This document shows positions 1 to 64,000 of a stretch of 64,000 bases of DNA, piece after piece. The translations under genes were made by a program, and so were the position numbers. Origin of the DNA: Bryobacterales bacterium (GTDB lineage Bacteria > Acidobacteriota > Terriglobia > Bryobacterales > UBA6623); contig JAJEHF010000133.1 of NCBI GenBank assembly GCA_022823865.1, positions 1-64,000 on the forward strand. The letters are read 5' to 3'. The notes under the pieces were generated by a model that was not told the origin of the DNA, searched no databases, and saw nothing but the letters and a program-made list of their open reading frames with translations. Within the stretch, counting starts at the first letter, position 1. Each line of letters starts with the position of its first letter.

Positions 1-1
1 G

Positions 2-103
2 GGCCGCGGCAAACTCGACACTCATCACAAGTACAACCAGCCTGTCAAAAACGTCTTCGTCAAACCCCTCTGCCCGGACTGGAAAGCAATCCTCAATCGT
101 TAG
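2..103 (+). CDS. C-terminal fragment of an unrecognised protein, cut by the window edge
   Basis: An open frame enters from the left edge and ends at TAG 101-103, giving 33 visible residues. It ends in PLCPDWKAILNR and is rich in Lys, His and Asn, which looks coding rather than random, but I cannot assign a family. It lies on the same strand as the sterol methyltransferase, 151 bp upstream of that start, so it could be another gene of the sterol locus. This is inference only. Confidence 0.4.
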   Translation, partial: GRGKLDTHHKYNQPVKNVFVKPLCPDWKAILNR

Positions 104-254
104 CTCCGCCACTGCCTTTCACGGCCCGCTCGAACGCTTACCCCCATACGATGCCTTGGGGCTTCGAAATCGCTAGCGTTATTGCTCAGACGACGACTCT
201 GCGGCGCGCGAATTTGCTCGAAATGCGAAAGACCGTTGAATAGAGAGGCGCCTG

Positions 255-1361
255 ATGGGCGCTGCGGTACAATCGAAACGGTCGACAGAAAGCAATAGTA
301 AAGCCTGCCCTAGTTTCGCCGACCGGACGTCTAAAGCCGATACTACTTCGATGCTCGCCAAACACTCCAATTCTCGCTCCCTCACGGATCTCGCCCCGGA
401 TGCAGTGAAGCCTGCGGTGGACCAATACTCCGTGCTGCAAGATGCTGGCTTGGAAGACAGGAAAGAGCACTATCAGTTGATGGTCACGCGCTATTACGAC
501 TTGGTGACCGACTTCTACGAGTTCGGCTGGGGGCAGTCCTGGCACTTCGCCCCCCGACGGCGAGGCGAGAGCTTCGAGGCGTCGTTGCTCAGGCATCAGC
601 TTTTTCTCTCCGATCGACTATCCCTGGGACCGGGGCTAAAGGTGCTCGACGTGGGATGCGGGGTAGGCGGGCCAATGGGCAATCTAGCCCGCCATTCTGG
701 GGCCAGCATTGTTGGCATCAACTCTAGTGCCTACCAGATCAAGCGCGCGAAGATGCACACCCGAGATGTCCAGTCGCTGTGCAGTTTCATCCACGGCGAC
801 TACATGCGGATTCCCGCCAGTGACCACCACTACGACGCTGCATTCACCATCGAGGCCACGCCCCACGCCCCGGACAAGACGGAGGCCTTCCGAGAGATAT
901 TCCGCGTTCTACGCCCAGGGGCTCGTTTCGCGGGCTATGATTGGTGTCTCACTGAGGCCTTTGACCCGTCGAACGCAGGGCACTTGCGGATCAAGAAAGA
1001 TATCGTGACAGGGACGGGGCTACCCGATCTCCCCCTGACGTCGGAAATCCGCCAAGCTCTGCGTATGGCCGGATTCGAAATCTTGGAAGCCCGCGACCTC
1101 GCACCCGAATCTCATCCGAAGACACCTTGGTACCGTGCTTTGCAGGGTCGAGACCTCAGCTCTAAGAGCATTCCGCGCACACCGATTGGCCGCGCCTTGA
1201 CCAACTTGGTTCTACGGGCCGGGGAGCGGTTGCGGATGGTTCCGGAGGGCACCGCCGCAGTCAGCACGCTCTTGAACGTGGGGGCGGACGCACTGGTCGA
1301 GGGTGGCGCAACCGGTGTCTTTACTCCGATGTTCTTCTTCCTAGTCCGCAAACCCGGGTGA
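255..1361 (+). CDS. smt: Sterol C-24 methyltransferase (SMT/ERG6 family)
   Basis: It should transfer a methyl group from S-adenosylmethionine to C-24 of a sterol side chain. The 368-residue protein carries the SMT hallmarks in order. The sterol-binding region YYDLVTDFYEFGWG is at about 80-93, the SAM-binding motif LDVGCGVGGP at 131-140, and EATPHAP at 200-206 followed by EIFRVLRPG. The C-terminal SMT domain has the GADALVEGG...FTPMFFFLVRKP pattern that general SAM methyltransferases lack. The first 50 residues are low in conservation and a start at the internal ATG 351 is possible. The ATG at 255 has a GAGAGG-like ribosome site. Only a weak promoter-like pair is visible (TTGCTC at 214, TTGAAT at 236). 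The stop lies 12 bp before the ERG2-like gene, so the two are probably one transcript. The methyl acceptor and number of methylations cannot be read from sequence. Confidence 0.93.
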   Translation: MGAAVQSKRSTESNSKACPSFADRTSKADTTSMLAKHSNSRSLTDLAPDAVKPAVDQYSVLQDAGLEDRKEHYQLMVTRYYDLVTDFYEFGWGQSWHFAPRRRGESFEASLLRHQLFLSDRLSLGPGLKVLDVGCGVGGPMGNLARHSGASIVGINSSAYQIKRAKMHTRDVQSLCSFIHGDYMRIPASDHHYDAAFTIEATPHAPDKTEAFREIFRVLRPGARFAGYDWCLTEAFDPSNAGHLRIKKDIVTGTGLPDLPLTSEIRQALRMAGFEILEARDLAPESHPKTPWYRALQGRDLSSKSIPRTPIGRALTNLVLRAGERLRMVPEGTAAVSTLLNVGADALVEGGATGVFTPMFFFLVRKPG

Positions 1362-1373
1362 TCGGGACGTTGC

Positions 1374-1949
1374 ATGAAGTACGTTTTTGACATTGAGGTC
1401 CTCAAGGAGATCGCGCGCTCACATCTCGATCTGCCGCTGGCGGACATGCTTCCCGCCATCGCCAAAGACCTGGCAGAAAGGTACCCCGGCCTGATCGAGA
1501 CCAAACCGGACTGGTTCTTCTCCAATGCCGGCGGCAGCATGGGACAGGTCACCATCCTGTATGCCTCGCTTCGGGAGTACGTGATCTTCTTCGGCAGTCC
1601 TATCGGCAGCGAGGGCCACACCGGTCGATATCCGTTCGTCGACGATAATGCGATCGTTCTGGATGGGGAACTCTGGTATTACGGCGAAGGCGACACCCAA
1701 CGGCAGGTGTACCTCCCCGGCGATGTCGTACATTTGCCAAACGGTGAAGCGAAGGGCTATCGCATGGTTGACCGCGGCTGGATCCTCGAGTATGCGCGTG
1801 GACCCATTCCCACGATGTTGCCGTTTGGGGTCGCCGACAGCCTGTTCAGCACCGTCGACCTCACCAGTTTCTTCCGCACGCTTCGGATCTACTTCCGGCA
1901 CCTGCTACGTTCTGCTCGAAGGCGATCAAGCGCTCGAGCGCGGGCTTGA
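1374..1949 (+). CDS. erg2: ERG2/sigma-1 receptor family sterol C-8 isomerase
   Basis: Family members shift the sterol B-ring double bond from delta8 to delta7. The 191-residue protein matches the family across most of its length: YVFDIEVL at the N-terminus, SMGQVTILYASLREYVIFFG at about 55-74, SEGHTGRYPF at 79-88, VYLPGDVVHLPNGEAK at 112-127 and LEYARGPIPTMLPFG at 138-152. Glu139 in LEYARG and Asp90/Asp91 align with the two acidic ligand-binding residues of sigma-1 receptor (Glu172, Asp126). Unlike fungal ERG2 and sigma-1 receptor, it starts directly at the folded domain with no N-terminal membrane helix. It ends in a short Arg-rich tail. It follows the methyltransferase by 12 bp, which places it in the sterol pathway. 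Members of this family in bacteria are uncommon to my knowledge. Confidence 0.92.
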   Translation: MKYVFDIEVLKEIARSHLDLPLADMLPAIAKDLAERYPGLIETKPDWFFSNAGGSMGQVTILYASLREYVIFFGSPIGSEGHTGRYPFVDDNAIVLDGELWYYGEGDTQRQVYLPGDVVHLPNGEAKGYRMVDRGWILEYARGPIPTMLPFGVADSLFSTVDLTSFFRTLRIYFRHLLRSARRRSSARARA

Positions 1950-1987
1950 CCCGGATAGCGCTGCCCTCGCTGTCGGACCACGACAAA

Positions 1988-2015
1988 GGCGCTCGCTCGC
2001 TTTCGGGGAAGCGCC
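1988..2015. terminator. Candidate bidirectional terminator between convergent sterol transcripts
   Basis: In the 71 bp between the ERG2-like stop and the cyclase stop, GGCGCT (1988-1993) pairs with AGCGCC (2010-2015). An alternative inner hairpin, CGCTT/AAGCG around TCGGGG, spans 1998-2013. No long T-tract follows on either strand, so intrinsic termination is uncertain. Confidence 0.4.
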
Positions 2016-2020
2016 CTGCT

Positions 2021-5000
2021 TCAAGCGGCCGCGTCGGCACTACGGAGGACGGGACTGGTCAGATCCATCCGGGCCTGGCGTCGCTGCTCGTAGAGGCCGA
2101 GCGCGCGAAGGGGGAAATACTGTCGGTATAGGACGTAGTCCAACAGCGCGGTGTGGAAAAAGACCCCGGCCATGTCTTGCTTTGGCCATTTCCCATCCGC
2201 ATTCTGGGTGCGAAGCAAGAACCGGACACCCCCCGAAATCGCCGCCCAATTCGGATCTTTCGCCTCAAGCAGCGCGATCAATGCCCATGCGGTTTGGATG
2301 ACCTGACTTTGTTCATGAGCCCTGTACCGGCCGGTCAGGCAACCGCTGTGATGCTCTCCCCACCCCCCATCTTTCAGCTGGCGGTCCAGCAGCCAATGGC
2401 ACGCCAAACGTAACGCCGGATCACTAGGACGAGCGCCGGCGGCAAGCAGGCCCCGGATCCCGAAGAATGTGCCGTAGATGAACTGAACACCCCATGCGCC
2501 ACGCCACGATCCATCGCTTGCCTGGGTCCTGCGAAGCCAGGCGTCAGCCCGCGAGACGGCGCTCATCACGGCCTGATTCTTGATTTGCGGAGAGTGTTCG
2601 TTGCAAGCGGCGATCGCCGCCAGGCAAGACGCCGTGCACTCAACATGGGAATGCTCGGTCATCGAATCGCCAAACATCTCGGACGGATTCAGCCATTCGA
2701 GACCGACGACGGAGCGCCGTGCCTCGTAGCTGCCGAAACCGCCGTCGCGGTTCTGGCCACGCAGCATGAAGCGGACCGCGTCGCCGAGCGCCACGGCGCT
2801 GATGGCCTGCTGGTCGGCGGCGATCATCCCGAGAACCGCCTCTGCGGTACAGTCGGTCACCGGCCAGCCATGCCAACCCCCGGCAAAGCACCAGCCGCCC
2901 TTGGGATCGGTCCGATAAGCTTCCCGAAATCCTTCGAAGCTATCGCTGACTTGCTGCTGGCGCAGGAAGTCGGATCCGCGCCGGAGGGTGTTGCGAAGCC
3001 CGTCAAACTCGGGCACGGTTGCCAGCGCCTGCAGGGTGAACCCGGTATCCCACGAGGCGCTTCTAGCCCCGGTGACTCGCGCTCCGGCTTCCTCGTCTTC
3101 CCAAAGCCAGCCATCGAGTTTCGCGAGCGCTTCGCGGCAGTCGGCGTCGTTCGGATCACGCAGCCACAAGGCAAGAATGTTGAGCAGACCGCTGACCGGA
3201 GAGATGCTCGTGTGGCTGGTGGCCCGCAACTCCCACCTAATCTGCTGGCTAATCGCTTCCATGCACTGGGCCCGCAGGCGTTTGCCGTGGAATCGTTCGA
3301 ATAGTCGCGCACACCGGTATCCGCATCGAAGCCACACACTGGGTCGCGCGTAGAGGTCCGCATCCCGCAGGCGATTGCGGCTCGCGGAAAAATCGATGTC
3401 GGCAAACCCTTGGCTGAAAAGCTCCTCTCTCAATGACACAACTGCGGGCGTGGCGGGTCCTTGGAACCGATGCGAATAAATCGCGGCCATTGCCATGTAG
3501 ATGTAACGGCTATGGCAATACCAATTCGAGGGATGTAACGGTATCCAGCGCGGCAAGCTCCACAGCTCCGGCAGGATGGCGTTTACGCCCCGCCAGTCGT
3601 AGAGGTTGACGATCGCCAGCCAGAACTTCCCCCAACTCGGGATCCCGAGCACACCCTCCGCTTGCACGAATCTCCGGGCCGGCGCGACTAACGGATCATC
3701 TCGCTCGACACCCAGCAGTCTCGCCGCGACGTATACCAAGGTTGTGACAAAGAGGTGGGGCGGCGAGTGCTCGTGCAGGCCCCATGTGCCTCCTCCGAGA
3801 CGGGTCTGCTCGAAGTGCCGCAAAACAAGCCGGCGTCGGCCGGGATCGAGCGGCCGCTGCATGACATGGTGGAGCAGCACATATTGGGCAGTGAGCATGG
3901 GACACCAGACCATCTCACCCTCCCAACCACCATCCTCGCCCTGGAGACTCATCAAGCGCCGGCTTGCACTCTTCAACGCCTGGCCAGCGTCGGGCGACGC
4001 GGCCTGCTCCTGGTGGACGACCCGAGAGCCGAGACCTCGCGATGGCATGGAAGCCAGAAAGGCGCGCTCCAGAGTCTCCCGGGCTCTCTCGTCCTTTTCG
4101 CCGGCCACGCCTTTCGCTTTGCGCAGCTGCCGAATGCCGCGCCAGAGCCACCCCAGACGGACGGCGAGCGCACGAACGGTGTCGCTGGCCCGCTGCCAGG
4201 CGAGTTGCTCAAAGGATCGCGGAACCTCCCCGGCAACCGCCCGCGCCGTTGTGGCGCAACATGCGAGACCCAGGCTGGCTATCGACGTGTCTTCGCAGGC
4301 CAGTAAACCTATGGTCTGGGCGCGGACTGTGGGCTTTTCTCTCCAACGCCGGTAGACCGCATGCCTGAGCGCCACCGCTTCGCCCCGATGATCGGCGAAG
4401 ACCTCGTAGAGACCCATGGCGAGCAACTCTGGAGCGCGGGTCGCCTGAAAGCGCTTACTGGCAAAGTCGTGAAAGTCCTTGCTCTCGACCAGCGCCAGAG
4501 CATCGCCGAAACCGAGAGTCATGCCCACTGCGGTCATCGGATGGTAGTGCCCTGCCGCATCGCCGATGAGCACCCGCCGCGGGGTGCCGTATGTGACGCG
4601 CAACCTGAGCGCGTTGGCCGCTGCTTGGAACCTCCGCGCCCGTAGCGCCTCGACGAATGCAGGCCGAAGTGTTTCCGGCAACCATCTGGTATACGAATCC
4701 GACAACAAGCCAACCCAGTCGCCATTTGAGTGGTTCAGGGGAACATCGACCACTACCCGCACACAATGCTCTCCCGAGCGATAGATGAGAATCGGACCTG
4801 GCCCGCCGCACACTACATGCCCGTAGTCCTCCAGCGGAAGTTCGACCCCGTCTAGAGTGACTCCGATCATGCGCGAACAGGTATTCGGACTTGTCGACAA
4901 TCCCAACGATCTCCGCACGATTGACGACCGGCCGTCAGCGCCGACAATCCGGTCCGCGTTCACGGAATGAGCGGAGCCATTGAGGGAAAGAGTGACCCGT

Positions 5001-5407
5001 CCGTCTTCGACCATACGCACCTGTGCGTTCAGCATGAAGTCGACGCCGGGCTCGCTTGCGATCGCTTCGCGCAGGCGCGAGACAAGTGCCGCATGTTCGA
5101 CGACTAGACCGTAAGACTCGTCCGGATAGGGAAGCACTATCGGCTCCGACCGATCTTCCGGAAACACCACGAATCCCCTGCCTTTGGTGCTGCGGGATTG
5201 TGTATCGACCTGTATCCCGACGCTGCGCAATGCTCGCAAGGCAGGCGGATGCAGCCACTCGCCCGCCAGTCGCTTCGCTGCTGTGGGGCTCGCTTCGAGC
5301 AGGGCCACCCGGGCGCCTTGCCGAGCGTGGGCAAGCGCGCACAAACACCCCGCCGGCCCCCCGCCGACGATGGCTACGTCGTAGCGCCGCGCCGTGGCGC
5401 CACTCAC
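2021..5407 (-). CDS. Squalene monooxygenase-oxidosqualene cyclase fusion
   Basis: One 1128-residue frame joins two consecutive sterol enzymes. The N-terminal module (about 1-430) is an FAD monooxygenase of squalene-epoxidase type, with GGGPAG at 15-20, VGADGRSS near 155 and the family motif GDAAGHYHPMTAVGMT from 282. After a roughly 45-residue linker, residues from about 475 to the end form an oxidosqualene cyclase. That part has IPSWGKFWLAIVNLYDW, WYCHSRYIYM, several QW-like repeats (QGEDGGW, QNRDGGFG, QASDGSW, QLKDGGW) and the catalytic VTDCTAE with Asp852. The DxDD of squalene-hopene cyclases is absent. The start is GTG 5407, overlapping the cyp51 TGA as GTGA, with AGGAGAG 9 bases upstream. 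The frame remains open further upstream, but only inside cyp51. The expected product is lanosterol, cycloartenol or parkeol; residues do not settle which. Confidence 0.93.
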   Translation of the reverse strand: MSGATARRYDVAIVGGGPAGCLCALAHARQGARVALLEASPTAAKRLAGEWLHPPALRALRSVGIQVDTQSRSTKGRGFVVFPEDRSEPIVLPYPDESYGLVVEHAALVSRLREAIASEPGVDFMLNAQVRMVEDGRVTLSLNGSAHSVNADRIVGADGRSSIVRRSLGLSTSPNTCSRMIGVTLDGVELPLEDYGHVVCGGPGPILIYRSGEHCVRVVVDVPLNHSNGDWVGLLSDSYTRWLPETLRPAFVEALRARRFQAAANALRLRVTYGTPRRVLIGDAAGHYHPMTAVGMTLGFGDALALVESKDFHDFASKRFQATRAPELLAMGLYEVFADHRGEAVALRHAVYRRWREKPTVRAQTIGLLACEDTSIASLGLACCATTARAVAGEVPRSFEQLAWQRASDTVRALAVRLGWLWRGIRQLRKAKGVAGEKDERARETLERAFLASMPSRGLGSRVVHQEQAASPDAGQALKSASRRLMSLQGEDGGWEGEMVWCPMLTAQYVLLHHVMQRPLDPGRRRLVLRHFEQTRLGGGTWGLHEHSPPHLFVTTLVYVAARLLGVERDDPLVAPARRFVQAEGVLGIPSWGKFWLAIVNLYDWRGVNAILPELWSLPRWIPLHPSNWYCHSRYIYMAMAAIYSHRFQGPATPAVVSLREELFSQGFADIDFSASRNRLRDADLYARPSVWLRCGYRCARLFERFHGKRLRAQCMEAISQQIRWELRATSHTSISPVSGLLNILALWLRDPNDADCREALAKLDGWLWEDEEAGARVTGARSASWDTGFTLQALATVPEFDGLRNTLRRGSDFLRQQQVSDSFEGFREAYRTDPKGGWCFAGGWHGWPVTDCTAEAVLGMIAADQQAISAVALGDAVRFMLRGQNRDGGFGSYEARRSVVGLEWLNPSEMFGDSMTEHSHVECTASCLAAIAACNEHSPQIKNQAVMSAVSRADAWLRRTQASDGSWRGAWGVQFIYGTFFGIRGLLAAGARPSDPALRLACHWLLDRQLKDGGWGEHHSGCLTGRYRAHEQSQVIQTAWALIALLEAKDPNWAAISGGVRFLLRTQNADGKWPKQDMAGVFFHTALLDYVLYRQYFPLRALGLYEQRRQARMDLTSPVLRSADAAA

Positions 5408-6810
5408 TGGAATACGCTCTCCTGTGACCGGCGCCGGTAGCGGAGGCGGCACGGCGTGACGGGACCAGTCACCCAGCTGCCGTAGTTCGGCGCGGGAAAG
5501 CCAGTGTCGAGTTCGAAATCGAAACGATCGAGCAAGACCGTCCAGATCGCCTTTAGCTGGAGGTACGCGAAGTGTTTTCCCATGCACTGGTGCTTGCCGC
5601 CCCCAAAACCGATCAAGGCGTAGCGGTGTTGCTTGTCCTCGCAAGCGGGGGGAGCGAAGCGATCGGGAGAGAACCGCCCCGGGTCGGCGAAAACGTGGGG
5701 CAACCGATGAGAGACCGCCGGCGAAACCATGGCCATGGTGCCGGCAGGCACGGCGTAGCCACGGTACTGCAGGGGCTTGAGCACCTTGCGGATCAGCATT
5801 ATCAGAGGCGGGTGCAGCCGCTCGCTCTCACGCACCGCATGTTCCAGCCTCACCTGTTGGTTGAGCTTCTCGAAGCTCACGGCTTCCCCATCGCGGTAGA
5901 TGTCTTGCAGCTCCTGTCTGATTCGCGCCAAGTATGATGGCGCCCTCAGGAGTTCCAGGCCGGTCCATGTCGCCAGCACCGCGCTGGTGTGCTGGCCCGC
6001 GAACAACACCGTCAGCAGGATCCCGGTGATCTCGTCATCGCTCAAAGCGCGGCCGTCACTGTACTGGGCATGCATGAGGGCCTGCATGAAATCGTCAGGC
6101 CGGGCCCCGGACAGCCGGCGGTCGGCCATGATTCGGCCAAAGATCCGGGCCACACGTCGTCGGGCCCGGTCGCGACTTCGATGCGCTGCAGTCGGAAGTT
6201 TCGGGAGAAAAAACCCAAGTGTGTTGATGCCCTTTTGCAGGTCGTGATAAGCCTCTGCAAAGCCCGCATCGACCTGGTCCCGCACCTCCTGCCCAATGAG
6301 GCAACGACTGGCGATATTGACGGTGAGCTCGTTCATCGCCTGCGGCAAGTCAACCTGCCCGTTCTCGCCGAGAGCGTCAGCGAACTGCGTCGTTTCCTCG
6401 GACATGATACGGGCGAATCTGCGCATCGCAGCGGCGCGCAGCGCCGGGAACAAGAATCCCAGCTGCTCGGCCATCAGTTCTGGGGAGACGTCGTACGCCA
6501 CGCCGCGCCCGAAGATCGGCACCGTGAACTGATAGACGGCTTTCGCGTTCAGTTGCTCTTCGGGTGCTCCGAAGTAGAAATCGTGGGCTTCAGGTCCCGT
6601 AAAGAGAACAAACTCGCGAGGGCCGAGTCGGAACTGGACGAGCTCGCCCTGCTCGCGCCAGCCACGGCTCAACATCGAGATCGGGTCTTTTTGGAATCCC
6701 GGCAGATGACCGATCAACGGCCACCCGCCCGCAAGTTCCGGAACGGCTGCACCTGCGGGCAGGGATGGCTGGGCTGGACGCCCAGGTTGCCACGTGCACT
6801 GCCGATCCAT
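5404..6810 (-). CDS. cyp51: Sterol 14-alpha-demethylase cytochrome P450 (CYP51)
   Basis: It removes the 14-alpha-methyl group of the cyclised sterol in three oxidations. The 468-residue protein has the CYP51-specific B-prime region YQFTVPIFGRGVAYD at 93-107 and the I-helix signature AGQHTSA. It also has ESERLHPP (ExxR) and the haem loop FGGGKHQCMG with Cys409. The GQHTS signature and B-prime motif separate CYP51 from other P450s. No N-terminal membrane anchor is present; the first 25 residues are Pro/Ala-rich, as in soluble bacterial CYP51s. The ATG at 6810 has GAGG about 9 bases upstream, within sequence that begins at the stop of the preceding reductase gene. Its TGA overlaps the GTG of the fusion gene. 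No ferredoxin or reductase partner is encoded in the window. Confidence 0.95.
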   Translation of the reverse strand: MDRQCTWQPGRPAQPSLPAGAAVPELAGGWPLIGHLPGFQKDPISMLSRGWREQGELVQFRLGPREFVLFTGPEAHDFYFGAPEEQLNAKAVYQFTVPIFGRGVAYDVSPELMAEQLGFLFPALRAAAMRRFARIMSEETTQFADALGENGQVDLPQAMNELTVNIASRCLIGQEVRDQVDAGFAEAYHDLQKGINTLGFFLPKLPTAAHRSRDRARRRVARIFGRIMADRRLSGARPDDFMQALMHAQYSDGRALSDDEITGILLTVLFAGQHTSAVLATWTGLELLRAPSYLARIRQELQDIYRDGEAVSFEKLNQQVRLEHAVRESERLHPPLIMLIRKVLKPLQYRGYAVPAGTMAMVSPAVSHRLPHVFADPGRFSPDRFAPPACEDKQHRYALIGFGGGKHQCMGKHFAYLQLKAIWTVLLDRFDFELDTGFPAPNYGSWVTGPVTPCRLRYRRRSQESVFQ

Positions 6811-6820
6811 TCCTCATTCC

Positions 6821-7921
6821 TCAATAGACGAACGGCAGCATCGAATAGCGCACCCGCTCGGTGTAACGCCCCCACAACTCGCCATACTTGGCCCGGCAGC
6901 GGCGCTCGTCGCGTCGCGAGCGATGCCACAACAGGCACGCTAGCCACGCCGGCAGCAGGTAGGGCACCCAAGATGAAAGCCAGGTCGTAAGGGTGAAGGC
7001 GAGATACACGCAGATCTCGCCCGTATAGTTGAGATGTCGTCCGATACCCCAGAATCCGGAGACTAGCAAGCGGCCGTCCAAAGACCGCGCCGGTCCGCCC
7101 CAAATCGTCACGCTGGGATCGCGCTTGAAACGGTGTTTCTGCTCGTTGGCGCCGCGGAACAGCCAGAAGCCGAGCACGAACAGCAGGACGAGCGCGGGGG
7201 CGGCGATCGGAGGCAGCGGTGCCGTCGGGTGGACGAGCCACCAGCCGCCGAGGCTGTAGAAGAATGGGACCAGCACGTAGTCTCCCCAAATCAACATCCA
7301 CCCCAAGCGCTCGCTGACCATGTCCCAGGTGTGCGTCATTCCGTGCTCGAACTGGAAGTAGTTGAGCACGTACAAGAATGTGAAGGCCTGGTAGAGCGCC
7401 ATGGCTAAGGTCAACTCACCGTAAGTCTCGTACTGCACCACGGCGAACGATGCGTTGAACAGCGCCAGTGCGATGAGAGAAGGACGGTAGCTGAAAAGCT
7501 TCAAATCCACACCGAACCAGGTCGGATTATGATCCACACCGAAGAAGAACCCCCGCCAGAATCCCGGTGATGCGCCGCGGGCCCGGACCCCCCGGAAAAA
7601 CAGCCAGCCGGACAGCGCGAATGCGAATCCGTTTGCCACGACGAACAAGGCGGCAAAGTGGGTATGCAGCGCTAACAAAGAGAACCAGCCGAAGAGTTCT
7701 GCGAGACATCCCGCGACCGCGGTGATCAGGAATAGCGCAAGGCCGTTGAGCTTGTAGGAGTGTGTTTGACCCTCGCCATCAGGCCCCGTAACTTGACGTC
7801 CGGGCAGAACTATCGAACCTAGAAACAAGACGCCGATAAACGCCAACATCATTGCCGCCGCCTCGAGCGCGGTGGTTGCCGACAGGGCGGACCACGCCGC
7901 CATCGCCTCAGGCGCGGACAC
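6821..7921 (-). CDS. ERG24/ERG4-family sterol reductase, probably C-14 reductase
   Basis: A polytopic membrane protein of 366 residues with about nine hydrophobic segments. It matches the ERG4/ERG24 reductase family through YVLNYFQFEHGMTHTWDMVSERLGW-type sequence, WGDYVLVPFFYSL, FRGANEQKHRFKRDP and LLVSGFWGIGRHLNYTGE. The C-terminal pattern is HRSRRDERRCRAKYGELWGRY...LPFVY. Such enzymes reduce delta14, delta7 or delta24(28) sterol double bonds with NADPH. Its place just before cyp51 favours delta14 reduction of the CYP51 product, but the sequence does not fix regiochemistry. The start is GTG 7921, 14 bp inside the Rieske gene, behind a very strong AGGAGGAGG site. It is shorter than eukaryotic ERG24 (about 430 residues). 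Confidence 0.88.
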   Translation of the reverse strand: MSAPEAMAAWSALSATTALEAAAMMLAFIGVLFLGSIVLPGRQVTGPDGEGQTHSYKLNGLALFLITAVAGCLAELFGWFSLLALHTHFAALFVVANGFAFALSGWLFFRGVRARGASPGFWRGFFFGVDHNPTWFGVDLKLFSYRPSLIALALFNASFAVVQYETYGELTLAMALYQAFTFLYVLNYFQFEHGMTHTWDMVSERLGWMLIWGDYVLVPFFYSLGGWWLVHPTAPLPPIAAPALVLLFVLGFWLFRGANEQKHRFKRDPSVTIWGGPARSLDGRLLVSGFWGIGRHLNYTGEICVYLAFTLTTWLSSWVPYLLPAWLACLLWHRSRRDERRCRAKYGELWGRYTERVRYSMLPFVY

Positions 7922-9005
7922 GGGAAGCCTCCTCCTCCCGGGCCAAGTGCTCCCGCCACTTGCGGACGGTCACCTTTTGGAAGGCGCGCACCACCGGATT
8001 GCTCTCGATGGGAGGGGCGTCCCAATGTCTCTCGTAACCCTCCTGCTCCGCTTCGACAGCAACTCGGTCCTGAGCGAGCAAGGGGCCGATGAGGACGCGG
8101 TTCGCGATCTTCAAGACCGTGGTCATCGCGAAACGGGGAATGCGCACGGGCAGCATAGGTATCTTCAGCGACTTGAAGTAGAACAAGAAGAACGCCCGAG
8201 TAGTGCGCTCGTCGATCGGCAGCACGAATAGCCAGTGCTTGATCTCGTCATCAGTGTTCGACCGCTGGTACGGGTATTGGTAGCAAAGCTCCATCCGGTT
8301 GGTGTCGACACGGTCGTGATCGACGAACAGTCCGGAGATGCGCCCGCGTCCGACCTGCGTGTCATAGGCGAGGTGCACGTCGTCACCGACAGTTTCGCAA
8401 CGGGTGAGATTGGCACCGGTGAAGGGACGGTATCGACGGTGCAGATAGGCGTGCGAGAAGTCGCTCACGTTGTCGATCACCATCGAGTGGTGGGCCGAGC
8501 AGGTGAAGCTCAGCGGCACACAGGCCCATCGCTTCGGTCCCTCGAGTTCGGGGATGTCCGGGATCTGGCGCAACGGCGCGCGCTCCGGGACACCCGGAAA
8601 CAACCAGACCAGACCGTAACGGACCTTTACGGGATAGGATCTGACCGAGAGCTTCGGGGCACTCTTCCGCCCGAAGAGGTCGGGAATCCTAGCGACCCGC
8701 CCGCTCTCGTCATACTCCCAGCCATGGTAGGCGCAGACGAGCCGGCAGCCCTCCACCTCGCCCAGGGAGAGTTTGAGCTGGCGGTGCAGACAGCGATTCT
8801 CGACCGCGTGAAACGAGCCATCCGCACTCCGAAACAGCGCGATCGAACGTTTCCAGAATACGATCTCGACCACCGTGCCAGGCTTGACCCGCCGCACCTC
8901 CTCAACCGCATACCAATAATCCGGGTCCATTCCCGTGGCGCGTGCTTGCTGCCGCAGGTTGCCCGCCTCCTCGAAGCCTGGTGGCATAGCTTGCGCCAGG
9001 CTCAT
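7908..9005 (-). CDS. Rieske non-haem iron oxygenase, sterol C-4 demethylase type (SdmA-like)
   Basis: A 365-residue Rieske oxygenase. The [2Fe-2S] ligands are Cys72-x-His74 and Cys91-x2-His94 (RCLHR and CAYHGWEY). The mononuclear iron site is DNVSDFSHAYLH at 178-189. In known bacterial sterol producers a Rieske oxygenase (SdmA) and an NAD-dependent reductase/decarboxylase (SdmB) together remove C-4 methyl groups; here the two genes are adjacent and coupled. An alternative is a DAF-36/Neverland-type sterol 7-desaturase. The true start is ATG 9005, overlapping the upstream TGA as ATGA; the frame is open for another 444 bases, but only antisense-free sequence inside the neighbouring gene is there. 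No ferredoxin or reductase gene is nearby. Confidence 0.88.
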   Translation of the reverse strand: MSLAQAMPPGFEEAGNLRQQARATGMDPDYWYAVEEVRRVKPGTVVEIVFWKRSIALFRSADGSFHAVENRCLHRQLKLSLGEVEGCRLVCAYHGWEYDESGRVARIPDLFGRKSAPKLSVRSYPVKVRYGLVWLFPGVPERAPLRQIPDIPELEGPKRWACVPLSFTCSAHHSMVIDNVSDFSHAYLHRRYRPFTGANLTRCETVGDDVHLAYDTQVGRGRISGLFVDHDRVDTNRMELCYQYPYQRSNTDDEIKHWLFVLPIDERTTRAFFLFYFKSLKIPMLPVRIPRFAMTTVLKIANRVLIGPLLAQDRVAVEAEQEGYERHWDAPPIESNPVVRAFQKVTVRKWREHLAREEEASRVRA

Positions 9006-10144
9006 ATCGCGACCCCTTCCGGTGTGACCCCTGCGCCTTGGCTTGGAACGAAGTCTTGCCCCTCGCCGTCGGCGTTCGCGCGCGGAGGCTTCGCGCGAGG
9101 ATTCGCGATTGCCTTGCGATCGTAGTGGAACTTGTAGGCCGCGTGAACCGCAGCGCGGATGGTGGTTGGCTGATAGCCGAGCTCCCGCCTTGCTTTGCCG
9201 GTGTCGGCATGACGGCGTTTCCTCAGCAGCCGAATGGCACCAGGGGTGAAACGCTGGGGGAAGCTCGGGTGAAATCGGCTCAGATAAAAGCTCGCCGCTT
9301 CTGCAAAGACGAGCATCATGTGAGTCGGGACCCGCCGATGCGGTCGCGGGACACCAGAGACTTCCTCGAACAGATCCAAGATCTCGGATATGGTCTTGTA
9401 TTCGGTGCTGAAGATGTACTTTTCGCCCGACCGTCCCCGTTGCATGCACAACACGTGTCCTTCAACAATGTCTCGTGCCGCAACAAACTCGAACCCGCCA
9501 TCAACATAGGCATGGAGCTTGCGGTTGGAGTAGTCGCACAGGGTCCTGCCCAGTCGCGAGGGGAAATAGTCGCTGCCCCCAACCACCGCACAACACGTTG
9601 CAACCACGATGTCCTGCCCCTTCGCCGCGGCACGCCAGCATTCGTGCTCGACAAGCGCCTTGCTGCGCTCATACGGCATCGTGCGGTCCATGGGATAGAA
9701 CTGCATGGTCTCGTCGCTGGGAGCTGACGGATCGTCCAAGTCGTGGCCGACCGCGCTGAAGGAGCCCGTCACCACCACGCGGCCAGCCCCCGCCTCCCGC
9801 GCCGCTTGCAGCACGTTGCGGGTCCCGAGAACGTTGCACTCGAATAACTCCCGGCGATGGGCGCGATTGCCCTCGATGGTTGAGACCTTGGCCGCGCAGT
9901 GATAGACGCCCTGGCAGCCTGCGAGCGCGTGCTTGGTGGAGTTCAAGTCCCGAATGTCGCCAACCGAACGCTCGACATCGAGTCCTTCCAATGCTTCGTC
10001 GCTTTCCCCGCGTTTCAGAAACACCCGGACCCGAACGCCGTCGTCGAGCAGTCGGCGCACGAGATTAGCCCCTAAATGACCGGTCGAGCCAGTGACGAAG
10101 ACCGGCGGCATCGATGAGCCGACAGTGCTTGATCGTGAAATCAT
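9002..10144 (-). CDS. 3-beta-hydroxysteroid dehydrogenase/C-4 decarboxylase-like SDR (SdmB-like)
   Basis: An extended short-chain dehydrogenase of 380 residues. The Rossmann motif TGSTGHLG is at 18-25 and the catalytic YERSK at 158-162, with the 3-beta-HSD/NSDHL layout. It would oxidise the 3-hydroxyl of a 4-carboxysterol, with decarboxylation, or act as the sterol 3-ketone-forming step with the Rieske partner. The start at ATG 10144 is supported by TGGAG 9 bases upstream; the internal ATG 10111 lacks a ribosome site. It is the first gene of the five-gene minus-strand operon. Upstream sequence has an imperfect inverted repeat around GAGATCTC (10161-10176), which could be an operator. A weak TATACT (10210-10215, minus strand) is the best -10 candidate. 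Confidence 0.87.
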   Translation of the reverse strand: MISRSSTVGSSMPPVFVTGSTGHLGANLVRRLLDDGVRVRVFLKRGESDEALEGLDVERSVGDIRDLNSTKHALAGCQGVYHCAAKVSTIEGNRAHRRELFECNVLGTRNVLQAAREAGAGRVVVTGSFSAVGHDLDDPSAPSDETMQFYPMDRTMPYERSKALVEHECWRAAAKGQDIVVATCCAVVGGSDYFPSRLGRTLCDYSNRKLHAYVDGGFEFVAARDIVEGHVLCMQRGRSGEKYIFSTEYKTISEILDLFEEVSGVPRPHRRVPTHMMLVFAEAASFYLSRFHPSFPQRFTPGAIRLLRKRRHADTGKARRELGYQPTTIRAAVHAAYKFHYDRKAIANPRAKPPRANADGEGQDFVPSQGAGVTPEGVAI

Positions 10145-10745
10145 AAAGGCTTACTCCACTACTGAGATCTCTGAGTTACCAAGACCTTAGGCCGTATATT
10201 GAGCGGACCAGTATAGCTGATCCTCGACAGCCGGCTTCATCTGGCGCAGCTCGGACCGGTTGTCTGTCAGGGCAGAGCGATGCGCACACTACGCGGGTGA
10301 GGGTTTGGATTTCCTGGCGCAATCGCGAATGCCCAAGGGATGCGAATGCAGTAGGCGACAACCGCGGTTCCAACCGCGGTGCGATCGCGACACACCAAAT
10401 TGGTCGCATCCTCGAAAGCCTGAGCAGAGAGATGGTCTTCGGCGTGAAGCAAATCGGCTCTGCAGGGTCGGCCATGCGCAGGCATCTTCTGCGCGTCTAG
10501 GCTGCTCATTCCTGCGATGGCTCGAGCTTGGTCTTGATCTCAGCGGCTACAGTAGGCCGAGCACTTCGATCACATGGGGCGAAGTCGGCGGCCCCGAAGC
10601 TGTGACACCCTGGTGCGCGATCGACGCTAGTGCGACGCGGCTCCGCACCCAGGTATCGGCCGGCGGACTAGCGCGACGCGAGTGGGCCGCAGTTCAAGCG
10701 TTGAATCAGCCTGCTGTGCACAAGACAGCTATGCGACGTTTGAGC
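10145..10745. other. Gene-poor 600 bp upstream of the sterol operon
   Basis: This stretch separates the sterol operon start from the end of the M28 peptidase gene. Several frames are open for 70-100 codons on both strands, but none has a recognisable motif, ribosome site or neighbour logic. It must contain the sterol operon promoter. I see two weak -10-like sites on the minus strand and the doubled ACCGCGGT element at 10361-10380. A decayed gene cannot be excluded. Confidence 0.4.
10361..10380. repeat. Two copies of the 8-bp palindrome ACCGCGGT
   Basis: ACCGCGGT occurs at 10361-10368 and again at 10373-10380, 12 bp centre to centre, about one helical turn. Each copy is a perfect palindrome. 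It lies roughly 220 bp upstream of the sterol operon start. A protein-binding site is possible but unproven. Confidence 0.4.
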
Positions 10746-12362
10746 TCACTGCCACGAGCGCTCGCGCGCCGCCAGGAACTCGTCCCCCGGCCTCCAAGTC
10801 GGAAGGTCAGACTGGTCGGCCACGATCCTGCCCAGCTCGAATCCGAAGCGCGCCAAATCCGCGATCCCGGCAAAGTCCCAGTCCTCCTGAAACTCGTCCG
10901 AAGGCTGGTGATAGTGGCTCCCGCGATACTGAGCGACCTTCTCATCGCCCCACCCGGCGGGCCGGCCCGGATACTTGGAACCGCTCTTGATCGAGAATGC
11001 GGGCACGCCGTGCTTGGCCAGGCTGAACTGGTCCGAGCGGTAATAGTAGCCCTGTTCGGGGTGCGCGTCGGGAGTCAGGGCGAGTCCGAACTCGGCCGCT
11101 AGGGCCTCCACTGTCGCGCTGAGGCTCGTGCGCTCATATCCCGGCAGCGACAAATCGCTGGTCTTGCCGAATGGATACAGGCCGTCGTAGTTGAGGTTGA
11201 CGGCGGTCTTGCCCGTCGCCACCACCGGGTTGGCGGCATAGTACGCCGATCCCAGCAAGCCGCTCTCCTCTGCACCGACGAATGCGAACAAGACCCTGCG
11301 AGCCGGTGCGGACGCCAGCTCCCCAAACGCTCGCGCGATGCTGAGCAACGCCGCGCAACCGGTAGCGTTGTCCACCGCCCCGTTGTAGATGCGGTCGTCG
11401 CCTTCCCCGTGCACGCCCATGTGATCCCAGTGAGCCGTATAGAGCACGGCCTCGTCTGCCAGGGTCGGATCGCTCCCCGGGAAGCTCGCCAAGACGTTGC
11501 GGGTCTCGATCGGCACGACGGAGCTGCGCAGATCGACCTGGGCCCGCACTCCCAGTTCGATGGGAGTGAAGTCCTCGCGGTTGGCGGCGTCAAGCAACCC
11601 GCCCAGCGTAAGCTCGCGGGTGCCCGGCGATGACTGGAAGAGCCTCTCAGCCGCATCTGATGTGATCCAACCCGCCAGCGCCAGCCTAGGCTCGCCCGGC
11701 TTGACCTCGACATAGGGCTGGGCTCCGCTCCACGAATTTCGCACGACCTCCCAGGGATAGCCCGCGGTCTCGTCGGTGTGGACGATCAGCACGCCAGCAG
11801 CCCCGCGCCGGGCAGCCTCCTCGAACTTGAAGGTCCAACGCCCGTAGTACGTGAGCGCCTTGCCGCCGAAGAGGGCGTCGTCGTCGGACGGCGGCTCGTT
11901 CGTAAAGAGCACCAGCAGCTTGCCGCTGACATCGATTCCCTTGAAGTCGTCCCACTCGAATTCCGGCGCCACGATGCCGTGCCCGACGAAGACCACGTCG
12001 GCGTCAAACACTTCCCTGCCGGTCTGCCGCTCGTTGTTGCCCACGTACTCGGTCAAGGGCTCGAGCTCGCGCCCGGCCAAGCGCACGCTGGAGCTGCTCT
12101 GGGTCTTGATCTCAACCAATGGCACCGTCTGGAAGTAGGTGCCGCTTTCGCCGGCCGGTTCCGCACCGGCCAGCTCCAACTGGGCGGCCAAGTATTCTAT
12201 GGTCAATTCCTCGCCGCGCCCGCCTACTCCGCGCCCTTCCAACAGGTCATGGGACAGGAACCGCACATGCGGCGCAATGTCATCGGGCGCGATCAATTCT
12301 GCGTCGGGCGCCCCGCCCACGCACCCGGTTCCGAGCAAGACAAGAGCGGCTAGCCAGCGCAT
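10746..12362 (-). CDS. M28-family zinc aminopeptidase lipoprotein
   Basis: A secreted dinuclear zinc peptidase of 538 residues. The N-terminus is a signal sequence ending in LLGTGC, a plausible lipobox with Cys14. A protease-associated domain lies at about 120-260. The M28 ligands are visible: His311 in AHWDH, Asp331 in GAVDN, Glu365/Glu366 in GAEES, Asp393 in NYDG and His485 in GSHYHQ. It probably trims peptides at the cell surface or in the periplasm. It stands alone between the gene-poor region and glcD on the same strand. Confidence 0.88.
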   Translation of the reverse strand: MRWLAALVLLGTGCVGGAPDAELIAPDDIAPHVRFLSHDLLEGRGVGGRGEELTIEYLAAQLELAGAEPAGESGTYFQTVPLVEIKTQSSSSVRLAGRELEPLTEYVGNNERQTGREVFDADVVFVGHGIVAPEFEWDDFKGIDVSGKLLVLFTNEPPSDDDALFGGKALTYYGRWTFKFEEAARRGAAGVLIVHTDETAGYPWEVVRNSWSGAQPYVEVKPGEPRLALAGWITSDAAERLFQSSPGTRELTLGGLLDAANREDFTPIELGVRAQVDLRSSVVPIETRNVLASFPGSDPTLADEAVLYTAHWDHMGVHGEGDDRIYNGAVDNATGCAALLSIARAFGELASAPARRVLFAFVGAEESGLLGSAYYAANPVVATGKTAVNLNYDGLYPFGKTSDLSLPGYERTSLSATVEALAAEFGLALTPDAHPEQGYYYRSDQFSLAKHGVPAFSIKSGSKYPGRPAGWGDEKVAQYRGSHYHQPSDEFQEDWDFAGIADLARFGFELGRIVADQSDLPTWRPGDEFLAARERSWQ

Positions 12363-12410
12363 GACAGGCAGATGCTAGCAGAAGCGAGAATGCGGCGCAG
12401 GACGCGAGCG

Positions 12411-13844
12411 CTACCAGACGACCGCCTTGTGCGGGGCCGCAGGCGGCCTGATCTCCAGGCAGCCCTTGCCCGTTGGCAAGATCTTGCCCGGGTTCAGGCG
12501 GCCATCGGGATTGAAGATGCGCATCAGCCGCTCCATCTGGTCCAAGCTGTCCTCGGCGAACAGCAGCGGCATCAGTTCGTTCTTCTCCATGCCTACGCCA
12601 TGCTCCCCCGTGATCGCCCCGCCCACTTCGATGCAGTACTTGAGGATGTCCTCTCCGGCCGCGCGGGTGCGCTTGGTCTCGTCCTCGCTGCGGGGGTCGA
12701 ACAGGATGATGGGATGCATGTTGCCATCCCCGGCATGGAAGATATTGCTGATCGTCAGGCCGTACTTCTCCGAAACGTGGTGGATGTGCCGCAGAGTATC
12801 AGCGATCCGCGTGCGGGGAACGACCCCGTCCTGCACGTAATAGGTCGGGCTCACCCTCCCGACCGCTCCGAACGCGTTCTTGCGACCCTTCCATAGCAAG
12901 GCCCGCTCCTCGGCACTCTTCGCCACCCGCACCTCGCGCGCACCGGTCTCCAAGCAGACCGCGTTGACCAGCTCCAGCTGCTCGGCGACGCCTTCGCGCA
13001 CACCCTCGAGCTCGATCAGCAGCACCGCTTCGGCATCCATCGGAAACCCGGCGTGAGTCGCTTCCTCAACCATGCGGAGCATCACGCCGTCCAGCATTTC
13101 CACCGCCGCCGGAGTGACGGCTCGAGCCGTGAGCTCGGCCACCGTATCGGCAGCGTCGTCCGCTCGGTCGTATATCGACAGCAGCGTCTCCACCGCCTCG
13201 CTGGCTCGCATCAGCCTGACAATCACCTTGGTCACCAGGGCCATCGTTCCCTCGGAACCGGTCAGCAAGCCGGTGATGTCGTAGCCCGGCAGGTCCTGCT
13301 CCTTGCCACCGACTTGCAGCACAGTGCCATCCGGCAGAACAGCCTCTATACCCAGCACGTGGTTGGTGGTCACGCCGTAGATCAACGTGTGCGGGCCGCC
13401 GGCGTTCTCGGCAACGTTGCCGCCGATGGTGCAGGCCTTTTGCGACGAAGGATCGGGAGCGTAGTAGTATCCGTGACCTTGCACGGCGCGGGTGATGTCC
13501 AAGTTCACAACACCCGGCTGTACCACCGCGCACTCTTTCTCGAGATCTATCTCGAGAATCTTGTTCATGCGCGCGAAGCCGATCATGATCCCGCCCCGGG
13601 TCGGGATCACGCCCCCGCTCAGTCCGGTGCCGGCTCCCCGCCCCACGATGGGGAGGTCATAGTCGGCCGCGATGCGCACGATCTCGACGACGTCTTCGGT
13701 GCGCCGGGGGAAGACCACGCATTCCGGGCGGCCCTTGTCGATGCTGCCGTCGTACTCGTACAGCAGCAGGTCTTGGTCCCGGTGCAGGACGGCGCGCTCG
13801 CCGACGGCTAGCTCCAAGGCGCGCAGGGCTGGTTCTGGCAGCAC
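12411..13844 (-). CDS. glcD: GlcD-type FAD-linked 2-hydroxyacid oxidase
   Basis: A flavoprotein of 477 residues that oxidises glycolate or D-lactate-type 2-hydroxyacids. The FAD-binding PCMH domain shows GRGAGTGLSGG, VQPGVVNLDITRAV, PDPSS...TIGGNVAENAGG and GIEAVLPDGT. The C-terminal FAD oxidase domain has FHAGDGNMHP and GEHGVGMEKN. No GlcE or GlcF partner lies next to it, so it could be a stand-alone D-lactate dehydrogenase rather than part of a GlcDEF complex. The start is GTG 13844; TACCAT lies 6 bases upstream, suggesting a leaderless transcript. Confidence 0.88.
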   Translation of the reverse strand: MLPEPALRALELAVGERAVLHRDQDLLLYEYDGSIDKGRPECVVFPRRTEDVVEIVRIAADYDLPIVGRGAGTGLSGGVIPTRGGIMIGFARMNKILEIDLEKECAVVQPGVVNLDITRAVQGHGYYYAPDPSSQKACTIGGNVAENAGGPHTLIYGVTTNHVLGIEAVLPDGTVLQVGGKEQDLPGYDITGLLTGSEGTMALVTKVIVRLMRASEAVETLLSIYDRADDAADTVAELTARAVTPAAVEMLDGVMLRMVEEATHAGFPMDAEAVLLIELEGVREGVAEQLELVNAVCLETGAREVRVAKSAEERALLWKGRKNAFGAVGRVSPTYYVQDGVVPRTRIADTLRHIHHVSEKYGLTISNIFHAGDGNMHPIILFDPRSEDETKRTRAAGEDILKYCIEVGGAITGEHGVGMEKNELMPLLFAEDSLDQMERLMRIFNPDGRLNPGKILPTGKGCLEIRPPAAPHKAVVW

Positions 13845-13850
13845 GATCCT

Positions 13851-13856
13851 ATGGTA
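13851..13856 (-). promoter_or_regulatory. -10 element, leaderless start of glcD
   Basis: On the minus strand TACCAT is followed by 6 bases and then the GTG start at 13844. No Shine-Dalgarno sequence is present. Transcription would begin at or next to the start codon. Confidence 0.45.
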
Positions 13857-13865
13857 GTCGAAGCC

Positions 13866-15020
13866 TCAAGCCGCCGCCCGGGTTTCCGCCTGCATGGTCG
13901 CCGCCGCGAAGCTCAACAGGTCGCGGCGATTGCGCGCCACCTCGGCCAGCCGCTTGTAGTCCTGCGCCATCTGGCACAGCTGCAGGGCGTTGGGGCAGGT
14001 CAGGAACTGCGGATCGGCCTCGGAGAGGTGTTCCAGCGCGACATCGGCGGCCTCTCCGGGACGGCCCAGGCGCACCAGCAGGTTCACCAGCACTTGCGCG
14101 GGCGTCGTGCCGGCGATATTGGGATCGCAGGTCTCGATCTTGCGCCGGAAGTGCTCCAACCCGGCCTCGACATCGCGTCGCAAGACGGTGCTGATGTAAG
14201 CGGCGTAGTCTTCAAAGACGTTCTCGAACGGCGGATTGCCGGGGAACTGGTACATCTCGCTGAGCTGGCTTCCGTAGCGCGCCATGCCCAGCAGCAGTTC
14301 GAGCGTTCGCTCGCGGTCAATCGCAGGCGCCATCTGCACCAGCGACGAGACATGCGAGGTGTCCAAGTAGTACGCATTGCCCTCGAAGAGCCAGCCGCGT
14401 TCCTCCACGATGGCTCCGAGGTCGTCGCCTTCCGGGGCCTGCCCCTCTTTCTGCTCCACGGCGTGCTTGATGTTCGCCAGCAGCTCGGAGTGTACGTTCT
14501 CGGCCAGCAGTTCCGCGCAGTCCGCCCTGCCCTCCTCGACGGGATACTGCGAGAAGTTGGTGATGGCGCGGCAGGTGCCGTAGTGCTTGAGGATCAGCTC
14601 GAAGCCCTTCTTCGGATTGACCTGCTCGTGATAGGCGACCTCGATGATGCCGTCCAAGGCCTCGCCACTCGCGCCATCGTCACACTGCTCGATGGCCTCG
14701 CGGACCAGATCCTTCTCCCCGATCGCGCGGAAGTACGGCCAAGCCCGCCCGATCTCGCCATCGTTGAGGAAGAGCGTGCCCACCTCGCGGGCGGCCTCGA
14801 CCGTGGCGCTCTCGTAGGCGGACTGGCAGTCCTCGCCGAGATTGCTCCAAGGCTCGGTTTGAATCAGCGGCATGCCCAGCGCGTGCCGCTTCTGCATCAA
14901 GCGCGCTTCGAAGATCATCGGGTACGACCGCTCGTTCCGGAAGCGGTCGATCGCTAGCTCGAACCCGGCCTCGACGTCTCCGGACGCGAGGGCGTCCCTG
15001 ACTTGGTCGAACACATCCAT
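13866..15020 (-). CDS. Conserved-looking helical protein of unknown function
   Basis: A soluble acidic protein of 384 residues without signal peptide or membrane segment. It is mostly alpha-helical and looks TPR-like in places (for example VLVNLLVRLGRPGEAADVALEHL near the C-terminus), but I recognise no family. There are scattered His and Cys residues (YHEQVNP, HYGTCRAI, ETCDPN, CPNALQLCQMA) without a clear metal motif. The ATG at 15020 follows a good GGAAGG site, and CATAAT about 18 bases upstream of the ATG may be a -10 element. It precedes glcD on the same strand by only 21 bp, which may mean shared expression. Confidence 0.7.
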   Translation of the reverse strand: MDVFDQVRDALASGDVEAGFELAIDRFRNERSYPMIFEARLMQKRHALGMPLIQTEPWSNLGEDCQSAYESATVEAAREVGTLFLNDGEIGRAWPYFRAIGEKDLVREAIEQCDDGASGEALDGIIEVAYHEQVNPKKGFELILKHYGTCRAITNFSQYPVEEGRADCAELLAENVHSELLANIKHAVEQKEGQAPEGDDLGAIVEERGWLFEGNAYYLDTSHVSSLVQMAPAIDRERTLELLLGMARYGSQLSEMYQFPGNPPFENVFEDYAAYISTVLRRDVEAGLEHFRRKIETCDPNIAGTTPAQVLVNLLVRLGRPGEAADVALEHLSEADPQFLTCPNALQLCQMAQDYKRLAEVARNRRDLLSFAAATMQAETRAAA

Positions 15021-15124
15021 GGCACACTACCTTCCGCCATTATGCGGCAACCGCTGGCCCCGTGGCAGCATTCCGCAGGCTCGCCAGCTTGAGACCGCCC
15101 CAAGGACAGCGCTCGGCAGGACGC

Positions 15125-15571
15125 CTAGTACAGCGAGCGCTTCCGCGCTGGTGTCTTGAAGCGCACCCAACTGGCACAAAGCAGCACGAACGAGCCCAGC
15201 AGCATCCAGCCATGAGCCTTGAAGCTCTCCATGCCGTCGAAGCGATAGTCCCCCCTGAAGACCGCCGCCGTCAATCCCACGAACAGGACTGCGGCCCAGA
15301 CCAACTGGGGAATTCGCTTGAGCCTGCCGTCGGAAATGGCAAGCACCGAGGCGACAACAGCAAACGCGCCGAGCACAAGCAGCGCCGTGGCAGCGTTCTC
15401 TGGCGAGACCGGCACCAGGGGAAAGAACATATCGCCGCCGACGACCAAGCCTAAGGCGCCGACAGCGCACAAGTAAAGCCCCAAGAACAGGTTAGCGATA
15501 GCTCCAATCGCACCGAACGCGCCGCGAATGAAGCCAGGCCGACCGGACTTGATCTTGAACTGGCGTCGCAA
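15125..15571 (-). CDS. Small membrane protein with about four transmembrane segments
   Basis: A 148-residue protein with a basic N-terminus (MRRQFKIKSGRPG) and about four hydrophobic helices, at roughly 16-45, 60-80, 90-105 and 122-138. No catalytic motif is visible, and I do not recognise the family. The only usable start is TTG 15571, since an in-frame stop lies four codons upstream. TAGTAT sits 6 bases before it. It is divergent from nagA. Confidence 0.6.
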   Translation of the reverse strand: MRRQFKIKSGRPGFIRGAFGAIGAIANLFLGLYLCAVGALGLVVGGDMFFPLVPVSPENAATALLVLGAFAVVASVLAISDGRLKRIPQLVWAAVLFVGLTAAVFRGDYRFDGMESFKAHGWMLLGSFVLLCASWVRFKTPARKRSLY

Positions 15572-15577
15572 GAATTC

Positions 15578-15583
15578 ATACTA
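15578..15583 (-). promoter_or_regulatory. -10 element, leaderless start of the small membrane protein
   Basis: TAGTAT on the minus strand lies 6 bases before the TTG start at 15571. No ribosome site sits at a usable distance. Confidence 0.4.
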
Positions 15584-15665
15584 TCACTCCCCGAATCAAA
15601 CAGATGCGTCCCCGGCGAGCGGCTGCCGGGCTCATGCCGGCCGGGGCTCCGTCGCAGCGGCGGGC

Positions 15666-15671
15666 CATAAT
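15666..15671 (+). promoter_or_regulatory. -10 element upstream of nagA
   Basis: CATAAT lies 8 bases before the nagA ATG at 15680, so the transcript would have a leader of at most a base or two. It is one base longer in spacing than the other leaderless examples here. Confidence 0.35.
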
Positions 15672-15679
15672 GAGACTCC

Positions 15680-16837
15680 ATGTCGAGCAGACCCGCGGCG
15701 GGAGCGGTTGCCGGAGCCGAGACCGTGCGCGGTATCCATCCCGGAACCGGCGAGACGCTAGCCATTAGCACGAGCGGCGGCAGGATTTCCGCAGTCGAAG
15801 CGGCCGCCGGCGAGGCGGAGCCGTTCGTTTCCCCGGGATGGGTGGACTTGCAGGTGAACGGCTTCGCAGGCGTGGATTACAACGACCCGAACACGCCCGC
15901 CGACGATATCGCCCGCTCCATCGAAGTCCAGCGTTCGACCGGCGTAGCGCGCTTCTATCCCACGGTGATCACCGGATCGGGAGAGGACATGCGAGGCTCG
16001 CTGCGGAATCTAGCCATGGCGCGGCGCACCGTCTCCAACGGCTCGGCGATGCTCGGCTTTCACGTCGAAGGGCCGTGGATCTCACCGGATGACGGGCCTC
16101 GCGGGGCGCACCCGCAGCGGCACGTGCGACCGCCTAGCATCGAAGAGTTCGCGCGCTTTCAAGACGCAGCCGAAGGGGGCATCCGGATCGTCACCCTCAG
16201 CCCGGAACACGACGAGGCGCCGCGCGTGATCGAGCACATGGCAGCCAACAACGTGGTTGTCTCGATTGGACATACCAACGCCACGTCTGCGCAGATCGCC
16301 GACGCCGTCAGCGCCGGTGCGACGATGAGCACTCACTTGGGCAACGGCGCGCACGCGAGAGTCCCGAGGCACGACAACTACATCGTCCACCAGATGGCTG
16401 ACGACCGCCTCTATGCAGGCCTGATCGTCGACGGGATCCACCTACTGCCAGCGTTCGCCAAGATCGCACTGCGAGTCAAGGGGCCGCGCCGATCGATTCT
16501 CGTCACCGATGCGGTCGCACCGGCCCATTGCGAGCCGGGCATATACCAGCTCGGGGAGCAGCAAGTCGAACTGTTGCCCAGCCGCCGGGTCGAACTCGCC
16601 AGCAGCCGGCGGCTGGCGGGATCTGCCCTGAGCATGGATCGCGGCGTCGAGAACGCGATGCGATTCGGTGGGATGACGCTGCACGAAGCGACTCGACTGG
16701 CCTGCTCGAATCCGGGAGCGGCGATGGGCTTGCCGGAACGCACGGAATACCTCGCTCCCGGACAAGCCGCCGACTTCACCCTGTTCCGATTGGAGGGCGG
16801 CAACCTAGAGGTGATCCGCACCGTCACCGCAGGCTGA
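15680..16837 (+). CDS. nagA: N-acetylglucosamine-6-phosphate deacetylase
   Basis: It hydrolyses GlcNAc-6-phosphate to glucosamine-6-phosphate and acetate in amino-sugar recycling. The 385-residue protein has the NagA amidohydrolase pattern: WVDLQVNGFAGVDY near 55, HVEGPW with the metal-binding Glu, SIGHTNAT, ATMSTHLGNGAHAR, HQMADDRLYAGLIVDGIHL and LVTDAVAPA. The usual THLFNAM stretch appears as THLGNGA, a modest deviation. It is followed by tmk and holB on the same strand. With anmK at 42.4 kb, the window holds two separate wall-sugar recycling genes. Confidence 0.88.
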   Translation: MSSRPAAGAVAGAETVRGIHPGTGETLAISTSGGRISAVEAAAGEAEPFVSPGWVDLQVNGFAGVDYNDPNTPADDIARSIEVQRSTGVARFYPTVITGSGEDMRGSLRNLAMARRTVSNGSAMLGFHVEGPWISPDDGPRGAHPQRHVRPPSIEEFARFQDAAEGGIRIVTLSPEHDEAPRVIEHMAANNVVVSIGHTNATSAQIADAVSAGATMSTHLGNGAHARVPRHDNYIVHQMADDRLYAGLIVDGIHLLPAFAKIALRVKGPRRSILVTDAVAPAHCEPGIYQLGEQQVELLPSRRVELASSRRLAGSALSMDRGVENAMRFGGMTLHEATRLACSNPGAAMGLPERTEYLAPGQAADFTLFRLEGGNLEVIRTVTAG

Positions 16838-16862
16838 CCGACCGGCTGGCCGGGGATATAAT
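16834..16862 (+). promoter_or_regulatory. Sigma70-type promoter of tmk, leaderless
   Basis: A perfect TATAAT (16857-16862) follows CTGACC (16834-16839) with a 17-base spacer. The TTG start of tmk begins 6 bases after the -10. No Shine-Dalgarno sequence is present, so initiation on a leaderless mRNA is likely. Confidence 0.55.
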
Positions 16863-16868
16863 CGCAAC

Positions 16869-17537
16869 TTGCCGAGGGCCGGATACTTCATCAGCGTCGA
16901 GGGAATCGACGGCTGCGGCAAGACAACCCAGATCCGGCTCCTCGTCGAGCGGCTGGCGGCGATGGGCCTACCGACGCTGCTCGCGCAAGAACCCGGCGGA
17001 ACGGCGATCGGGCGGAGGATTCGAAGCGTTCTGCTCGACGCTCGAAACCACGGGATCGAGCCGATGACCGAGCTGTTGCTGTTCTTCGCGTCACGGGCGC
17101 AAAACGTGGCAGAAGTCATCCGCCCGGCCCTAGATGCCGGTCAAGTCGTGGTTTGCGATCGCTTCACAGATGCGAGCGTCGCCTACCAAGGCTACGGTCG
17201 AGGACTAGGCTCCGCCGCGGTGCAACAGCTGAGCGAAGTCGCCTGCGGCGATTTGCAACCCGACCTGACACTGTGGCTGGACATCGAGCCGGCGGCCGCC
17301 CTGGCGAGGGTGGGCGAACGAGAATCCGGCCGGAGCGCCGGCAGGGACCGCATGGAGTCAGAGGCGCTGGAATTCTTCCTGCGCGTTCGGGACGGATACG
17401 CTCAGATGCATGCCGACCAGCCGCAACGAATTCGCCGTGTTGTAGCCGAGGGCTCGGTCTCGGAGGTCTTTGGGCGAGTGTTGGCCGCCGCGCTTCCGGC
17501 ACTTTCTGAGCGCGGCCTGGTGGCGCGGAGCGACTGA
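16869..17537 (+). CDS. tmk: Thymidylate kinase
   Basis: It phosphorylates dTMP to dTDP with ATP. The 222-residue protein shows the P-loop EGIDGCGKTT at 11-20, EPGGTAIG (dTMP-binding loop) near 41, DRFTDASVAYQGYGRGL (DRY-like motif) and LWLDIEPAAALAR with the LID region after it. The length is typical of bacterial Tmk. The start is TTG 16869; no ATG or GTG is available upstream in frame near the promoter. Its TGA overlaps the holB ATG by one base (TGATG), indicating coupled translation. Confidence 0.93.
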   Translation: MPRAGYFISVEGIDGCGKTTQIRLLVERLAAMGLPTLLAQEPGGTAIGRRIRSVLLDARNHGIEPMTELLLFFASRAQNVAEVIRPALDAGQVVVCDRFTDASVAYQGYGRGLGSAAVQQLSEVACGDLQPDLTLWLDIEPAAALARVGERESGRSAGRDRMESEALEFFLRVRDGYAQMHADQPQRIRRVVAEGSVSEVFGRVLAAALPALSERGLVARSD

Positions 17538-18610
17538 TGCCAGCACCTCGATTCTTTGGCCACCGCCGCATCGCCGCATCACTCTGGCGAATGGTGTCCG
17601 AGGATCGCCTGCCGCAGACGCTGCTGTTCGCCGGAAAGCTAGGCATCGGCAAGGCCACCTTGGCCCGCCACCTGGCGGCGGGAATGAACTGCGCGTCCGG
17701 GCCGGGCAAGCCGTGCGGCGAATGCTCGGCCTGCATCAGGATCCTCGAAGGCGACCTTTCGTCGGAGCAGTTCCGCGAGCGGATCGAGGCACGGCGCAAG
17801 CTGACGGCGGAAAAGCGCAAGGGCGCTCCGCTCGTGGTCGCGACGCACCCGGATGTGCTCATTTTCCCCCCGGACGGGCCGATGCAGCTGCTATCGATTG
17901 ACCAAGCTCGCATGCTGCGGGAGTCGGCTCGCCTCGCTCCCGCAGAGGGGCGTCGCAGGATCTTCGTGCTCGAACACGCGGACCGCGCCACGGACGAAGC
18001 CTCGAATGCGCTGTTGAAGACACTGGAGGAGCCGGCTGCCAGCCTGACGATCATCCTGACGTCCGAGAACCCGTTCGCCCTCCTGCCGACCATACGGTCC
18101 CGAGCCATCCCGTTCTACTTTTCCCCCTTGGCGAGGAGCGAAATGGACGAGTTCATGCAATCGCGGGACGAGGTTGCCGAGGAAGACCGAGCTCTGGTCA
18201 GCGCGTGGGCGGAAGGCAGTCCCGGCGCGGCGATCAGTCTGGACATGGAAGAGTTCGCGCGTCGCCGACACGCGATGCTGACCCTGCTCCGAGCCGCGCT
18301 AAAGCGCGGCGAATTCGCCAAGCTGTCTGTTGAGATCGGATCGCTCGGCAGAGGCGAATCGGGTCAGATCGACCGGCTGGCCGCGATGCTGCACTCGCTC
18401 TTGCGGGACCTGCTGCTGATGCGCGTCAAAGCCCCAGCTGACCTCGTGCATCATGACATCGCCGCGGAGTTGGAACCGCTCGCGCGCCGGGTGAGCTTTC
18501 CCTGGCTCGAGCGGGCGGTGGCGGCGCTCCAAGAGCTGGAGCAGCTCCAGCGCTTGAACGTGCAGAAACAGATCGCATTCGAAGCATACGCCCTGAAACT
18601 GCAACGCTAG
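17537..18610 (+). CDS. holB: DNA polymerase III delta-prime subunit
   Basis: A clamp-loader AAA+ protein of 357 residues. It has GKLGIGKATLARHLA (Walker A), the four-Cys zinc module CASGPGKPCGECSAC near 55, DQARMLRE, and EHADRATDEASNALLKTLEEP (Walker B/SRC-like region with an atypical ending). It places the beta clamp on DNA with gamma/tau and delta. An insertion at about 75-105 (SEQFRERIEARRKLTAEKRK) is unusual in family members I know. The tmk-holB order is common in bacteria and supports both calls. Confidence 0.9.
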   Translation: MPAPRFFGHRRIAASLWRMVSEDRLPQTLLFAGKLGIGKATLARHLAAGMNCASGPGKPCGECSACIRILEGDLSSEQFRERIEARRKLTAEKRKGAPLVVATHPDVLIFPPDGPMQLLSIDQARMLRESARLAPAEGRRRIFVLEHADRATDEASNALLKTLEEPAASLTIILTSENPFALLPTIRSRAIPFYFSPLARSEMDEFMQSRDEVAEEDRALVSAWAEGSPGAAISLDMEEFARRRHAMLTLLRAALKRGEFAKLSVEIGSLGRGESGQIDRLAAMLHSLLRDLLLMRVKAPADLVHHDIAAELEPLARRVSFPWLERAVAALQELEQLQRLNVQKQIAFEAYALKLQR

Positions 18611-18666
18611 CCGGGCGGAAGCAGTACGGCTCGCCGGGGTCTAGACTAAAGCCTGGGAGGAATCCG

Positions 18667-20460
18667 ATGTCTGCAACAGCCCTAGTCGATGTTCCGGCCC
18701 TGCAAGCTCCAGTCGGAGGCCACTTTCTGATCAGTGCCTGCGACTCGGGCGCCGTGCTCACTCCAGAGGCCTTCACCGAGGCGCAGCGCCAAGCGCTGGC
18801 CACGACCAAGCGCTTCGTGGAAGCGGAGGTCGTGCCGCAAATTGCGGAATTCGAACGCAAAGAGCCGGGCCTGGCCCGACAGTTGATCGAGCAGTCTGCC
18901 GAGCTAGGGCTGCTCGGCATCCTCGTGCCGGAGCGGCATGACGGGCTCGAGTTGGACATCACCACGCAGATGCTGGTGGCCGAGGCGATGGGCGGCTACG
19001 CATCGTTCTCGACCACCTACGGAGCCCACGCCGGCATTGGCACATTGCCCTTGGTTTTCTTCGGAACCGAGGAACAGCGGCAGCGGTACCTGCCTCGCAT
19101 GGTCACGGGAGAGCTGCTGGCGGCCTACTGCCTGAGCGAGCCGCAGGCCGGCAGCGACTCGCAGAACTCGCTCACGCGTGCCGAACTCTCCCCAGACGGC
19201 AAGCACTACGTGCTCAACGGCCAGAAGATGTGGATCTCGAACGGGGGCTGGGCCGACCTGTACACGGTATTCGCGAAGGTCGACGGCGAAAAGTTCACCG
19301 CGTTCTTGGTCGAGCGCGCGTTCGACGGCGTCAAGCCGGGAGCCGAAGAGCACAAGATGGGACTGCGCGGCAGCTCGACAACGGCGCTGTACCTAGACAA
19401 TGTCCACGTCCCGGTCGAGAACGTGCTCGGCGAGATCGGCCGCGGGCACGTGATCGCTTTCAACGTCCTCAACATGGGCCGCTTGGAACTGGCAGCCGCA
19501 TGCGTGGGCGGGGCCAAGGACTCGATCTCGGATTCGGCCTCGTACGCGCTGCAGCGCAAGGCGTTCGGGCAGCCGATCGCCCACTTCGGGGCCATCCGCC
19601 AGAAGCTGGCGGACATGGCGGTGCGAGTGTTCGCAAGCGAGTCGATGGTGTACCGCACGTCGGGGATGATCGACGCCAGGCTGGCGAACGTGTCCTGGGA
19701 CAGTCCCGAGGCGGCGCGACAGACGCTCAAGGCTGTGGAGGAGTACGCCATCGAGTGCTCTATCGCCAAGGTCTACGTGTCGGAAGTGCTCGACTTCACG
19801 ACGGACGAGGCCGTGCAAATCCACGGCGGCTACGGCTACCACGAAGACTACGCAGTCGAACGCAACTATCGAGACTCCCGCATTAACCGCATCTTTGAAG
19901 GCACGAACGAGATCAACCGTCTGCTGACGACCGGCATGCTGCTCAAGCGCGCAGGACAGGGGCGCCTAGACTTGCTGAAAGCGGTCGCGCAAGCGGCGAG
20001 GAGCCCAGCAGACGCTGCCCCAGCTGTTGACGACTCCGCTGGCTTGGCCGAGCAGCACGACATCGTGGACCGCATAAGAAAGGCTACCTTGCGCATGGTG
20101 GGCCTCGCCTACCGAAAATTCGGCGATTCGCTGGACCGGCAGCAAGAGGTCGCCGCTGCCGTGGGCGACATGACGGCGGCAGTCTACGCCTGTGACTCGG
20201 CTCTCTTGCGAACCGCGAAACTTGCATCTCGCGGTCGCAGCAGCAGTGCTGGCGACATGCTCACTGTGCTGCTCCAGCAATCTCTGGGCACGGTACGGGA
20301 ACTCGGCGGACTCGTGATCGGCGCATGCAGCGACGGTGCCGAATCGGAGGACACGTGGAAGGCGTTCCAGCAGCTGACCGGCCCGGCTCCTTCAGACCTC
20401 CCGGCGGCGCGGGATCGGATCGCCGCGCGGATCCTCGAGTCGGGCGGCTACTCGCTCTAG
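18667..20460 (+). CDS. Acyl-CoA dehydrogenase, long or very-long-chain type
   Basis: An FAD enzyme of beta-oxidation, 597 residues. The core has LSEPQAGSDSQ, NGQKMWISNGGWADL, FNVLNMGRLELAAA, QAFG-like KAFGQPIAHFGAIRQKLADM and the C-terminal IHGGYGYHEDYAVERNYRDSRINRIFEGTNEINR. About 180 residues follow the core, as in VLCAD/ACAD9-type enzymes and unlike the roughly 380-residue short-chain forms. A GGGAGG site lies 6 bases before ATG 18667. It stands alone and converges with the receptor gene. Confidence 0.9.
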   Translation: MSATALVDVPALQAPVGGHFLISACDSGAVLTPEAFTEAQRQALATTKRFVEAEVVPQIAEFERKEPGLARQLIEQSAELGLLGILVPERHDGLELDITTQMLVAEAMGGYASFSTTYGAHAGIGTLPLVFFGTEEQRQRYLPRMVTGELLAAYCLSEPQAGSDSQNSLTRAELSPDGKHYVLNGQKMWISNGGWADLYTVFAKVDGEKFTAFLVERAFDGVKPGAEEHKMGLRGSSTTALYLDNVHVPVENVLGEIGRGHVIAFNVLNMGRLELAAACVGGAKDSISDSASYALQRKAFGQPIAHFGAIRQKLADMAVRVFASESMVYRTSGMIDARLANVSWDSPEAARQTLKAVEEYAIECSIAKVYVSEVLDFTTDEAVQIHGGYGYHEDYAVERNYRDSRINRIFEGTNEINRLLTTGMLLKRAGQGRLDLLKAVAQAARSPADAAPAVDDSAGLAEQHDIVDRIRKATLRMVGLAYRKFGDSLDRQQEVAAAVGDMTAAVYACDSALLRTAKLASRGRSSSAGDMLTVLLQQSLGTVRELGGLVIGACSDGAESEDTWKAFQQLTGPAPSDLPAARDRIAARILESGGYSL

Positions 20461-20623
20461 CACTGAGCCGCTCGGAATTCGGGCGACGGTCGCGGCCGAC
20501 CGTCTCGAGTGCCGCGGTCCGCGCAGGTGGGAGTGGTGAACGTACTCAGGGTTCGGGCGACCACTGCCCGCGCTAGCGCGCGCATCGCACCACGCCACCG
20601 GCAGATGAACGCCCGGCCGGCAA

Positions 20624-20644
20624 GGGGGGCGGAGGCCGCCCCCC
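20624..20644. terminator. GC-rich hairpin between convergent genes
   Basis: A perfect 9-bp stem, GGGGGGCGG (20624-20632) and CCGCCCCCC (20636-20644), closes a 3-base AGG loop. It lies between the ends of the acyl-CoA dehydrogenase and receptor genes and can fold on either strand. No T-tract follows. Confidence 0.5.
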
Positions 20645-20683
20645 GGGCGCAGCGCCTTGGGAGCGGCCTTGGCTGGAGGCCGG

Positions 20684-23600
20684 CTAGAAGGTGATCCGCA
20701 TGCCGAACTCCATCACTCGGCGCCCGCCGTAGGTGCCTGTGATGAGGCCGAAGTTGCCGGCGCCGACCGAAGTGTTCGGCAGCGCGAAATGCGGGGTGTT
20801 GGTCATGCTGAAGACTTCGGCGCGGAATTGCGCGCGCCACCTCTCGCCCCAGTAGAAGTTCTTCGCCAGCAGCATGTCCAGGTCAAACAACCACGGCCCG
20901 CGAATGCCCGGCAGGTTGCGGGCAGCGTCGCCGAGGGTGAATCGATCCGGAACCGCAAACGCGTCCGGGTTCAACCAGTCGATCGCGCCGTTGAAGTTCG
21001 GCGTGGGCGCGCTCTGCGTCGGGTGCTCGAACGGAGCGCCAGTCAGGTTGGGCCGCAGCACGTGACCGAACGAGAAATCGCCCTTGATGTTCTGGCCGCC
21101 CTGCACGATCGTTCCGATATACCCCCCGCTCTGCATCATGTTGATGGCGGACACCTGCCAGCCGCCCGCGATCGCATTGAGGAGCTTGGGCCACTGCTTG
21201 CCCCAGCGTCGGTTGTGGCCGAAAGGCAGGTCGTACATCGGCGCGGAAACCACTCGGTGCGGCAGCCGGCTTGCCGAGCTGGCCCGCTCGTTCCTCAAGT
21301 CGTACACCGACTGCGGGTAGTAGTTGGTCCCGAAGGTGTCCGCGTTCCCGATGAACCGGATGTTGTCGATCCACTGCGTATGCGTGTACGAGATCGTCCA
21401 ACCGATCCCGTTCCTCATGCGCCGTTCGGTCTTGAACGTGGCAGCGTAGTAATTCGAGATCCCCCAGTTCGGCGACATCAGCTGAATCTGGTCGGCGCGG
21501 CCAGCCCACGCCGTCCAGGGCAGGAAGAGTTCCTTCTGGGTGGCAGTGACTCCAGGAGCGTTGGCCGCCGCCAGGTCATCGGGGTGAATCTGATTGATGT
21601 TGATGTTGTTGTAGGCTTGGTGCCTGGCTAGGGCCCCGAGCAGACCGAACTCCCAGAGCGTGTTCTTCCACCGAGTCTGGAGCGTGAGGTTGAAGTTCTG
21701 CGAATAGGGCAGAACTCGATCTTCGTTCCAGTACTGGATCGTGGAAGTCGGGAAGCGGGTCCCAATGGCACCGAACCCTCCGTTCAGTTCCTCCTCGGGG
21801 ATGTCGTCAAGGGCTCCCGCTGGCAAGCCATCGCGAAGGTAGCTGTTGAGGCCATTGCGCCGACGGAAGATGTTGTCGAACCCTGCACGGCCGGGCTGAA
21901 TCGAGTTGCGGTCGTATGGATTGCCGAAGAAGATCCCGAACCCACCTCGGAGCACCATGGATGAGTCCGCCTTGAGGCGGTATGCGAAGCCGAAACGCGG
22001 TGCGATGTTGTTCTTGTCCCATTGCCACAGGTACTTGCCCGTGCCGTCCCTATTCGGGAAGAGCACCTTGCCGATCGCTCCTTCGGGTATCCCGTTCTGG
22101 CCGGCCAGCGGGTGCGGGCAGAACTCGCAGAAGCCGTTCATGCGCCCGCCAACCTCATAGATGGGCGTCTCGGTTTCGTAGCGCACGCCGAGATTCAGCG
22201 TGAGCCTTGGCGTGACCCTCCAATCGTCTTGGAAGTATCCCGACCAGTACTTGATCCGTTTGCCGATCGGCGCGGCGACGCGCGCGTCCAGATTCCAGAC
22301 CTGACCTAGCAGGAAGTCAGCGAGTCCGACGCCGGTGTTGACATCCCCGCCACCCCTCTCTGGCCATTTCCTTGTGTACTCGCCCCTAGATTCCAGTTGC
22401 CAGAAGGCTGCGGTCTGGCGAGTTCATTGCCTTGAAAGGATGTGTACTTGCCCCCGTACTTCAGGGTGTGATCGCCATGAATGCGGGTGAAGTTGGCCTC
22501 GTAGTCGAAATTCGTGAAGGCAGCCACCCGCTTCGCATAGCCGGCTCCGATGCCGGTCATAGGAATGCGGCTGTTGAAGTTGAATCGCGGGAACGCTTCC
22601 CCGCCCTTCTCAAACCCGGGCATTCCGAGCAGCTCGGCGTAGTCCGTGTCGCAGCAATCACCAGAGAAGCGGTCGATGTAGACACGGTTGAAGCCGACCA
22701 ACACGGCCACGAAATTCGTGGGACTGAACATGTAGGTGTTGTTCAACCCCCAGTTCTGGCGGAGTTGCTCGTTGTTGATCGCGTTCGGGTCGGCCACGCC
22801 GTAGCCGTCTGAATACGCATCGACGACCGCGTTCTTGCTGATGATCGTCCTCAGGAACGTGCTCCACTTCGCGGTGTAGTTGTGGTTGATCTTGATCGTG
22901 TTGTACGTCCGCGTCACGTTCCGCGGAATCTGCTCGACCCAATTCCCGGATTGGTTGGCTGGGTTGCGCGGTTCCCAGCCGGGCGTTGGCTGGGGCAGGT
23001 AGCTCAGCGCCTTGACAGCGACCGGGTCGAACCGACCGGCCGGAATCTGTTGGTTCGGAAACGGATCCGACAGGCGCGGCCTGGTGAACGAGCCCGCTTT
23101 GCGAGTGTCCGGGTCATGGATCGGCACGAGGACGGGATTGCCGCGCCGGTTCTGGAAAGCTCGCGAGAAATCGCCGGTTCGGAATTCCGGGCGACCGACG
23201 CTGCGAATCCGATCCCGCGTGAACGGATTCAGGAACAGGTCGGAGTTGACGAAGAAGAACGTCTTGTTCTTCTTGATCGGTCCGCCAATCGAGACCCCGC
23301 CTTGGTTGCGCCGCAGCGTGGGCTTGCTCACTTGGTTCCAGCCGATCGCGTCAAAAACATCGTTGCGCACGAAGTGGTAGAGGCTGCCGTGGTACTCGTT
23401 GGTCCCGCTTCTGGTGGCCGCCTGGACGGCACCAGCCGAGCTGCGCCCATACTCGGCACCCATCGAGTTCACCTCGACCTTGAACTCCTGCATGGAATCA
23501 ATCGGCGGGACCATCTCGATGTTCTGGACGCCGAGGCCGCCGCGCGTGTTGTTGATTCCGTCGATGTAGGAACCCGCGGACCTAGTGCGCCCGCCGCCAA

Positions 23601-24132
23601 TGGAGATGTTTCCGTTACGCGACCGGTATGCGCCCGGAACAAGGTTGACCAAATTGAAGATGTTGCGTCCGGCAAGGGGCAGCTCCATCATCTGCTCGAT
23701 TTGCACCGCCGAGCCCACGGCGCCGGACGTGGTCTGGACCTGCACCTGGGCGGCGCTGACCTCGACTGTCTCGGTCACGGCGCCGATTTCAAGTGCGAAT
23801 GACTGTTGGATTTCGGAACCGACGTTGAGTCGGAGTCCCAGCACTTCCGCGCGCTTGAACCCGTCGGATTCGGCAGCGATGTTGTACTCGCCGAAGAGCA
23901 TGTTCGGCATGTAATACACGCCGTTGATGCCCGTCTCCGTCGTCGTGACGACACCCGTTTTCGCGTTGGTGATCTCCACCTTCGCCCCGGGTATCACCGC
24001 TCCCGTTTCATCAGTGACGGTTCCATTGATGGTTCCGCGGTCTCCCTGGCCCCACAAGGCCACCGGGATCAGCACAGCGATCACGAAGAAGCTGTGCAGG
24101 CTGAACCCACTGAGCACTCTGCGCGTGTTCAT
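20684..24132 (-). pseudogene. Oar-like TonB-dependent receptor, disrupted by a one-base frameshift
   Basis: An outer-membrane receptor split into two frames. The upstream part runs from ATG 24132 (behind GGAGGAG) through a signal peptide and a carboxypeptidase-regulatory domain (GTINGTVTDETGAVIPGAKVEI), a plug (LPLAGRNIFNLVNLVPG) and part of the barrel. The downstream part holds ADFLLGQ, YFQDDWRVTPRLTLNLGVRYE and the rest of the barrel to TGTYGGRRVMEFGMRITF. The frame changes at a C4 run, 22383-22386. One extra base there restores a single 1149-codon frame and a continuous family match (GNWNLG then EYTRKWPER). It is either a sequencing or assembly error or a recent mutation. Such receptors import large substrates or act in surface adhesion; the ligand is unknown. 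Confidence 0.85.
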
Positions 24133-24281
24133 ACGATCTCCTCCATCGGAAGCTTCGCGACACGCGCCTAGGTTTGACTGGCTCACGAGGACAGCGCCCC
24201 GCTGCAAACCGACACGGCGCGGTAGCCAAGATACCCTGCGGAACCCCTTCTTGCTCTACTCGCGATCAACTCCCGGCGGCG

Positions 24282-24311
24282 ATAGTATCACTAAGTGGCC
24301 CACCGCCACAA
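24282..24311 (-). promoter_or_regulatory. Candidate promoter of the Oar-like receptor
   Basis: On the minus strand TTGTGG (24306-24311) and TACTAT (24282-24287) are separated by 18 bases. This would give a leader of about 140 bases before ATG 24132. Matches to consensus are partial. Confidence 0.3.
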
Positions 24312-24453
24312 TAGTTTTGTGAAGAGAGAGGACTCCCGACTCACCCGCCCGTGGCAGCCAGCCGCACGAGTGTGCGTTTGAAGGGATCGACGCGGGGGCA
24401 AGTATCGCCGTCGCTGGACCAAGAGACAGACGGCAGCGGTTCGTGCACGCGGC

Positions 24454-24957
24454 TCAATCTGAAGCCGGCAGCTTCCACGCCGAATGCGACTCCTCGACCG
24501 ATTCACACGACTCTAATGTCAAATCGCGCCGGAGATGGCTCGGGCCTCCGGTAGGCTGTCCGACACCCTCCGCTACCGCCAAGCACACGCTTCCCGATGC
24601 CAATCGAATCTTGCCGACGCTGTCGAACGAGAAGCGCTGCGATGGCGACGAGTCACACGGCTTGAGGAAGACTTGGGCTCCGGGTTGGTCCGCTTCCGCA
24701 GAAGCGCAGCGGTCATAGGCTGGCATGTAAAGCTGCCCCGATGACGGCTTGTTGATCGCAAACATCTCGTCCGCCGCGCCGGGCTTGCAGGTGTGCGCCA
24801 TGAGGGGAGCGTTGAGATTGAGACGATTTCCAAACCCTGGGACGTCGACGCAGTAGCGCTCGGGCTCGTCGAGGGGGTCGACCAGTTCGATCAGGCCCTC
24901 GGCCTGGCCTAGCACCGGAAACGCCAACGCCGCAATCAGTGTGACTCGTATGAGCAT
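24454..24957 (-). CDS. Small secreted protein with a ricin-type lectin-like fold
   Basis: About 167 residues with a clear signal peptide (MLIRVTLIAALAFPVLGQAEG). The mature part resembles one beta-trefoil lectin domain: pairs of Cys with N/Q-W/F-like patterns such as GNRLNLNAPLMAHTC, YDRCASAE, VFLKPCDSSPSQRFSFDSVGKIRL, VCLAVAEG and LTLESCE. It may bind carbohydrate outside the cell. This is a weak fold-level call. An ATG also occurs at 24966, but it overlaps TAGAAT, which sits 7 bases before ATG 24957; I prefer the latter. It diverges from the PQQ-propeller gene. Confidence 0.65.
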   Translation of the reverse strand: MLIRVTLIAALAFPVLGQAEGLIELVDPLDEPERYCVDVPGFGNRLNLNAPLMAHTCKPGAADEMFAINKPSSGQLYMPAYDRCASAEADQPGAQVFLKPCDSSPSQRFSFDSVGKIRLASGSVCLAVAEGVGQPTGGPSHLRRDLTLESCESVEESHSAWKLPASD

Positions 24958-24964
24958 CGGGGAC

Positions 24965-24970
24965 ATTCTA
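24965..24970 (-). promoter_or_regulatory. -10 element, leaderless start of the lectin-like gene
   Basis: TAGAAT on the minus strand is followed by 7 bases and ATG 24957. The upstream ATG 24966 lies inside the hexamer and would not be transcribed. Confidence 0.45.
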
Positions 24971-25023
24971 GCGCCGTCAGCAGGGGAGGGTTGGCCAAGA
25001 GCTGGAACGGGCTACATGCTTGA

Positions 25024-25029
25024 TACCAT
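25024..25029 (+). promoter_or_regulatory. -10 element, leaderless start of the PQQ-propeller gene
   Basis: TACCAT is followed by 7 bases and ATG 25037, which opens directly onto a signal peptide. An ATG at 25028 overlaps the hexamer. No Shine-Dalgarno sequence is present. Confidence 0.45.
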
Positions 25030-25036
25030 GTTTGGC

Positions 25037-26341
25037 ATGCAACGGCTGCTAATAGGTCTCGTGGCCATCGCCGGGCTGGCTGTCGCCAACGACAGTTGGC
25101 CTCAGTGGCGCGGCCCGAGTCTCAACGGGACAAGCACTTCCACAGGACTGCCCATTCGGTGGAGCGAGTCCGAGAACGTTGTTTGGCGTACCAAGCTGCC
25201 CAGCTGGGCCGCCGCCACGCCGATTATTTGGGGCGATACCGTCTTCGTGACCTCCGCGGAGAAAGGCTCTAGCCTGAACCGCCCCAACTCCCGCCTGTTC
25301 GAAGGCGGCGACGCGGACCGGGACCAGCTCTACCTGATCGCCGTAAACCGCCAGACCGGAAAGATCCGCTGGCAGCAGTCGATTGGACGCGGAAACCGCA
25401 TCGGCAACAAGCAAAACATGGCATCGCCATCGCCAGTCACGGATGGCGAGCATGTCTGGGTCGCCAACGGTAACGGCGAGCTGCGTTGCTTCGACTTCGC
25501 CGGTCGCCAGATCTGGTTGCGCGACTTACAGGCCGACTACGGCGAGTTCGGTGTCCAATTCGGCTACGGTTCATCTCCCCTGCTCCACCAAGGCGTGCTG
25601 TACCTACAGAACTTGCAAGGCATGTACACGGACGATCCGTCGTATGTATTGGCGATCGACGCCAAGTCCGGAAAAACGCTCTGGAAGGTGGACCGGCCGA
25701 CCGATGGCCTGCACGAGACGCCCGATTCGTATTCGACAGCAACCTTGGCCAAGGTGGGCGAGAAGTTCATCCTGATCGTTTCCGGTGCGGGCTACGTCAC
25801 CGGGCACGACCTGGAGACTGGCAGCGAGATCTGGCGGGGAGGCGGACTGAACCCGAACAACGCTCGGAACTATCGCACCATCGCTTCCTCGCTCGTGGTT
25901 GGCGACATCGTGCTGGTTCCCTCCCGGAGGAGGCCGTTCATCGCGTTCCGCACAGACGGGAGCGGTGACGTGACCGAGTCCAAGAAGCTCTGGTCGACTG
26001 ACTATGGTCCGGACGTGCCGACGCCAACAAGCGATGGAGAGCGGCTCTACATCATCGACGACAGGGGCATTTCTCTCAACCTCAGGGTGAGCGACGGCAG
26101 CACGATCTGGGATCGCACCCGGATCGAGCCGGGCACCTACTCGGCCTCGCCCTTGCTGGCGGACGGCAAGATCTACGCCATCAGCGAGGAAGGGACGACC
26201 ACCGTCCTCAAAGCTGGCGACGAGTTCGAGATCTTGGCTGTGAATCGCCTTGACGACTACACCCTGGCATCACCCGCGGCAGCCGGGAATCAACTCTTCA
26301 TCCGCACTGCCGAGTACCTATACTGCATCGGCAAACCGTAG
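25037..26341 (+). CDS. Secreted PQQ-like beta-propeller protein
   Basis: About 434 residues. A signal peptide (MQRLLIGLVAIAGLAVAND) leads into a repeat protein of the outer-membrane BamB/PQQ-propeller type. It begins SWPQWRGPSLNGTST and has blades such as LYLIAVNRQTGKIRWQQS, VLAIDAKSGKTLWKV, GHDLETGSEIWRG and LNLRVSDGSTIWDR. There is no sign of the metal and PQQ ligands of quinoprotein dehydrogenases, so it is probably a structural or binding propeller. These are frequent in Acidobacteriota and Planctomycetota beside secreted cytochromes. Confidence 0.85.
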   Translation: MQRLLIGLVAIAGLAVANDSWPQWRGPSLNGTSTSTGLPIRWSESENVVWRTKLPSWAAATPIIWGDTVFVTSAEKGSSLNRPNSRLFEGGDADRDQLYLIAVNRQTGKIRWQQSIGRGNRIGNKQNMASPSPVTDGEHVWVANGNGELRCFDFAGRQIWLRDLQADYGEFGVQFGYGSSPLLHQGVLYLQNLQGMYTDDPSYVLAIDAKSGKTLWKVDRPTDGLHETPDSYSTATLAKVGEKFILIVSGAGYVTGHDLETGSEIWRGGGLNPNNARNYRTIASSLVVGDIVLVPSRRRPFIAFRTDGSGDVTESKKLWSTDYGPDVPTPTSDGERLYIIDDRGISLNLRVSDGSTIWDRTRIEPGTYSASPLLADGKIYAISEEGTTTVLKAGDEFEILAVNRLDDYTLASPAAAGNQLFIRTAEYLYCIGKP

Positions 26342-26425
26342 CCTAGCGACTGCAAGAAAGTCCGCCCGGCAGACGCCGCAGAGCTTCCTGCGCGGATTCC
26401 GAGCGATGGCCGCCGGCCGGGGCGA

Positions 26426-29248
26426 TCAGTCGCTGCTCTCGTCCGAGGCCGTTTCTTGAAGCAGCCGGAACAGCCCGGCCGTTTCCCGCATCTGGAACTC
26501 GTCCAGCAAACCCTCCGGCATGATCGAAACGTCCGACTCGCGCATGTCGACGATGTCTTCGCGTTGAATCGAGACCGGCCTGTCCAGATCCGGGATCAGG
26601 ATCGTGACGCTGGTCTCGTCCTCTTCCAAGATCAGCGCCGAATAGACATCGTCCTTGGTCTCGATGCGCCAAGAACCGTATTGGTCCGAGATTTCCCGCG
26701 AAGGCCACAGCACGGCCTCGAGCATGTCGCTCCGCGTGAAGCGGTTGGCGATCGTGGTCAGATCGGGACCGTAGTCCTCGCCGAGCTCGCCCAGGCGGTG
26801 GCACTTCGCGCACGCCTTCTCGTACACTTCCACGCCTTGCTCCCGGGTTGCCATCGTGGTCATCGGGTCGTACATCATGTACTCGAAGATCTCCTGCTCG
26901 CTGTACAGGTTGGTGCCGGTCTTGCGCGCAAACACGTTGGGCTGGACATGGCCGTCTCGCCTGCGCAGGCTGGCCAGCAGGGCCTCGTCGTCGACCGGGG
27001 CGTACTCGGGAATGGCAGCGTAGGCCGCTTGGCGCTCCTGCTCGTCAAAGAACTCCAGCGATGACTCGAAGAGTCGGTTGATGAAGCCTGGAAAGCTGGC
27101 CCCGCCACGCCAGTCCTTCGCCTTTCGGAACCACGCCAGAAGCGTTTGCTTCTGCTCCGGCGACCAGCCGCTCTTGATCTCGCGGAGACAGTAGACGTAG
27201 TGAATCTGCAACTGCTGGTCGCCCTCGCCAGCCGGAATCTGGGCCAAGATGGGGCCAATCGCCTCGGGTCGGTTGGCGTAGGCCATTGTGCGGGCGTATT
27301 CCCGGTTCAAGCCCTCGTCGGGCGCGGGAAAGCGCGCGGAAACGATTTCGTAGATCTGGTCACGCAGGCTCTTGCGGCATCCGCCGTCGATCTCAAGGCA
27401 AGCAAGGTGAAACACTCTCAGCAGCCCTAGCTCGTCTGCGGCGTCCAATGCATCGGACTTGAGCATCGACAGGGTCTTCTCGAACACCGCTTCCAGCTCG
27501 ATCTGGCTCTGAGCGGTGCGCACCAGCGCCAGCATGCCGCTAGCGGCGGCTGTCGGGTCGGATTCCTCAGCGACCAAGTCCTTCCAAGAGTCGCGTGGCG
27601 TGGCCTCGGTCGCCACGCGCCCGGACCAGCGCACGAAACGGTCCGGATCGCCAAGAAGGGAATAGAGGAGCGAGGCATCGGCGAAGGCCGGATCTCCCAT
27701 GCGCAGCAGGGCCTCGACCGCCCGCCGGCGCACGAGAGCGTCCCCGTCCGCCAGACCCTCCGCCGCGAGGGTCTTGGCGCGGTCGCTGCCGTGCTGGCCG
27801 ACCACGTACATGGCGGCGGCCCGTAGCGACGGGTGTTCACTCTCAAACGCGCTCCGGATCAGCAGCGCATCTGGCTTCGGCCCGTAGCGCTGCAGCAGAT
27901 GCAGCGCTTGCGCCCGGTCGCGAGCCTCAGCGGTGTCATCTCGCACCAACGCTTGTAGGGCTGCGGCCCATGCATCGCCCATCGCGTTCTTCTGCTGCTG
28001 GAAATAGGCGTGGCTAAAGGCCGACAAAGGCTGTGGCTGGCGAACTACGGACAAGATCCCGGAAACGGGTCGGTAGCCATCGTTGGCGCGGTGCCCCTTG
28101 TATGCCACGCGGAAGAACCCGCCCTGGGTCATCCGCCCGCCCATGGTGAAGTAGACCAGGCCGTCCGGACCGACAGCCACATCGGTGGCGTTCAGAGGCT
28201 CGCCGTAGATGAAGTCCGTCGCCGGCTCGGCCGGCTCATAGGTCGCGCCGCTGCGCTTGAACTTTGAGAGCACGACCCGGCCCCGTGACCAGTCGCCCTG
28301 CAGGAAGGCGTCGAAGTACTCAGGCGGGTAGGCGTAGCTGTGATAGAACTCCACGCCCACCGGCGAGCCGCGCCCCAAGTCGTCCACCGGCGGCAAAGAA
28401 TCTAGGAAATAGGGCGGGAACTTGCCGGACCCAGTGCGCCAGCCATAGTCTGCCGATGGAATGCCATGCACGGATCGGACTTCGCGATACCACGGCAGGT
28501 TGATGTCCCACTCCATGTCGGAGTCGAACGTGAACGCCTCGCCGGCGAAATCGTAGGCGTGGTTGTAAGGGTTGCGGAAGCCGCCGAACTGCAGCGAGTA
28601 CGACATGCCGTCGTCTTCGATCCGGAACAGCGCGCCCCCGGGAGCCATGCGGCCGGCGGCGTGCCCGCGAGAATCCATGTAGCGGTTGAGAAGCTGCGAC
28701 TCCTTGTAGCCTTGCAACGGGGAGTCAGCCGCGATGCGGTCGGCGGGCACGAAGGTATGGTTGCCCACCAGGACGGAAATCGACCCGTCCGGAGCACGAC
28801 GGATGTCGTGGGGGCCGTGCTCGCCGATCCGGCCCGTGTATCCCACGAGGATTTCCCGCGAGTCCGCGACACCATCGCCGTCAGTGTCCGGCAGGCGGAA
28901 GAGGTAGGCTTCGCGATCCTCAGGGTTTGTGCAGTTGGCGTAGAGCGTGGGGCCGTCGAACCAAATGCCCTGGCAGTTCTCGACCTGATCGCTGATGACC
29001 TGCTGCGTCTCGAGCGTGCCGTCACCATCGTTGTCCAGCAAGCGCACTGGATGGCTGCGCTCCTTGGAAACGACCGGCAGTCCCTTGGCATCGAACGTGA
29101 CCTGGATCAGGGAGCCTATCTGGGCGTCGTCGGCCAGCGTCTCCACCACAAATCCGGGCGGGACCTGGTACGGCCCCTCCAGAATCGGCTCGGACACCTG
29201 GCAACTCCAGATGGCTACGACGAATAGGAGACAGGCCAGCTTGCGCAT
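26426..29248 (-). CDS. PVC-type haem-binding dehydrogenase with HEAT-like repeats
   Basis: A 940-residue exported protein. The signal sequence ends IWSC at Cys16, a non-canonical lipobox. The N-terminal half is a sugar-dehydrogenase-like propeller of the PVC-type membrane-bound dehydrogenase family (PPGFVVETLA, LLDNDGDGTLE, GPHDIRRAPDGSISVLVGNH, NPYNHAYDFAGEAFTFDSD, YGWRTGSG, DWSRGRVV, YFTMGGRMTQGG). HEAT-like repeats follow (about 420-600). A C-terminal cytochrome c domain has CAKCH and YGPDLTTIANRF, then the typical ALILEEDETSVTI and PEGLLDEF endings. Likely periplasmic, oxidising a sugar or similar substrate and passing electrons to haem. The gene converges with the PQQ-propeller gene. Confidence 0.88.
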   Translation of the reverse strand: MRKLACLLFVVAIWSCQVSEPILEGPYQVPPGFVVETLADDAQIGSLIQVTFDAKGLPVVSKERSHPVRLLDNDGDGTLETQQVISDQVENCQGIWFDGPTLYANCTNPEDREAYLFRLPDTDGDGVADSREILVGYTGRIGEHGPHDIRRAPDGSISVLVGNHTFVPADRIAADSPLQGYKESQLLNRYMDSRGHAAGRMAPGGALFRIEDDGMSYSLQFGGFRNPYNHAYDFAGEAFTFDSDMEWDINLPWYREVRSVHGIPSADYGWRTGSGKFPPYFLDSLPPVDDLGRGSPVGVEFYHSYAYPPEYFDAFLQGDWSRGRVVLSKFKRSGATYEPAEPATDFIYGEPLNATDVAVGPDGLVYFTMGGRMTQGGFFRVAYKGHRANDGYRPVSGILSVVRQPQPLSAFSHAYFQQQKNAMGDAWAAALQALVRDDTAEARDRAQALHLLQRYGPKPDALLIRSAFESEHPSLRAAAMYVVGQHGSDRAKTLAAEGLADGDALVRRRAVEALLRMGDPAFADASLLYSLLGDPDRFVRWSGRVATEATPRDSWKDLVAEESDPTAAASGMLALVRTAQSQIELEAVFEKTLSMLKSDALDAADELGLLRVFHLACLEIDGGCRKSLRDQIYEIVSARFPAPDEGLNREYARTMAYANRPEAIGPILAQIPAGEGDQQLQIHYVYCLREIKSGWSPEQKQTLLAWFRKAKDWRGGASFPGFINRLFESSLEFFDEQERQAAYAAIPEYAPVDDEALLASLRRRDGHVQPNVFARKTGTNLYSEQEIFEYMMYDPMTTMATREQGVEVYEKACAKCHRLGELGEDYGPDLTTIANRFTRSDMLEAVLWPSREISDQYGSWRIETKDDVYSALILEEDETSVTILIPDLDRPVSIQREDIVDMRESDVSIMPEGLLDEFQMRETAGLFRLLQETASDESSD

Positions 29249-29513
29249 TCTACGAACCAGTGTAGCGACGGCCGATCATTGGCCTTCGATCTTCACGAAG
29301 CCGCTGCGAAGGAGAGCATTGCGGCGCAAACGGACGATTTTGCCTGGCGCACGATGCGGCGACATCTGCAGGCCGAACTGCGAGGTCCGACGATCAGCCG
29401 TCGCCTCGCGCACCGGCCCCGAGAGGCGGGTGTCGGAACAGCGCTTTGACGATCTCGCCAGAGCGAGTCTCGTCGGCAAGACCAGTGGGCGAGTTGGTCG
29501 TTCGACAGCGGTG

Positions 29514-30440
29514 TCAGGAAGTCGCAAGCGGCGGGGGGCGCAACCGATGGCCCAGCGATGTGCCCGTCAGGATGAGCGCGACCCACAAGGCCTGAGCAGC
29601 CAGCAGGTGCACGATCTGCAACCACCCGGGCGCGGACAGGCCGATGTTGAGGAACCCCACCGCCACCTCGGCTGCCACCAGATACATCGCCGCTCGCGCC
29701 CAGCGATTCTTCTCAGATTCACCGTTCAGCAGCCAGATCAAATACGCCGCCGCGATGATTGCGACGCCCGGGTGCAGCACTCGCAGCCGCACGAGAAAGT
29801 GATTGCTGGCTGACAGGTCATCGCGGATCTCTGCCAACAACCCCGCTCCCACCGTCACCTCACGCGGGAACAGCGTGTCTCCAAGTGCCGTGATAGCTCC
29901 GCTCATAGCCGCCAGAACCACGAGGGCCAGCGCCGCCGCAAACGCAAGCCTCCGCCCGCCCATGGACGATGGCTGCCAATCCTGTCCGGAGCGCCATGCA
30001 GCGAGTGACGCGAACGCGGTCAATGCAAGCGTGTTGGTCAAGTGGAGGGCGATGACGACCGCTCGGGCGGCCGAGTCGTCGTCCGCGACGAGTTCTGCCA
30101 GGACCAAGCCCGCCCCGATCGCGCCTTCGAAGACAACGAACAACAGCGTCAACGCGACAGCCCGGGTAACCGGGCCCCAGCGGAAGCGCACCCAGGCCCA
30201 GGCCAGCAAGGCGAGTCCGAAGACACCGCACAACCCACTGGTGAGGCGGTGCGTGAATTCGATCAGCGTGGCGGCGGTGGGGTCGGTCGGGACGACCTCT
30301 CCGTGACACGTGGGCCAGTTGCTGCCGCAGCCGTCCCCGGAGTGGCTGATCCGCACCCATGCGCCGAACAGGATGACGGCGACCAAGTAGCCGAGGAAGA
30401 GCCACGCGGCGAGAGTGAAGCGCCCGTCACGCCGCTGCAC
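29514..30440 (-). CDS. ctaA: Haem A synthase (CtaA/COX15 family)
   Basis: It converts haem O to haem A for aa3-type cytochrome oxidase. The 308-residue protein has about eight transmembrane segments and the family motifs FGAWVRISHSGDGCGSNWPTC, EFTHRLTSG and the second-half HPGVAI and IVHLLAAQ histidines. The disulphide-loop Cys residues of CtaA appear as CGSNWPTC. It starts 4 bp after the pyruvate carboxylase stop, so the two are co-transcribed. No ctaB (haem O synthase) is nearby. The 265 bp to its left contain no gene I can support. Confidence 0.9.
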   Translation of the reverse strand: MQRRDGRFTLAAWLFLGYLVAVILFGAWVRISHSGDGCGSNWPTCHGEVVPTDPTAATLIEFTHRLTSGLCGVFGLALLAWAWVRFRWGPVTRAVALTLLFVVFEGAIGAGLVLAELVADDDSAARAVVIALHLTNTLALTAFASLAAWRSGQDWQPSSMGGRRLAFAAALALVVLAAMSGAITALGDTLFPREVTVGAGLLAEIRDDLSASNHFLVRLRVLHPGVAIIAAAYLIWLLNGESEKNRWARAAMYLVAAEVAVGFLNIGLSAPGWLQIVHLLAAQALWVALILTGTSLGHRLRPPPLATS

Positions 30441-30444
30441 CGGC

Positions 30445-33400
30445 TCAAGACCTCAGCACGAGCAGCAGGTCCTTGGACTGCACCTGGCTACCGGCGGTGA
30501 CCGCGATCTCCTTGACCGTGCCCGCTTTGGGCGAGTAGATGGTGCTCTGCATCTTCATTGCCTCGAGCGTGAGCAGCTTGGAGTTGGCCTCGACCTCGTC
30601 GCCGACCTCCACGAACAGCCCCGTGACCAAACCTGGAGTAGGCGCCCCCACATGGTCGGGATTGCCGCTGGCCGCCTTGCGCGCCGCCGGGCGGTCGGCC
30701 TGCAGCGAGTGGTCGCGCACGCGCACCTCGCGCGGCTGGCCGTTGAGTTCGAAGAACACCCTGCGCGTGCCGTCCGGCCGCGGTGCGCCACAAGTGAGGA
30801 ACTTGACGATGAGCCGCTTGCCCGGCTCGATATCGAACACGCACTCTTCGGCTGAGTCCAAGCCGTAGAAGAACACCGGCGTGGGCAGGACGCCTACCTC
30901 GGCAAACTTGCGCCGGGTCTCGGCGAACTTGGCGAACACATCCGGGTAGAGCAGCAAGCTCAGCGCATCGGTCTTCCTGGCCTTGCGGCCGAGCAACCTC
31001 CCGGCCTCGGCCGTGGCGGCGTCGATGTCGGCGGCAGGTAGCTTCTGGCCCGCCCTTCCCTCGATCGGCTGCTTGCGACACAGCAGGATCTCGCGAACCT
31101 CCGGCGGCCATCCTCCCGGAGGCTCGCCAAGCGAGCCGCGCATCATGTCGATCACGGAGTCAGGGAAGCCGACATTGTGCTTCCGAGGCAGTCTGCGCAC
31201 TTCGTCGCAGGTCATCCCCTTGGCCAGCAGGAACAGTGCCAGATCGCCGACGACCTTGCTGGAGGGAGTCACTTTGACGATGTCGCCAAGCAGCTGGTTG
31301 ACGTCAGCATACATCTGCTCCACATCGCGCCAGCGCTGCGCCAGCCCCATGGCCGCGGCCTGCTGTTGCAGGTTCGTGAACTGCCCGCCCGGAATCTCGT
31401 GCGTATACAGCCGCGCGCTGCCCGACTTCGGCGCGTTGTCGAAGGGCAGGTAGTACGTGCGCACAGTCTCCCAGTACAGCGAGCAGTCGCCCAGCGCCTG
31501 CATGTCGAGGCCTGTGTCCCGCGGCGTGCCCTTCAGCGTCCCGACCAAGGTGTTCAGATTCGGCTGGCTCGTCGATCCGGACAGAGCCGCGACAGCCGCG
31601 TCCACCACGTCGACTCCCGCCTCGGACGCCTTCAACAAGGTCGCGGCATTCAGGCCGCTCGAGTCGTGCGTGTGGAAGTGGACCGGCAGGCCCAACTCGC
31701 CGCGCAACACCTTGACGAGCTCGTAGGCTGCGTACGGCCGGCAGAGGCCGGCCATATCCTTGATGCCAAGCATGTGCGCGCCCATCTCCTTGAGCTGCTT
31801 GGCGAGGTCCAGATAGTAGTTCAGGCTGTACTTGGGCCGCTGAGGATCGAGGATGTCGCCGGTGTAGCAAATCGCCGGCTCGCAGATCGCACCGGTACCC
31901 TGCACGGCGTCCATGGCGACGCGCATGTTCCCGACATCGTTCAGAGAGTCGAAGATGCGGAACACGTCAATGCCCTCGCGCGCGGCTTCGATCGTGAACT
32001 CGCGCACGACGTTGTCGGGGTAGCTCGTATAGCCCACTGCGTTTGACGCGCGCAGCAGCATCTGGAAGCAGATGTTGGGCACGGCCTGGCGCAGCGCGCG
32101 CAACCGCTCCCAAGGATCCTCGTAGAGGAATCGCAGCGACGAATCGAAGGTCGCCCCGCCCCACATCTCCAGGCTGAATAGATCGGGCAGCCGCTTGGCT
32201 ACCGCGGGAGCGGTGGCCATCAAGTCGTGCGTCCGCACGCGGGTCGCGAGCAACGACTGGTGCGCATCGCGAAACGTCGTGTCGGTGATCAGCAGGCGCT
32301 TCTGCGCGTGAACCCACTCGCAGAATTTCTCCGGCCCGAGTTCCAGCAGCCTTTGGCGCGTGCCGGGCTCGATTTCCAAGCCAGGATCGACAGGCACATC
32401 CGGAGGCGGCTCGAACCGCTCGGGACGCCCCTTGCCCGCCACGGTGGGATTGCCGTTGACGATCGTGTCGCCGATATAGCTGAGCAGGCGATTGGCACGG
32501 TCGCGGGCGGGACGGAAGCGGAACAGTTCCGGGGTTTCCTCCAAGAACCCGGTGGTGACCTCGCCAGCCTGGAAGCTGGCATGGTTTACGACGTTCTGCA
32601 GGAACTGGATGTTCGTCTTCACACCCCGGATCCGGAACTCCCGCAATGCCCGGTCGGCGCGGGCACAAGCTCCGGGCAGTGTGGAGTCCCACGCGGTAAG
32701 CTTGACCAGCAGCGAGTCGTAGAACGGGCTCAGCACGGCGCCGGGATAGGCCGTGCCGTCCAAGCGGATTCCCAGGCCGGCAGCGGTGCGATAAGCCTGC
32801 AACCGCCCGTAATCGGGCGAGAACCCGTCGGAAGGATCCTCGGTCGTGATCCGGCACTGAATGGCGAAACCGCGCCGCTGGATCTCGTCTTGGCGCGGGA
32901 CGTTGAGCGGGCTCTCGTGCAGACGGCATCCCTGCGCGATCAGGATCTGCGAGCGCACGATGTCGATCCCCGTGATGGTCTCGGTGACGGTGTGCTCCAC
33001 TTGGACGCGCGGGTTGACCTCGATGAAGTACCAATCCCCTGAATCGGCGTCCACCAAGAACTCCACCGTGCCTGCGTTGCGATACTTCACCGCCCCGGCC
33101 ACCCGGATCGCCGCCGCGCAAATCTCGTCGCGGAGCCCGTCCGACAGATTGGCGGCAGGCGCGAGTTCCACCACCTTTTGGTGCCGCCGCTGGACAGAGC
33201 AATCGCGCTCCCACAGGTGGACGACCGATCCGTGCGTGTCGGCGAGTATCTGCACTTCGATATGCCGCGCCCGAGAGATGTACTTCTCCAGGAACACGGA
33301 ACCGTCGCCAAACGTCCGTTGGGCCTCGGTGCGGGCCTCTTCCAGCCGTTCGGCGAGCTCCTCCGGGCCATGCACGACACGCATTCCGCGCCCGCCACCA

Positions 33401-33885
33401 CCAAAGGATGCCTTCACGATGAGCGGATATCCGATAGCTTCTGCCGCCAGTCGCGCCTGTTGCGGGTCGTCCGGCGCCAGACCGGTGCCGGGAATGATCG
33501 GCACGCCCGCTTGCTCCGCGATCTTGCGCGCCTCGGTCTTGTCCCCCAGCCGGTCCAATAGTTCGGGCGGCGGTCCCACGAACGTGATGCCCGCCTCGGC
33601 GCAGGCCCGGGCGAACTCGCTGTTCTCGGACAGGAAACCGTATCCGGGATGAATCGCGTCAATGCCGCGATCCTTCGCCAGGGCGACGATCCCCTCGATG
33701 TCGAGATAGGCCGCGACCGGACCCTTGTCGCCACCTACCTCATAGGCTTCGTCCGCCTTGAAGCGGTGCAGGCTGAGACGATCCTCGTTGGAATAGATGG
33801 TGGCTGTGCGCAGTCCGAGTTCGGTAGCCGCGCGCATGATGCGGGTTGCGATCTCGCCGCGGTTGGCCGCAAGCAGCTTCTGCAT
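30445..33885 (-). CDS. pyc: Pyruvate carboxylase
   Basis: A single-chain anaplerotic enzyme of 1146 residues forming oxaloacetate from pyruvate, bicarbonate and ATP. It has an N-terminal biotin carboxylase domain (KLLAANRGEIATRIMRA, KASFGGGGRGMRVV, EVNPRVQVEHTVTE), a carboxyltransferase domain (DTTFRDAHQSLLATRVRT, MWGGATFDSSLRFL, GIKDMAGLCRP, HFHTHDSSG) and a C-terminal biotinyl domain with EAMKMQ (biotinyl Lys about 1111). The length is normal. ATG 33885 is preferred over a TTG four codons upstream; AGGA lies about 10 bases before it. ctaA follows at once. Confidence 0.96.
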   Translation of the reverse strand: MQKLLAANRGEIATRIMRAATELGLRTATIYSNEDRLSLHRFKADEAYEVGGDKGPVAAYLDIEGIVALAKDRGIDAIHPGYGFLSENSEFARACAEAGITFVGPPPELLDRLGDKTEARKIAEQAGVPIIPGTGLAPDDPQQARLAAEAIGYPLIVKASFGGGGRGMRVVHGPEELAERLEEARTEAQRTFGDGSVFLEKYISRARHIEVQILADTHGSVVHLWERDCSVQRRHQKVVELAPAANLSDGLRDEICAAAIRVAGAVKYRNAGTVEFLVDADSGDWYFIEVNPRVQVEHTVTETITGIDIVRSQILIAQGCRLHESPLNVPRQDEIQRRGFAIQCRITTEDPSDGFSPDYGRLQAYRTAAGLGIRLDGTAYPGAVLSPFYDSLLVKLTAWDSTLPGACARADRALREFRIRGVKTNIQFLQNVVNHASFQAGEVTTGFLEETPELFRFRPARDRANRLLSYIGDTIVNGNPTVAGKGRPERFEPPPDVPVDPGLEIEPGTRQRLLELGPEKFCEWVHAQKRLLITDTTFRDAHQSLLATRVRTHDLMATAPAVAKRLPDLFSLEMWGGATFDSSLRFLYEDPWERLRALRQAVPNICFQMLLRASNAVGYTSYPDNVVREFTIEAAREGIDVFRIFDSLNDVGNMRVAMDAVQGTGAICEPAICYTGDILDPQRPKYSLNYYLDLAKQLKEMGAHMLGIKDMAGLCRPYAAYELVKVLRGELGLPVHFHTHDSSGLNAATLLKASEAGVDVVDAAVAALSGSTSQPNLNTLVGTLKGTPRDTGLDMQALGDCSLYWETVRTYYLPFDNAPKSGSARLYTHEIPGGQFTNLQQQAAAMGLAQRWRDVEQMYADVNQLLGDIVKVTPSSKVVGDLALFLLAKGMTCDEVRRLPRKHNVGFPDSVIDMMRGSLGEPPGGWPPEVREILLCRKQPIEGRAGQKLPAADIDAATAEAGRLLGRKARKTDALSLLLYPDVFAKFAETRRKFAEVGVLPTPVFFYGLDSAEECVFDIEPGKRLIVKFLTCGAPRPDGTRRVFFELNGQPREVRVRDHSLQADRPAARKAASGNPDHVGAPTPGLVTGLFVEVGDEVEANSKLLTLEAMKMQSTIYSPKAGTVKEIAVTAGSQVQSKDLLLVLRS

Positions 33886-34012
33886 CGGTCTCAAGTCCTA
33901 GGCTAGCAATGATGACGCGGGCGCTCGCCGCCCTCCCGTCAGCACTCCAAGGCCATTGCTATCAACCACCCGCGGATTGCAGGGAACGGTTGACCGTTCA
34001 ACTTTCGGCAGC

Positions 34013-35758
34013 TCAAGCGGGGACCTTCACATGGACGGTCAGGATATCGATGTCGTGGTATTGCTGGTGGCGGACAGAAGACGCCAGGTGTCGAAGCAGC
34101 CGGAGCGAGACCTCGCGCTCTACCGAAGCGTCATCGCCGATATCTCCGAGCACGGCCAGCTGGTCCTGAATATTGTCGTCCCCACGCGCTACAACGAGTT
34201 CTAGGACTGCTCCGGCACTTTCCCTGTGGGCGAATAGCCGTAGGCGGCGACGCGCGACTTTCGCCCCGTCATCCTGCGGCTGGACAAGAACCTCCAAGCA
34301 CTCTTCACCGATAGCCTCCAGACGATCCGCCATGTCGGCGCCCCATCCCGCGGTAGCCGCGAAGGAGCGGAGAAACTCCGTGATCTTTGGCAGAGCCGAC
34401 GGTTCGAGCGCGGCGTCCATCCTGCTGCGCCGGGATTTCGTCAACTCTACGAACAGGGCCATCAAGATGGCTGCCAGCCCACCCGTCGTCATTGCGTTGG
34501 AGAATAGGCCGCCGGCGAACGCGGCAGCCTGCTCCGGGAAGATCTTCTCGCTTTCGAAACCGAGACCGATCCAGAAGGCAACGCCGACGATCAGTCCCTT
34601 GCGGTATTCGAGACCGTCTTGGATTAGCACCTTGATGCCCACAAGGAAAAGCATCGCCATCAGTACCCCGAGGTAGCCTCCGACGACCGGACCGGGTACT
34701 GCCAGCACGGCGGCGAGCGCTTTGGGAAAGAACGCTAGAAGGACGAACATGGCCCCGGTAGCGACTCCCACGCTGCGCGCCGCGACCCCAGTGAGCTCGG
34801 CCAGAGCCGCGCTCACCGAGAGGGCCGAGTTGGGCACAGTGCCTGCGAGGCCGCATAGCAGGTTAGTGATCCCATCGACGTTTACCGCTCCCTGGACCGC
34901 GCGAAAGTCCACCGCTCGTTTCTCTCGCCACGACACGCTCTGCACGGCCACGCTACTGCTGATCGAGCGAAGGGTCGTGATCAGCATCACCAGCAGGAAT
35001 GGCGGAACGAGCGACCAGAAGGCCGGGCCGAAGTCCAGATCGATGCCGGGCCACGCCACCGAAGGAAGTCCTAGCCAGCGGGCGTCGGCGATGCGTCCGA
35101 AGTCGTAGAGCCCGAAGAGACCGCCTACGACGGAGCCCGCGACCACGCCGATGACGGGTGCCCACAGGCGGACCACACCTTGGCCCTTCAGCGCGATCAC
35201 AACGATGACTAGCACGGTTACGATCGCGCACAAGGGTGCGACGTGCGCAGGACTCCCGGCGGGAACATGGTCCAGCATTCCGAACACCGACGGCATGGCG
35301 GTGACCGGAACCAGCATGAGAACCGCCCCCGACACGGTCGGCGTTAGGATCCGCCGGAAGAGCGCGAGCCGGGCGGAAAGCAGGAACTGGAAGAGCGAGG
35401 CAACAACGACCAGAGTCACCAGCAACGCGACACCGCCACTCTTGATCGCATCGATGGCGGGTCCGATGAACGCCGCGGAGCTGCTCATGACAATGACGTA
35501 GCCCGCACCGATTCGCCCAATGCGGTTCGCTTGCAACAGCGTGGCGGCCCCGCAGAGCGCGACCGCCGCGGTAACCGCCCATGACAAATGGGCTTCGCTG
35601 GCGCCGCCGGCGCGCATTACGACCGTCGGGATCAGAATCGGTACGGAAACCATGAGGGCCGTGAGCTGCAGACCGAGCCCGAGCGCGAGGGGCAGCGGAA
35701 TCTTGTCGTCGGCCTGGTAGCGCAGTCCTTGTTCGTGCGTCGGATCTTTTCTGGTCAT
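34013..35758 (-). CDS. NCS2-family (xanthine/uracil) permease with RsbW-like C-terminal domain
   Basis: About 581 residues. The first roughly 450 form an NCS2 nucleobase transporter: YQADDKIPLPLALGLGLQ, then multiple hydrophobic segments, GYVIVMSSSAAFIGPA, NVDGITNLLCGLAGTVPNSALS (the conserved NCS2 loop) and VPGPVVGG. The last 128 residues form a soluble domain that looks like a GHKL/RsbW anti-sigma-type ATPase (ADRLEAIGEECLEVL, LELVVARGDDNIQDQLAVL, VSLRLLRHLASSVRHQQYHDIDILTV). The typical Asn of the ATP-binding N box appears as GEECLE without Asn, so catalysis is doubtful. Substrate is unknown. Starts at ATG 35785 or TTG 35800 are also possible. It diverges from the metallophosphoesterase. 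Confidence 0.82.
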   Translation of the reverse strand: MTRKDPTHEQGLRYQADDKIPLPLALGLGLQLTALMVSVPILIPTVVMRAGGASEAHLSWAVTAAVALCGAATLLQANRIGRIGAGYVIVMSSSAAFIGPAIDAIKSGGVALLVTLVVVASLFQFLLSARLALFRRILTPTVSGAVLMLVPVTAMPSVFGMLDHVPAGSPAHVAPLCAIVTVLVIVVIALKGQGVVRLWAPVIGVVAGSVVGGLFGLYDFGRIADARWLGLPSVAWPGIDLDFGPAFWSLVPPFLLVMLITTLRSISSSVAVQSVSWREKRAVDFRAVQGAVNVDGITNLLCGLAGTVPNSALSVSAALAELTGVAARSVGVATGAMFVLLAFFPKALAAVLAVPGPVVGGYLGVLMAMLFLVGIKVLIQDGLEYRKGLIVGVAFWIGLGFESEKIFPEQAAAFAGGLFSNAMTTGGLAAILMALFVELTKSRRSRMDAALEPSALPKITEFLRSFAATAGWGADMADRLEAIGEECLEVLVQPQDDGAKVARRRLRLFAHRESAGAVLELVVARGDDNIQDQLAVLGDIGDDASVEREVSLRLLRHLASSVRHQQYHDIDILTVHVKVPA

Positions 35759-35967
35759 GTCGGGACGAACCCCATCAGACGCCATCGATGCGGCCTGCAA
35801 CGCGAGACTTCATCTATTGTCTATGCACCGGACTTCCGTGCTAGGGGACGCTGCTCATGCGCCTCTTCTATCCGCCCGGGCGGCGGGCGACAGCGAAAGT
35901 CGAACCGTTGCTGCGGGCCACGCGAGACAAGAGATGCATGCACGGATCGCGGGCTTACGATCACGGG

Positions 35968-35983
35968 TAGAATCGTAGAATCG
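35968..35983 (+). promoter_or_regulatory. Tandem TAGAATCG pair, possible double -10 upstream of the metallophosphoesterase
   Basis: TAGAATCG occurs twice in direct tandem (35968-35975, 35976-35983). The second TAGAAT lies 7 bases before a GTG at 35989. That GTG opens an 18-codon frame ending at 36045 and overlapping the metallophosphoesterase start out of frame. It may be a transcript leader with a small upstream frame. Confidence 0.35.
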
Positions 35984-36022
35984 CGCCGGTGTCTCCGCCG
36001 ATTGGCCCGAACGGAAATCCCT

Positions 36023-36859
36023 ATGCGGTTATGGGCGCTTTCTGACTTGCATGTGTCCCACCCGGAAAACCGGGCAGCCCTTGAAGGTTTTCCGGCCTAT
36101 CCCGACGACTGGCTGATCCTAGGAGGGGATGTTACCACCGGCACGCAACGACTTGACTGGTGTTTTCGGTGCCTGACAGCGAAGTTCCGCCGGGTCGTCT
36201 GGGTTCCCGGAAACCACGAACTCTGGACGAGTCCCGATACGGCTTCCGGGCTTGGCGGTGTCGCGCTCTACGAGCGGCTCGTTGAAATCGCTCGACGCCA
36301 CGACGTTCTCACCCCGGAGGATCCCTACCCGGTGGTTCAACATCGCAGCGGCCCGGTTCTGATCGTGCCGCTGTTCCTGCTCTACGACTACAGTTTTCGG
36401 CCCCGGCACGTCCGGCGTGACGAGGTAGTTCGGTGGGCCCGGGAAGCCGGCTCCGTTTGCTCCGACGAACTAGTTCTGCAGCCTGACCCGTTTCCGGACC
36501 GGGAATCGTGGTGTGCCGCTCGCTGCAAGGACACCGCCGCTCGGCTCGCGTCCTATCCGGCGGATCTTCCCAAGGTCCTGATCAATCACTTTCCGCTAGA
36601 AGAACAACATGCCGTGCTGCCACGGGTCCCCCGCTTCACGCCATGGTGCGGGACCCGCCGCACGCAGGGCTGGCACCGCCACTTCAACGCGTGCGCGGTG
36701 GTGTACGGCCACCTGCACATCCGGGGCACGCGATGGCTCGACGGTGTGCCCTTTCAGGAAGTCTCCCTGGGATATCCGCACCAGTGGGACCGCCGGCAAG
36801 GGGTCGGAGCGTACCTGCGGGAAGTGGCCATGGCGCCCCGGGGCGTAAGCAGCCGATGA
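36023..36859 (+). CDS. Metallophosphoesterase, candidate phosphopantetheinyl hydrolase (PptH-like)
   Basis: A calcineurin-type phosphoesterase of 278 residues with the five expected motifs: SDLHVSH (Asp8, His10), GGDV (Asp36), GNHE (Asn64, His65), NHFPL and YGHLH. It would hydrolyse a phosphoester or phosphodiester using two metal ions. Its ATGA overlap with a phosphopantetheinyl transferase is the telling context. In Mycobacterium tuberculosis the metallophosphoesterase PptH, encoded beside PptT, removes phosphopantetheine from carrier proteins. The same role here is inference. The frame is open for 435 bases upstream but lacks family similarity there, so ATG 36023 is the start. Confidence 0.85.
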   Translation: MRLWALSDLHVSHPENRAALEGFPAYPDDWLILGGDVTTGTQRLDWCFRCLTAKFRRVVWVPGNHELWTSPDTASGLGGVALYERLVEIARRHDVLTPEDPYPVVQHRSGPVLIVPLFLLYDYSFRPRHVRRDEVVRWAREAGSVCSDELVLQPDPFPDRESWCAARCKDTAARLASYPADLPKVLINHFPLEEQHAVLPRVPRFTPWCGTRRTQGWHRHFNACAVVYGHLHIRGTRWLDGVPFQEVSLGYPHQWDRRQGVGAYLREVAMAPRGVSSR

Positions 36860-37587
36860 CCGCCCCTAACGCTTGGTGGAGTCCTTGGCGGGAGTCCGAA
36901 AGCTTGCTCATCCTGCATGTCGACCTAAGGCCAAGCCCCGACCGCGAGGAACAGGCTCTTGCCCTGCTCGACGAACAAGAGCAGGAGCGTTGGAAACAGT
37001 TCGCGAACAACGACGCTCGGCGTCGCTACACGCTTTGCCGCGCAGCGCTTCGGGCCAACCTCTGCAATCGGCTGGGGTGTTCGAACCAGGAACTGTCCTT
37101 CGGCTATCTCGAGCACGGCAAGCCGTTCGCAAGGGTGAACGGAGCACCGTCAGGCGAGGGCTTCAATTTGAGCCACAGCGGCCAGCACGGACTGATTGGT
37201 TTCTCGAGTCGGGACAGGCTTGGCGTGGATCTGGAGGTGCGCGCTCCTGGCAGGGATTTCGACGGTATCGCAAGCAGCGTTTACGGTCCGCGGGAACAGC
37301 GCGCGCTGTCCGCAGCCGCGGGAGGCGAGAAGGCGGATGTCTTCTACCGGCTTTGGAGCCTGAAAGAGGCACTCATCAAGGCCCTGGGCACCGGATTCTC
37401 GCTGAATCCATCCCGCTTCGAGGTACCGGGCCCGATGATTGAGGGCGAGCGCTCCGGTGTGTTTCGCTTCCCGCACCTGCCGTCGGAGCCGTTTTGGCTA
37501 GAGGATCTGGGAGAGCCCCGGTTCGCTGCCGCGAGCGCATACCGTCTGAACGTGGAAGATGCTGGTCCGAGCAGAGGACTCCGCTAG
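36856..37587 (+). CDS. 4'-phosphopantetheinyl transferase, Sfp type
   Basis: It attaches phosphopantetheine from CoA to a Ser of carrier proteins. The 243-residue protein has FNLSHSG at 103-109, the Mg-binding GVDLEV with Asp125 and Glu127, and FYRLWSLKEALIKALGTG at 163-180 with Trp167, Lys170 and Glu171. The size is that of Sfp-type enzymes rather than AcpS. The start overlaps the upstream gene's stop by 4 bp (ATGA). No polyketide, peptide or fatty-acid synthase lies in the window, so its client is unknown. Confidence 0.92.
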   Translation: MTAPNAWWSPWRESESLLILHVDLRPSPDREEQALALLDEQEQERWKQFANNDARRRYTLCRAALRANLCNRLGCSNQELSFGYLEHGKPFARVNGAPSGEGFNLSHSGQHGLIGFSSRDRLGVDLEVRAPGRDFDGIASSVYGPREQRALSAAAGGEKADVFYRLWSLKEALIKALGTGFSLNPSRFEVPGPMIEGERSGVFRFPHLPSEPFWLEDLGEPRFAAASAYRLNVEDAGPSRGLR

Positions 37588-37738
37588 CAGCCAGCGGAAG
37601 ATACCGTCGCAGCGTTCGAGAGCCGATGCATCCGCCGAGTCGGCCGCGCGCACATGCGGCGGCGGCCCGCCCTTCCGACAGAGCACTGCCATTGCCCGCC
37701 GCTTCCCAGCGCGATCCCCGTGGGATGGCGGGTCCCAA

Positions 37739-37744
37739 TACAAT
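37739..37744 (+). promoter_or_regulatory. -10 element of the DUF1592 cytochrome gene
   Basis: TACAAT overlaps ATG 37743 and lies 7 bases before an in-frame GTG at 37752. The GTG is therefore the likelier start on a leaderless mRNA. Confidence 0.45.
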
Positions 37745-40094
37745 GACGACTGTGGTTGCAAGGCTGCTAGTCATCGCTGCGACCCTGAGCTTCCAAGCCG
37801 CTGCCGGCGACTTCGAGGACTACGTGCAGCCCTTACTCTCCAAGCACTGCATAGCCTGCCATGGGCAACAGATGCAGATGGCAGAACTGCGCTTGGACCA
37901 ATTCCAGGGCGAGCCCGACGCGCTGCGCTATCCCGGCATCTGGGATGACGTGCTGCGCATGACCACGCTCGGCAAGATGCCGCCTCCCGGGAGCCCAGCG
38001 CCAACCCAACCGGAACTGGAATCGTTGGCTGGGTGGATCGAGAGCAACCGCTCCGCCATGGAGCTTCACCGCAGCACGCAGGCACGGCGCGTCACAGCGC
38101 GCCGCTTGAACCGGGCGGAATACAACAACACCGTGCGAGATTTGCTGGGAATCGAAGGCCGGCCGGCGGACGCATTCCCGGTTGACGACTCCGGCTACGG
38201 ATTCGACAACATCGCCGACGTGCTCTCGATTTCCCCGCTGTTGATGGAGAAGTACGTCGCAGCGGCAGGCAAGTTAGCTCGCGCAACCGTGTGGGACAAA
38301 CCCCGCGCGGCCGAACCGACGAGGTTCCGCATCCAAGCATCGCGCGACGAGTCGAACTCGGCCGCTATCGGCCGAATCTCACCCTTCGCCGCGGACGGGT
38401 CCATCCGCCTTAGCTTCGAGTTCCCCGCCTCCGGCTTCTACGAGTTCGCATTCGGCGCGATCGACAGGCGCCAGCGATCAGAGGAAGACGGCCGCTACCT
38501 GCCCGACATGGAACCGCCGCCCCCCAGGCTGATGACGATGCGCCTAGACGGCTCGCGGATGGCGACGAAAGCCGTCGAGGCGGCCCAGTACTTCGACCGC
38601 AGCGAGCGCGTCACGCACCGGATCGAGCCCGGAAACATGGACATATGGGTGGGATTCATCGATCAAGCTGGCAATCCGATGGACCCAAACACGGAATATT
38701 CGCAGCGCAAGCTGTGGGTGGATTACCTGGAGATCAACGGTCCTTTCGACGCCGAGCCGCTTCCCCTGCCCGCAAGCCATCGTCGCTTGCTGGTGTGCCG
38801 GCCAGATGGCGAAGAACCGTGGGAGCCGTGCGCGCGCCGGATCATCGAGCGCTTGACCCTGAGATCCTACCGGCGTCCACCAACACAGCCGGAGACGCAG
38901 AGTCTGATGAGGCTGGCGGCGCGTTCGATGCGCGACGGCGAGAGCTTCGAGGGAATGATTCAGACTGTCCTGCAAACAGTGTTGGTGTCCCCGCAATTCC
39001 TGTTCCGCATTGAGCGCAGCCCGGAGCAGGCTTCGGACCAGCGGGCTCGGGAACTGGACGACTTCGAGTTGGCCTCGCGCCTGTCGTACTTCCTCTGGAG
39101 CAGCATGCCGGACGATGCTCTCTTCGAGGCGGCGGCTGGCGGCAGCCTGCGGTCCGCTGAAGCACTGCGACGCCAAGCGCGGCGAATGCTGGCCGACCCG
39201 CGCTCGTCGGCGCTGGTTGAAAACTTCGGCGGCCAGTGGCTGCAGTTGCGCAACTTGATGCAGGCCCAGCCAGATGCCGAGCGCTTTCCCGAGTTCGACG
39301 ACGAGCTGCGCGCATCCATGCTCAGGGAGTCGGAACTGTTCTTCGACAGCATCGTGCGCGAAGATCGCAGCATCCTCGACTTTCTGGACAGCGACTTCAC
39401 GTTTGTCAACGAAGCCCTGGCCCGACACTATGGGATAGGCGACGTCTCTGGAGCCGAACTCCGCCGCATAGAGCTTCGCAACGAGCAGCGAGGCGGACTG
39501 CTCGGGCAGGCGAGCTTGCTGACCATTTCGTCCTACCCGACCCGCACCTCGCCAGTGTTGCGCGGGCTGTGGGTCCTAGAAAACCTCCTCGGGCAGAATC
39601 CGCCGCCGCCACCTCCAGACGTGCCCGAACTCGAGGTCCAAGAGGGCCCGTTAGTCGGCACGCTGCGCGAGCAACTCGAGGCGCACCGCTCGAACGCGGG
39701 TTGCATGTCGTGCCATCGTGTCATGGACGCGATTGGGTTCGGGTTGGAGAACTACGACGCTACGGGCAAGTGGAGGGAACGGGACGGAGACCTGCCGCTC
39801 GACACGTCTGGCACCCTGCCCGGGGACCACTTCTTTGAGTCGCCCGCGGAATTGCGCAAGATCCTCGTCGAGACCGAGGCGCAATCATTCAGCCGCACCC
39901 TAGCCAAGAAGCTCCTCACCTATTCCTTGGGTCGAGGCGTCGACCGGCACGACAACCCAGCGGTTGACGAGATCCAGCGACAGGTCGTAGATGCCGACTA
40001 CCGGTTTTCCGCCCTGGTCGAAGCCATCGTGAGCTCCGAGCCCTTCCGTCTGACAGCGCCTGATCGGACGGTTGCTGGACAAGACCCTCGATAA
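37743..40094 (+). CDS. Planctomycete-type cytochrome with DUF1587/1592/1588/1585 domains
   Basis: A secreted protein of 783 residues with a short signal peptide (VVARLLVIAATLSFQAAAG). An N-terminal PSCyt1 domain has CIACHG. DUF1587 follows (RRLNRAEYNNTVRDLLG), then a carbohydrate-binding-like insert around 180-320, and DUF1592/DUF1588 (LASRLSYFLWSSMPDD, ARRMLADPRS, NFGGQWLQLRNL). DUF1585 with a second haem-like CMSCHR and FGLENYDATGKWR closes it. Function is not established; such proteins are thought to act in periplasmic redox breakdown of complex substrates. The usual DUF1552 partner gene is missing. The coordinate uses ATG 37743, but the promoter suggests GTG 37752. Confidence 0.88.
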   Translation: MTTVVARLLVIAATLSFQAAAGDFEDYVQPLLSKHCIACHGQQMQMAELRLDQFQGEPDALRYPGIWDDVLRMTTLGKMPPPGSPAPTQPELESLAGWIESNRSAMELHRSTQARRVTARRLNRAEYNNTVRDLLGIEGRPADAFPVDDSGYGFDNIADVLSISPLLMEKYVAAAGKLARATVWDKPRAAEPTRFRIQASRDESNSAAIGRISPFAADGSIRLSFEFPASGFYEFAFGAIDRRQRSEEDGRYLPDMEPPPPRLMTMRLDGSRMATKAVEAAQYFDRSERVTHRIEPGNMDIWVGFIDQAGNPMDPNTEYSQRKLWVDYLEINGPFDAEPLPLPASHRRLLVCRPDGEEPWEPCARRIIERLTLRSYRRPPTQPETQSLMRLAARSMRDGESFEGMIQTVLQTVLVSPQFLFRIERSPEQASDQRARELDDFELASRLSYFLWSSMPDDALFEAAAGGSLRSAEALRRQARRMLADPRSSALVENFGGQWLQLRNLMQAQPDAERFPEFDDELRASMLRESELFFDSIVREDRSILDFLDSDFTFVNEALARHYGIGDVSGAELRRIELRNEQRGGLLGQASLLTISSYPTRTSPVLRGLWVLENLLGQNPPPPPPDVPELEVQEGPLVGTLREQLEAHRSNAGCMSCHRVMDAIGFGLENYDATGKWRERDGDLPLDTSGTLPGDHFFESPAELRKILVETEAQSFSRTLAKKLLTYSLGRGVDRHDNPAVDEIQRQVVDADYRFSALVEAIVSSEPFRLTAPDRTVAGQDPR

Positions 40095-40190
40095 TCGGAC
40101 CGTGAGCCGATGGTGCCGTCCCGGCTCATTCGAACGCTTGGCGGGTTGTTGTCGCAAGAGCGCCAAATCACCGCAGGGCCAGCCCCGTCG

Positions 40191-41153
40191 CTATCCCGCG
40201 GATCCCGTGCCGAGCAGCCACCAAGCCGCTGCGCCTAAGGTGGTCGCGGCCGCCAAGAGAGCGACGCGCCTAGCGAGCCGATAGTCGGCTGATGCCCCAG
40301 CCGGCGGGTCGGCAGGATCGCCCAGCCAAGTCTCCGTCACCAGATCCCCTGCCAGCCAGATCGGTCCGGCAAGCCGGCGCTGAATCGCACCTGCGATCGC
40401 ACCCTCGCTCCAGCCTGGATTCGGCCCGGGAACGACACGGTGCTGGCTCCAAGCGATGCGAAACGCCTTCGTGCCCGACGCCCGCGGGACGAGCAGAGCC
40501 GATAGCCCGATCAGCGGCCAAGCCAAGCGGGCCGGTATAAGAACGAGCAGATCGTCTAGTCGCGCTGCACACCAACCGAAGAGTCGGTAACGGTCGCTCT
40601 TGTATCCAACCATGGAATCCATGGTGCTGACCGCCTTGAACAGCACGAGTCCCGGCAAGCCGGCGACCGCATACCAGAAGACCGGAGCGATGAAGCCGTC
40701 GACGAGGTTCTCCGCCAGGCTTTCCACCGCAGCCCGGCGGCATGCTGCAACGTCCATGCGGGCCGGGTCTCGGCCGACAAGCTTGGCAACCGCCCGGCGA
40801 GCGGATGTGAGATCGCCGCCGGACGAGTCAACCTCATCGCAGTGCCGGAGGAGGTCGCCGAGGGCGAGGAAGGCGTAGATGCAAAGGAAGTGAAACACTG
40901 TTCCGGCAATCGGATGTCCTGCCTCCAGCGCGACGAGCAGCGCCCAGGCACCACCGGCCCACAGGCATCCGACCAACGCAACCAAGGCGCATCCGCCGAC
41001 CCGGCCGTCGGCACCCAGCCTGCGCAGGCAGCTCTCAACCGCGGAGACCGAGCGTCCCATGAGCCGCACTGGATGCCCGCGCCAAACTGGATCCCCGGCA
41101 ATGAAGTCCAAGGCTGCGGCTGCGACTAGCAGGCCGCCTACCGGAGGCGGCAT
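40191..41153 (-). CDS. cbiB: Adenosylcobinamide-phosphate synthase
   Basis: It joins adenosylcobyric acid to aminopropanol (phosphate) in cobalamin synthesis and salvage. The 320-residue membrane protein has DFIAGDPVWRGHPVRLMG, RRAVAKLVGRDP, RRAAVESLAENLVDGFIAPVFWYAVAGLPG and YKSDRYRLFGWCAARLDD, all family hallmarks. ATG 41153 begins 2 bases after the cbiZ stop; a GTG at 41165 inside cbiZ is an alternative. Being next to cbiZ points to corrinoid salvage or remodelling rather than complete de novo synthesis, since no other cob/cbi gene is present here. Confidence 0.93.
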   Translation of the reverse strand: MPPPVGGLLVAAAALDFIAGDPVWRGHPVRLMGRSVSAVESCLRRLGADGRVGGCALVALVGCLWAGGAWALLVALEAGHPIAGTVFHFLCIYAFLALGDLLRHCDEVDSSGGDLTSARRAVAKLVGRDPARMDVAACRRAAVESLAENLVDGFIAPVFWYAVAGLPGLVLFKAVSTMDSMVGYKSDRYRLFGWCAARLDDLLVLIPARLAWPLIGLSALLVPRASGTKAFRIAWSQHRVVPGPNPGWSEGAIAGAIQRRLAGPIWLAGDLVTETWLGDPADPPAGASADYRLARRVALLAAATTLGAAAWWLLGTGSAG

Positions 41154-41155
41154 GG

Positions 41156-42302
41156 TCAAGCCCACTTCGTCTTCCAGCCCAGAGCCACCGCGCGGAGAAT
41201 GGATTCCAGCGGATCCTCATCCCGGCAGTCCAATGCCGTGTAGAGGGCGGGCCAGCTCTGCGGCCGCGCGGCCACCGAGCATGCCAAGCAGGCGACCTGC
41301 TGTCGCACGGCCTCCCCGACGGCTGCTTCCGGCAGCGTGCCGCATCTGACGCGGTCTAGCACAGCTGCCAGAGCGTGAGCGGACGCACCGACACCCGGTT
41401 CGTAGAAGACAGCCTGCAGGTTGTCGGCGAGGAGCGCAAACTCGCGCTCGGAGAGCTCGCCTTGCAGATACTCCAGCACGCGCTCCTGCGTCAGGCCAAA
41501 GCGGCCCAGCGCGTGGAAAAACCCGCGGGTGTAAGACGGCTCGAGCCCGTTCTGCCAGCGCAGTGCCTCTCTGACGGCCTCCTTGACAACGACACCGATG
41601 ATCTCTCCGGCCTTCGCGTGGGGACTGGTCGACTCTTTGGGCTTTCCTCGGGAGTCGAGAGGATGGGCCAGGCAGAACTGATCCGTGCCAGTGCCGGTTG
41701 CGATCGCGGAGGAGGAAAGGCTTGGCACGGCGAGCTCGGCCAGAGCGGCCGATTTGGCTTCAGTCATGGTCACGACGGCGCTGGCCAGTGCCGACGGGGA
41801 GAGAGAAGCCGAGAACGAGGATGATGTTAATCGTCCCGTCGTACCGCGACGCTTCGGCCCAGCCATCGTCTGTTTCGACCCACCGAGCCGGATCTCCTGC
41901 CGTCGTCGCGTTTCCCTTGACGCCTGCCGACACAAAGGCATCCGCCCGCAGGTCTCCAACCTCGCGGTGACGGTGGGTAACGCACGCCATGCTCGCCGCG
42001 GTTCCCATCAACGCCGTCCGATCCGGGTCGATCCCAAGCTCGGCACAGACCTGGCGGTGGTAGCGAGCGAGCCCCATTTCAGCGATCAGCGCTTGCCTCT
42101 CGCTGTCACCACGACCCTCGCAGCTTTGGTGGTTGGCGAGAAACCGAACACGGCCCTGTTCGCCCCCGCAGTGCGCCGAGGTGCTCAGAACTCGGTGAGG
42201 CGATCTCAACTCCACAAGGAAATAGCGACCGAGGCGGCGAGCCGAGAACTGGTCGCTTGCCCACAGTGTCTCGGCTAGCTGGGAGAGTTCGGAAACGGGC
42301 AT
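41156..42302 (-). pseudogene. cbiZ: Adenosylcobinamide amidohydrolase (CbiZ) with a frameshift and long C-terminal extension
   Basis: CbiZ cleaves adenosylcobinamide to adenosylcobyric acid, which CbiB can reuse. The first frame (from ATG 42302) carries VLSTSAHCGGEQGRVRFLANHQSCEG, AASMACVTH, VSAGVKGNATTAGDP and GTINIILVLGFSL. It then runs out at a TGA near 41760. The match continues one frame away with SPSALASAVVTMTEAKSAALAELAV and ATGTGTDQF. The switch lies in a GA repeat at 41800-41807; two extra bases there (or one fewer) give a single 382-codon frame. About 125 residues follow the normal CbiZ end, with no family I recognise. An assembly error is as likely as real decay. Confidence 0.82.
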
Positions 42303-42366
42303 GAGTCGCGAGCCCCGATTATCGCCAACGACCGGAGCAGGGGTCCGCCGCTAGAAACTGAGTCGG

Positions 42367-43527
42367 CTAGTCGGTCGGGATGCCGCTCGGCTGGGAAATC
42401 TTGCCCAGCACGACTGGCCTGTCCGCCCCTGTGGCAGATGGCAGGTTTCCGGGTCGCCCGTGGTAGGACTCGTAGGCAAGCACGGCGAACGCGATCGCTT
42501 CCTTAGCCCCTGCGGGAACGCCGAGATCATCGGTGGGCCCGACACGTGTCTCCGCAAGAGCATCCCTAAGCGGCTCCATGATGGCCGGGTTTCGCCATCC
42601 CCCACCGGAGACAAGCAGTTGCTCCACTGGCATGACAGGGCGCACCCAGCGTTCCAAGCCGAGCAGGATGCTGCGCGCCGTCAAGTCGGCTGCTGTGGCC
42701 ATGGCATCTGCCGGGGAGAGACCCCGGTCCAAGATGCGCTTGGCGAAGCGCTTTCCGTAGCGCTCTCGGCCAGTGCTTTTCGGGGCCGGCAGCGCATACC
42801 AAGGATCGGCGATCAGCTCGTCGACGAACGCCTCGTCGGCCCGGCCGCTCAGAGCCATCCTTCCATCGCAGTCGTAGCGCTGCTCTCCGTCGGTGAAGTG
42901 CGCGATCAATTGATCCATGACCATATTCCCCGGACCGGTGTCGAACGCGACGACCGCTCCTGCGCCCTGGCCGGCGGGCAGCGCGGATAGGTTCGCGATG
43001 CCGCCGATGTTCAGCACGACGCGACTGGTCGCATCGCTCTTGAAGAGCAGGTAGTCGACATAGGGCACCAACGGGGCGCCGATTCCGCCCGCAGCGATAT
43101 CGGAGGGCCTGAAGTCAGACACCACGGGCACCCCGCAGGCTCGGGCGATGCAAGCGGCCTCGCCGATCTGGAGCGTGCTAGCGAGTTCAAAACCGTGCCA
43201 GCGCTCCCGCTCGCCTTGGTGATAGATGGTCTGGCCGTGCGATCCCACCAGGCCCAATTGACTCACAGCCACTTCAGAGCGGTCGCAGGCCTCGATCACG
43301 GCTTGTCCGAATAGTTGTCCCAGCAAGAAGTCGAGCTGGCTGATCCGCGACGTCGCGACGACGGCATCCGACACGTCCAGCACCTCGTCCCGGACCGCGT
43401 CGGGGAACGGGATTTCGTGATATGCGACCAAGCGGCAGCGGAGCGATTCAGCCTCTCCCCTAAGCTCGACCAGGGCGACGTCGATGCCGTCCACGGACGT
43501 CCCGCTCATGATTCCCGCAACAAGCAT
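42367..43527 (-). CDS. anmK: Anhydro-N-acetylmuramic acid kinase
   Basis: It opens and phosphorylates 1,6-anhydro-MurNAc during peptidoglycan recycling. The 386-residue protein has MSGTSVDGIDVALV at the N-terminus, GSHGQTIYH, DFRPSDIAAGGIGAPLVPYVDYLLF, NIGGIANLSALP, FDTGPGNMVMD and LLVSGGGWRNPAIM, all AnmK signatures. ATG 43527 is preferred to a TTG 13 codons upstream because the family motif begins within six residues of it. It lies between recX and cbiZ on the same strand. Confidence 0.94.
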   Translation of the reverse strand: MLVAGIMSGTSVDGIDVALVELRGEAESLRCRLVAYHEIPFPDAVRDEVLDVSDAVVATSRISQLDFLLGQLFGQAVIEACDRSEVAVSQLGLVGSHGQTIYHQGERERWHGFELASTLQIGEAACIARACGVPVVSDFRPSDIAAGGIGAPLVPYVDYLLFKSDATSRVVLNIGGIANLSALPAGQGAGAVVAFDTGPGNMVMDQLIAHFTDGEQRYDCDGRMALSGRADEAFVDELIADPWYALPAPKSTGRERYGKRFAKRILDRGLSPADAMATAADLTARSILLGLERWVRPVMPVEQLLVSGGGWRNPAIMEPLRDALAETRVGPTDDLGVPAGAKEAIAFAVLAYESYHGRPGNLPSATGADRPVVLGKISQPSGIPTD

Positions 43528-43582
43528 CGAACTTCGTGTCAGCGATTCGAGGGCGAGGCCCGCCAAGATCGAGTTCAGGACG

Positions 43583-44131
43583 TCAGTCGCCTACGTCAAC
43601 ATTCGCCAAGGCATCGAGCAATTCATCATCCTCAGAAACTTCGCGCAGGACATCGGCTATCACATGGGACTCGAACCCCGCCCTCGCTAGCGCGCCGTAT
43701 AGACGATTCAGCTCCCGCCGTCCATTGATCTTGACTCCTGCGAGGTCTTGCCCCAGCTTGCGGCGCAGAAAGTTTCGCGCGAGCTCCGCCTCGTCCGCTT
43801 CTTCATACACTTCCTCGACGACCCGCTCGGCTGTGGAGGCTTCCACGCCACGCCGGCGCAGTTCGTCCAGCACTCGCTTGTGGCCGACTAGGGCGAAGTC
43901 CCGGCGAAATTCCGAATGGGACTCAGCTACCAGCTCGTCATCCACGTAGCCGTTGTCCCGGAGCCTGGAAATCACGGCTTCAACGGCACCTTCCTCGGCG
44001 GACCGCCGGGCCAGCTTTGCACGCAACTCGGCCGAGGTATGCGGGCGCCTCACGAGCGCTCTCAGCGCGTACTCGTAGAGGTTCTCGAGTGTCAGCTCGC
44101 TGGATGTTCGGGACACGCCAACCATCGGCAT
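43583..44131 (-). CDS. recX: Regulatory protein RecX
   Basis: A 182-residue helical protein that modulates RecA filaments. It has the three RecX repeats: NLYEYALRALVRRPHTSAELRAKLARR, ISRLRDNGYVDDELVAESHSEFRRDFALVGHKRVLDELRRRGV and ELARNFLRRKLGQ followed by RRELNRLYGALARAGFESHVIADVLREV. recA is not adjacent in this window. TAAGCT lies 5 bases before ATG 44131, a possible leaderless promoter. The gene diverges from the NupG-like transporter across 114 bp. Confidence 0.85.
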   Translation of the reverse strand: MPMVGVSRTSSELTLENLYEYALRALVRRPHTSAELRAKLARRSAEEGAVEAVISRLRDNGYVDDELVAESHSEFRRDFALVGHKRVLDELRRRGVEASTAERVVEEVYEEADEAELARNFLRRKLGQDLAGVKINGRRELNRLYGALARAGFESHVIADVLREVSEDDELLDALANVDVGD

Positions 44132-44239
44132 CCCTTAGCTTAAGCGCAGCCGGGGCAAGTGCCCGCTGCGGGCATCCTCTTGTCCGTTGCACTCACGCTG
44201 TCGAGCAGTCATGCCCCCGGGCAGGCAGCCACCTACAAT
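44034..44239 (+). promoter_or_regulatory. Divergent promoter region ending in TACAAT before the NupG-like gene
   Basis: The hexamer itself is TACAAT at 44234-44239, 6 bases before ATG 44246, with no Shine-Dalgarno sequence. The upstream 114 bp are shared with recX, whose own -10 candidate is TAAGCT at 44137-44142 on the minus strand. Confidence 0.4.
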
Positions 44240-44245
44240 AGGGCG

Positions 44246-45595
44246 ATGCTCAGCGGGATGGGAACGCGCCTCGGCGCGATGATGTTCCTCCAGTTCTTCG
44301 TGTGGGGGGCCTGGTATGTCGGAGCGCCCCTATACCTCGTCAAGATCGGATTCAGCGGCGACGATCTCGGCTGGACGTACGCCGTCGGGCCGCTGGCGTG
44401 CATCATCTCGCCGTTCTTTGTGGGGATGGTCGCCGATCGCTTCTTCGCGACGGAGAAGATCCTGTGCACCCTGCATATACTCGCCGGTGGCTGCATGTTC
44501 CTTGCAGCCGCGCTGATGGACCCGGCGGCACCGGCGTCGCCGTCCACCATCAACGTCGTGTTTCTGGCGCATACGCTGTGCTATTTCCCTACCCTCGCCC
44601 TGACGAACTCTCTCGCCCTGCACCACGTCACCGACTCGCAGACACAATTCCCGCGCATCCGCGTCTTCGGCACCATAGGCTGGATCGCTGCCGGGTTCGC
44701 GCTGGCGTGGATCGGCTGGGGCGATCAGCTCCAGATGTTCCAGCTGACCGGAGCCGCTGGCGTGCTGATGGGCCTGTATAGCCTCACGCTCCCGCACACG
44801 CCTCCCCCCTCGGCGGGCAAGGCCACCTCCCTGCGGGAGTTGGCAGGCGCGGATGCATTCGAACTGTTCCGCAAGCCGTCGTTCGCGGTCTTCATGCTCA
44901 GCACTTTCCTAATTTGCATCCCGCTGGCCTTCTATTTCCAACTGGCTGCAAAAGCCGTCCAGCTGGCCGGTATCGCGGATGTCACCCAAGCCATGAGCTA
45001 CGGGCAGATCTCAGAGATCGTGTTCATGCTGCTGATGCCGCTATTCTTCCGGCGGCTGGGCGTGAAGTGGATGCTGGCCATCGGCATGCTGGCCTGGCTG
45101 CTGCGGTACGCGCTGTTCGCTCTCGGCACGGCGGATGCCGTTGTGTGGATGATGTACGCCGGGATCATCCTCCACGGCATCTGTTACGACTTCCTGTTCG
45201 TGACCGGCCAGATCTATACCGACATGGCCGCCCGCAAGGAGATCCGGGCTCAAGCGCAGGGCATGCTGGTACTGTTCACGCTAGGCTTGGGGATGCTCAT
45301 CGGTGCCCGGGTGGCGGGCGTTTGGGAAGAGCGCAACACACCCCAGGAATCTCGTACTTTGAGCGCGGAAGTGCAGGAATTGGGCACCGAACTGGCGCGC
45401 CTGCAGGAGTCAGGTGCCCCTGAAGCCGAGGTCCAGGCCTTGCAGGCTGAGCAGCGTTCGAAGCTTAACGAGGCGCAGGGCTTGATCGACTGGCAGGCGA
45501 TTTGGGCGCTGCCAGCGGGGCTGTCGGCCTTGGTACTGGCGCTCTTCGTGGCCATCTTTCGAGATCGCGAAACCTCGGCGCAACCCAGCGGCTGA
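44246..45595 (+). CDS. NupG-like MFS nucleoside transporter
   Basis: A 12-segment major-facilitator permease of 449 residues in the nucleoside:H+ symporter (NupG) group. It has FLQFFVWGAWYVGAPLYL, VADRFFATEKILC, TLALTNSLALHHV, FPRIRVFGTIGWIAAGFAL and GQIYTDMAARKEIRAQAQGML. An unusual coiled-coil-like loop (SAEVQELGTELARLQESGAPEAEVQALQAEQ) lies between the last two segments. Substrate is inferred from family only. Confidence 0.87.
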   Translation: MLSGMGTRLGAMMFLQFFVWGAWYVGAPLYLVKIGFSGDDLGWTYAVGPLACIISPFFVGMVADRFFATEKILCTLHILAGGCMFLAAALMDPAAPASPSTINVVFLAHTLCYFPTLALTNSLALHHVTDSQTQFPRIRVFGTIGWIAAGFALAWIGWGDQLQMFQLTGAAGVLMGLYSLTLPHTPPPSAGKATSLRELAGADAFELFRKPSFAVFMLSTFLICIPLAFYFQLAAKAVQLAGIADVTQAMSYGQISEIVFMLLMPLFFRRLGVKWMLAIGMLAWLLRYALFALGTADAVVWMMYAGIILHGICYDFLFVTGQIYTDMAARKEIRAQAQGMLVLFTLGLGMLIGARVAGVWEERNTPQESRTLSAEVQELGTELARLQESGAPEAEVQALQAEQRSKLNEAQGLIDWQAIWALPAGLSALVLALFVAIFRDRETSAQPSG

Positions 45596-45596
45596 C

Positions 45597-45612
45597 CGCC
45601 GAGATCTCGGCG
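45597..45612. repeat. Perfect 16-bp palindrome after the NupG-like gene
   Basis: CGCCGAGATCTCGGCG begins one base after the transporter's stop. It could form a short hairpin terminator for the transporter or for the convergent IscU-like gene. A second weak pair, GTCGGC/GCCGAC, lies further right before 45720. Confidence 0.4.
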
Positions 45613-45719
45613 CTGGCAGGCCGGTCGACGAACCCCCAGCTCGAACGACCCGAGAAATCTAGGTGTGCTGACGCCTAGTCGGCCTGACGTAGGTCGAGCC
45701 GACCCGAGCGGAACCGCGC

Positions 45720-46082
45720 CTAGGTGGCCGCAAGCCTGTCCGCCAAGGCACGCGCGGCGTCACTCGCCAAACGCGCGACGTGTTTGGACTCGTTCGGTAG
45801 GCCGCCCAGCGCCGCCTCGACCTTGCCGGCGTCTATCTTGCGTAGGTCTGCAGCCGATACTCCCGAGAGCAAGTCCGTCAGCACCGAACCTGCGGCAATC
45901 GACGCTGTGCAGCCGCGCACCTTGAAGCGAACCTCGCGCACGACGCCGTCCCCTACCTCAGCCGAGAGCGTCAAGATGTCGCCGCACACCGGATTCTCCA
46001 CGCGCACCGTGATGGCGGGCGGATCCAGCGAACCGATGCGACGGGGGTTCCTGAAGTGATCTAACAGGGTCTCGCTAAACAC
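45720..46082 (-). CDS. IscU/NifU-like Fe-S cluster scaffold, third Cys absent
   Basis: A 120-residue protein of the NifU_N/IscU family, with MFSETLLDHFRNPRRIG at the start. Two of the three cluster-binding Cys are present: Cys34 in NPVCGD and Cys58 in RGCTAS. The third, normally in a C-x-L-A context near 102, reads KHVARLASDA here, so it is replaced. It may hold a labile cluster with another ligand or act as a carrier. The start is GTG 46082, 11 bases after the preceding gene's stop, so the two are probably co-transcribed. Confidence 0.82.
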   Translation of the reverse strand: MFSETLLDHFRNPRRIGSLDPPAITVRVENPVCGDILTLSAEVGDGVVREVRFKVRGCTASIAAGSVLTDLLSGVSAADLRKIDAGKVEAALGGLPNESKHVARLASDAARALADRLAAT

Positions 46083-46093
46083 AGACAGCTCGC

Positions 46094-46585
46094 CTACTCC
46101 GCAGCAAGGCGGATCTCCGTCTTGCGGCTCTTGGTATCGACAGTTCGAAACACAAGTTCCTGGCGCACGTCCAGTTCGTGCTTGGGGATCTCAAACCGAG
46201 CTGCGGTCAGGCCGCGAAACAATTCCCCGGGCGCGATATAGCGGTCATCCAGCAGCGGCTCGTCCTTCATTCCGCCGAGCGCCGGGTAGTACTTGAAGAG
46301 CTGTTCGACATCGAACACGCTCAGGATCCGACCCTGTCTGATGTTGCCCGCCTGGTCCACCACCTCGATCTCGCGGTAGTTGATCGCAATGTCGTAGTTC
46401 GACGTGTTCGTAGCCTCGAAGTTGACAATGGCCACGGAGCTCTTGGCGTCCATGCCTAACGTCCTCACCTCCGTGATCCGACCGTCCAAACGCGGCGTCG
46501 CCCCCCAGTTGTAGGCGATGATGGCGCCGGCTACTAGCAGCGCTCCCAGTAGTCCGCCGCCGGCGGTCGTGCGAGTCCACTGCAT
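46094..46585 (-). CDS. Membrane-anchored protein of unknown function
   Basis: About 163 residues: one N-terminal transmembrane segment (GGGLLGALLVAGAIIAYNWGA) followed by a periplasmic, beta-rich domain with few aromatic motifs (VAIVNFEATNTSNYDIAINYREIEVVD). The pattern of extracytoplasmic conserved DUF proteins fits (a domain that compares sets of interaction partners), but no family is recognised. The start may also be ATG 46594 or GTG 46669. It is upstream of the IscU-like gene on the same strand. Confidence 0.55.
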   Translation of the reverse strand: MQWTRTTAGGGLLGALLVAGAIIAYNWGATPRLDGRITEVRTLGMDAKSSVAIVNFEATNTSNYDIAINYREIEVVDQAGNIRQGRILSVFDVEQLFKYYPALGGMKDEPLLDDRYIAPGELFRGLTAARFEIPKHELDVRQELVFRTVDTKSRKTEIRLAAE

Positions 46586-46888
46586 GCCACGCATCCGAGC
46601 GCGGGGCCCAGTCCCGCACTCTGCGTCTATGGTGGCATACAGTCGTGTTCGGCCAGTCGTGTCGGCCACATTCGGCTCGTAAGATCGCTATTGTTCCGCC
46701 GACGCTTCAGACCGACAATGAACGCAGACGGCCGTCAAGGCCGCCCCTGGCTGGGCCGGCGGAAGCTTCGGCGAACTCTTGCGACCAACCGCTTCTGGCG
46801 CTAAGCTTGCCTGTACCAGAGACGGCGGGTCTCGGCAACGGATGGCAAGCGCTGGGTTCCAAGCCGCCCGCAAAGAAGCAACTCTTTC

Positions 46889-49800
46889 GTGTTCCGAGCG
46901 CTGTTCATCGCATCACTCCTCCCGGGCGCAGCCCTCTACGCCGCGCCGGACCGGCCGGCGCAGCACGCGACCGAGATCTTGGAGCGACGCTGCATCCTGT
47001 GCCACGGCCCGAGCGCCCAACAGGGCCAGTTGGATCTGTCCACCCGCGCCGGAGCGCTCCAAGGTGGCACGAGGGGACCGGCGCTTGCGCCCGGCGACCC
47101 CGCAGGCAGCCTGCTGGTCGCTCGAGTCCTGGCCGACGAGATGCCACCCGGGGCTCCGATTCCGGCTGACGAAAGACAGGAGTTGCGCGAATGGGTCGCA
47201 GCCGGGGCGGGATGGCCGGAGCCGATCGCAGAGCGCCGCGCCGGACTGGACTGGTGGTCGCTGCAACCGCTCAGCGAACCAGCGCCTTCAACCTCGGATT
47301 CCGCGCCGCCCGACTGGCAGGCGAGCGCGATTGACCAGTGGGTTTTCTCCAGGCTTGCCGCCGACGGCTTGCACCCGGCACCGCCGGCCGGACGCAGGGA
47401 CTTGATTCGGCGAGTCTCGTACACGCTGACCGGCCTGCCACCCGAACCTGCCCAGATCGAGTCGTTTCTGCACGATGCCTCACCCAATGCTTACGAGAAG
47501 CTCGTGGACCGCTTGCTGGCGTCGCCGCACTACGGCGAGCGCTGGGCACGGCACTGGCTGGACTTGGTCCGGTTCGCCGAGAGCGAGGGATTCGAGCGAG
47601 ACCTGCCCCGGGAACACGCATGGCCGTACCGCGACTATCTGATCCGCAGTTTCAACGACGACAAGCCCTACCGCCGGTTCGCGATCGAGCAGCTGGCGGG
47701 CGACGTGGCCAAACCGGTCACCCACGACTCGATCGTGGCGACCACGATGCTCACCCTGGGGCCGGTCGATGCCGTGGGCCTGACTTCGGCCATCGCGGAC
47801 GAAAGAGCCCTGATCCGAGAAGACTTGCTCGAGGACATGCTGGGCACGATCACCCAGACGTTCTTGGGCCTCACCGTGAACTGCGCCCGCTGCCACGATC
47901 ACAAGTTCGACCCGATCGCACAGGAAGAGTACTGCCAGATGAAGGCGGCGTTCCAAGCTGTCTGGCCCCCTACACGGCAAGTGCCTGAAGCCGGCCTGGA
48001 CATCTTCCTGCCACACGGCAGGCCAGTGTTGACGCCGCTGGAGAAGCAGGACCGGGACCGGCGTGTAGCCGGGATCGAGCGGCGCCTCGAGCGGATCGAC
48101 TCCGAGCTCGGAACCCTGTACCGCAGCGCGCGGCCGGCAGATGTCGACAGCGGCGCGCCCGCCCCCCTGGCGCGCTGGACGTTCGATGTCGACGGCCGCT
48201 CGGACTTCGCGCCGTTGCACTTGCGCTTCGTGGGCAGTGCCGAGGCGCACTCTGGCACGTTCCGCAAGACCGTCGGCCGCGACGAGTCTTCAGATCTGCC
48301 GCAAGGGGACCAAGACGATCCGGGAATCGTTCCCAACTTCGGCGTTAGCGCGCTGATCGAGAGCGAGATCGCAGAGAAGACTCTCGAGGCTTGGCTCGAG
48401 GTCGACAGCATTCCCGAAAAGGCCCAGACGGTCATGGAGCTTCGCAGTCTGAGCGGCTATCGAGGAGCCTCGGTCGACGGAATCCGCTTTGTGCCCGGCA
48501 AGTCCCCTCGCTGGGAGAATTACTCGATCGGCCGCTTCCGATCGCAGGATACCGGCGGGCGGGACGAGACACTCGAGCCCAGCACGCGCGCCCATGTTGC
48601 CATCTCCTATCGCCAAGACGGCAGCATCGCAGTTTTCCGAGATGGCAAGCCGCACGGGAAGCCGTACCTGCCGGATGCCTCCGCGCCGGCCGGTCGCCTC
48701 CAGGCCTACGGCAGCGGCGACGCTTTGCTGCGATTCGAGGCAAACCAGCACTTTCGGATCTCGGAGGCGCGCCTGTACGCCGAGGCGCTGTCTGATGACC
48801 AAGTCGCGGCTTCTTACGCAGCCGGCATCGAGAATTTCGACGCCGCGCAATTGCGGGACCGAATGCCGCAGTCCCGGCGCGAGCGGATCGCGACGCTCGA
48901 AGCCGAGCGCGAACGGTTGGCGGCCGAACTGAAGGGCCTTCCGAAGCCCGAATTGGCCTATGCCGCAGCAATCCGTCCGAGCGAGCCGACGCACGTCCTG
49001 CTCCAGGGCAAGGTAGACCAGGCTGGCAGGCAGGTGGGCCCGGCAGGGCTGTCGTGCGTCCAAGGCCTGCAGGCGGGCCTGGACCTGGCCCCGCGGGCCG
49101 ACGAAGGGGAACGGCGCCTGGCGATGGCGGAATGGATCGCGCACCCTTCCAACCCGCTCTTCGCCCGCGCCATCGTCAATCGGGTCTGGCAGCAGCACTT
49201 CGGACACGGCTTCGTGACCAACCCCAGCGACCTGGGCTTCAACGGCGGCCAGCCCACCCATCCGGAGTTACTGGACTGGCTCGCCTCCGACCTTGTCCGG
49301 CAGGGCTGGAGCCTGAAGGCTCTCCACAAGCGCATCCTGATGTCGCAGGCATTCCGCCAATCCTCGCGATTCGACCCAAACGCCGCTGCCCAAGATGCCG
49401 ACAACCGCCTGTTTTGGAGGTTCCTCCCACGCCGCCTGGACGCGGAGTCTGTGCGCGACAGCATGCTGGCGGTAAGCGGGGACCTCAATCGCGCATTCAA
49501 CGGACGGAGCTTCCGCCCCTTCGAATACGGCGACGCGCGCGGCTCTCTCAAGCGGTACCTGCTCACGTCCGCCGACACGCCGGACCACCGCCGCCGCACC
49601 GTGTACCGGATGAACATCATTACGGCGGGGGATCCCATGCTCGAGGCGTTGGACTGCCCTCTGCCCGCGGTCAAGACGCCCCAAAGGCGCTCCACGACCA
49701 CGGCCCTGCAAGCGCTGAGCCTGATGAACAACGCTTTCGTCCAGCAACGGGTGGAGGGCTTTAGTGCACGGCTTCGCCGAGAAGCGCCGCAACTCGACGG

Positions 49801-49948
49801 GCGCATCCGGCGGGCGTTCGCCCTGGCATACGGGCGCTCCCCGAACGGGCGCGAGATGGCAGCCAGCAGGCGGCTTGTCCGAGATCACGGCTTGGGGGCT
49901 CTGTGCTGGGGGCTCCTAAACTCCAGCGAGTTCTTGTATGTTCGCTAG
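46889..49948 (+). CDS. Planctomycete-type cytochrome: PSCyt1, DUF1549, LamG and DUF1553
   Basis: A secreted protein of 1019 residues, GTG start with a signal peptide (MFRALFIASLLPGAALYAAP). The order is PSCyt1 with CILCHG at about 37-42, DUF1549 (RRVSYTLTGLPPEPAQIESFL, ARHWLDLVRFAESEGFERD, NCARCHDHKFDP), a LamG/concanavalin-like domain at about 430-640, and DUF1553 (NPLFARAIVNRVWQQHFGHGFV, SRFDPNAAAQDADNRL, RRLDAESVRDSMLAV, TTALQALSLMNNAFV). It is the usual partner of the DUF1501 protein that overlaps its end by 11 bp. Substrate is unknown; roles in complex polysaccharide breakdown have been suggested for the family. Confidence 0.9.
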   Translation: MFRALFIASLLPGAALYAAPDRPAQHATEILERRCILCHGPSAQQGQLDLSTRAGALQGGTRGPALAPGDPAGSLLVARVLADEMPPGAPIPADERQELREWVAAGAGWPEPIAERRAGLDWWSLQPLSEPAPSTSDSAPPDWQASAIDQWVFSRLAADGLHPAPPAGRRDLIRRVSYTLTGLPPEPAQIESFLHDASPNAYEKLVDRLLASPHYGERWARHWLDLVRFAESEGFERDLPREHAWPYRDYLIRSFNDDKPYRRFAIEQLAGDVAKPVTHDSIVATTMLTLGPVDAVGLTSAIADERALIREDLLEDMLGTITQTFLGLTVNCARCHDHKFDPIAQEEYCQMKAAFQAVWPPTRQVPEAGLDIFLPHGRPVLTPLEKQDRDRRVAGIERRLERIDSELGTLYRSARPADVDSGAPAPLARWTFDVDGRSDFAPLHLRFVGSAEAHSGTFRKTVGRDESSDLPQGDQDDPGIVPNFGVSALIESEIAEKTLEAWLEVDSIPEKAQTVMELRSLSGYRGASVDGIRFVPGKSPRWENYSIGRFRSQDTGGRDETLEPSTRAHVAISYRQDGSIAVFRDGKPHGKPYLPDASAPAGRLQAYGSGDALLRFEANQHFRISEARLYAEALSDDQVAASYAAGIENFDAAQLRDRMPQSRRERIATLEAERERLAAELKGLPKPELAYAAAIRPSEPTHVLLQGKVDQAGRQVGPAGLSCVQGLQAGLDLAPRADEGERRLAMAEWIAHPSNPLFARAIVNRVWQQHFGHGFVTNPSDLGFNGGQPTHPELLDWLASDLVRQGWSLKALHKRILMSQAFRQSSRFDPNAAAQDADNRLFWRFLPRRLDAESVRDSMLAVSGDLNRAFNGRSFRPFEYGDARGSLKRYLLTSADTPDHRRRTVYRMNIITAGDPMLEALDCPLPAVKTPQRRSTTTALQALSLMNNAFVQQRVEGFSARLRREAPQLDGRIRRAFALAYGRSPNGREMAASRRLVRDHGLGALCWGLLNSSEFLYVR

Positions 49949-51344
49949 GTCCTCTCGCAGGCAGCTGCTGCTGGACGCCGCAGGCGGTTTCGGCTGGCTC
50001 GCGCTGGCGTCCATGCTGCCGTCTCAGGCCTTGAAGCCTGCTGCGGCGTCTCCGACCTCGAGCAATCTGCCGCATTTCAGGCCCCGCGCCAAGCGAGTGA
50101 TCCAGATTTTTGCAGTCGGCGGGATGAGCCACCTGGACACGTTCGACTTCAAGCCGGAATTGCACAAGCGCGACGGCAAGCCCTACGCGATGCCGACGTT
50201 CTTCGGCCAGGGCGGGAGTCTCCGGGCCTGCCCGTGGGAGTTCAGCAGGCATGGCCAGAGCGGCCTGTGGGTCAGCAGCCTGCTGCCGCGGCTTGCCGAG
50301 CAAGCCGATCGACTCACGCTGCTGCGCAGCATGGTCGCCAACAGCGCCAACCACATGCCCGCCGTGGCGCAAATGAACACCGGCTTCATCCTGACCGGCT
50401 TGCCGGCGATGGGGGCATGGGTGACGTATGGACTCGGCACGGAGAACCAAGACCTGCCAGCCTTCGTGGTGCTGCCCGACCCGAATAGCCACCCTTGGGG
50501 CGGCTCGGCGCAGTGGACCAACGGATTCCTACCCGCGAGCGTGCAGGGCACGGCGTTCCGCACCCATGGCAATGGGGATCCGGTGCCCGATCTGACCACG
50601 CCGGACGGTGTCTCCGCAACAGCTCGCAGGGGAGCGGCTGCGTGGCTGAGGGAGATGAACCGGAGCTACGCCGACGCACACCCCGGCGACTCGAGCCTCC
50701 AAGCGAGAATCCGCAGCTACGAGGTTGCCGCGAAGATGCAGCTCAGCGTGCCGGAGATCGCTGATCTCAATCAGGAATCGGAAGCCACGCGCCGCCTCTA
50801 CGGGCACGGCGAGGAGGCCACGCAGAGTCTGGCCAAGAACTGCCTCTTGGCGCGTCGCTTAGTGGAGCGCGGCGTGCGATTCGTGCAGATTTACCATGGC
50901 GGCTCGGGAAAGAGCTGGGACGCCCACTCCAGCTTGGTCAAGAATCACGAAACCATGGCGCGCGAGTACGACCGGCCGGTCGCGGGCCTGCTGGCGGATC
51001 TGCAAGGCCGGGGCCTTCTTGAGGACACCCTCGTTCTTGGCGTCACGGAATTCGGCCGAACACCGGTGGCGCAAGGGACGGGTGACGGCGCGGGGCGCGA
51101 CCACCACCCCAGTTGCTTCACCTGTTGGATGGCCGGCGGCGGCCTGTCCGGCGGACAGGCCTACGGTGCATCCGACGAGCTGGGTTACAAGCCGGCCTCG
51201 GATCCGGTGACGATTTACGACTTACACGCGACAGCGCTGCACCTGCTGGGCTTGGATCACGAACGGCTGACGTTCTATCACAACGGCATCAACCGCCGCC
51301 TTACGGACGTGCATGGTCACGTGGTCCCGGGACTGATCGGCTGA
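49938..51344 (+). CDS. DUF1501 protein with twin-arginine signal
   Basis: A 468-residue protein exported through Tat (SSRRQLLLDAAGGFGWLALASML). The DUF1501 core is in the alkaline-phosphatase/sulfatase superfamily: IQIFAVGGMSHLDTFDFKPEL, TLLRSMVANSANHMPA, CLLARRLVERGVRFVQIYHGG, WDAHSSLVKNHETMA and EFGRTP, with GRDHHPSCFTCWMAGGG at the C-terminal metal-binding region. It overlaps the DUF1553 gene by 11 bp and very likely works with it. Confidence 0.92.
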   Translation: MFARSSRRQLLLDAAGGFGWLALASMLPSQALKPAAASPTSSNLPHFRPRAKRVIQIFAVGGMSHLDTFDFKPELHKRDGKPYAMPTFFGQGGSLRACPWEFSRHGQSGLWVSSLLPRLAEQADRLTLLRSMVANSANHMPAVAQMNTGFILTGLPAMGAWVTYGLGTENQDLPAFVVLPDPNSHPWGGSAQWTNGFLPASVQGTAFRTHGNGDPVPDLTTPDGVSATARRGAAAWLREMNRSYADAHPGDSSLQARIRSYEVAAKMQLSVPEIADLNQESEATRRLYGHGEEATQSLAKNCLLARRLVERGVRFVQIYHGGSGKSWDAHSSLVKNHETMAREYDRPVAGLLADLQGRGLLEDTLVLGVTEFGRTPVAQGTGDGAGRDHHPSCFTCWMAGGGLSGGQAYGASDELGYKPASDPVTIYDLHATALHLLGLDHERLTFYHNGINRRLTDVHGHVVPGLIG

Positions 51345-51877
51345 CCGCTGGCCGGCTTAGCCGCACAGCATCTGTCTGGGGGATGCCTGCTTGCCGAGGC
51401 TAAGGATCGCCATCCAGGTTTGCGAATACGGCCGTCTTCCAGCCCGTGTGCACGGTGAAGCCACATCCTTCAAAAAAGCCCGGCTCGCTCGTCACGGCAA
51501 AGAGCTGCCGCACCCTGCGCTCGATTCCCCGCCGTCGGCAGGCATCCACCAGCCGCGCAGCAAGGCCCTTGCCGCGAAAATCCGGGTGGATCGCCAAGCT
51601 CCGCACCTCAGCCAATCGGCGCGAATACACCTGTAGCGCGCAGCAGCCGATGATTGACCCCTCCCTCTCGGCCACGAAGAAAGACGAGATCCGAGGGAGC
51701 TCGTCTTGGACCAGCTCGTCGGGATACAACCCGATCAGCCGCCGGATAGCCGGTAGCTCGCCAGCCTTGGCCGGTCGAACGACGACGTGCCCTTTCCCGT
51801 GTCCCCGCGCGGACTTGTCGTTATCGGCCTGATCGGAAGTCGGCTCTCGCTGTGTCAAGCTCTCTCCGCTGAGGCCG

Positions 51878-53971
<2,094 letters not shown>

Positions 53972-54036
53972 CGTCTTCCAAGCGTACCTGTGACGAGCGT
54001 CCGCCGGACAGTGCCGCTTCAGATCTCCGCTGGGAT

Positions 54037-54816
54037 CTAGAAGGACAGCCCCAAGACAATCTCGACGTGGTTGCGCAGCGTATTGGCCAAACCGATTTCG
54101 AAGGTCTTCTGCTGCCAACGCATGTAGCGACCCTCGACGCTCAGCTTGAGGTTGACGTCATCGATCAGTTCGAAGCCGATCCCGCCGATCAGCGCCATCG
54201 TCTGGTTGGTCACTACGTCCGGGGTAACGGTCACGAACTCGCTCTCCCCGCCATCGATATCGGCGATCTCACGCGTGGCCTTGGCGTTGCGCACCATGCG
54301 CATGCCGACGCCGCCCGAGAAGAACGGGCGCGCCCGCTGGCGCGGACCGTTGAGGTAGTAGCGGGCCAGGACCGGGACATCCCAGTGATTGCCCTCGGTC
54401 ACGATGAATTCGTTCGACAGCAGCTGGCGCCCGCGCGTGGGCGTCTCCCGGCGCTCGACCCGCGTGCCGGTCTTGAAGCGGACGCTGTGCGCGATCAGGT
54501 CCACCGTCAGGCCCCAGCGCGGCAACAGGTTGAATTGCGCTCCCGCGCCAACGCCCCACGAATCCTGCTGCGGCTCGGAAGTGGTCTTGAACAGCGTCGG
54601 GGGATTGGTGGTCGTGCTGGTAAATTCGTGCGAACCCTCAGTGATCTGGGCGGTGATGTGGTAGCCCAAGCGGACCCCGAAGGAGAACCGCTCGAACTCC
54701 GTGCGGGGATTGCGCCGCTGTTGCGACTGGTCCTGCTGGCCGAGCAGGCCGAGAGGGCACAAGCCCAGCGCCGCCACCGCCAGCAAGGCGCAAATGCATC
54801 TGCTGCTACGCATCAT
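54037..54816 (-). CDS. Outer-membrane beta-barrel protein, OmpA/W-like
   Basis: A 259-residue protein with a signal peptide ([20 protein letters not shown]). The mature part has alternating aromatic and hydrophobic residues with small turns, beginning [15 protein letters not shown] and ending [11 protein letters not shown], a C-terminal Phe as in barrels. The family of short acidobacterial porin-like barrels fits, but no specific function can be named. GAGGGG lies 11 bases before ATG 54816. Confidence 0.7.
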
Positions 54817-54862
54817 TCGTTGAAAAGACCCCTCTAGTCAGATTCGCACAGAAGCCCGCAGT

Positions 54863-55636
54863 TCAATTCAGGTCCGCGATCACGGGAGCGTGGTCGGAGG
54901 CGGTCAGGCCGTCCACCTTCTTGCGATAGTCGCGATCGACGCGCGCTGCTGCGAGTCGGTCGGCGATGGCCTTTGTGCCGAGCAGGAAGTCGATCCTCAA
55001 TCCGTGGTTGCGGTAGAACGAACCGGCGCGATAGTCCCACCAAGAGAACATTTTCTCGCCGGGATGATGGTGGCGAAACAAGTCGATCAGCCCCCATTCT
55101 AGCAAGTACGCAAAACGCCCCCGCTCGGATTCCGTGTGGAAGATGCTGCCGGCCAGTCGCTCCTCGTCCCACGAGTCGAGCGCCTCGGGCACGATGTTGA
55201 AGTCGCCGCACAGGACAGCTTGGTCGCCAGGCGAGTGGCCCGCGACGAAGTGCTGCGCGAGCGCGTCCAGCCAAGCCAGCTTGCGCTCGAAATCGGGGTG
55301 TTCGAGGCTCTTGCCGTTGGGCACGTATACGGTCGTGAAGCGAAGTCCCGCCACGTCCGCCGTGAGCAGGCGCGAGCCGAAGTCTTCCTGGCCCGGCAAG
55401 CCCACCTGCCGCACTTGCGCTTGCTGCCGGCTCAAGATCGCCACTCCGTTCCAAGCCTTCTGGCCGTGCGTGATCGCGTGGTAGCCGGCCGCCTCGAACT
55501 CGGCCGCCGGGAACTGCTCGTCGAGCATCTTGAGTTCTTGCAGCCCGACGACGTCAGGCTGCCGGGCGCCGAGCCAGTGCAGGACGTATTCAAGCCGTGC
55601 ACGAAGGCCGTTGATATTCCAAGTGGCGATGCGCAA
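54863..55636 (-). CDS. xthA: Exodeoxyribonuclease III
   Basis: An AP endonuclease and 3'-exonuclease of base-excision repair, 257 residues. It has RIATWNINGLRARL (Asn for metal), GLQELKMLDEQFP (Glu), GVAILSR, VYVPNGK, GDFNIVPEALD, RIDFLLGTKAI and SDHAPVIADL with the catalytic His. The start is TTG 55636 because an in-frame stop precedes it. TGTAAT sits 6 bases upstream, an imperfect version of the local leaderless pattern. Confidence 0.94.
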   Translation of the reverse strand: MRIATWNINGLRARLEYVLHWLGARQPDVVGLQELKMLDEQFPAAEFEAAGYHAITHGQKAWNGVAILSRQQAQVRQVGLPGQEDFGSRLLTADVAGLRFTTVYVPNGKSLEHPDFERKLAWLDALAQHFVAGHSPGDQAVLCGDFNIVPEALDSWDEERLAGSIFHTESERGRFAYLLEWGLIDLFRHHHPGEKMFSWWDYRAGSFYRNHGLRIDFLLGTKAIADRLAAARVDRDYRKKVDGLTASDHAPVIADLN

Positions 55637-55684
55637 TTTCTTATTACAGCACGGCCTAGCGCCCGTCGAAGGCGGGCGCGGCGC

Positions 55685-56842
55685 CTAGCCGACGCTCTCC
55701 CAGCGCCGGCTCGCGAACGCCCTGGCCGCTGCGTCCAAGACCTCTTGGTTGCGCACGCCGTCGCCGAAGTCGGGATGTGTCGGCTCGCCCGCTGCGACCG
55801 CCTGGATCCAGTCGTAGATGGTGTGCGTGAAGCTGTGCTCGTAGCCGATCAGGTGCCCGTCGAACCACCAATTGTCGGCATACGGGTGCTTGCCCAGCGA
55901 GCACGCGATGATCTCGTGGAAACCCTGCACGTCCCCGGCATCTTCCACAGAGTAGAAGCGCAGGTTGTTGAGGTTCTCTAGATCGAAGCTGAGCGAACCC
56001 CTGCTGCCATTGATCTCGAAGGTGTTGTGGTTCTTCCTGCCGGGCGCGAAGCGGGACGCCTCGATGGTGCCGATCGCGCCGTTCTCGAACCGCACGCACA
56101 ACGCAGCTGCATCGTCGACCGTGACGTCGGCCATCTCTTGGGAGCCGGCCGCGGCGGGGCGCTGCTTGACAAACGTTTCTTCCGTGCCCGCCAGTTCGGC
56201 GATCTCGCCGCACAGGTAGCGCCCCAGGTCGATCACGTGCGCACCCAGGTCGCCGAGCGCTCCGCTGCCGGCCTGCTTGGCATCGAAGCGCCAGACAAGC
56301 TCCAAGCCAGGCGTCGTGGCCCAGTCTTGCAGGTAGCGAGCCCGGAAATGGTAGATGTCGCCGATGCGGCCGTCCTCCACCAGCCGCTTGGCCAGCGCCA
56401 CGGCCGGCACGCGCCGGTAGTTGTGCATGACGAGGTGGCGCACGCCCGCGCTCTGCACGGCGGCAAGCATCTGCTTGGCTTCGTCCAAGGTGTTGGCCAG
56501 CGGCTTCTCGCAAATGACGTGCTTGCCGGCCTGCGCGGCGGCCACGGCCATGGCGCAGTGCATGTGGCCGGGCGTGACCACGTCAATGATGTCAATGTCG
56601 TCGCGCGCCACGACCGCTTGCCAGTCGGTGGAGGCCTCCTGCCAGCCGAAGGCGTCGCGCGCCTGCTCGGTCTCGTCGGGGTTGCGCCCGCAGATCACGG
56701 CCTGCTCGAGCCGGGGAGCGTCCGCGAAGTACATGTTGACGTTGCGGTAGCCCTGGCTGTGGGCCTTGCCCATGAACTTGGTGCCTATCAGCGCCACGCG
56801 GTAGCTGGGACGGGATGTAGATGTCTGTTCCTTGGGTTTCAA
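55685..56842 (-). CDS. Gfo/Idh/MocA-family oxidoreductase
   Basis: A 385-residue NAD(P)-dependent sugar or inositol oxidoreductase. The Rossmann part has RVALIGTKFMGKAHSQGYRNV, DIIDVVTPGHMHCAMAVAAAQAGKHVICEKPLANTLDEA. The C-terminal part has RFDAKQAGSGALGDLGAHVIDLGRYLCG and the substrate-facing HAYEHSFTH-like GYEHSFTHTI. The start is TTG 56842 with GGAG about 10 bases upstream. Substrate is unknown. Confidence 0.9.
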   Translation of the reverse strand: MKPKEQTSTSRPSYRVALIGTKFMGKAHSQGYRNVNMYFADAPRLEQAVICGRNPDETEQARDAFGWQEASTDWQAVVARDDIDIIDVVTPGHMHCAMAVAAAQAGKHVICEKPLANTLDEAKQMLAAVQSAGVRHLVMHNYRRVPAVALAKRLVEDGRIGDIYHFRARYLQDWATTPGLELVWRFDAKQAGSGALGDLGAHVIDLGRYLCGEIAELAGTEETFVKQRPAAAGSQEMADVTVDDAAALCVRFENGAIGTIEASRFAPGRKNHNTFEINGSRGSLSFDLENLNNLRFYSVEDAGDVQGFHEIIACSLGKHPYADNWWFDGHLIGYEHSFTHTIYDWIQAVAAGEPTHPDFGDGVRNQEVLDAAARAFASRRWESVG

Positions 56843-56881
56843 ACCGCTGTCTCCGATTGCTGATGATGACTGGCCCGCGGC

Positions 56882-57403
56882 CTAGAGGAACATTTCCTCG
56901 TCGGCGGAGATTCGCGCCGGGTCGCGCTGGCGGCCGCTGGCGAGGTTGCGCATCGCAGCGGACAGTCCCGCCCCGATGGCGCGCAGCTGGGTGGTCGGCA
57001 CGCGCACGGCCTGGTTGAACGTCTCGGTGGCGGCGTTGAACCGCTCCAGCGTCGTCTGTACGGTGGCATCGACGCTCTCGGCGTTGCGCTGCGCGATCTC
57101 GGCCAAGCTGGCGAGCGAGGCTTCGACTTGCATGGATTGCTTCTGCAAGTTCGCCGTCAGGCTGTTCAGGCGCGAGAGAAGTTCGCCGGACTGCTCGGCG
57201 AAGTTCCGCACGGTCTCCTGGGCCTCGGCGGCCACCGGCTGCCACTCGTCGAAGAATTCTGCGGAGCGAGCCTCGGCCCGCCTAATGGCCTTCCAAGCGC
57301 CGTAAGCACAGCAGGCCATGGCCACCATGGCGACCGCGACAACGCCGGCGAATGCCGCGATGGCCAGCACCAGCGGCTGAGCGTCTCCTAGCCCCTGCAT
57401 CAA
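56882..57403 (-). CDS. Membrane-anchored coiled-coil protein (DUF948-like)
   Basis: About 173 residues: a hydrophobic segment at 10-35 (LVLAIAAFAGVVAVAMVAMACCAYGAW), then an alpha-helical coiled coil rich in Ala, Glu and Gln (EFFDEWQPVAAEAQETVRNFAEQSGELLSRL). This is the layout of DUF948 proteins. It lies next to a YtxH-type gene, with which such proteins often pair. Possible starts are TTG 57403 or ATG 57400. Role unknown. Confidence 0.6.
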   Translation of the reverse strand: MMQGLGDAQPLVLAIAAFAGVVAVAMVAMACCAYGAWKAIRRAEARSAEFFDEWQPVAAEAQETVRNFAEQSGELLSRLNSLTANLQKQSMQVEASLASLAEIAQRNAESVDATVQTTLERFNAATETFNQAVRVPTTQLRAIGAGLSAAMRNLASGRQRDPARISADEEMFL

Positions 57404-57436
57404 TGGCCCCGTCTAAAGCGCAAGTCTGCCAGCCAC

Positions 57437-57664
57437 TTAGCCCAGATCGCCCACTACGCGGCGGTACGCCGACACGCCCGCATCTACGGCCGATTCGATG
57501 TGCTCGCGCTGAGACTCGACCAGCTCCCGTCCTTTTTCCACCACCGTGTCGGCGGTGTCGCGCAGTGCCTCGCGGGTCTCTTCGCCCCGCTTCGGGGCCA
57601 CTACCAAGCCGACGATGGCACCTAGGCCAAGGCCGATGACAAAGCATGGAAGTCGATTGCTCAT
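57437..57664 (-). CDS. YtxH-type small membrane protein
   Basis: A 75-residue protein. The first 20 residues form a transmembrane segment (FVIGLGLGAIVGLVVAPKRGEETREAL), with the Gly-rich stretch and APKRGEETR motif of YtxH proteins. The rest is amphipathic helix. The ATG 57664 follows GAGGTGAT at about 8 bases; an upstream ATG would lose this site. It precedes the DUF948-like gene in the same orientation. General-stress roles have been proposed for the family. Confidence 0.72.
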   Translation of the reverse strand: MSNRLPCFVIGLGLGAIVGLVVAPKRGEETREALRDTADTVVEKGRELVESQREHIESAVDAGVSAYRRVVGDLG

Positions 57665-57788
57665 TGTGGGATCACCTCGCGGCAACCAGCCAGATAACGC
57701 TAGTATACCGTCACTTACTCAGACGCACGGAACGTCCGATCCGGTTCAATTCTGGCCGCGATGGTTGAGTGAATCCAGAGAATCGCAC

Positions 57789-57794
57789 TACAAT
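57789..57794 (+). promoter_or_regulatory. -10 element of the PSCyt1-WD40 gene
   Basis: TACAAT overlaps ATG 57793 and lies 7 bases before an in-frame GTG at 57802. This is the same arrangement as at 37739. Confidence 0.45.
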
Positions 57795-59187
57795 GTTGCC
57801 GGTGCGATCCGCTATCCGAATCCTGGGCCCAGTCTTCGCCGCAGCCACCAGTCTGTCGGCTCTGGGCGCGGCCGAGCCTGCCAGCTATTACGACGAGGTC
57901 CGCCCGCTGCTGCAGGTGCATTGCTCTGGATGCCACCAGCCGGCCAACAAGCTCAGCGGGCTGGACATCACCACCTACGAGGGCATCCTCAAGGGCGGCG
58001 CCAAGCACGGCAGCGCGCTTGTGAAGGGCTCTCCCGACAGCAGCACGCTGGTCAGCTTGGTGACCGGAAAGTTGGAGCCCCGCATGCCGATGGGGGGAGC
58101 GCAACTGGCTCCCGAGGCGATCGATCTGCTGACCCGCTGGGTTCGCGAGGGGGCCGAGGACGACACCCCCGCCGAGGCCAAGGCGCCCCAAGCTCCCACG
58201 GAGCCGCCGGAGTACGCCCAGGCCCCCACCATCACGGGCATGGCGTTCTCGCCCGACGGCGAAACGCTGGCCGTGGGCGGCTTCAAGGAGATCCTGCTGC
58301 ACAAGGTCGATGGCTCGGGTATCGAGGCACGCCTGTTGGGCCGCTCGGACAAGATTCATTCCATTCACTTCTCGGCCGATGGCAAGCGCTTGGTAGCGAT
58401 CGGCGGAACGCCGGCGCGGTTCGGCGAGCTGCAGGTCTGGGACCTGGAGTCGCGGGAACTGGTCCGGTCGGTGACTTCCACGGCCGACACGCTGTTCGCG
58501 GGCGACCTTTCGCCGGATGGCAAGCACGCGGTCTTCGGCGCCGCCGACAAGAACGTTCGGATGGTTGCGGTGGAGACCGGCGAGGAGATCTACAAGGCCG
58601 GCCACCACGAGGACTGGGTGCTGCAGGTGGTTTTCGGGATTGATGGCAAGCGAATCGTGTCGGTCGGCCGCGACCGCGCCGCCAAGCTGGCCGATGCCGC
58701 AACCGGCGCGTTCCAAGAGAACGTCAACTTCTTGCGGGACAAGCTGTACGCGGTGGCCCGGCATCCGCGCAGGGACTATGTGCTGGTGGGCGGCGAGGAC
58801 AGGGTCCCGTACCTGTATACGATGGACCGGCCGCGCGCCCTCAAGATCGCAGACGACTCTACCCTGGTCCGCAAGTATGAAGAGCAGGACGGCAAGATCT
58901 TCGCGATTGCGTTCAGCCCGGACGGCTCGCTGGCGGCGGTCGGCGGTGTCGCGGGCGAGGTGCCCGTGTACGACACCGAGACCGGCCAGCGGGTCTCCTC
59001 CTGCAGCGGACATGACGGCGGGATTTTCGTGATCGCGTTCCACCCGGACGGCAAGCGGCTGGCCACGGGCGGATTCGACGGCGTGGTGCGGATCTTCGAA
59101 GCCAGCAGCGGCGAAGAAGTGCGCTCGTTCGTACCGGTGCCTCTCCAGCAAGCCGAGAGCCCAAGCGACGGCCAAGACGCGGGATGA
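57793..59187 (+). CDS. Secreted PSCyt1-WD40 protein
   Basis: A protein of about 464 residues with a signal peptide (IRILGPVFAAATSLSALGAAEPA). A planctomycete cytochrome c domain has CSGCHQPANKLSGL at about 43, and MPMGGAQL near the haem-binding Met region. Seven or so WD40 blades follow (TGMAFSPDGETLAVGG, SIHFSADGKRLVAIGG, GDLSPDGKHAVFG, VFGIDGKRIVSVG, AIAFSPDGSLAAVGG, VIAFHPDGKRLATGG). It is the first gene of a three-gene cassette with a PPC-domain protein and a DUF1549/DUF1553 protein. Coordinates use ATG 57793; the promoter argues for GTG 57802. Confidence 0.88.
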   Translation: MLPVRSAIRILGPVFAAATSLSALGAAEPASYYDEVRPLLQVHCSGCHQPANKLSGLDITTYEGILKGGAKHGSALVKGSPDSSTLVSLVTGKLEPRMPMGGAQLAPEAIDLLTRWVREGAEDDTPAEAKAPQAPTEPPEYAQAPTITGMAFSPDGETLAVGGFKEILLHKVDGSGIEARLLGRSDKIHSIHFSADGKRLVAIGGTPARFGELQVWDLESRELVRSVTSTADTLFAGDLSPDGKHAVFGAADKNVRMVAVETGEEIYKAGHHEDWVLQVVFGIDGKRIVSVGRDRAAKLADAATGAFQENVNFLRDKLYAVARHPRRDYVLVGGEDRVPYLYTMDRPRALKIADDSTLVRKYEEQDGKIFAIAFSPDGSLAAVGGVAGEVPVYDTETGQRVSSCSGHDGGIFVIAFHPDGKRLATGGFDGVVRIFEASSGEEVRSFVPVPLQQAESPSDGQDAG

Positions 59188-59191
59188 TCCG

Positions 59192-61567
59192 ATGATGCCT
59201 GCGCTCGCCAGAAGCGGGGCCGCGGCGGCGCTGCTCGCGCTCTCGCTCCAGGCAAGCCCCACCCTCACCAGCGTGACCCCGCCAGGCGGCCAGCGTGGCG
59301 CGGCCGTGCGCCTAGTGCTGAAGGGCACCGGCCTAGGCGAGAAGATCCAGATCCGCTCCGAAATCCCCGGATCGCTCACCGAGCTCAGCGCGGAGGGCCC
59401 GGGCAGGCAGTTTCTGTTGGAGATCGATTCCGACGCAGCGCCCGGAGCGTACCCGCTGGCTGTGGAGACCGCCGGCGGTCGCACCAACACGTGGTTATTC
59501 AGCGTCTCGAGGTTCCCCGAGTTCGCGGAAACCGAGTCCACGCGCCCGCGCGCTCCCCGCAACGACGATGCTGCCCGCGCTCAACAAGTGGCGACACCCG
59601 CTGTGATCAACGGCACGCTGGGCGAAGCCGACCGTGATCTCTACAAGGTCGCTCTCGAGGCTGGCGAGAGGCTCGGGCTAGAAGTCGAAGCCCGGCGGCT
59701 GGGATCGGCGATCGACCCCGTGCTGTCCGTCCGCTCAGAGGCCGGACGCCCAGTGGCGCGCGCCAATGACTCGCCAGGCGCCGGCGGCGACGCCCGCCTT
59801 ACGTTCGCCGCGCCCGAGACGGGAACCTACGTCGTCGAGGTGCGCGACGCCCGCTTCAGCAAGCAGCGCCGCAACTTCTACCGCCTGCTGGCGGGCCGGC
59901 TGGAGTTCGCCGATACCATATTCCCTCTGGGCTGGCAGGCCGGCGAGACGGTGGACGTCGAACTCTCGGGCGGCACCCTTTCCGCCCCCGAGACTGTCAG
60001 CGTTGATAACGACCGTGCCGCTCTGCCGGACCAAAGGGGCGGATTGCCGCTGCCCTTCCTGCGAGGCGAGCGACCCGAGACGCTCGAGCCGAGGAGCAGG
60101 AAGCGCCGCCGGCTCACCGAGGGCACGGTGGTCAACGGCCGCGTCAGCCGCCCGGGCGAGATCGACAGCTACAGGCTGCAGGTCCGCCCTGGCGAGGAGT
60201 GGATGATCGAAACGCAGGCGGCCATCCTCGGCACCTCGCAGCTGTACACGCTACTGGCCCTGTATGACCAAGACGGCGAGAAGATCGCCTCCGCCGGCGA
60301 TCAGCCGCCGGCGGAGCTGCTGTCGAACATTTCGACCAGGGCCGAGACGCTGGGAGATCCGGCAATCGGCCTGCGCATACCCGATGGCGTAACGGAACTG
60401 CGGGTCACAGTCGAAGACTTGCTCGGTCGTGGCGGCCCTGGCTATGGCTATCGGCTGGCGGCCCAGCGCCAGCCGGCGGACTTCATGGTCCGGCTGGACG
60501 ACACGCAGATCAATATCCCGCAGGGCGGCACGACCAGCGTCTCACTGACGATGGATCGCCGCGGCTACGACGGCGCCGTAGAGATCATCGCCACAGGCCT
60601 GCCGCCCGGCGTGATCGTCGAAGGCGGCAACATACCCGCCGAATTCGGCGGCATGACCACGCAACGGCAGTCCCTGCGAGGCCGCCTCATGCTATCGGCC
60701 GCCGAAGACGCGGAGCCCGGCCCAATCTCCCTGTCGCTGCACGCGGAAGGCCGCACGGAAGACGGCCGACTGATCCGGCGCCCGGTTCGCACCTCGACAG
60801 TGGTCACGCCGGTGGCTGGGGAGAAGCAGCGCCCAGTCCGGATTCCCGGCCGCTCCGGCGAGATCGACGCCGTGGTGGCCGGTCCGGGGGCTGCCACCAT
60901 CAAGGTCCTTTCCGAGCGCTCCTTGCGCCTGATCCAAGGGATTCGCCACGAAATCCGCTGGGCCTACGAGACGCACGCACCAAGCGTGAGGCCCGTGACA
61001 GCGGTCCGTGTGACCAATTCCCCGTCCGTCGCGAACTTGAGAATCCTCGGCGGAGCTCTGATCAAGCCCGGGGACAAGCAGGGCTCGTTCGAGATGAACA
61101 CGACAATGGGCACGCCCGAGATGCGCTTCGACCTGGTTCTCCAAGCACGGGTACGGCACGCTGGAGCGGATCTGACAATCTATTCCGAAGCGATCACTGT
61201 TGACGTCGTGCAGGGCTACGATGTCCGAATACCGGACGCGCCGGTGGCGGTCTCCCCTGGCGGGGACTTCGAAATCTCCGGAACCTTCTCGCGCGAGCCG
61301 GAATTCGACTCGGATGTCGAACTCGAGATGGTCAATCTGCCGGTAGGCGTCGCCTGCGCAACGAGCAAGATCACCGGCAGTCCAGAAACCTTCTCCCTGG
61401 CCTGCAATGCAGCCTCTGAGGTCGAGCCGGGAGAGTATTTGGTGGAGCTAGCGCCCAAGTCGGTGATGGCAGGGCGCGACAAGGAAGCAGTGCCCTACAA
61501 CATCCCACCCGTCGAAGCCGTGCTCGTCGTGGAGGAAAACAATACTACAATTGCAGGTGCAGGCTAA
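59192..61567 (+). CDS. Large exported beta-rich protein with PPC domain
   Basis: A 791-residue exported protein of repeated beta-sandwich domains. A signal peptide (SGAAAALLALSLQASP) leads into an Ig-like SVTPPGGQRG segment. A PPC (bacterial pre-peptidase) domain follows at about 140-230 (NGTLGEADRDLYKVALEAGERL, PETGTYVVEVRD), then a second beta domain near 310-420. Function is unknown; it probably forms a scaffold or carbohydrate-binding part of the cassette. ATG 59192 lies 4 bp after the preceding stop. Confidence 0.78.
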   Translation: MMPALARSGAAAALLALSLQASPTLTSVTPPGGQRGAAVRLVLKGTGLGEKIQIRSEIPGSLTELSAEGPGRQFLLEIDSDAAPGAYPLAVETAGGRTNTWLFSVSRFPEFAETESTRPRAPRNDDAARAQQVATPAVINGTLGEADRDLYKVALEAGERLGLEVEARRLGSAIDPVLSVRSEAGRPVARANDSPGAGGDARLTFAAPETGTYVVEVRDARFSKQRRNFYRLLAGRLEFADTIFPLGWQAGETVDVELSGGTLSAPETVSVDNDRAALPDQRGGLPLPFLRGERPETLEPRSRKRRRLTEGTVVNGRVSRPGEIDSYRLQVRPGEEWMIETQAAILGTSQLYTLLALYDQDGEKIASAGDQPPAELLSNISTRAETLGDPAIGLRIPDGVTELRVTVEDLLGRGGPGYGYRLAAQRQPADFMVRLDDTQINIPQGGTTSVSLTMDRRGYDGAVEIIATGLPPGVIVEGGNIPAEFGGMTTQRQSLRGRLMLSAAEDAEPGPISLSLHAEGRTEDGRLIRRPVRTSTVVTPVAGEKQRPVRIPGRSGEIDAVVAGPGAATIKVLSERSLRLIQGIRHEIRWAYETHAPSVRPVTAVRVTNSPSVANLRILGGALIKPGDKQGSFEMNTTMGTPEMRFDLVLQARVRHAGADLTIYSEAITVDVVQGYDVRIPDAPVAVSPGGDFEISGTFSREPEFDSDVELEMVNLPVGVACATSKITGSPETFSLACNAASEVEPGEYLVELAPKSVMAGRDKEAVPYNIPPVEAVLVVEENNTTIAGAG

Positions 61568-61586
61568 GCGCCGGGAGTTGATCACA

Positions 61587-63779
61587 ATGACGAAAGCCTA
61601 CGCATTGATCGCCGTACCGGCCCTGCTTGCCGCCTCAGCCGCGCCCGTTTCGGCAGCAACTGCGGACGAGCGTCGGGTCACCTTCCTGCGGGACGTGATG
61701 CCGGTGCTCAACTACACCGGCTGCACGGCCGGAGCGTGCCACGGCGCGGCCAAAGGCAAGAACGGCTTCAAGCTGTCGCTACGCGGCTACGATGCCGAGT
61801 TCGATTACCGCGCCCTCTTGTTCGAGGTCTCGGGCCGACGCTTCAACCGGGCGGTGCCAGCCGCCAGCCTGATGTTGGCCAAGCCGACCATGCGCGTGCC
61901 GCACGAGGGCGGCTTGCGTTTTGAGGAAGGCTCGGATCCTTTCAATACCATCGTCGAGTGGATATCGCAGGGGGCGCCGTTCGGCGACCCGCAAGTCGAC
62001 GCGGTGACCAAGCTGGACGTGCAGCCGACGGAGATTTTCCTCGAAGAGCCGGGCGAGTCCCAAGCGCTCACCGTGGTGGCCCACTACGGTGACGGCTCGT
62101 CGCACGACGTCTCGAAGCTCGCCGTGCTTCAAAGCAATTCGACCAGCACCGCCAAGATCGACGAATCCGGGGCGGTGCTCGGCGAGCGCATCGGCGAAGC
62201 GGCAATTATGGTGCGCTACGAGGGTAAGTTCGTCACGGTGCCGTTAACGGTGCTCAACCCGGCCCCGGGATTCACGTGGAACGATCCGCCCGTCAACAAC
62301 TACATCGACGAACACATCGACGCCAAGCTCAAGCGGCTGCACATCCAGCCTTCCGAGCTGTCTAGCGACGCAGCGTTCGCGCGGCGCGTCTACTTGGACC
62401 TGACCGGCATTCCTCCGACGCCCGAACAGGCACGCGCTTTCATCGAAGATCCAGACTCGACCCGTGCCAAGCGCCGGCGGCTGATCGACGAGTTGGTGGG
62501 CAGCCCCGCCTACGTGGATCACTGGTCCCTGAAATGGGGCGACCTGTTGCAATCCAACCGCAAGCACCTCGGCGAGAAGGGCATGTGGGCGTTCCGCCAG
62601 TGGATCCGCGACGCCATAGCCTACAACCAGCCCTACGACGAGTTCGTACGCGAGCTGCTCACGTCGGTGGGCAGCACCTACCAGTCTCCGGCCTCGAACT
62701 TCTACCGGGTCAACGACGATCCGAAACTGGCGATGGAGACGACGACCCAGCTGTTCCTCGGCGTCCGCATGGTCTGCGCCCAGTGCCACGACCACCCGTT
62801 CGAACGCTGGACGCAGAACCAGTACTTCCAGCTGGCGGCATTTTTCGCGGCCGTGGGTATGAAGCCCGGCTTCGACAGCGACGAGCAAATCGTTTATCTC
62901 AAGCGGGACAACAACGAGTTCCTGCATCCGAAGACGAACAAGGCGGTCGAGCCCGAGTACCTGCTCGCTTCGGCAGGCACGCCCGAAATCGGCTCCTTCG
63001 GCGACAGCCGGGAGGCTCTGGCGCTCTGGCTGACCTCGGACAAGAATCCGTATTTCGCCAAGGCAATCGTAAACCGCGTGTGGAGCTACTTCTTCGGACG
63101 GGGCATCATCGAGCCGGTCGATGACATCCGCGGTTCCAACCCGCCGATCAATCCCGCCCTGCTGGACGCGCTCGAAGCGGATTTCGTCGCCAGCGGTTTC
63201 GACTTGCGGCACCTAATCAGGACCATCGTCAGCTCGCGCACCTACCAGGCGGCGATGGAGACGAACGAGTGGAACGCAACCGACGAGATCAACTTCTCGC
63301 ACTTCCAGCCCCGCCGTCTCACGGCCGAGTCCCTGCTGGACGCGATGACCATCGCGACCGGCTCCCGCCCGGACTTCCCGGAAGTGCCGGAGGATTTCAG
63401 CGCCCAGCAGCTGCCCGACCCGCACGTGGACACGGGAGGCTTCCTGAACATGTTCGGCCGGCCAGAGCGCGAGTCGCCCTGCGAGTGCGAGCGTCGCAAC
63501 GACCTCAGCCTGCCGCTGGCGATGAGCTTGGTCAACGGCCCGACGCTGGCGGACGCTATCGCCAATCCCGAGGGCCGCATCGCCAAGGCGATCGTCGCGG
63601 GTCGCGGCGACCGCGAATTGATCGAGGAGTTGTACCTCGCGTCGCTCGGACGGATGCCGACGCCGACCGAAATGGACGCGGCCGTGACCTACTTCGGCAG
63701 CTCGCCCGGTCGCGCAGCGAAAGCCCAAGACCTGCTTTGGGCGTTAGTTAACTCGAACGCGTTCCTGTTCAACCGCTAG
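61587..63779 (+). CDS. Planctomycete-type DUF1549/DUF1553 protein with BIG2 domain
   Basis: A 730-residue exported protein, with signal peptide MTKAYALIAVPALLAASAAPVSA. It has an N-terminal haem-like motif CTAGACHGAAKGKNGFKL (a C-x4-CH variant typical of this subfamily), a BIG2/Ig-like domain at about 165-240, DUF1549 (RRVYLDLTGIPPTPEQARAFI, WSLKWGDLLQSNRKHLG, CAQCHDHPFERWTQNQ) and DUF1553 (NPYFAKAIVNRVWSYFFGRGII, FQPRRLTAESLLDAM, RRNDLSLPLAMSLVNGPTLADAI). GGGAG lies 9 bases before ATG 61587, 19 bases after the PPC gene's stop. It completes the three-gene cassette. Confidence 0.9.
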   Translation: MTKAYALIAVPALLAASAAPVSAATADERRVTFLRDVMPVLNYTGCTAGACHGAAKGKNGFKLSLRGYDAEFDYRALLFEVSGRRFNRAVPAASLMLAKPTMRVPHEGGLRFEEGSDPFNTIVEWISQGAPFGDPQVDAVTKLDVQPTEIFLEEPGESQALTVVAHYGDGSSHDVSKLAVLQSNSTSTAKIDESGAVLGERIGEAAIMVRYEGKFVTVPLTVLNPAPGFTWNDPPVNNYIDEHIDAKLKRLHIQPSELSSDAAFARRVYLDLTGIPPTPEQARAFIEDPDSTRAKRRRLIDELVGSPAYVDHWSLKWGDLLQSNRKHLGEKGMWAFRQWIRDAIAYNQPYDEFVRELLTSVGSTYQSPASNFYRVNDDPKLAMETTTQLFLGVRMVCAQCHDHPFERWTQNQYFQLAAFFAAVGMKPGFDSDEQIVYLKRDNNEFLHPKTNKAVEPEYLLASAGTPEIGSFGDSREALALWLTSDKNPYFAKAIVNRVWSYFFGRGIIEPVDDIRGSNPPINPALLDALEADFVASGFDLRHLIRTIVSSRTYQAAMETNEWNATDEINFSHFQPRRLTAESLLDAMTIATGSRPDFPEVPEDFSAQQLPDPHVDTGGFLNMFGRPERESPCECERRNDLSLPLAMSLVNGPTLADAIANPEGRIAKAIVAGRGDRELIEELYLASLGRMPTPTEMDAAVTYFGSSPGRAAKAQDLLWALVNSNAFLFNR

Positions 63780-63852
63780 CAGCGCGTCGCATACCGGAAT
63801 TCCGGACAGACGAGCGGTCGATTCTGCTTGAAACGTCCTAGACCGCAGCCCT

Positions 63853-64000
63853 TCAGGCGAACGGCACCGCGTAGGCGTCTCGTCGTTCGGGGAGGACCTT
63901 GATCTTGCTGAGGAGATCCGTGGCATTGGGGACTTTGCCGCGCTAACAGCGGTGTTCCAGTTATACAGGGAAAGGGCATCAGGCAAGATTCCTCCGGTCG
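63853..64000 (-). pseudogene. Possible remnant of an Abi-like protein, two frames
   Basis: On the minus strand LPDALSLYNWNTAVSAA reads near the window edge. It resembles the beginning of Abi-like (DUF-type) proteins, which start with an ALxLYxWNxxxSAA-like helix. One frame over, ATDLLSKIKVLPERRDAYAV...FA ends at TGA 63853-63855 after a stop within 30 codons. The pieces may be a decayed gene cut by the window edge. Weak call. Confidence 0.25.

Follow-up and report, generated by a model that had tools for sequence, protein, structure and literature searches.

Could one short bacterial locus hold nearly all of the steps that lead from squalene to a C-24-methylated sterol? The question was raised by the window, the whole stretch of DNA that was analysed (64,000 bases, 1-64000 of contig C72), in which a first-pass annotation had read seven contiguous sterol genes encoding eight enzymatic modules. 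Open frames, together with Pfam, structure and profile searches, bore this out: the seven genes fill 255..10144 (~10 kb), with no unrelated gene among them.

255..1361, plus strand: SMT/ERG6-like sterol C-24 methyltransferase, 368 aa (PF08498, 1.5e-20, and a methyltransferase domain)
1374..1949, plus strand: ERG2-type sterol C8-C7 isomerase, 191 aa (PF04622, 1.6e-60)
2021..5407, minus strand: squalene monooxygenase-oxidosqualene cyclase fusion (SE, FAD_binding_3, SQHop_cyclase N and C)
5404..6810, minus strand: CYP51 sterol 14-alpha-demethylase, 468 aa (p450, 4e-59)
6821..7921, minus strand: ERG24-type sterol C-14 reductase, 366 aa (ERG4_ERG24, 1.5e-65)
7908..9005, minus strand: SdmA-like Rieske oxygenase, proposed to oxidize C-4 methyls (Rieske, VanA_C)
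9002..10144, minus strand: SdmB-like SDR of 380 aa, proposed to decarboxylate at C-4 and to reduce the 3-keto group (Epimerase, 3Beta_HSD)

Our main reading, to which we assign a probability of roughly 0.78, is that this is a cluster of the msb/CSG type known from sponge symbionts, probably shared horizontally, that resides in an Acidobacteriota genome near the Bryobacterales and probably makes an episterol-like delta7 sterol. The five genes on the minus strand are packed like an operon, with overlaps or near-overlaps between them, and the plus-strand SMT and ERG2 genes are convergent to them. The fusion protein probably starts at the GTG at 5407, which overlaps the CYP51 stop codon (1128 aa, versus 1207 aa in the longest frame, from 5644), and the Rieske protein likely starts at the ATG at 9005, which overlaps the SDR stop codon (the longest frame runs from 9449). 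Because the window begins at base 1 of the contig, with 254 bases 5′ of the SMT gene, the cluster could extend beyond the contig end.

Judged from sequence, the Pfam scores of all seven genes lie far beyond chance, and profile searches placed the SMT, the ERG2 protein and the cyclase within the sterol families to which the first-pass annotation had assigned them. The SMT combines a SAM methyltransferase domain with Sterol_MT_C (73.5 bits against a cut-off of 21.7) and is the sole PF08498 match in its genome. The ERG2 protein, likewise the sole PF04622 match, scores 204.5 bits against a cut-off of 21 for ERG2_Sigma1R (profile positions 21-205 of 210) and aligns from its residue 2 onward with the sigma-1 receptor (1.3e-34); it begins at the conserved domain, and its open frame of just 195 codons has no space for an N-terminal membrane helix. 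Taking the site residues of human sigma-1 to be E172 and D126, this protein and 4 of the 7 bacterial relatives in the alignment retain the glutamate, and this protein has alanine at the aspartate position. An EBP-type isomerase alongside ERG2 was rejected, as a search gave no match to that family. For CYP51, the best solved structure is itself a CYP51 (2.6e-104), and the 6821..7921 reductase, homologous to the delta(14)-sterol reductase 4quv (4.9e-66), is predicted to be of the sterol C-14 type. Elsewhere in the genome, contig C30 encodes a second ERG4/ERG24-family reductase.

What we observe is sequence homology, the set and order of the genes, and how the cluster is distributed; from this we infer the reactions, their order, the product and its use. 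Squalene supplied by the cell's own HpnCDE-type enzymes would be epoxidized and cyclized by the fusion protein, probably to lanosterol; CYP51 would remove the C-14 methyl and the ERG24-type reductase would reduce delta14; the SdmA-like and SdmB-like proteins would strip C-4 of one or both methyls; ERG2 would convert delta8 to delta7; and the SMT would methylate C-24. The likely product would be a delta7 sterol resembling episterol, either 4-desmethyl or 4-methyl and carrying a 24-methylene side chain; it may serve as a membrane lipid. Because a search of the FA_hydroxylase family found no ERG3-type desaturase (nor an ERG25-type protein), such a sterol is likelier than ergosterol, which we rejected as the product on the lack of a match in that family.

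The product probably has a delta7 nucleus and a methylated C-24; it is uncertain that both C-4 methyls are lost. The Rieske protein (Rieske 3.2e-21, VanA_C 3.7e-13) and the SDR (Epimerase 8.1e-34, 3Beta_HSD 1.1e-17) score 402 and 299 bits against the equivalogs NF052579 and NF052578, each with a cut-off of 600, and we therefore call them SdmA-like and SdmB-like. According to PMC10202945, the SdmAB of Methylococcus takes off a single C-4 methyl, that of Calothrix, acting alone, takes off both, and that of E. salina removes none without SdmC. Of the earlier proposal that the locus leads from squalene to a 4-desmethyl, C-24-methylated delta7 sterol, the gene identities and a near-complete route stand, but '4-desmethyl' stays uncertain given these differing activities and the scores under the cut-offs. 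The same evidence lends some weight to a product that is instead a 4-methyl or 4,4-dimethyl sterol, perhaps the aglycone of a sarasinoside-kind saponin: a similar gene set, msbA-F, has been linked to sarasinosides, with other redox roles proposed for MsbA and MsbB (Mohanty 2020, PMC7074536). We consider this somewhat unlikely, though the strongest of the alternatives, as Calothrix SdmAB clears both methyls unaided, Pfam assigns no glycosyltransferase among the seven cluster genes, and the msb-sarasinoside link is presented in that paper as its authors' own proposal.

A second alternative concerns the start of the route, which would be plant-like if the cyclase made cycloartenol or another skeleton. 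The fusion matches SE (1.8e-21) and the N and C domains of SQHop_cyclase (1.4e-48 and 1.4e-51); its monooxygenase part resembles squalene monooxygenase 6c6n (6.4e-21) and its cyclase part human lanosterol synthase (7.3e-135), with 719 bits against TIGR03463 (2,3-oxidosqualene cyclase; under the cut-off of 851) and 509 bits against the wider TIGR01787 (cut-off 323). In human numbering, the cyclase retains H232, DCTAE and V453, as in lanosterol synthase, but has A381 and H449, not the T381 and C/Q449 of eukaryotic lanosterol synthases, and H449 agrees with the cycloartenol set Y381/H449/I453. However, among the bacteria that Wei 2016 tested (PMC4919349), position 453 was the one associated with product identity, valine going with lanosterol, and MsbE was likewise named a lanosterol cyclase from its valine (Mohanty 2020, PMC7074536). 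A cycloartenol-like start is accordingly improbable, and lanosterol is kept as the probable cyclization product.

The host is a bacterium of the Acidobacteriota near the Bryobacterales: in a quick rpoB tree it grouped with a Bryobacterales bin and then with a Thermoanaerobaculia bin (frames fixed by tblastn; 27 of the 30 genomes had an rpoB match, with those of loci L045, L009 and L057 lacking one and absent from the tree). Its genome encodes HpnC, HpnD-like and HpnE side by side on contig C53 (the HpnD-like protein at 243 bits against a cut-off of 279) and a separate hopene cyclase on C13. Eukaryotic contamination or an assembly chimera is very improbable. The cluster does sit at the very start of the contig, and its GC3 is slightly below that of ten other window genes (0.70-0.79 versus 0.76-0.84); against this, the genome is 94.3% complete and 1.9% contaminated, and the six-module core recurs in bacterial loci (54 of the best 80 of 225). 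Stop codons that overlap the start of the next gene within the operon, neighbours in bacterial families (9 of the 10 scanned had a match) and the rpoB placement led us to reject contamination and to uphold the bacterial source claimed at first pass.

We place the locus with the bacterial sterol clusters described as msb and CSG. Its core runs sdmB-like, sdmA-like, erg24, cyp51, SqMO-OSC on one strand; the SMT (255-1361) lies 3′ of this core on the other strand, with ERG2 in between. As described, the msb cluster, from a gammaproteobacterium that lives in symbiosis with Melophlus sponges (PMC7074536), likewise joins an SDR, an overlapping Rieske oxygenase, a sterol reductase, CYP51, a bifunctional squalene epoxidase/cyclase and an SMT in one locus, with squalene synthase located elsewhere, as in our genome; it differs in its host phylum, in being tied to sarasinosides, and in having, in that account, no ERG2 and end genes not sterol-like. 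The CSG of Ircinia sponge symbionts (Kelly 2022, PMC9531527) share the ERG24-CYP51-LSS core, an SMT or FDFT1 gene located 3′ of it on the other strand and, in several clusters, ERG2; a DFR and a hypothetical gene 5′ of the core are counted here as a further likeness, whereas SdmA and SdmB, not annotated in that account, are both assigned in the window and eight modules are counted per locus. Metagenomic clusters (Brown 2023, PMC10070321) also have SMTs next to sdmA, sdmB and further sterol genes, with fused SMO/OSC, and most SMTs tested in vitro there were active (8 of 10 sponge-metagenome enzymes and 12 of 14 environmental ones); the main text differs in not using ERG2, isomerase or Acidobacteri as whole words. 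Calothrix sp. NIES-4105 (PMC10202945) shares a single 21-kb cluster for oxidosqualene formation, cyclization, C-14 demethylation, C-8 isomerization and SdmAB, but the word methyltransferase is absent from that paper's main text.

These compact clusters, together with our own counts, overturn the rarity implied at first pass. Among the best 80 of 225 related loci, the six-module core (sdmB-sdmA-erg24-cyp51-SqMO-OSC) occurs in identical order in 54, spanning six named phyla; SqMO and OSC share one open frame in 73, an SMT is nearby in 43, ERG2 is found in 6 and all eight modules in 5, and a sponge is named in 2 of the 80 titles. The related claim that known sterol makers scatter their genes fits E. 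salina, whose genes are reported as scattered (PMC10202945), but not the relatives found here, among which compact clusters are frequent. The CSG were reported in 115 of 537 MAGs from 11 classes and 10 phyla, Acidobacteriae included, and transfer was argued (Kelly 2022, PMC9531527). Spread of the cluster by horizontal transfer is probable on the sequences compared here as well: in a quick cyclase tree, the cyclases of the three named Acidobacteriota loci (L029, L060 and L080) fall in three separate places, and the slightly lower GC3 of the cluster counts on the same side. The fork that carries the window cyclase is open and unstarred and also includes L123, from a genome of the same phylum; this counts against inferring transfer of the window's own copy. 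Cyclases still group by phylum (12 changes versus a shuffled mean of 34.4), and the cluster resembles ten neighbouring genes in codon usage (cosine 0.97).

The general point is already published; this analysis adds a well-delimited, eight-module Acidobacteriota example and figures for the frequency of the full set. A near-whole route in 10 kb of one bacterium offers a clean test case for whether bacteria make side-chain-alkylated sterols de novo, something that, according to Brown 2023 (PMC10070321), still awaits confirmation in a myxobacterial isolate. We tentatively suggest, at somewhat less than even odds, that one Acidobacteriota cell alone makes a C-24-alkylated, C-4-demethylated delta7 sterol, and that the core cassette moves as a unit among six or more phyla, sometimes joined by an ERG2 that lacks a membrane anchor. 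Steranes with alkylated side chains are taken as a record of early eukaryotes and sponges; were this suggestion true, ergostane-type steranes could derive from Acidobacteriota and, if the single SMT also methylates repeatedly, so could stigmastane- or isopropyl-type steranes.

Seven coding frames were recovered by frame calling and profile search between positions 255 and 10144 of the window, as follows.

255-1361, plus strand: SMT
1374-1949, plus strand: ERG2, 12 bases after SMT
10144-9002, minus strand: SDR (SdmB-like), first in transcription order
from an ATG at 9005, minus strand: Rieske oxygenase (SdmA-like), second
minus strand: ERG24-type reductase, third
minus strand: CYP51, fourth, ten bases after the reductase
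from a GTG at 5407 to 2021, minus strand: squalene monooxygenase-cyclase fusion, last

The minus-strand junctions overlap or nearly overlap: the SDR stop overlaps the ATG at 9005 and the CYP51 stop overlaps the GTG at 5407, so the starts of the frames from the ORF tool (513 and 1207 residues) were probably placed too far upstream. Because the window covers bases 1-64000 of its contig, the SMT end lies near a contig edge (own genome: 6.07 Mb, 231 contigs, 94.3% complete, 1.9% contaminated). Outside the cluster, at 20684-24207, two neighbouring minus-strand frames correspond to separate portions (positions 1-337 and 388-836) of a single outer-membrane barrel family, PF25183, a pattern that would fit one interrupted gene. 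The first-pass annotation had read a bacterial route from squalene to a C-24-methylated sterol here; coding frames and profile and structure matches bore out the positions and identities of all seven genes, and the cluster is real, apparently intact and bacterial.

Among the individual proteins, ERG2 matched PF04622 (1.6e-60) and the sigma-1 receptor (1.3e-34) with an open frame of only 195 codons. Eukaryotic ERG2/sigma-1 proteins carry an N-terminal membrane helix, which, given this short frame, the window's protein is predicted to lack. The cyclase matched human lanosterol synthase (7.3e-135) and, in that enzyme's numbering, retains H232, DCTAE and V453, but positions 381 and 449 are occupied by A and H; product is reported to have tracked residue 453 in the bacteria tested, V giving lanosterol (Wei 2016, PMC4919349). 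Top structure matches were CYP51 for the P450 and delta(14)-sterol reductase for the reductase. The Rieske and SDR proteins had SdmA (402 bits) and SdmB (299 bits) as best models, both below the cut-off of 600, and are therefore named SdmA-like and SdmB-like. SMT has a Sterol_MT_C domain, the sole such match in its genome.

We also searched the rest of this genome for connecting steps. Genes for HpnC and HpnE (both above cut-off) and an HpnD-like protein (under cut-off, 243 versus 279 bits) are grouped on one contig, and another encodes a squalene-hopene cyclase (above cut-off), so squalene is probably available in the host cell and hopanoids are likely made too. Neither FA_hydroxylase (the family of ERG3 and ERG25) nor EBP was matched in this genome, approximately six percent of which may be missing, leaving ERG2 as the sole candidate C8 isomerase found. 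A second ERG4/ERG24-family reductase (C30:8623-9660; 30-37% identity to the best-listed matches among cluster loci) adjoins a DUF1295 protein and is flanked by ATP synthase subunit A and NADH dehydrogenase genes. Judged from the encoded enzymes, the fusion would convert squalene via oxidosqualene to lanosterol, followed by C-14 demethylation and reduction, removal of one or both C-4 methyls, a delta8 to delta7 shift and methylation at C-24. With no ERG3-type desaturase matched, the expected end product is an episterol-like sterol. What happens at C-4 is the least secure part of this scheme, since the three bacterial SdmAB pairs characterised so far are reported to differ there (PMC10202945).

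We used one cyclase scan of genome contigs (225 loci found) and counted modules in the best 80 of these by tblastn with bit-score limits, within the fetched stretch of each locus. Cyclase was present in 80 of 80 and monooxygenase in 79, the two sharing a single open frame in 73; a P450 match was present in 60 (one weak and opposite-strand), reductase, SdmA-like and SdmB-like in 57 each, SMT in 43 and ERG2 in 6. The six-module core (sdmB-sdmA-erg24-cyp51-monooxygenase-cyclase) was ordered and on the same strand in 54 of these best 80: 32 Pseudomonadota, 8 Chloroflexota, 7 Nitrospirota, 2 Rhodothermota, 1 Acidobacteriota, 1 Bacteroidota and 3 without a named phylum. Half of the remaining 26 (13) had less than 6.1 kb upstream of the cyclase, too short to reveal a core. 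All eight modules occurred in 5 of the best 80 (L017, L019, L037, L043 and L046); a genome-wide search in 50 of the 80 genomes gave ERG2 in 7, with one TGA within the alignment in three of them. Nine loci with sufficient upstream sequence had monooxygenase and cyclase without other core genes (L013, L023, L036, L051, L053, L056, L062, L065 and L069; four are Actinomycetota); their products may be simpler sterols, or the remaining genes may lie elsewhere in the genome. More than one SMT match lay beside the cluster in L002 and L006 (the second at 41-42% identity), L007 and L070 (two) and L049 (three), and in L045 (Binatota; closest cyclase, 82%) the sdmA-like and sdmB-like genes are relocated behind SMT on the opposite strand.

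Clusters of this kind are already in print. The msb locus of a sponge symbiont is described with six proteins resembling the window's but, in that description, no ERG2 (Mohanty 2020, PMC7074536). Kelly 2022 (PMC9531527) surveyed 537 MAGs from Ircinia and reports the cluster in 115 of them, spread over 11 classes that include Acidobacteriae. SMT or FDFT1 usually lies on the other strand there, and several carry ERG2; omega values are reported to be low, and transfer to be supported by evidence. Metagenomic SMTs are reported active in 8 of 10 sponge and 12 of 14 environmental cases, three bacterial SMTs reaching an isopropyl side chain (Brown 2023, PMC10070321). Sponges were named in 2 of the 80 titles of our best related loci. 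The premise that bacteria usually hold fewer, scattered steps thus fits E. salina, whose sterol genes are reported as scattered (PMC10202945), but not the msb/CSG group, and the presumed rarity gave way: this kind of cluster is not rare.

Host placement relied on an rpoB tree built by a quick method from 27 of 30 genomes, in which the host joined a Bryobacterales bin (100, starred) and then a Thermoanaerobaculia bin (100, starred). Independently, G360, a genome of the window's phylum by genome search, had a cyclase row identical to that of L029 (Thermoanaerobaculia); together, these results argue that the host is an acidobacterium. RpoB and RpoC of this genome apparently share a single open frame of 2941 codons (C166:1500-9500): sequence resembling RpoC comes after an RpoB stretch, although two further RpoC motifs were not found; in a Bryobacterales relative (L108), the frame likewise continues beyond RpoB (1997 codons). 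Across Acidobacteriota, cyclase matches at 1e-60 or better occurred in 6 of 396 genomes, including this one (two of the six at only 31% identity), and ERG2 in 1 of 297, this genome.

A quick cyclase tree of 84 rows, with SH-aLRT as its only branch support, groups rows by phylum: it needs 12 changes across nine phyla, against an average of 34.4 after shuffling. Starred branches force three changes among the three Acidobacteriota rows that are named as such. One of these, L080, comes from the Bryobacterales genome that rpoB places closest to the host, and its partner in the tree is a Dehalococcoidia row (97, starred). The window's cyclase sits in an open, unstarred fork that also contains L123, from a same-phylum genome, and its shortest paths lead to Binatota, gammaproteobacterial and Nitrospira rows. 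Mean GC3 was 0.74 in the cluster versus 0.80 in ten other window genes, with similar codon usage (cosine 0.97). These data are in line with the transfer proposed by Kelly 2022, transfer of the window's own copy being a possibility, as is wrong binning of contigs in some MAGs. The interest of this cluster lies in its full eight-module set and its acidobacterial host.
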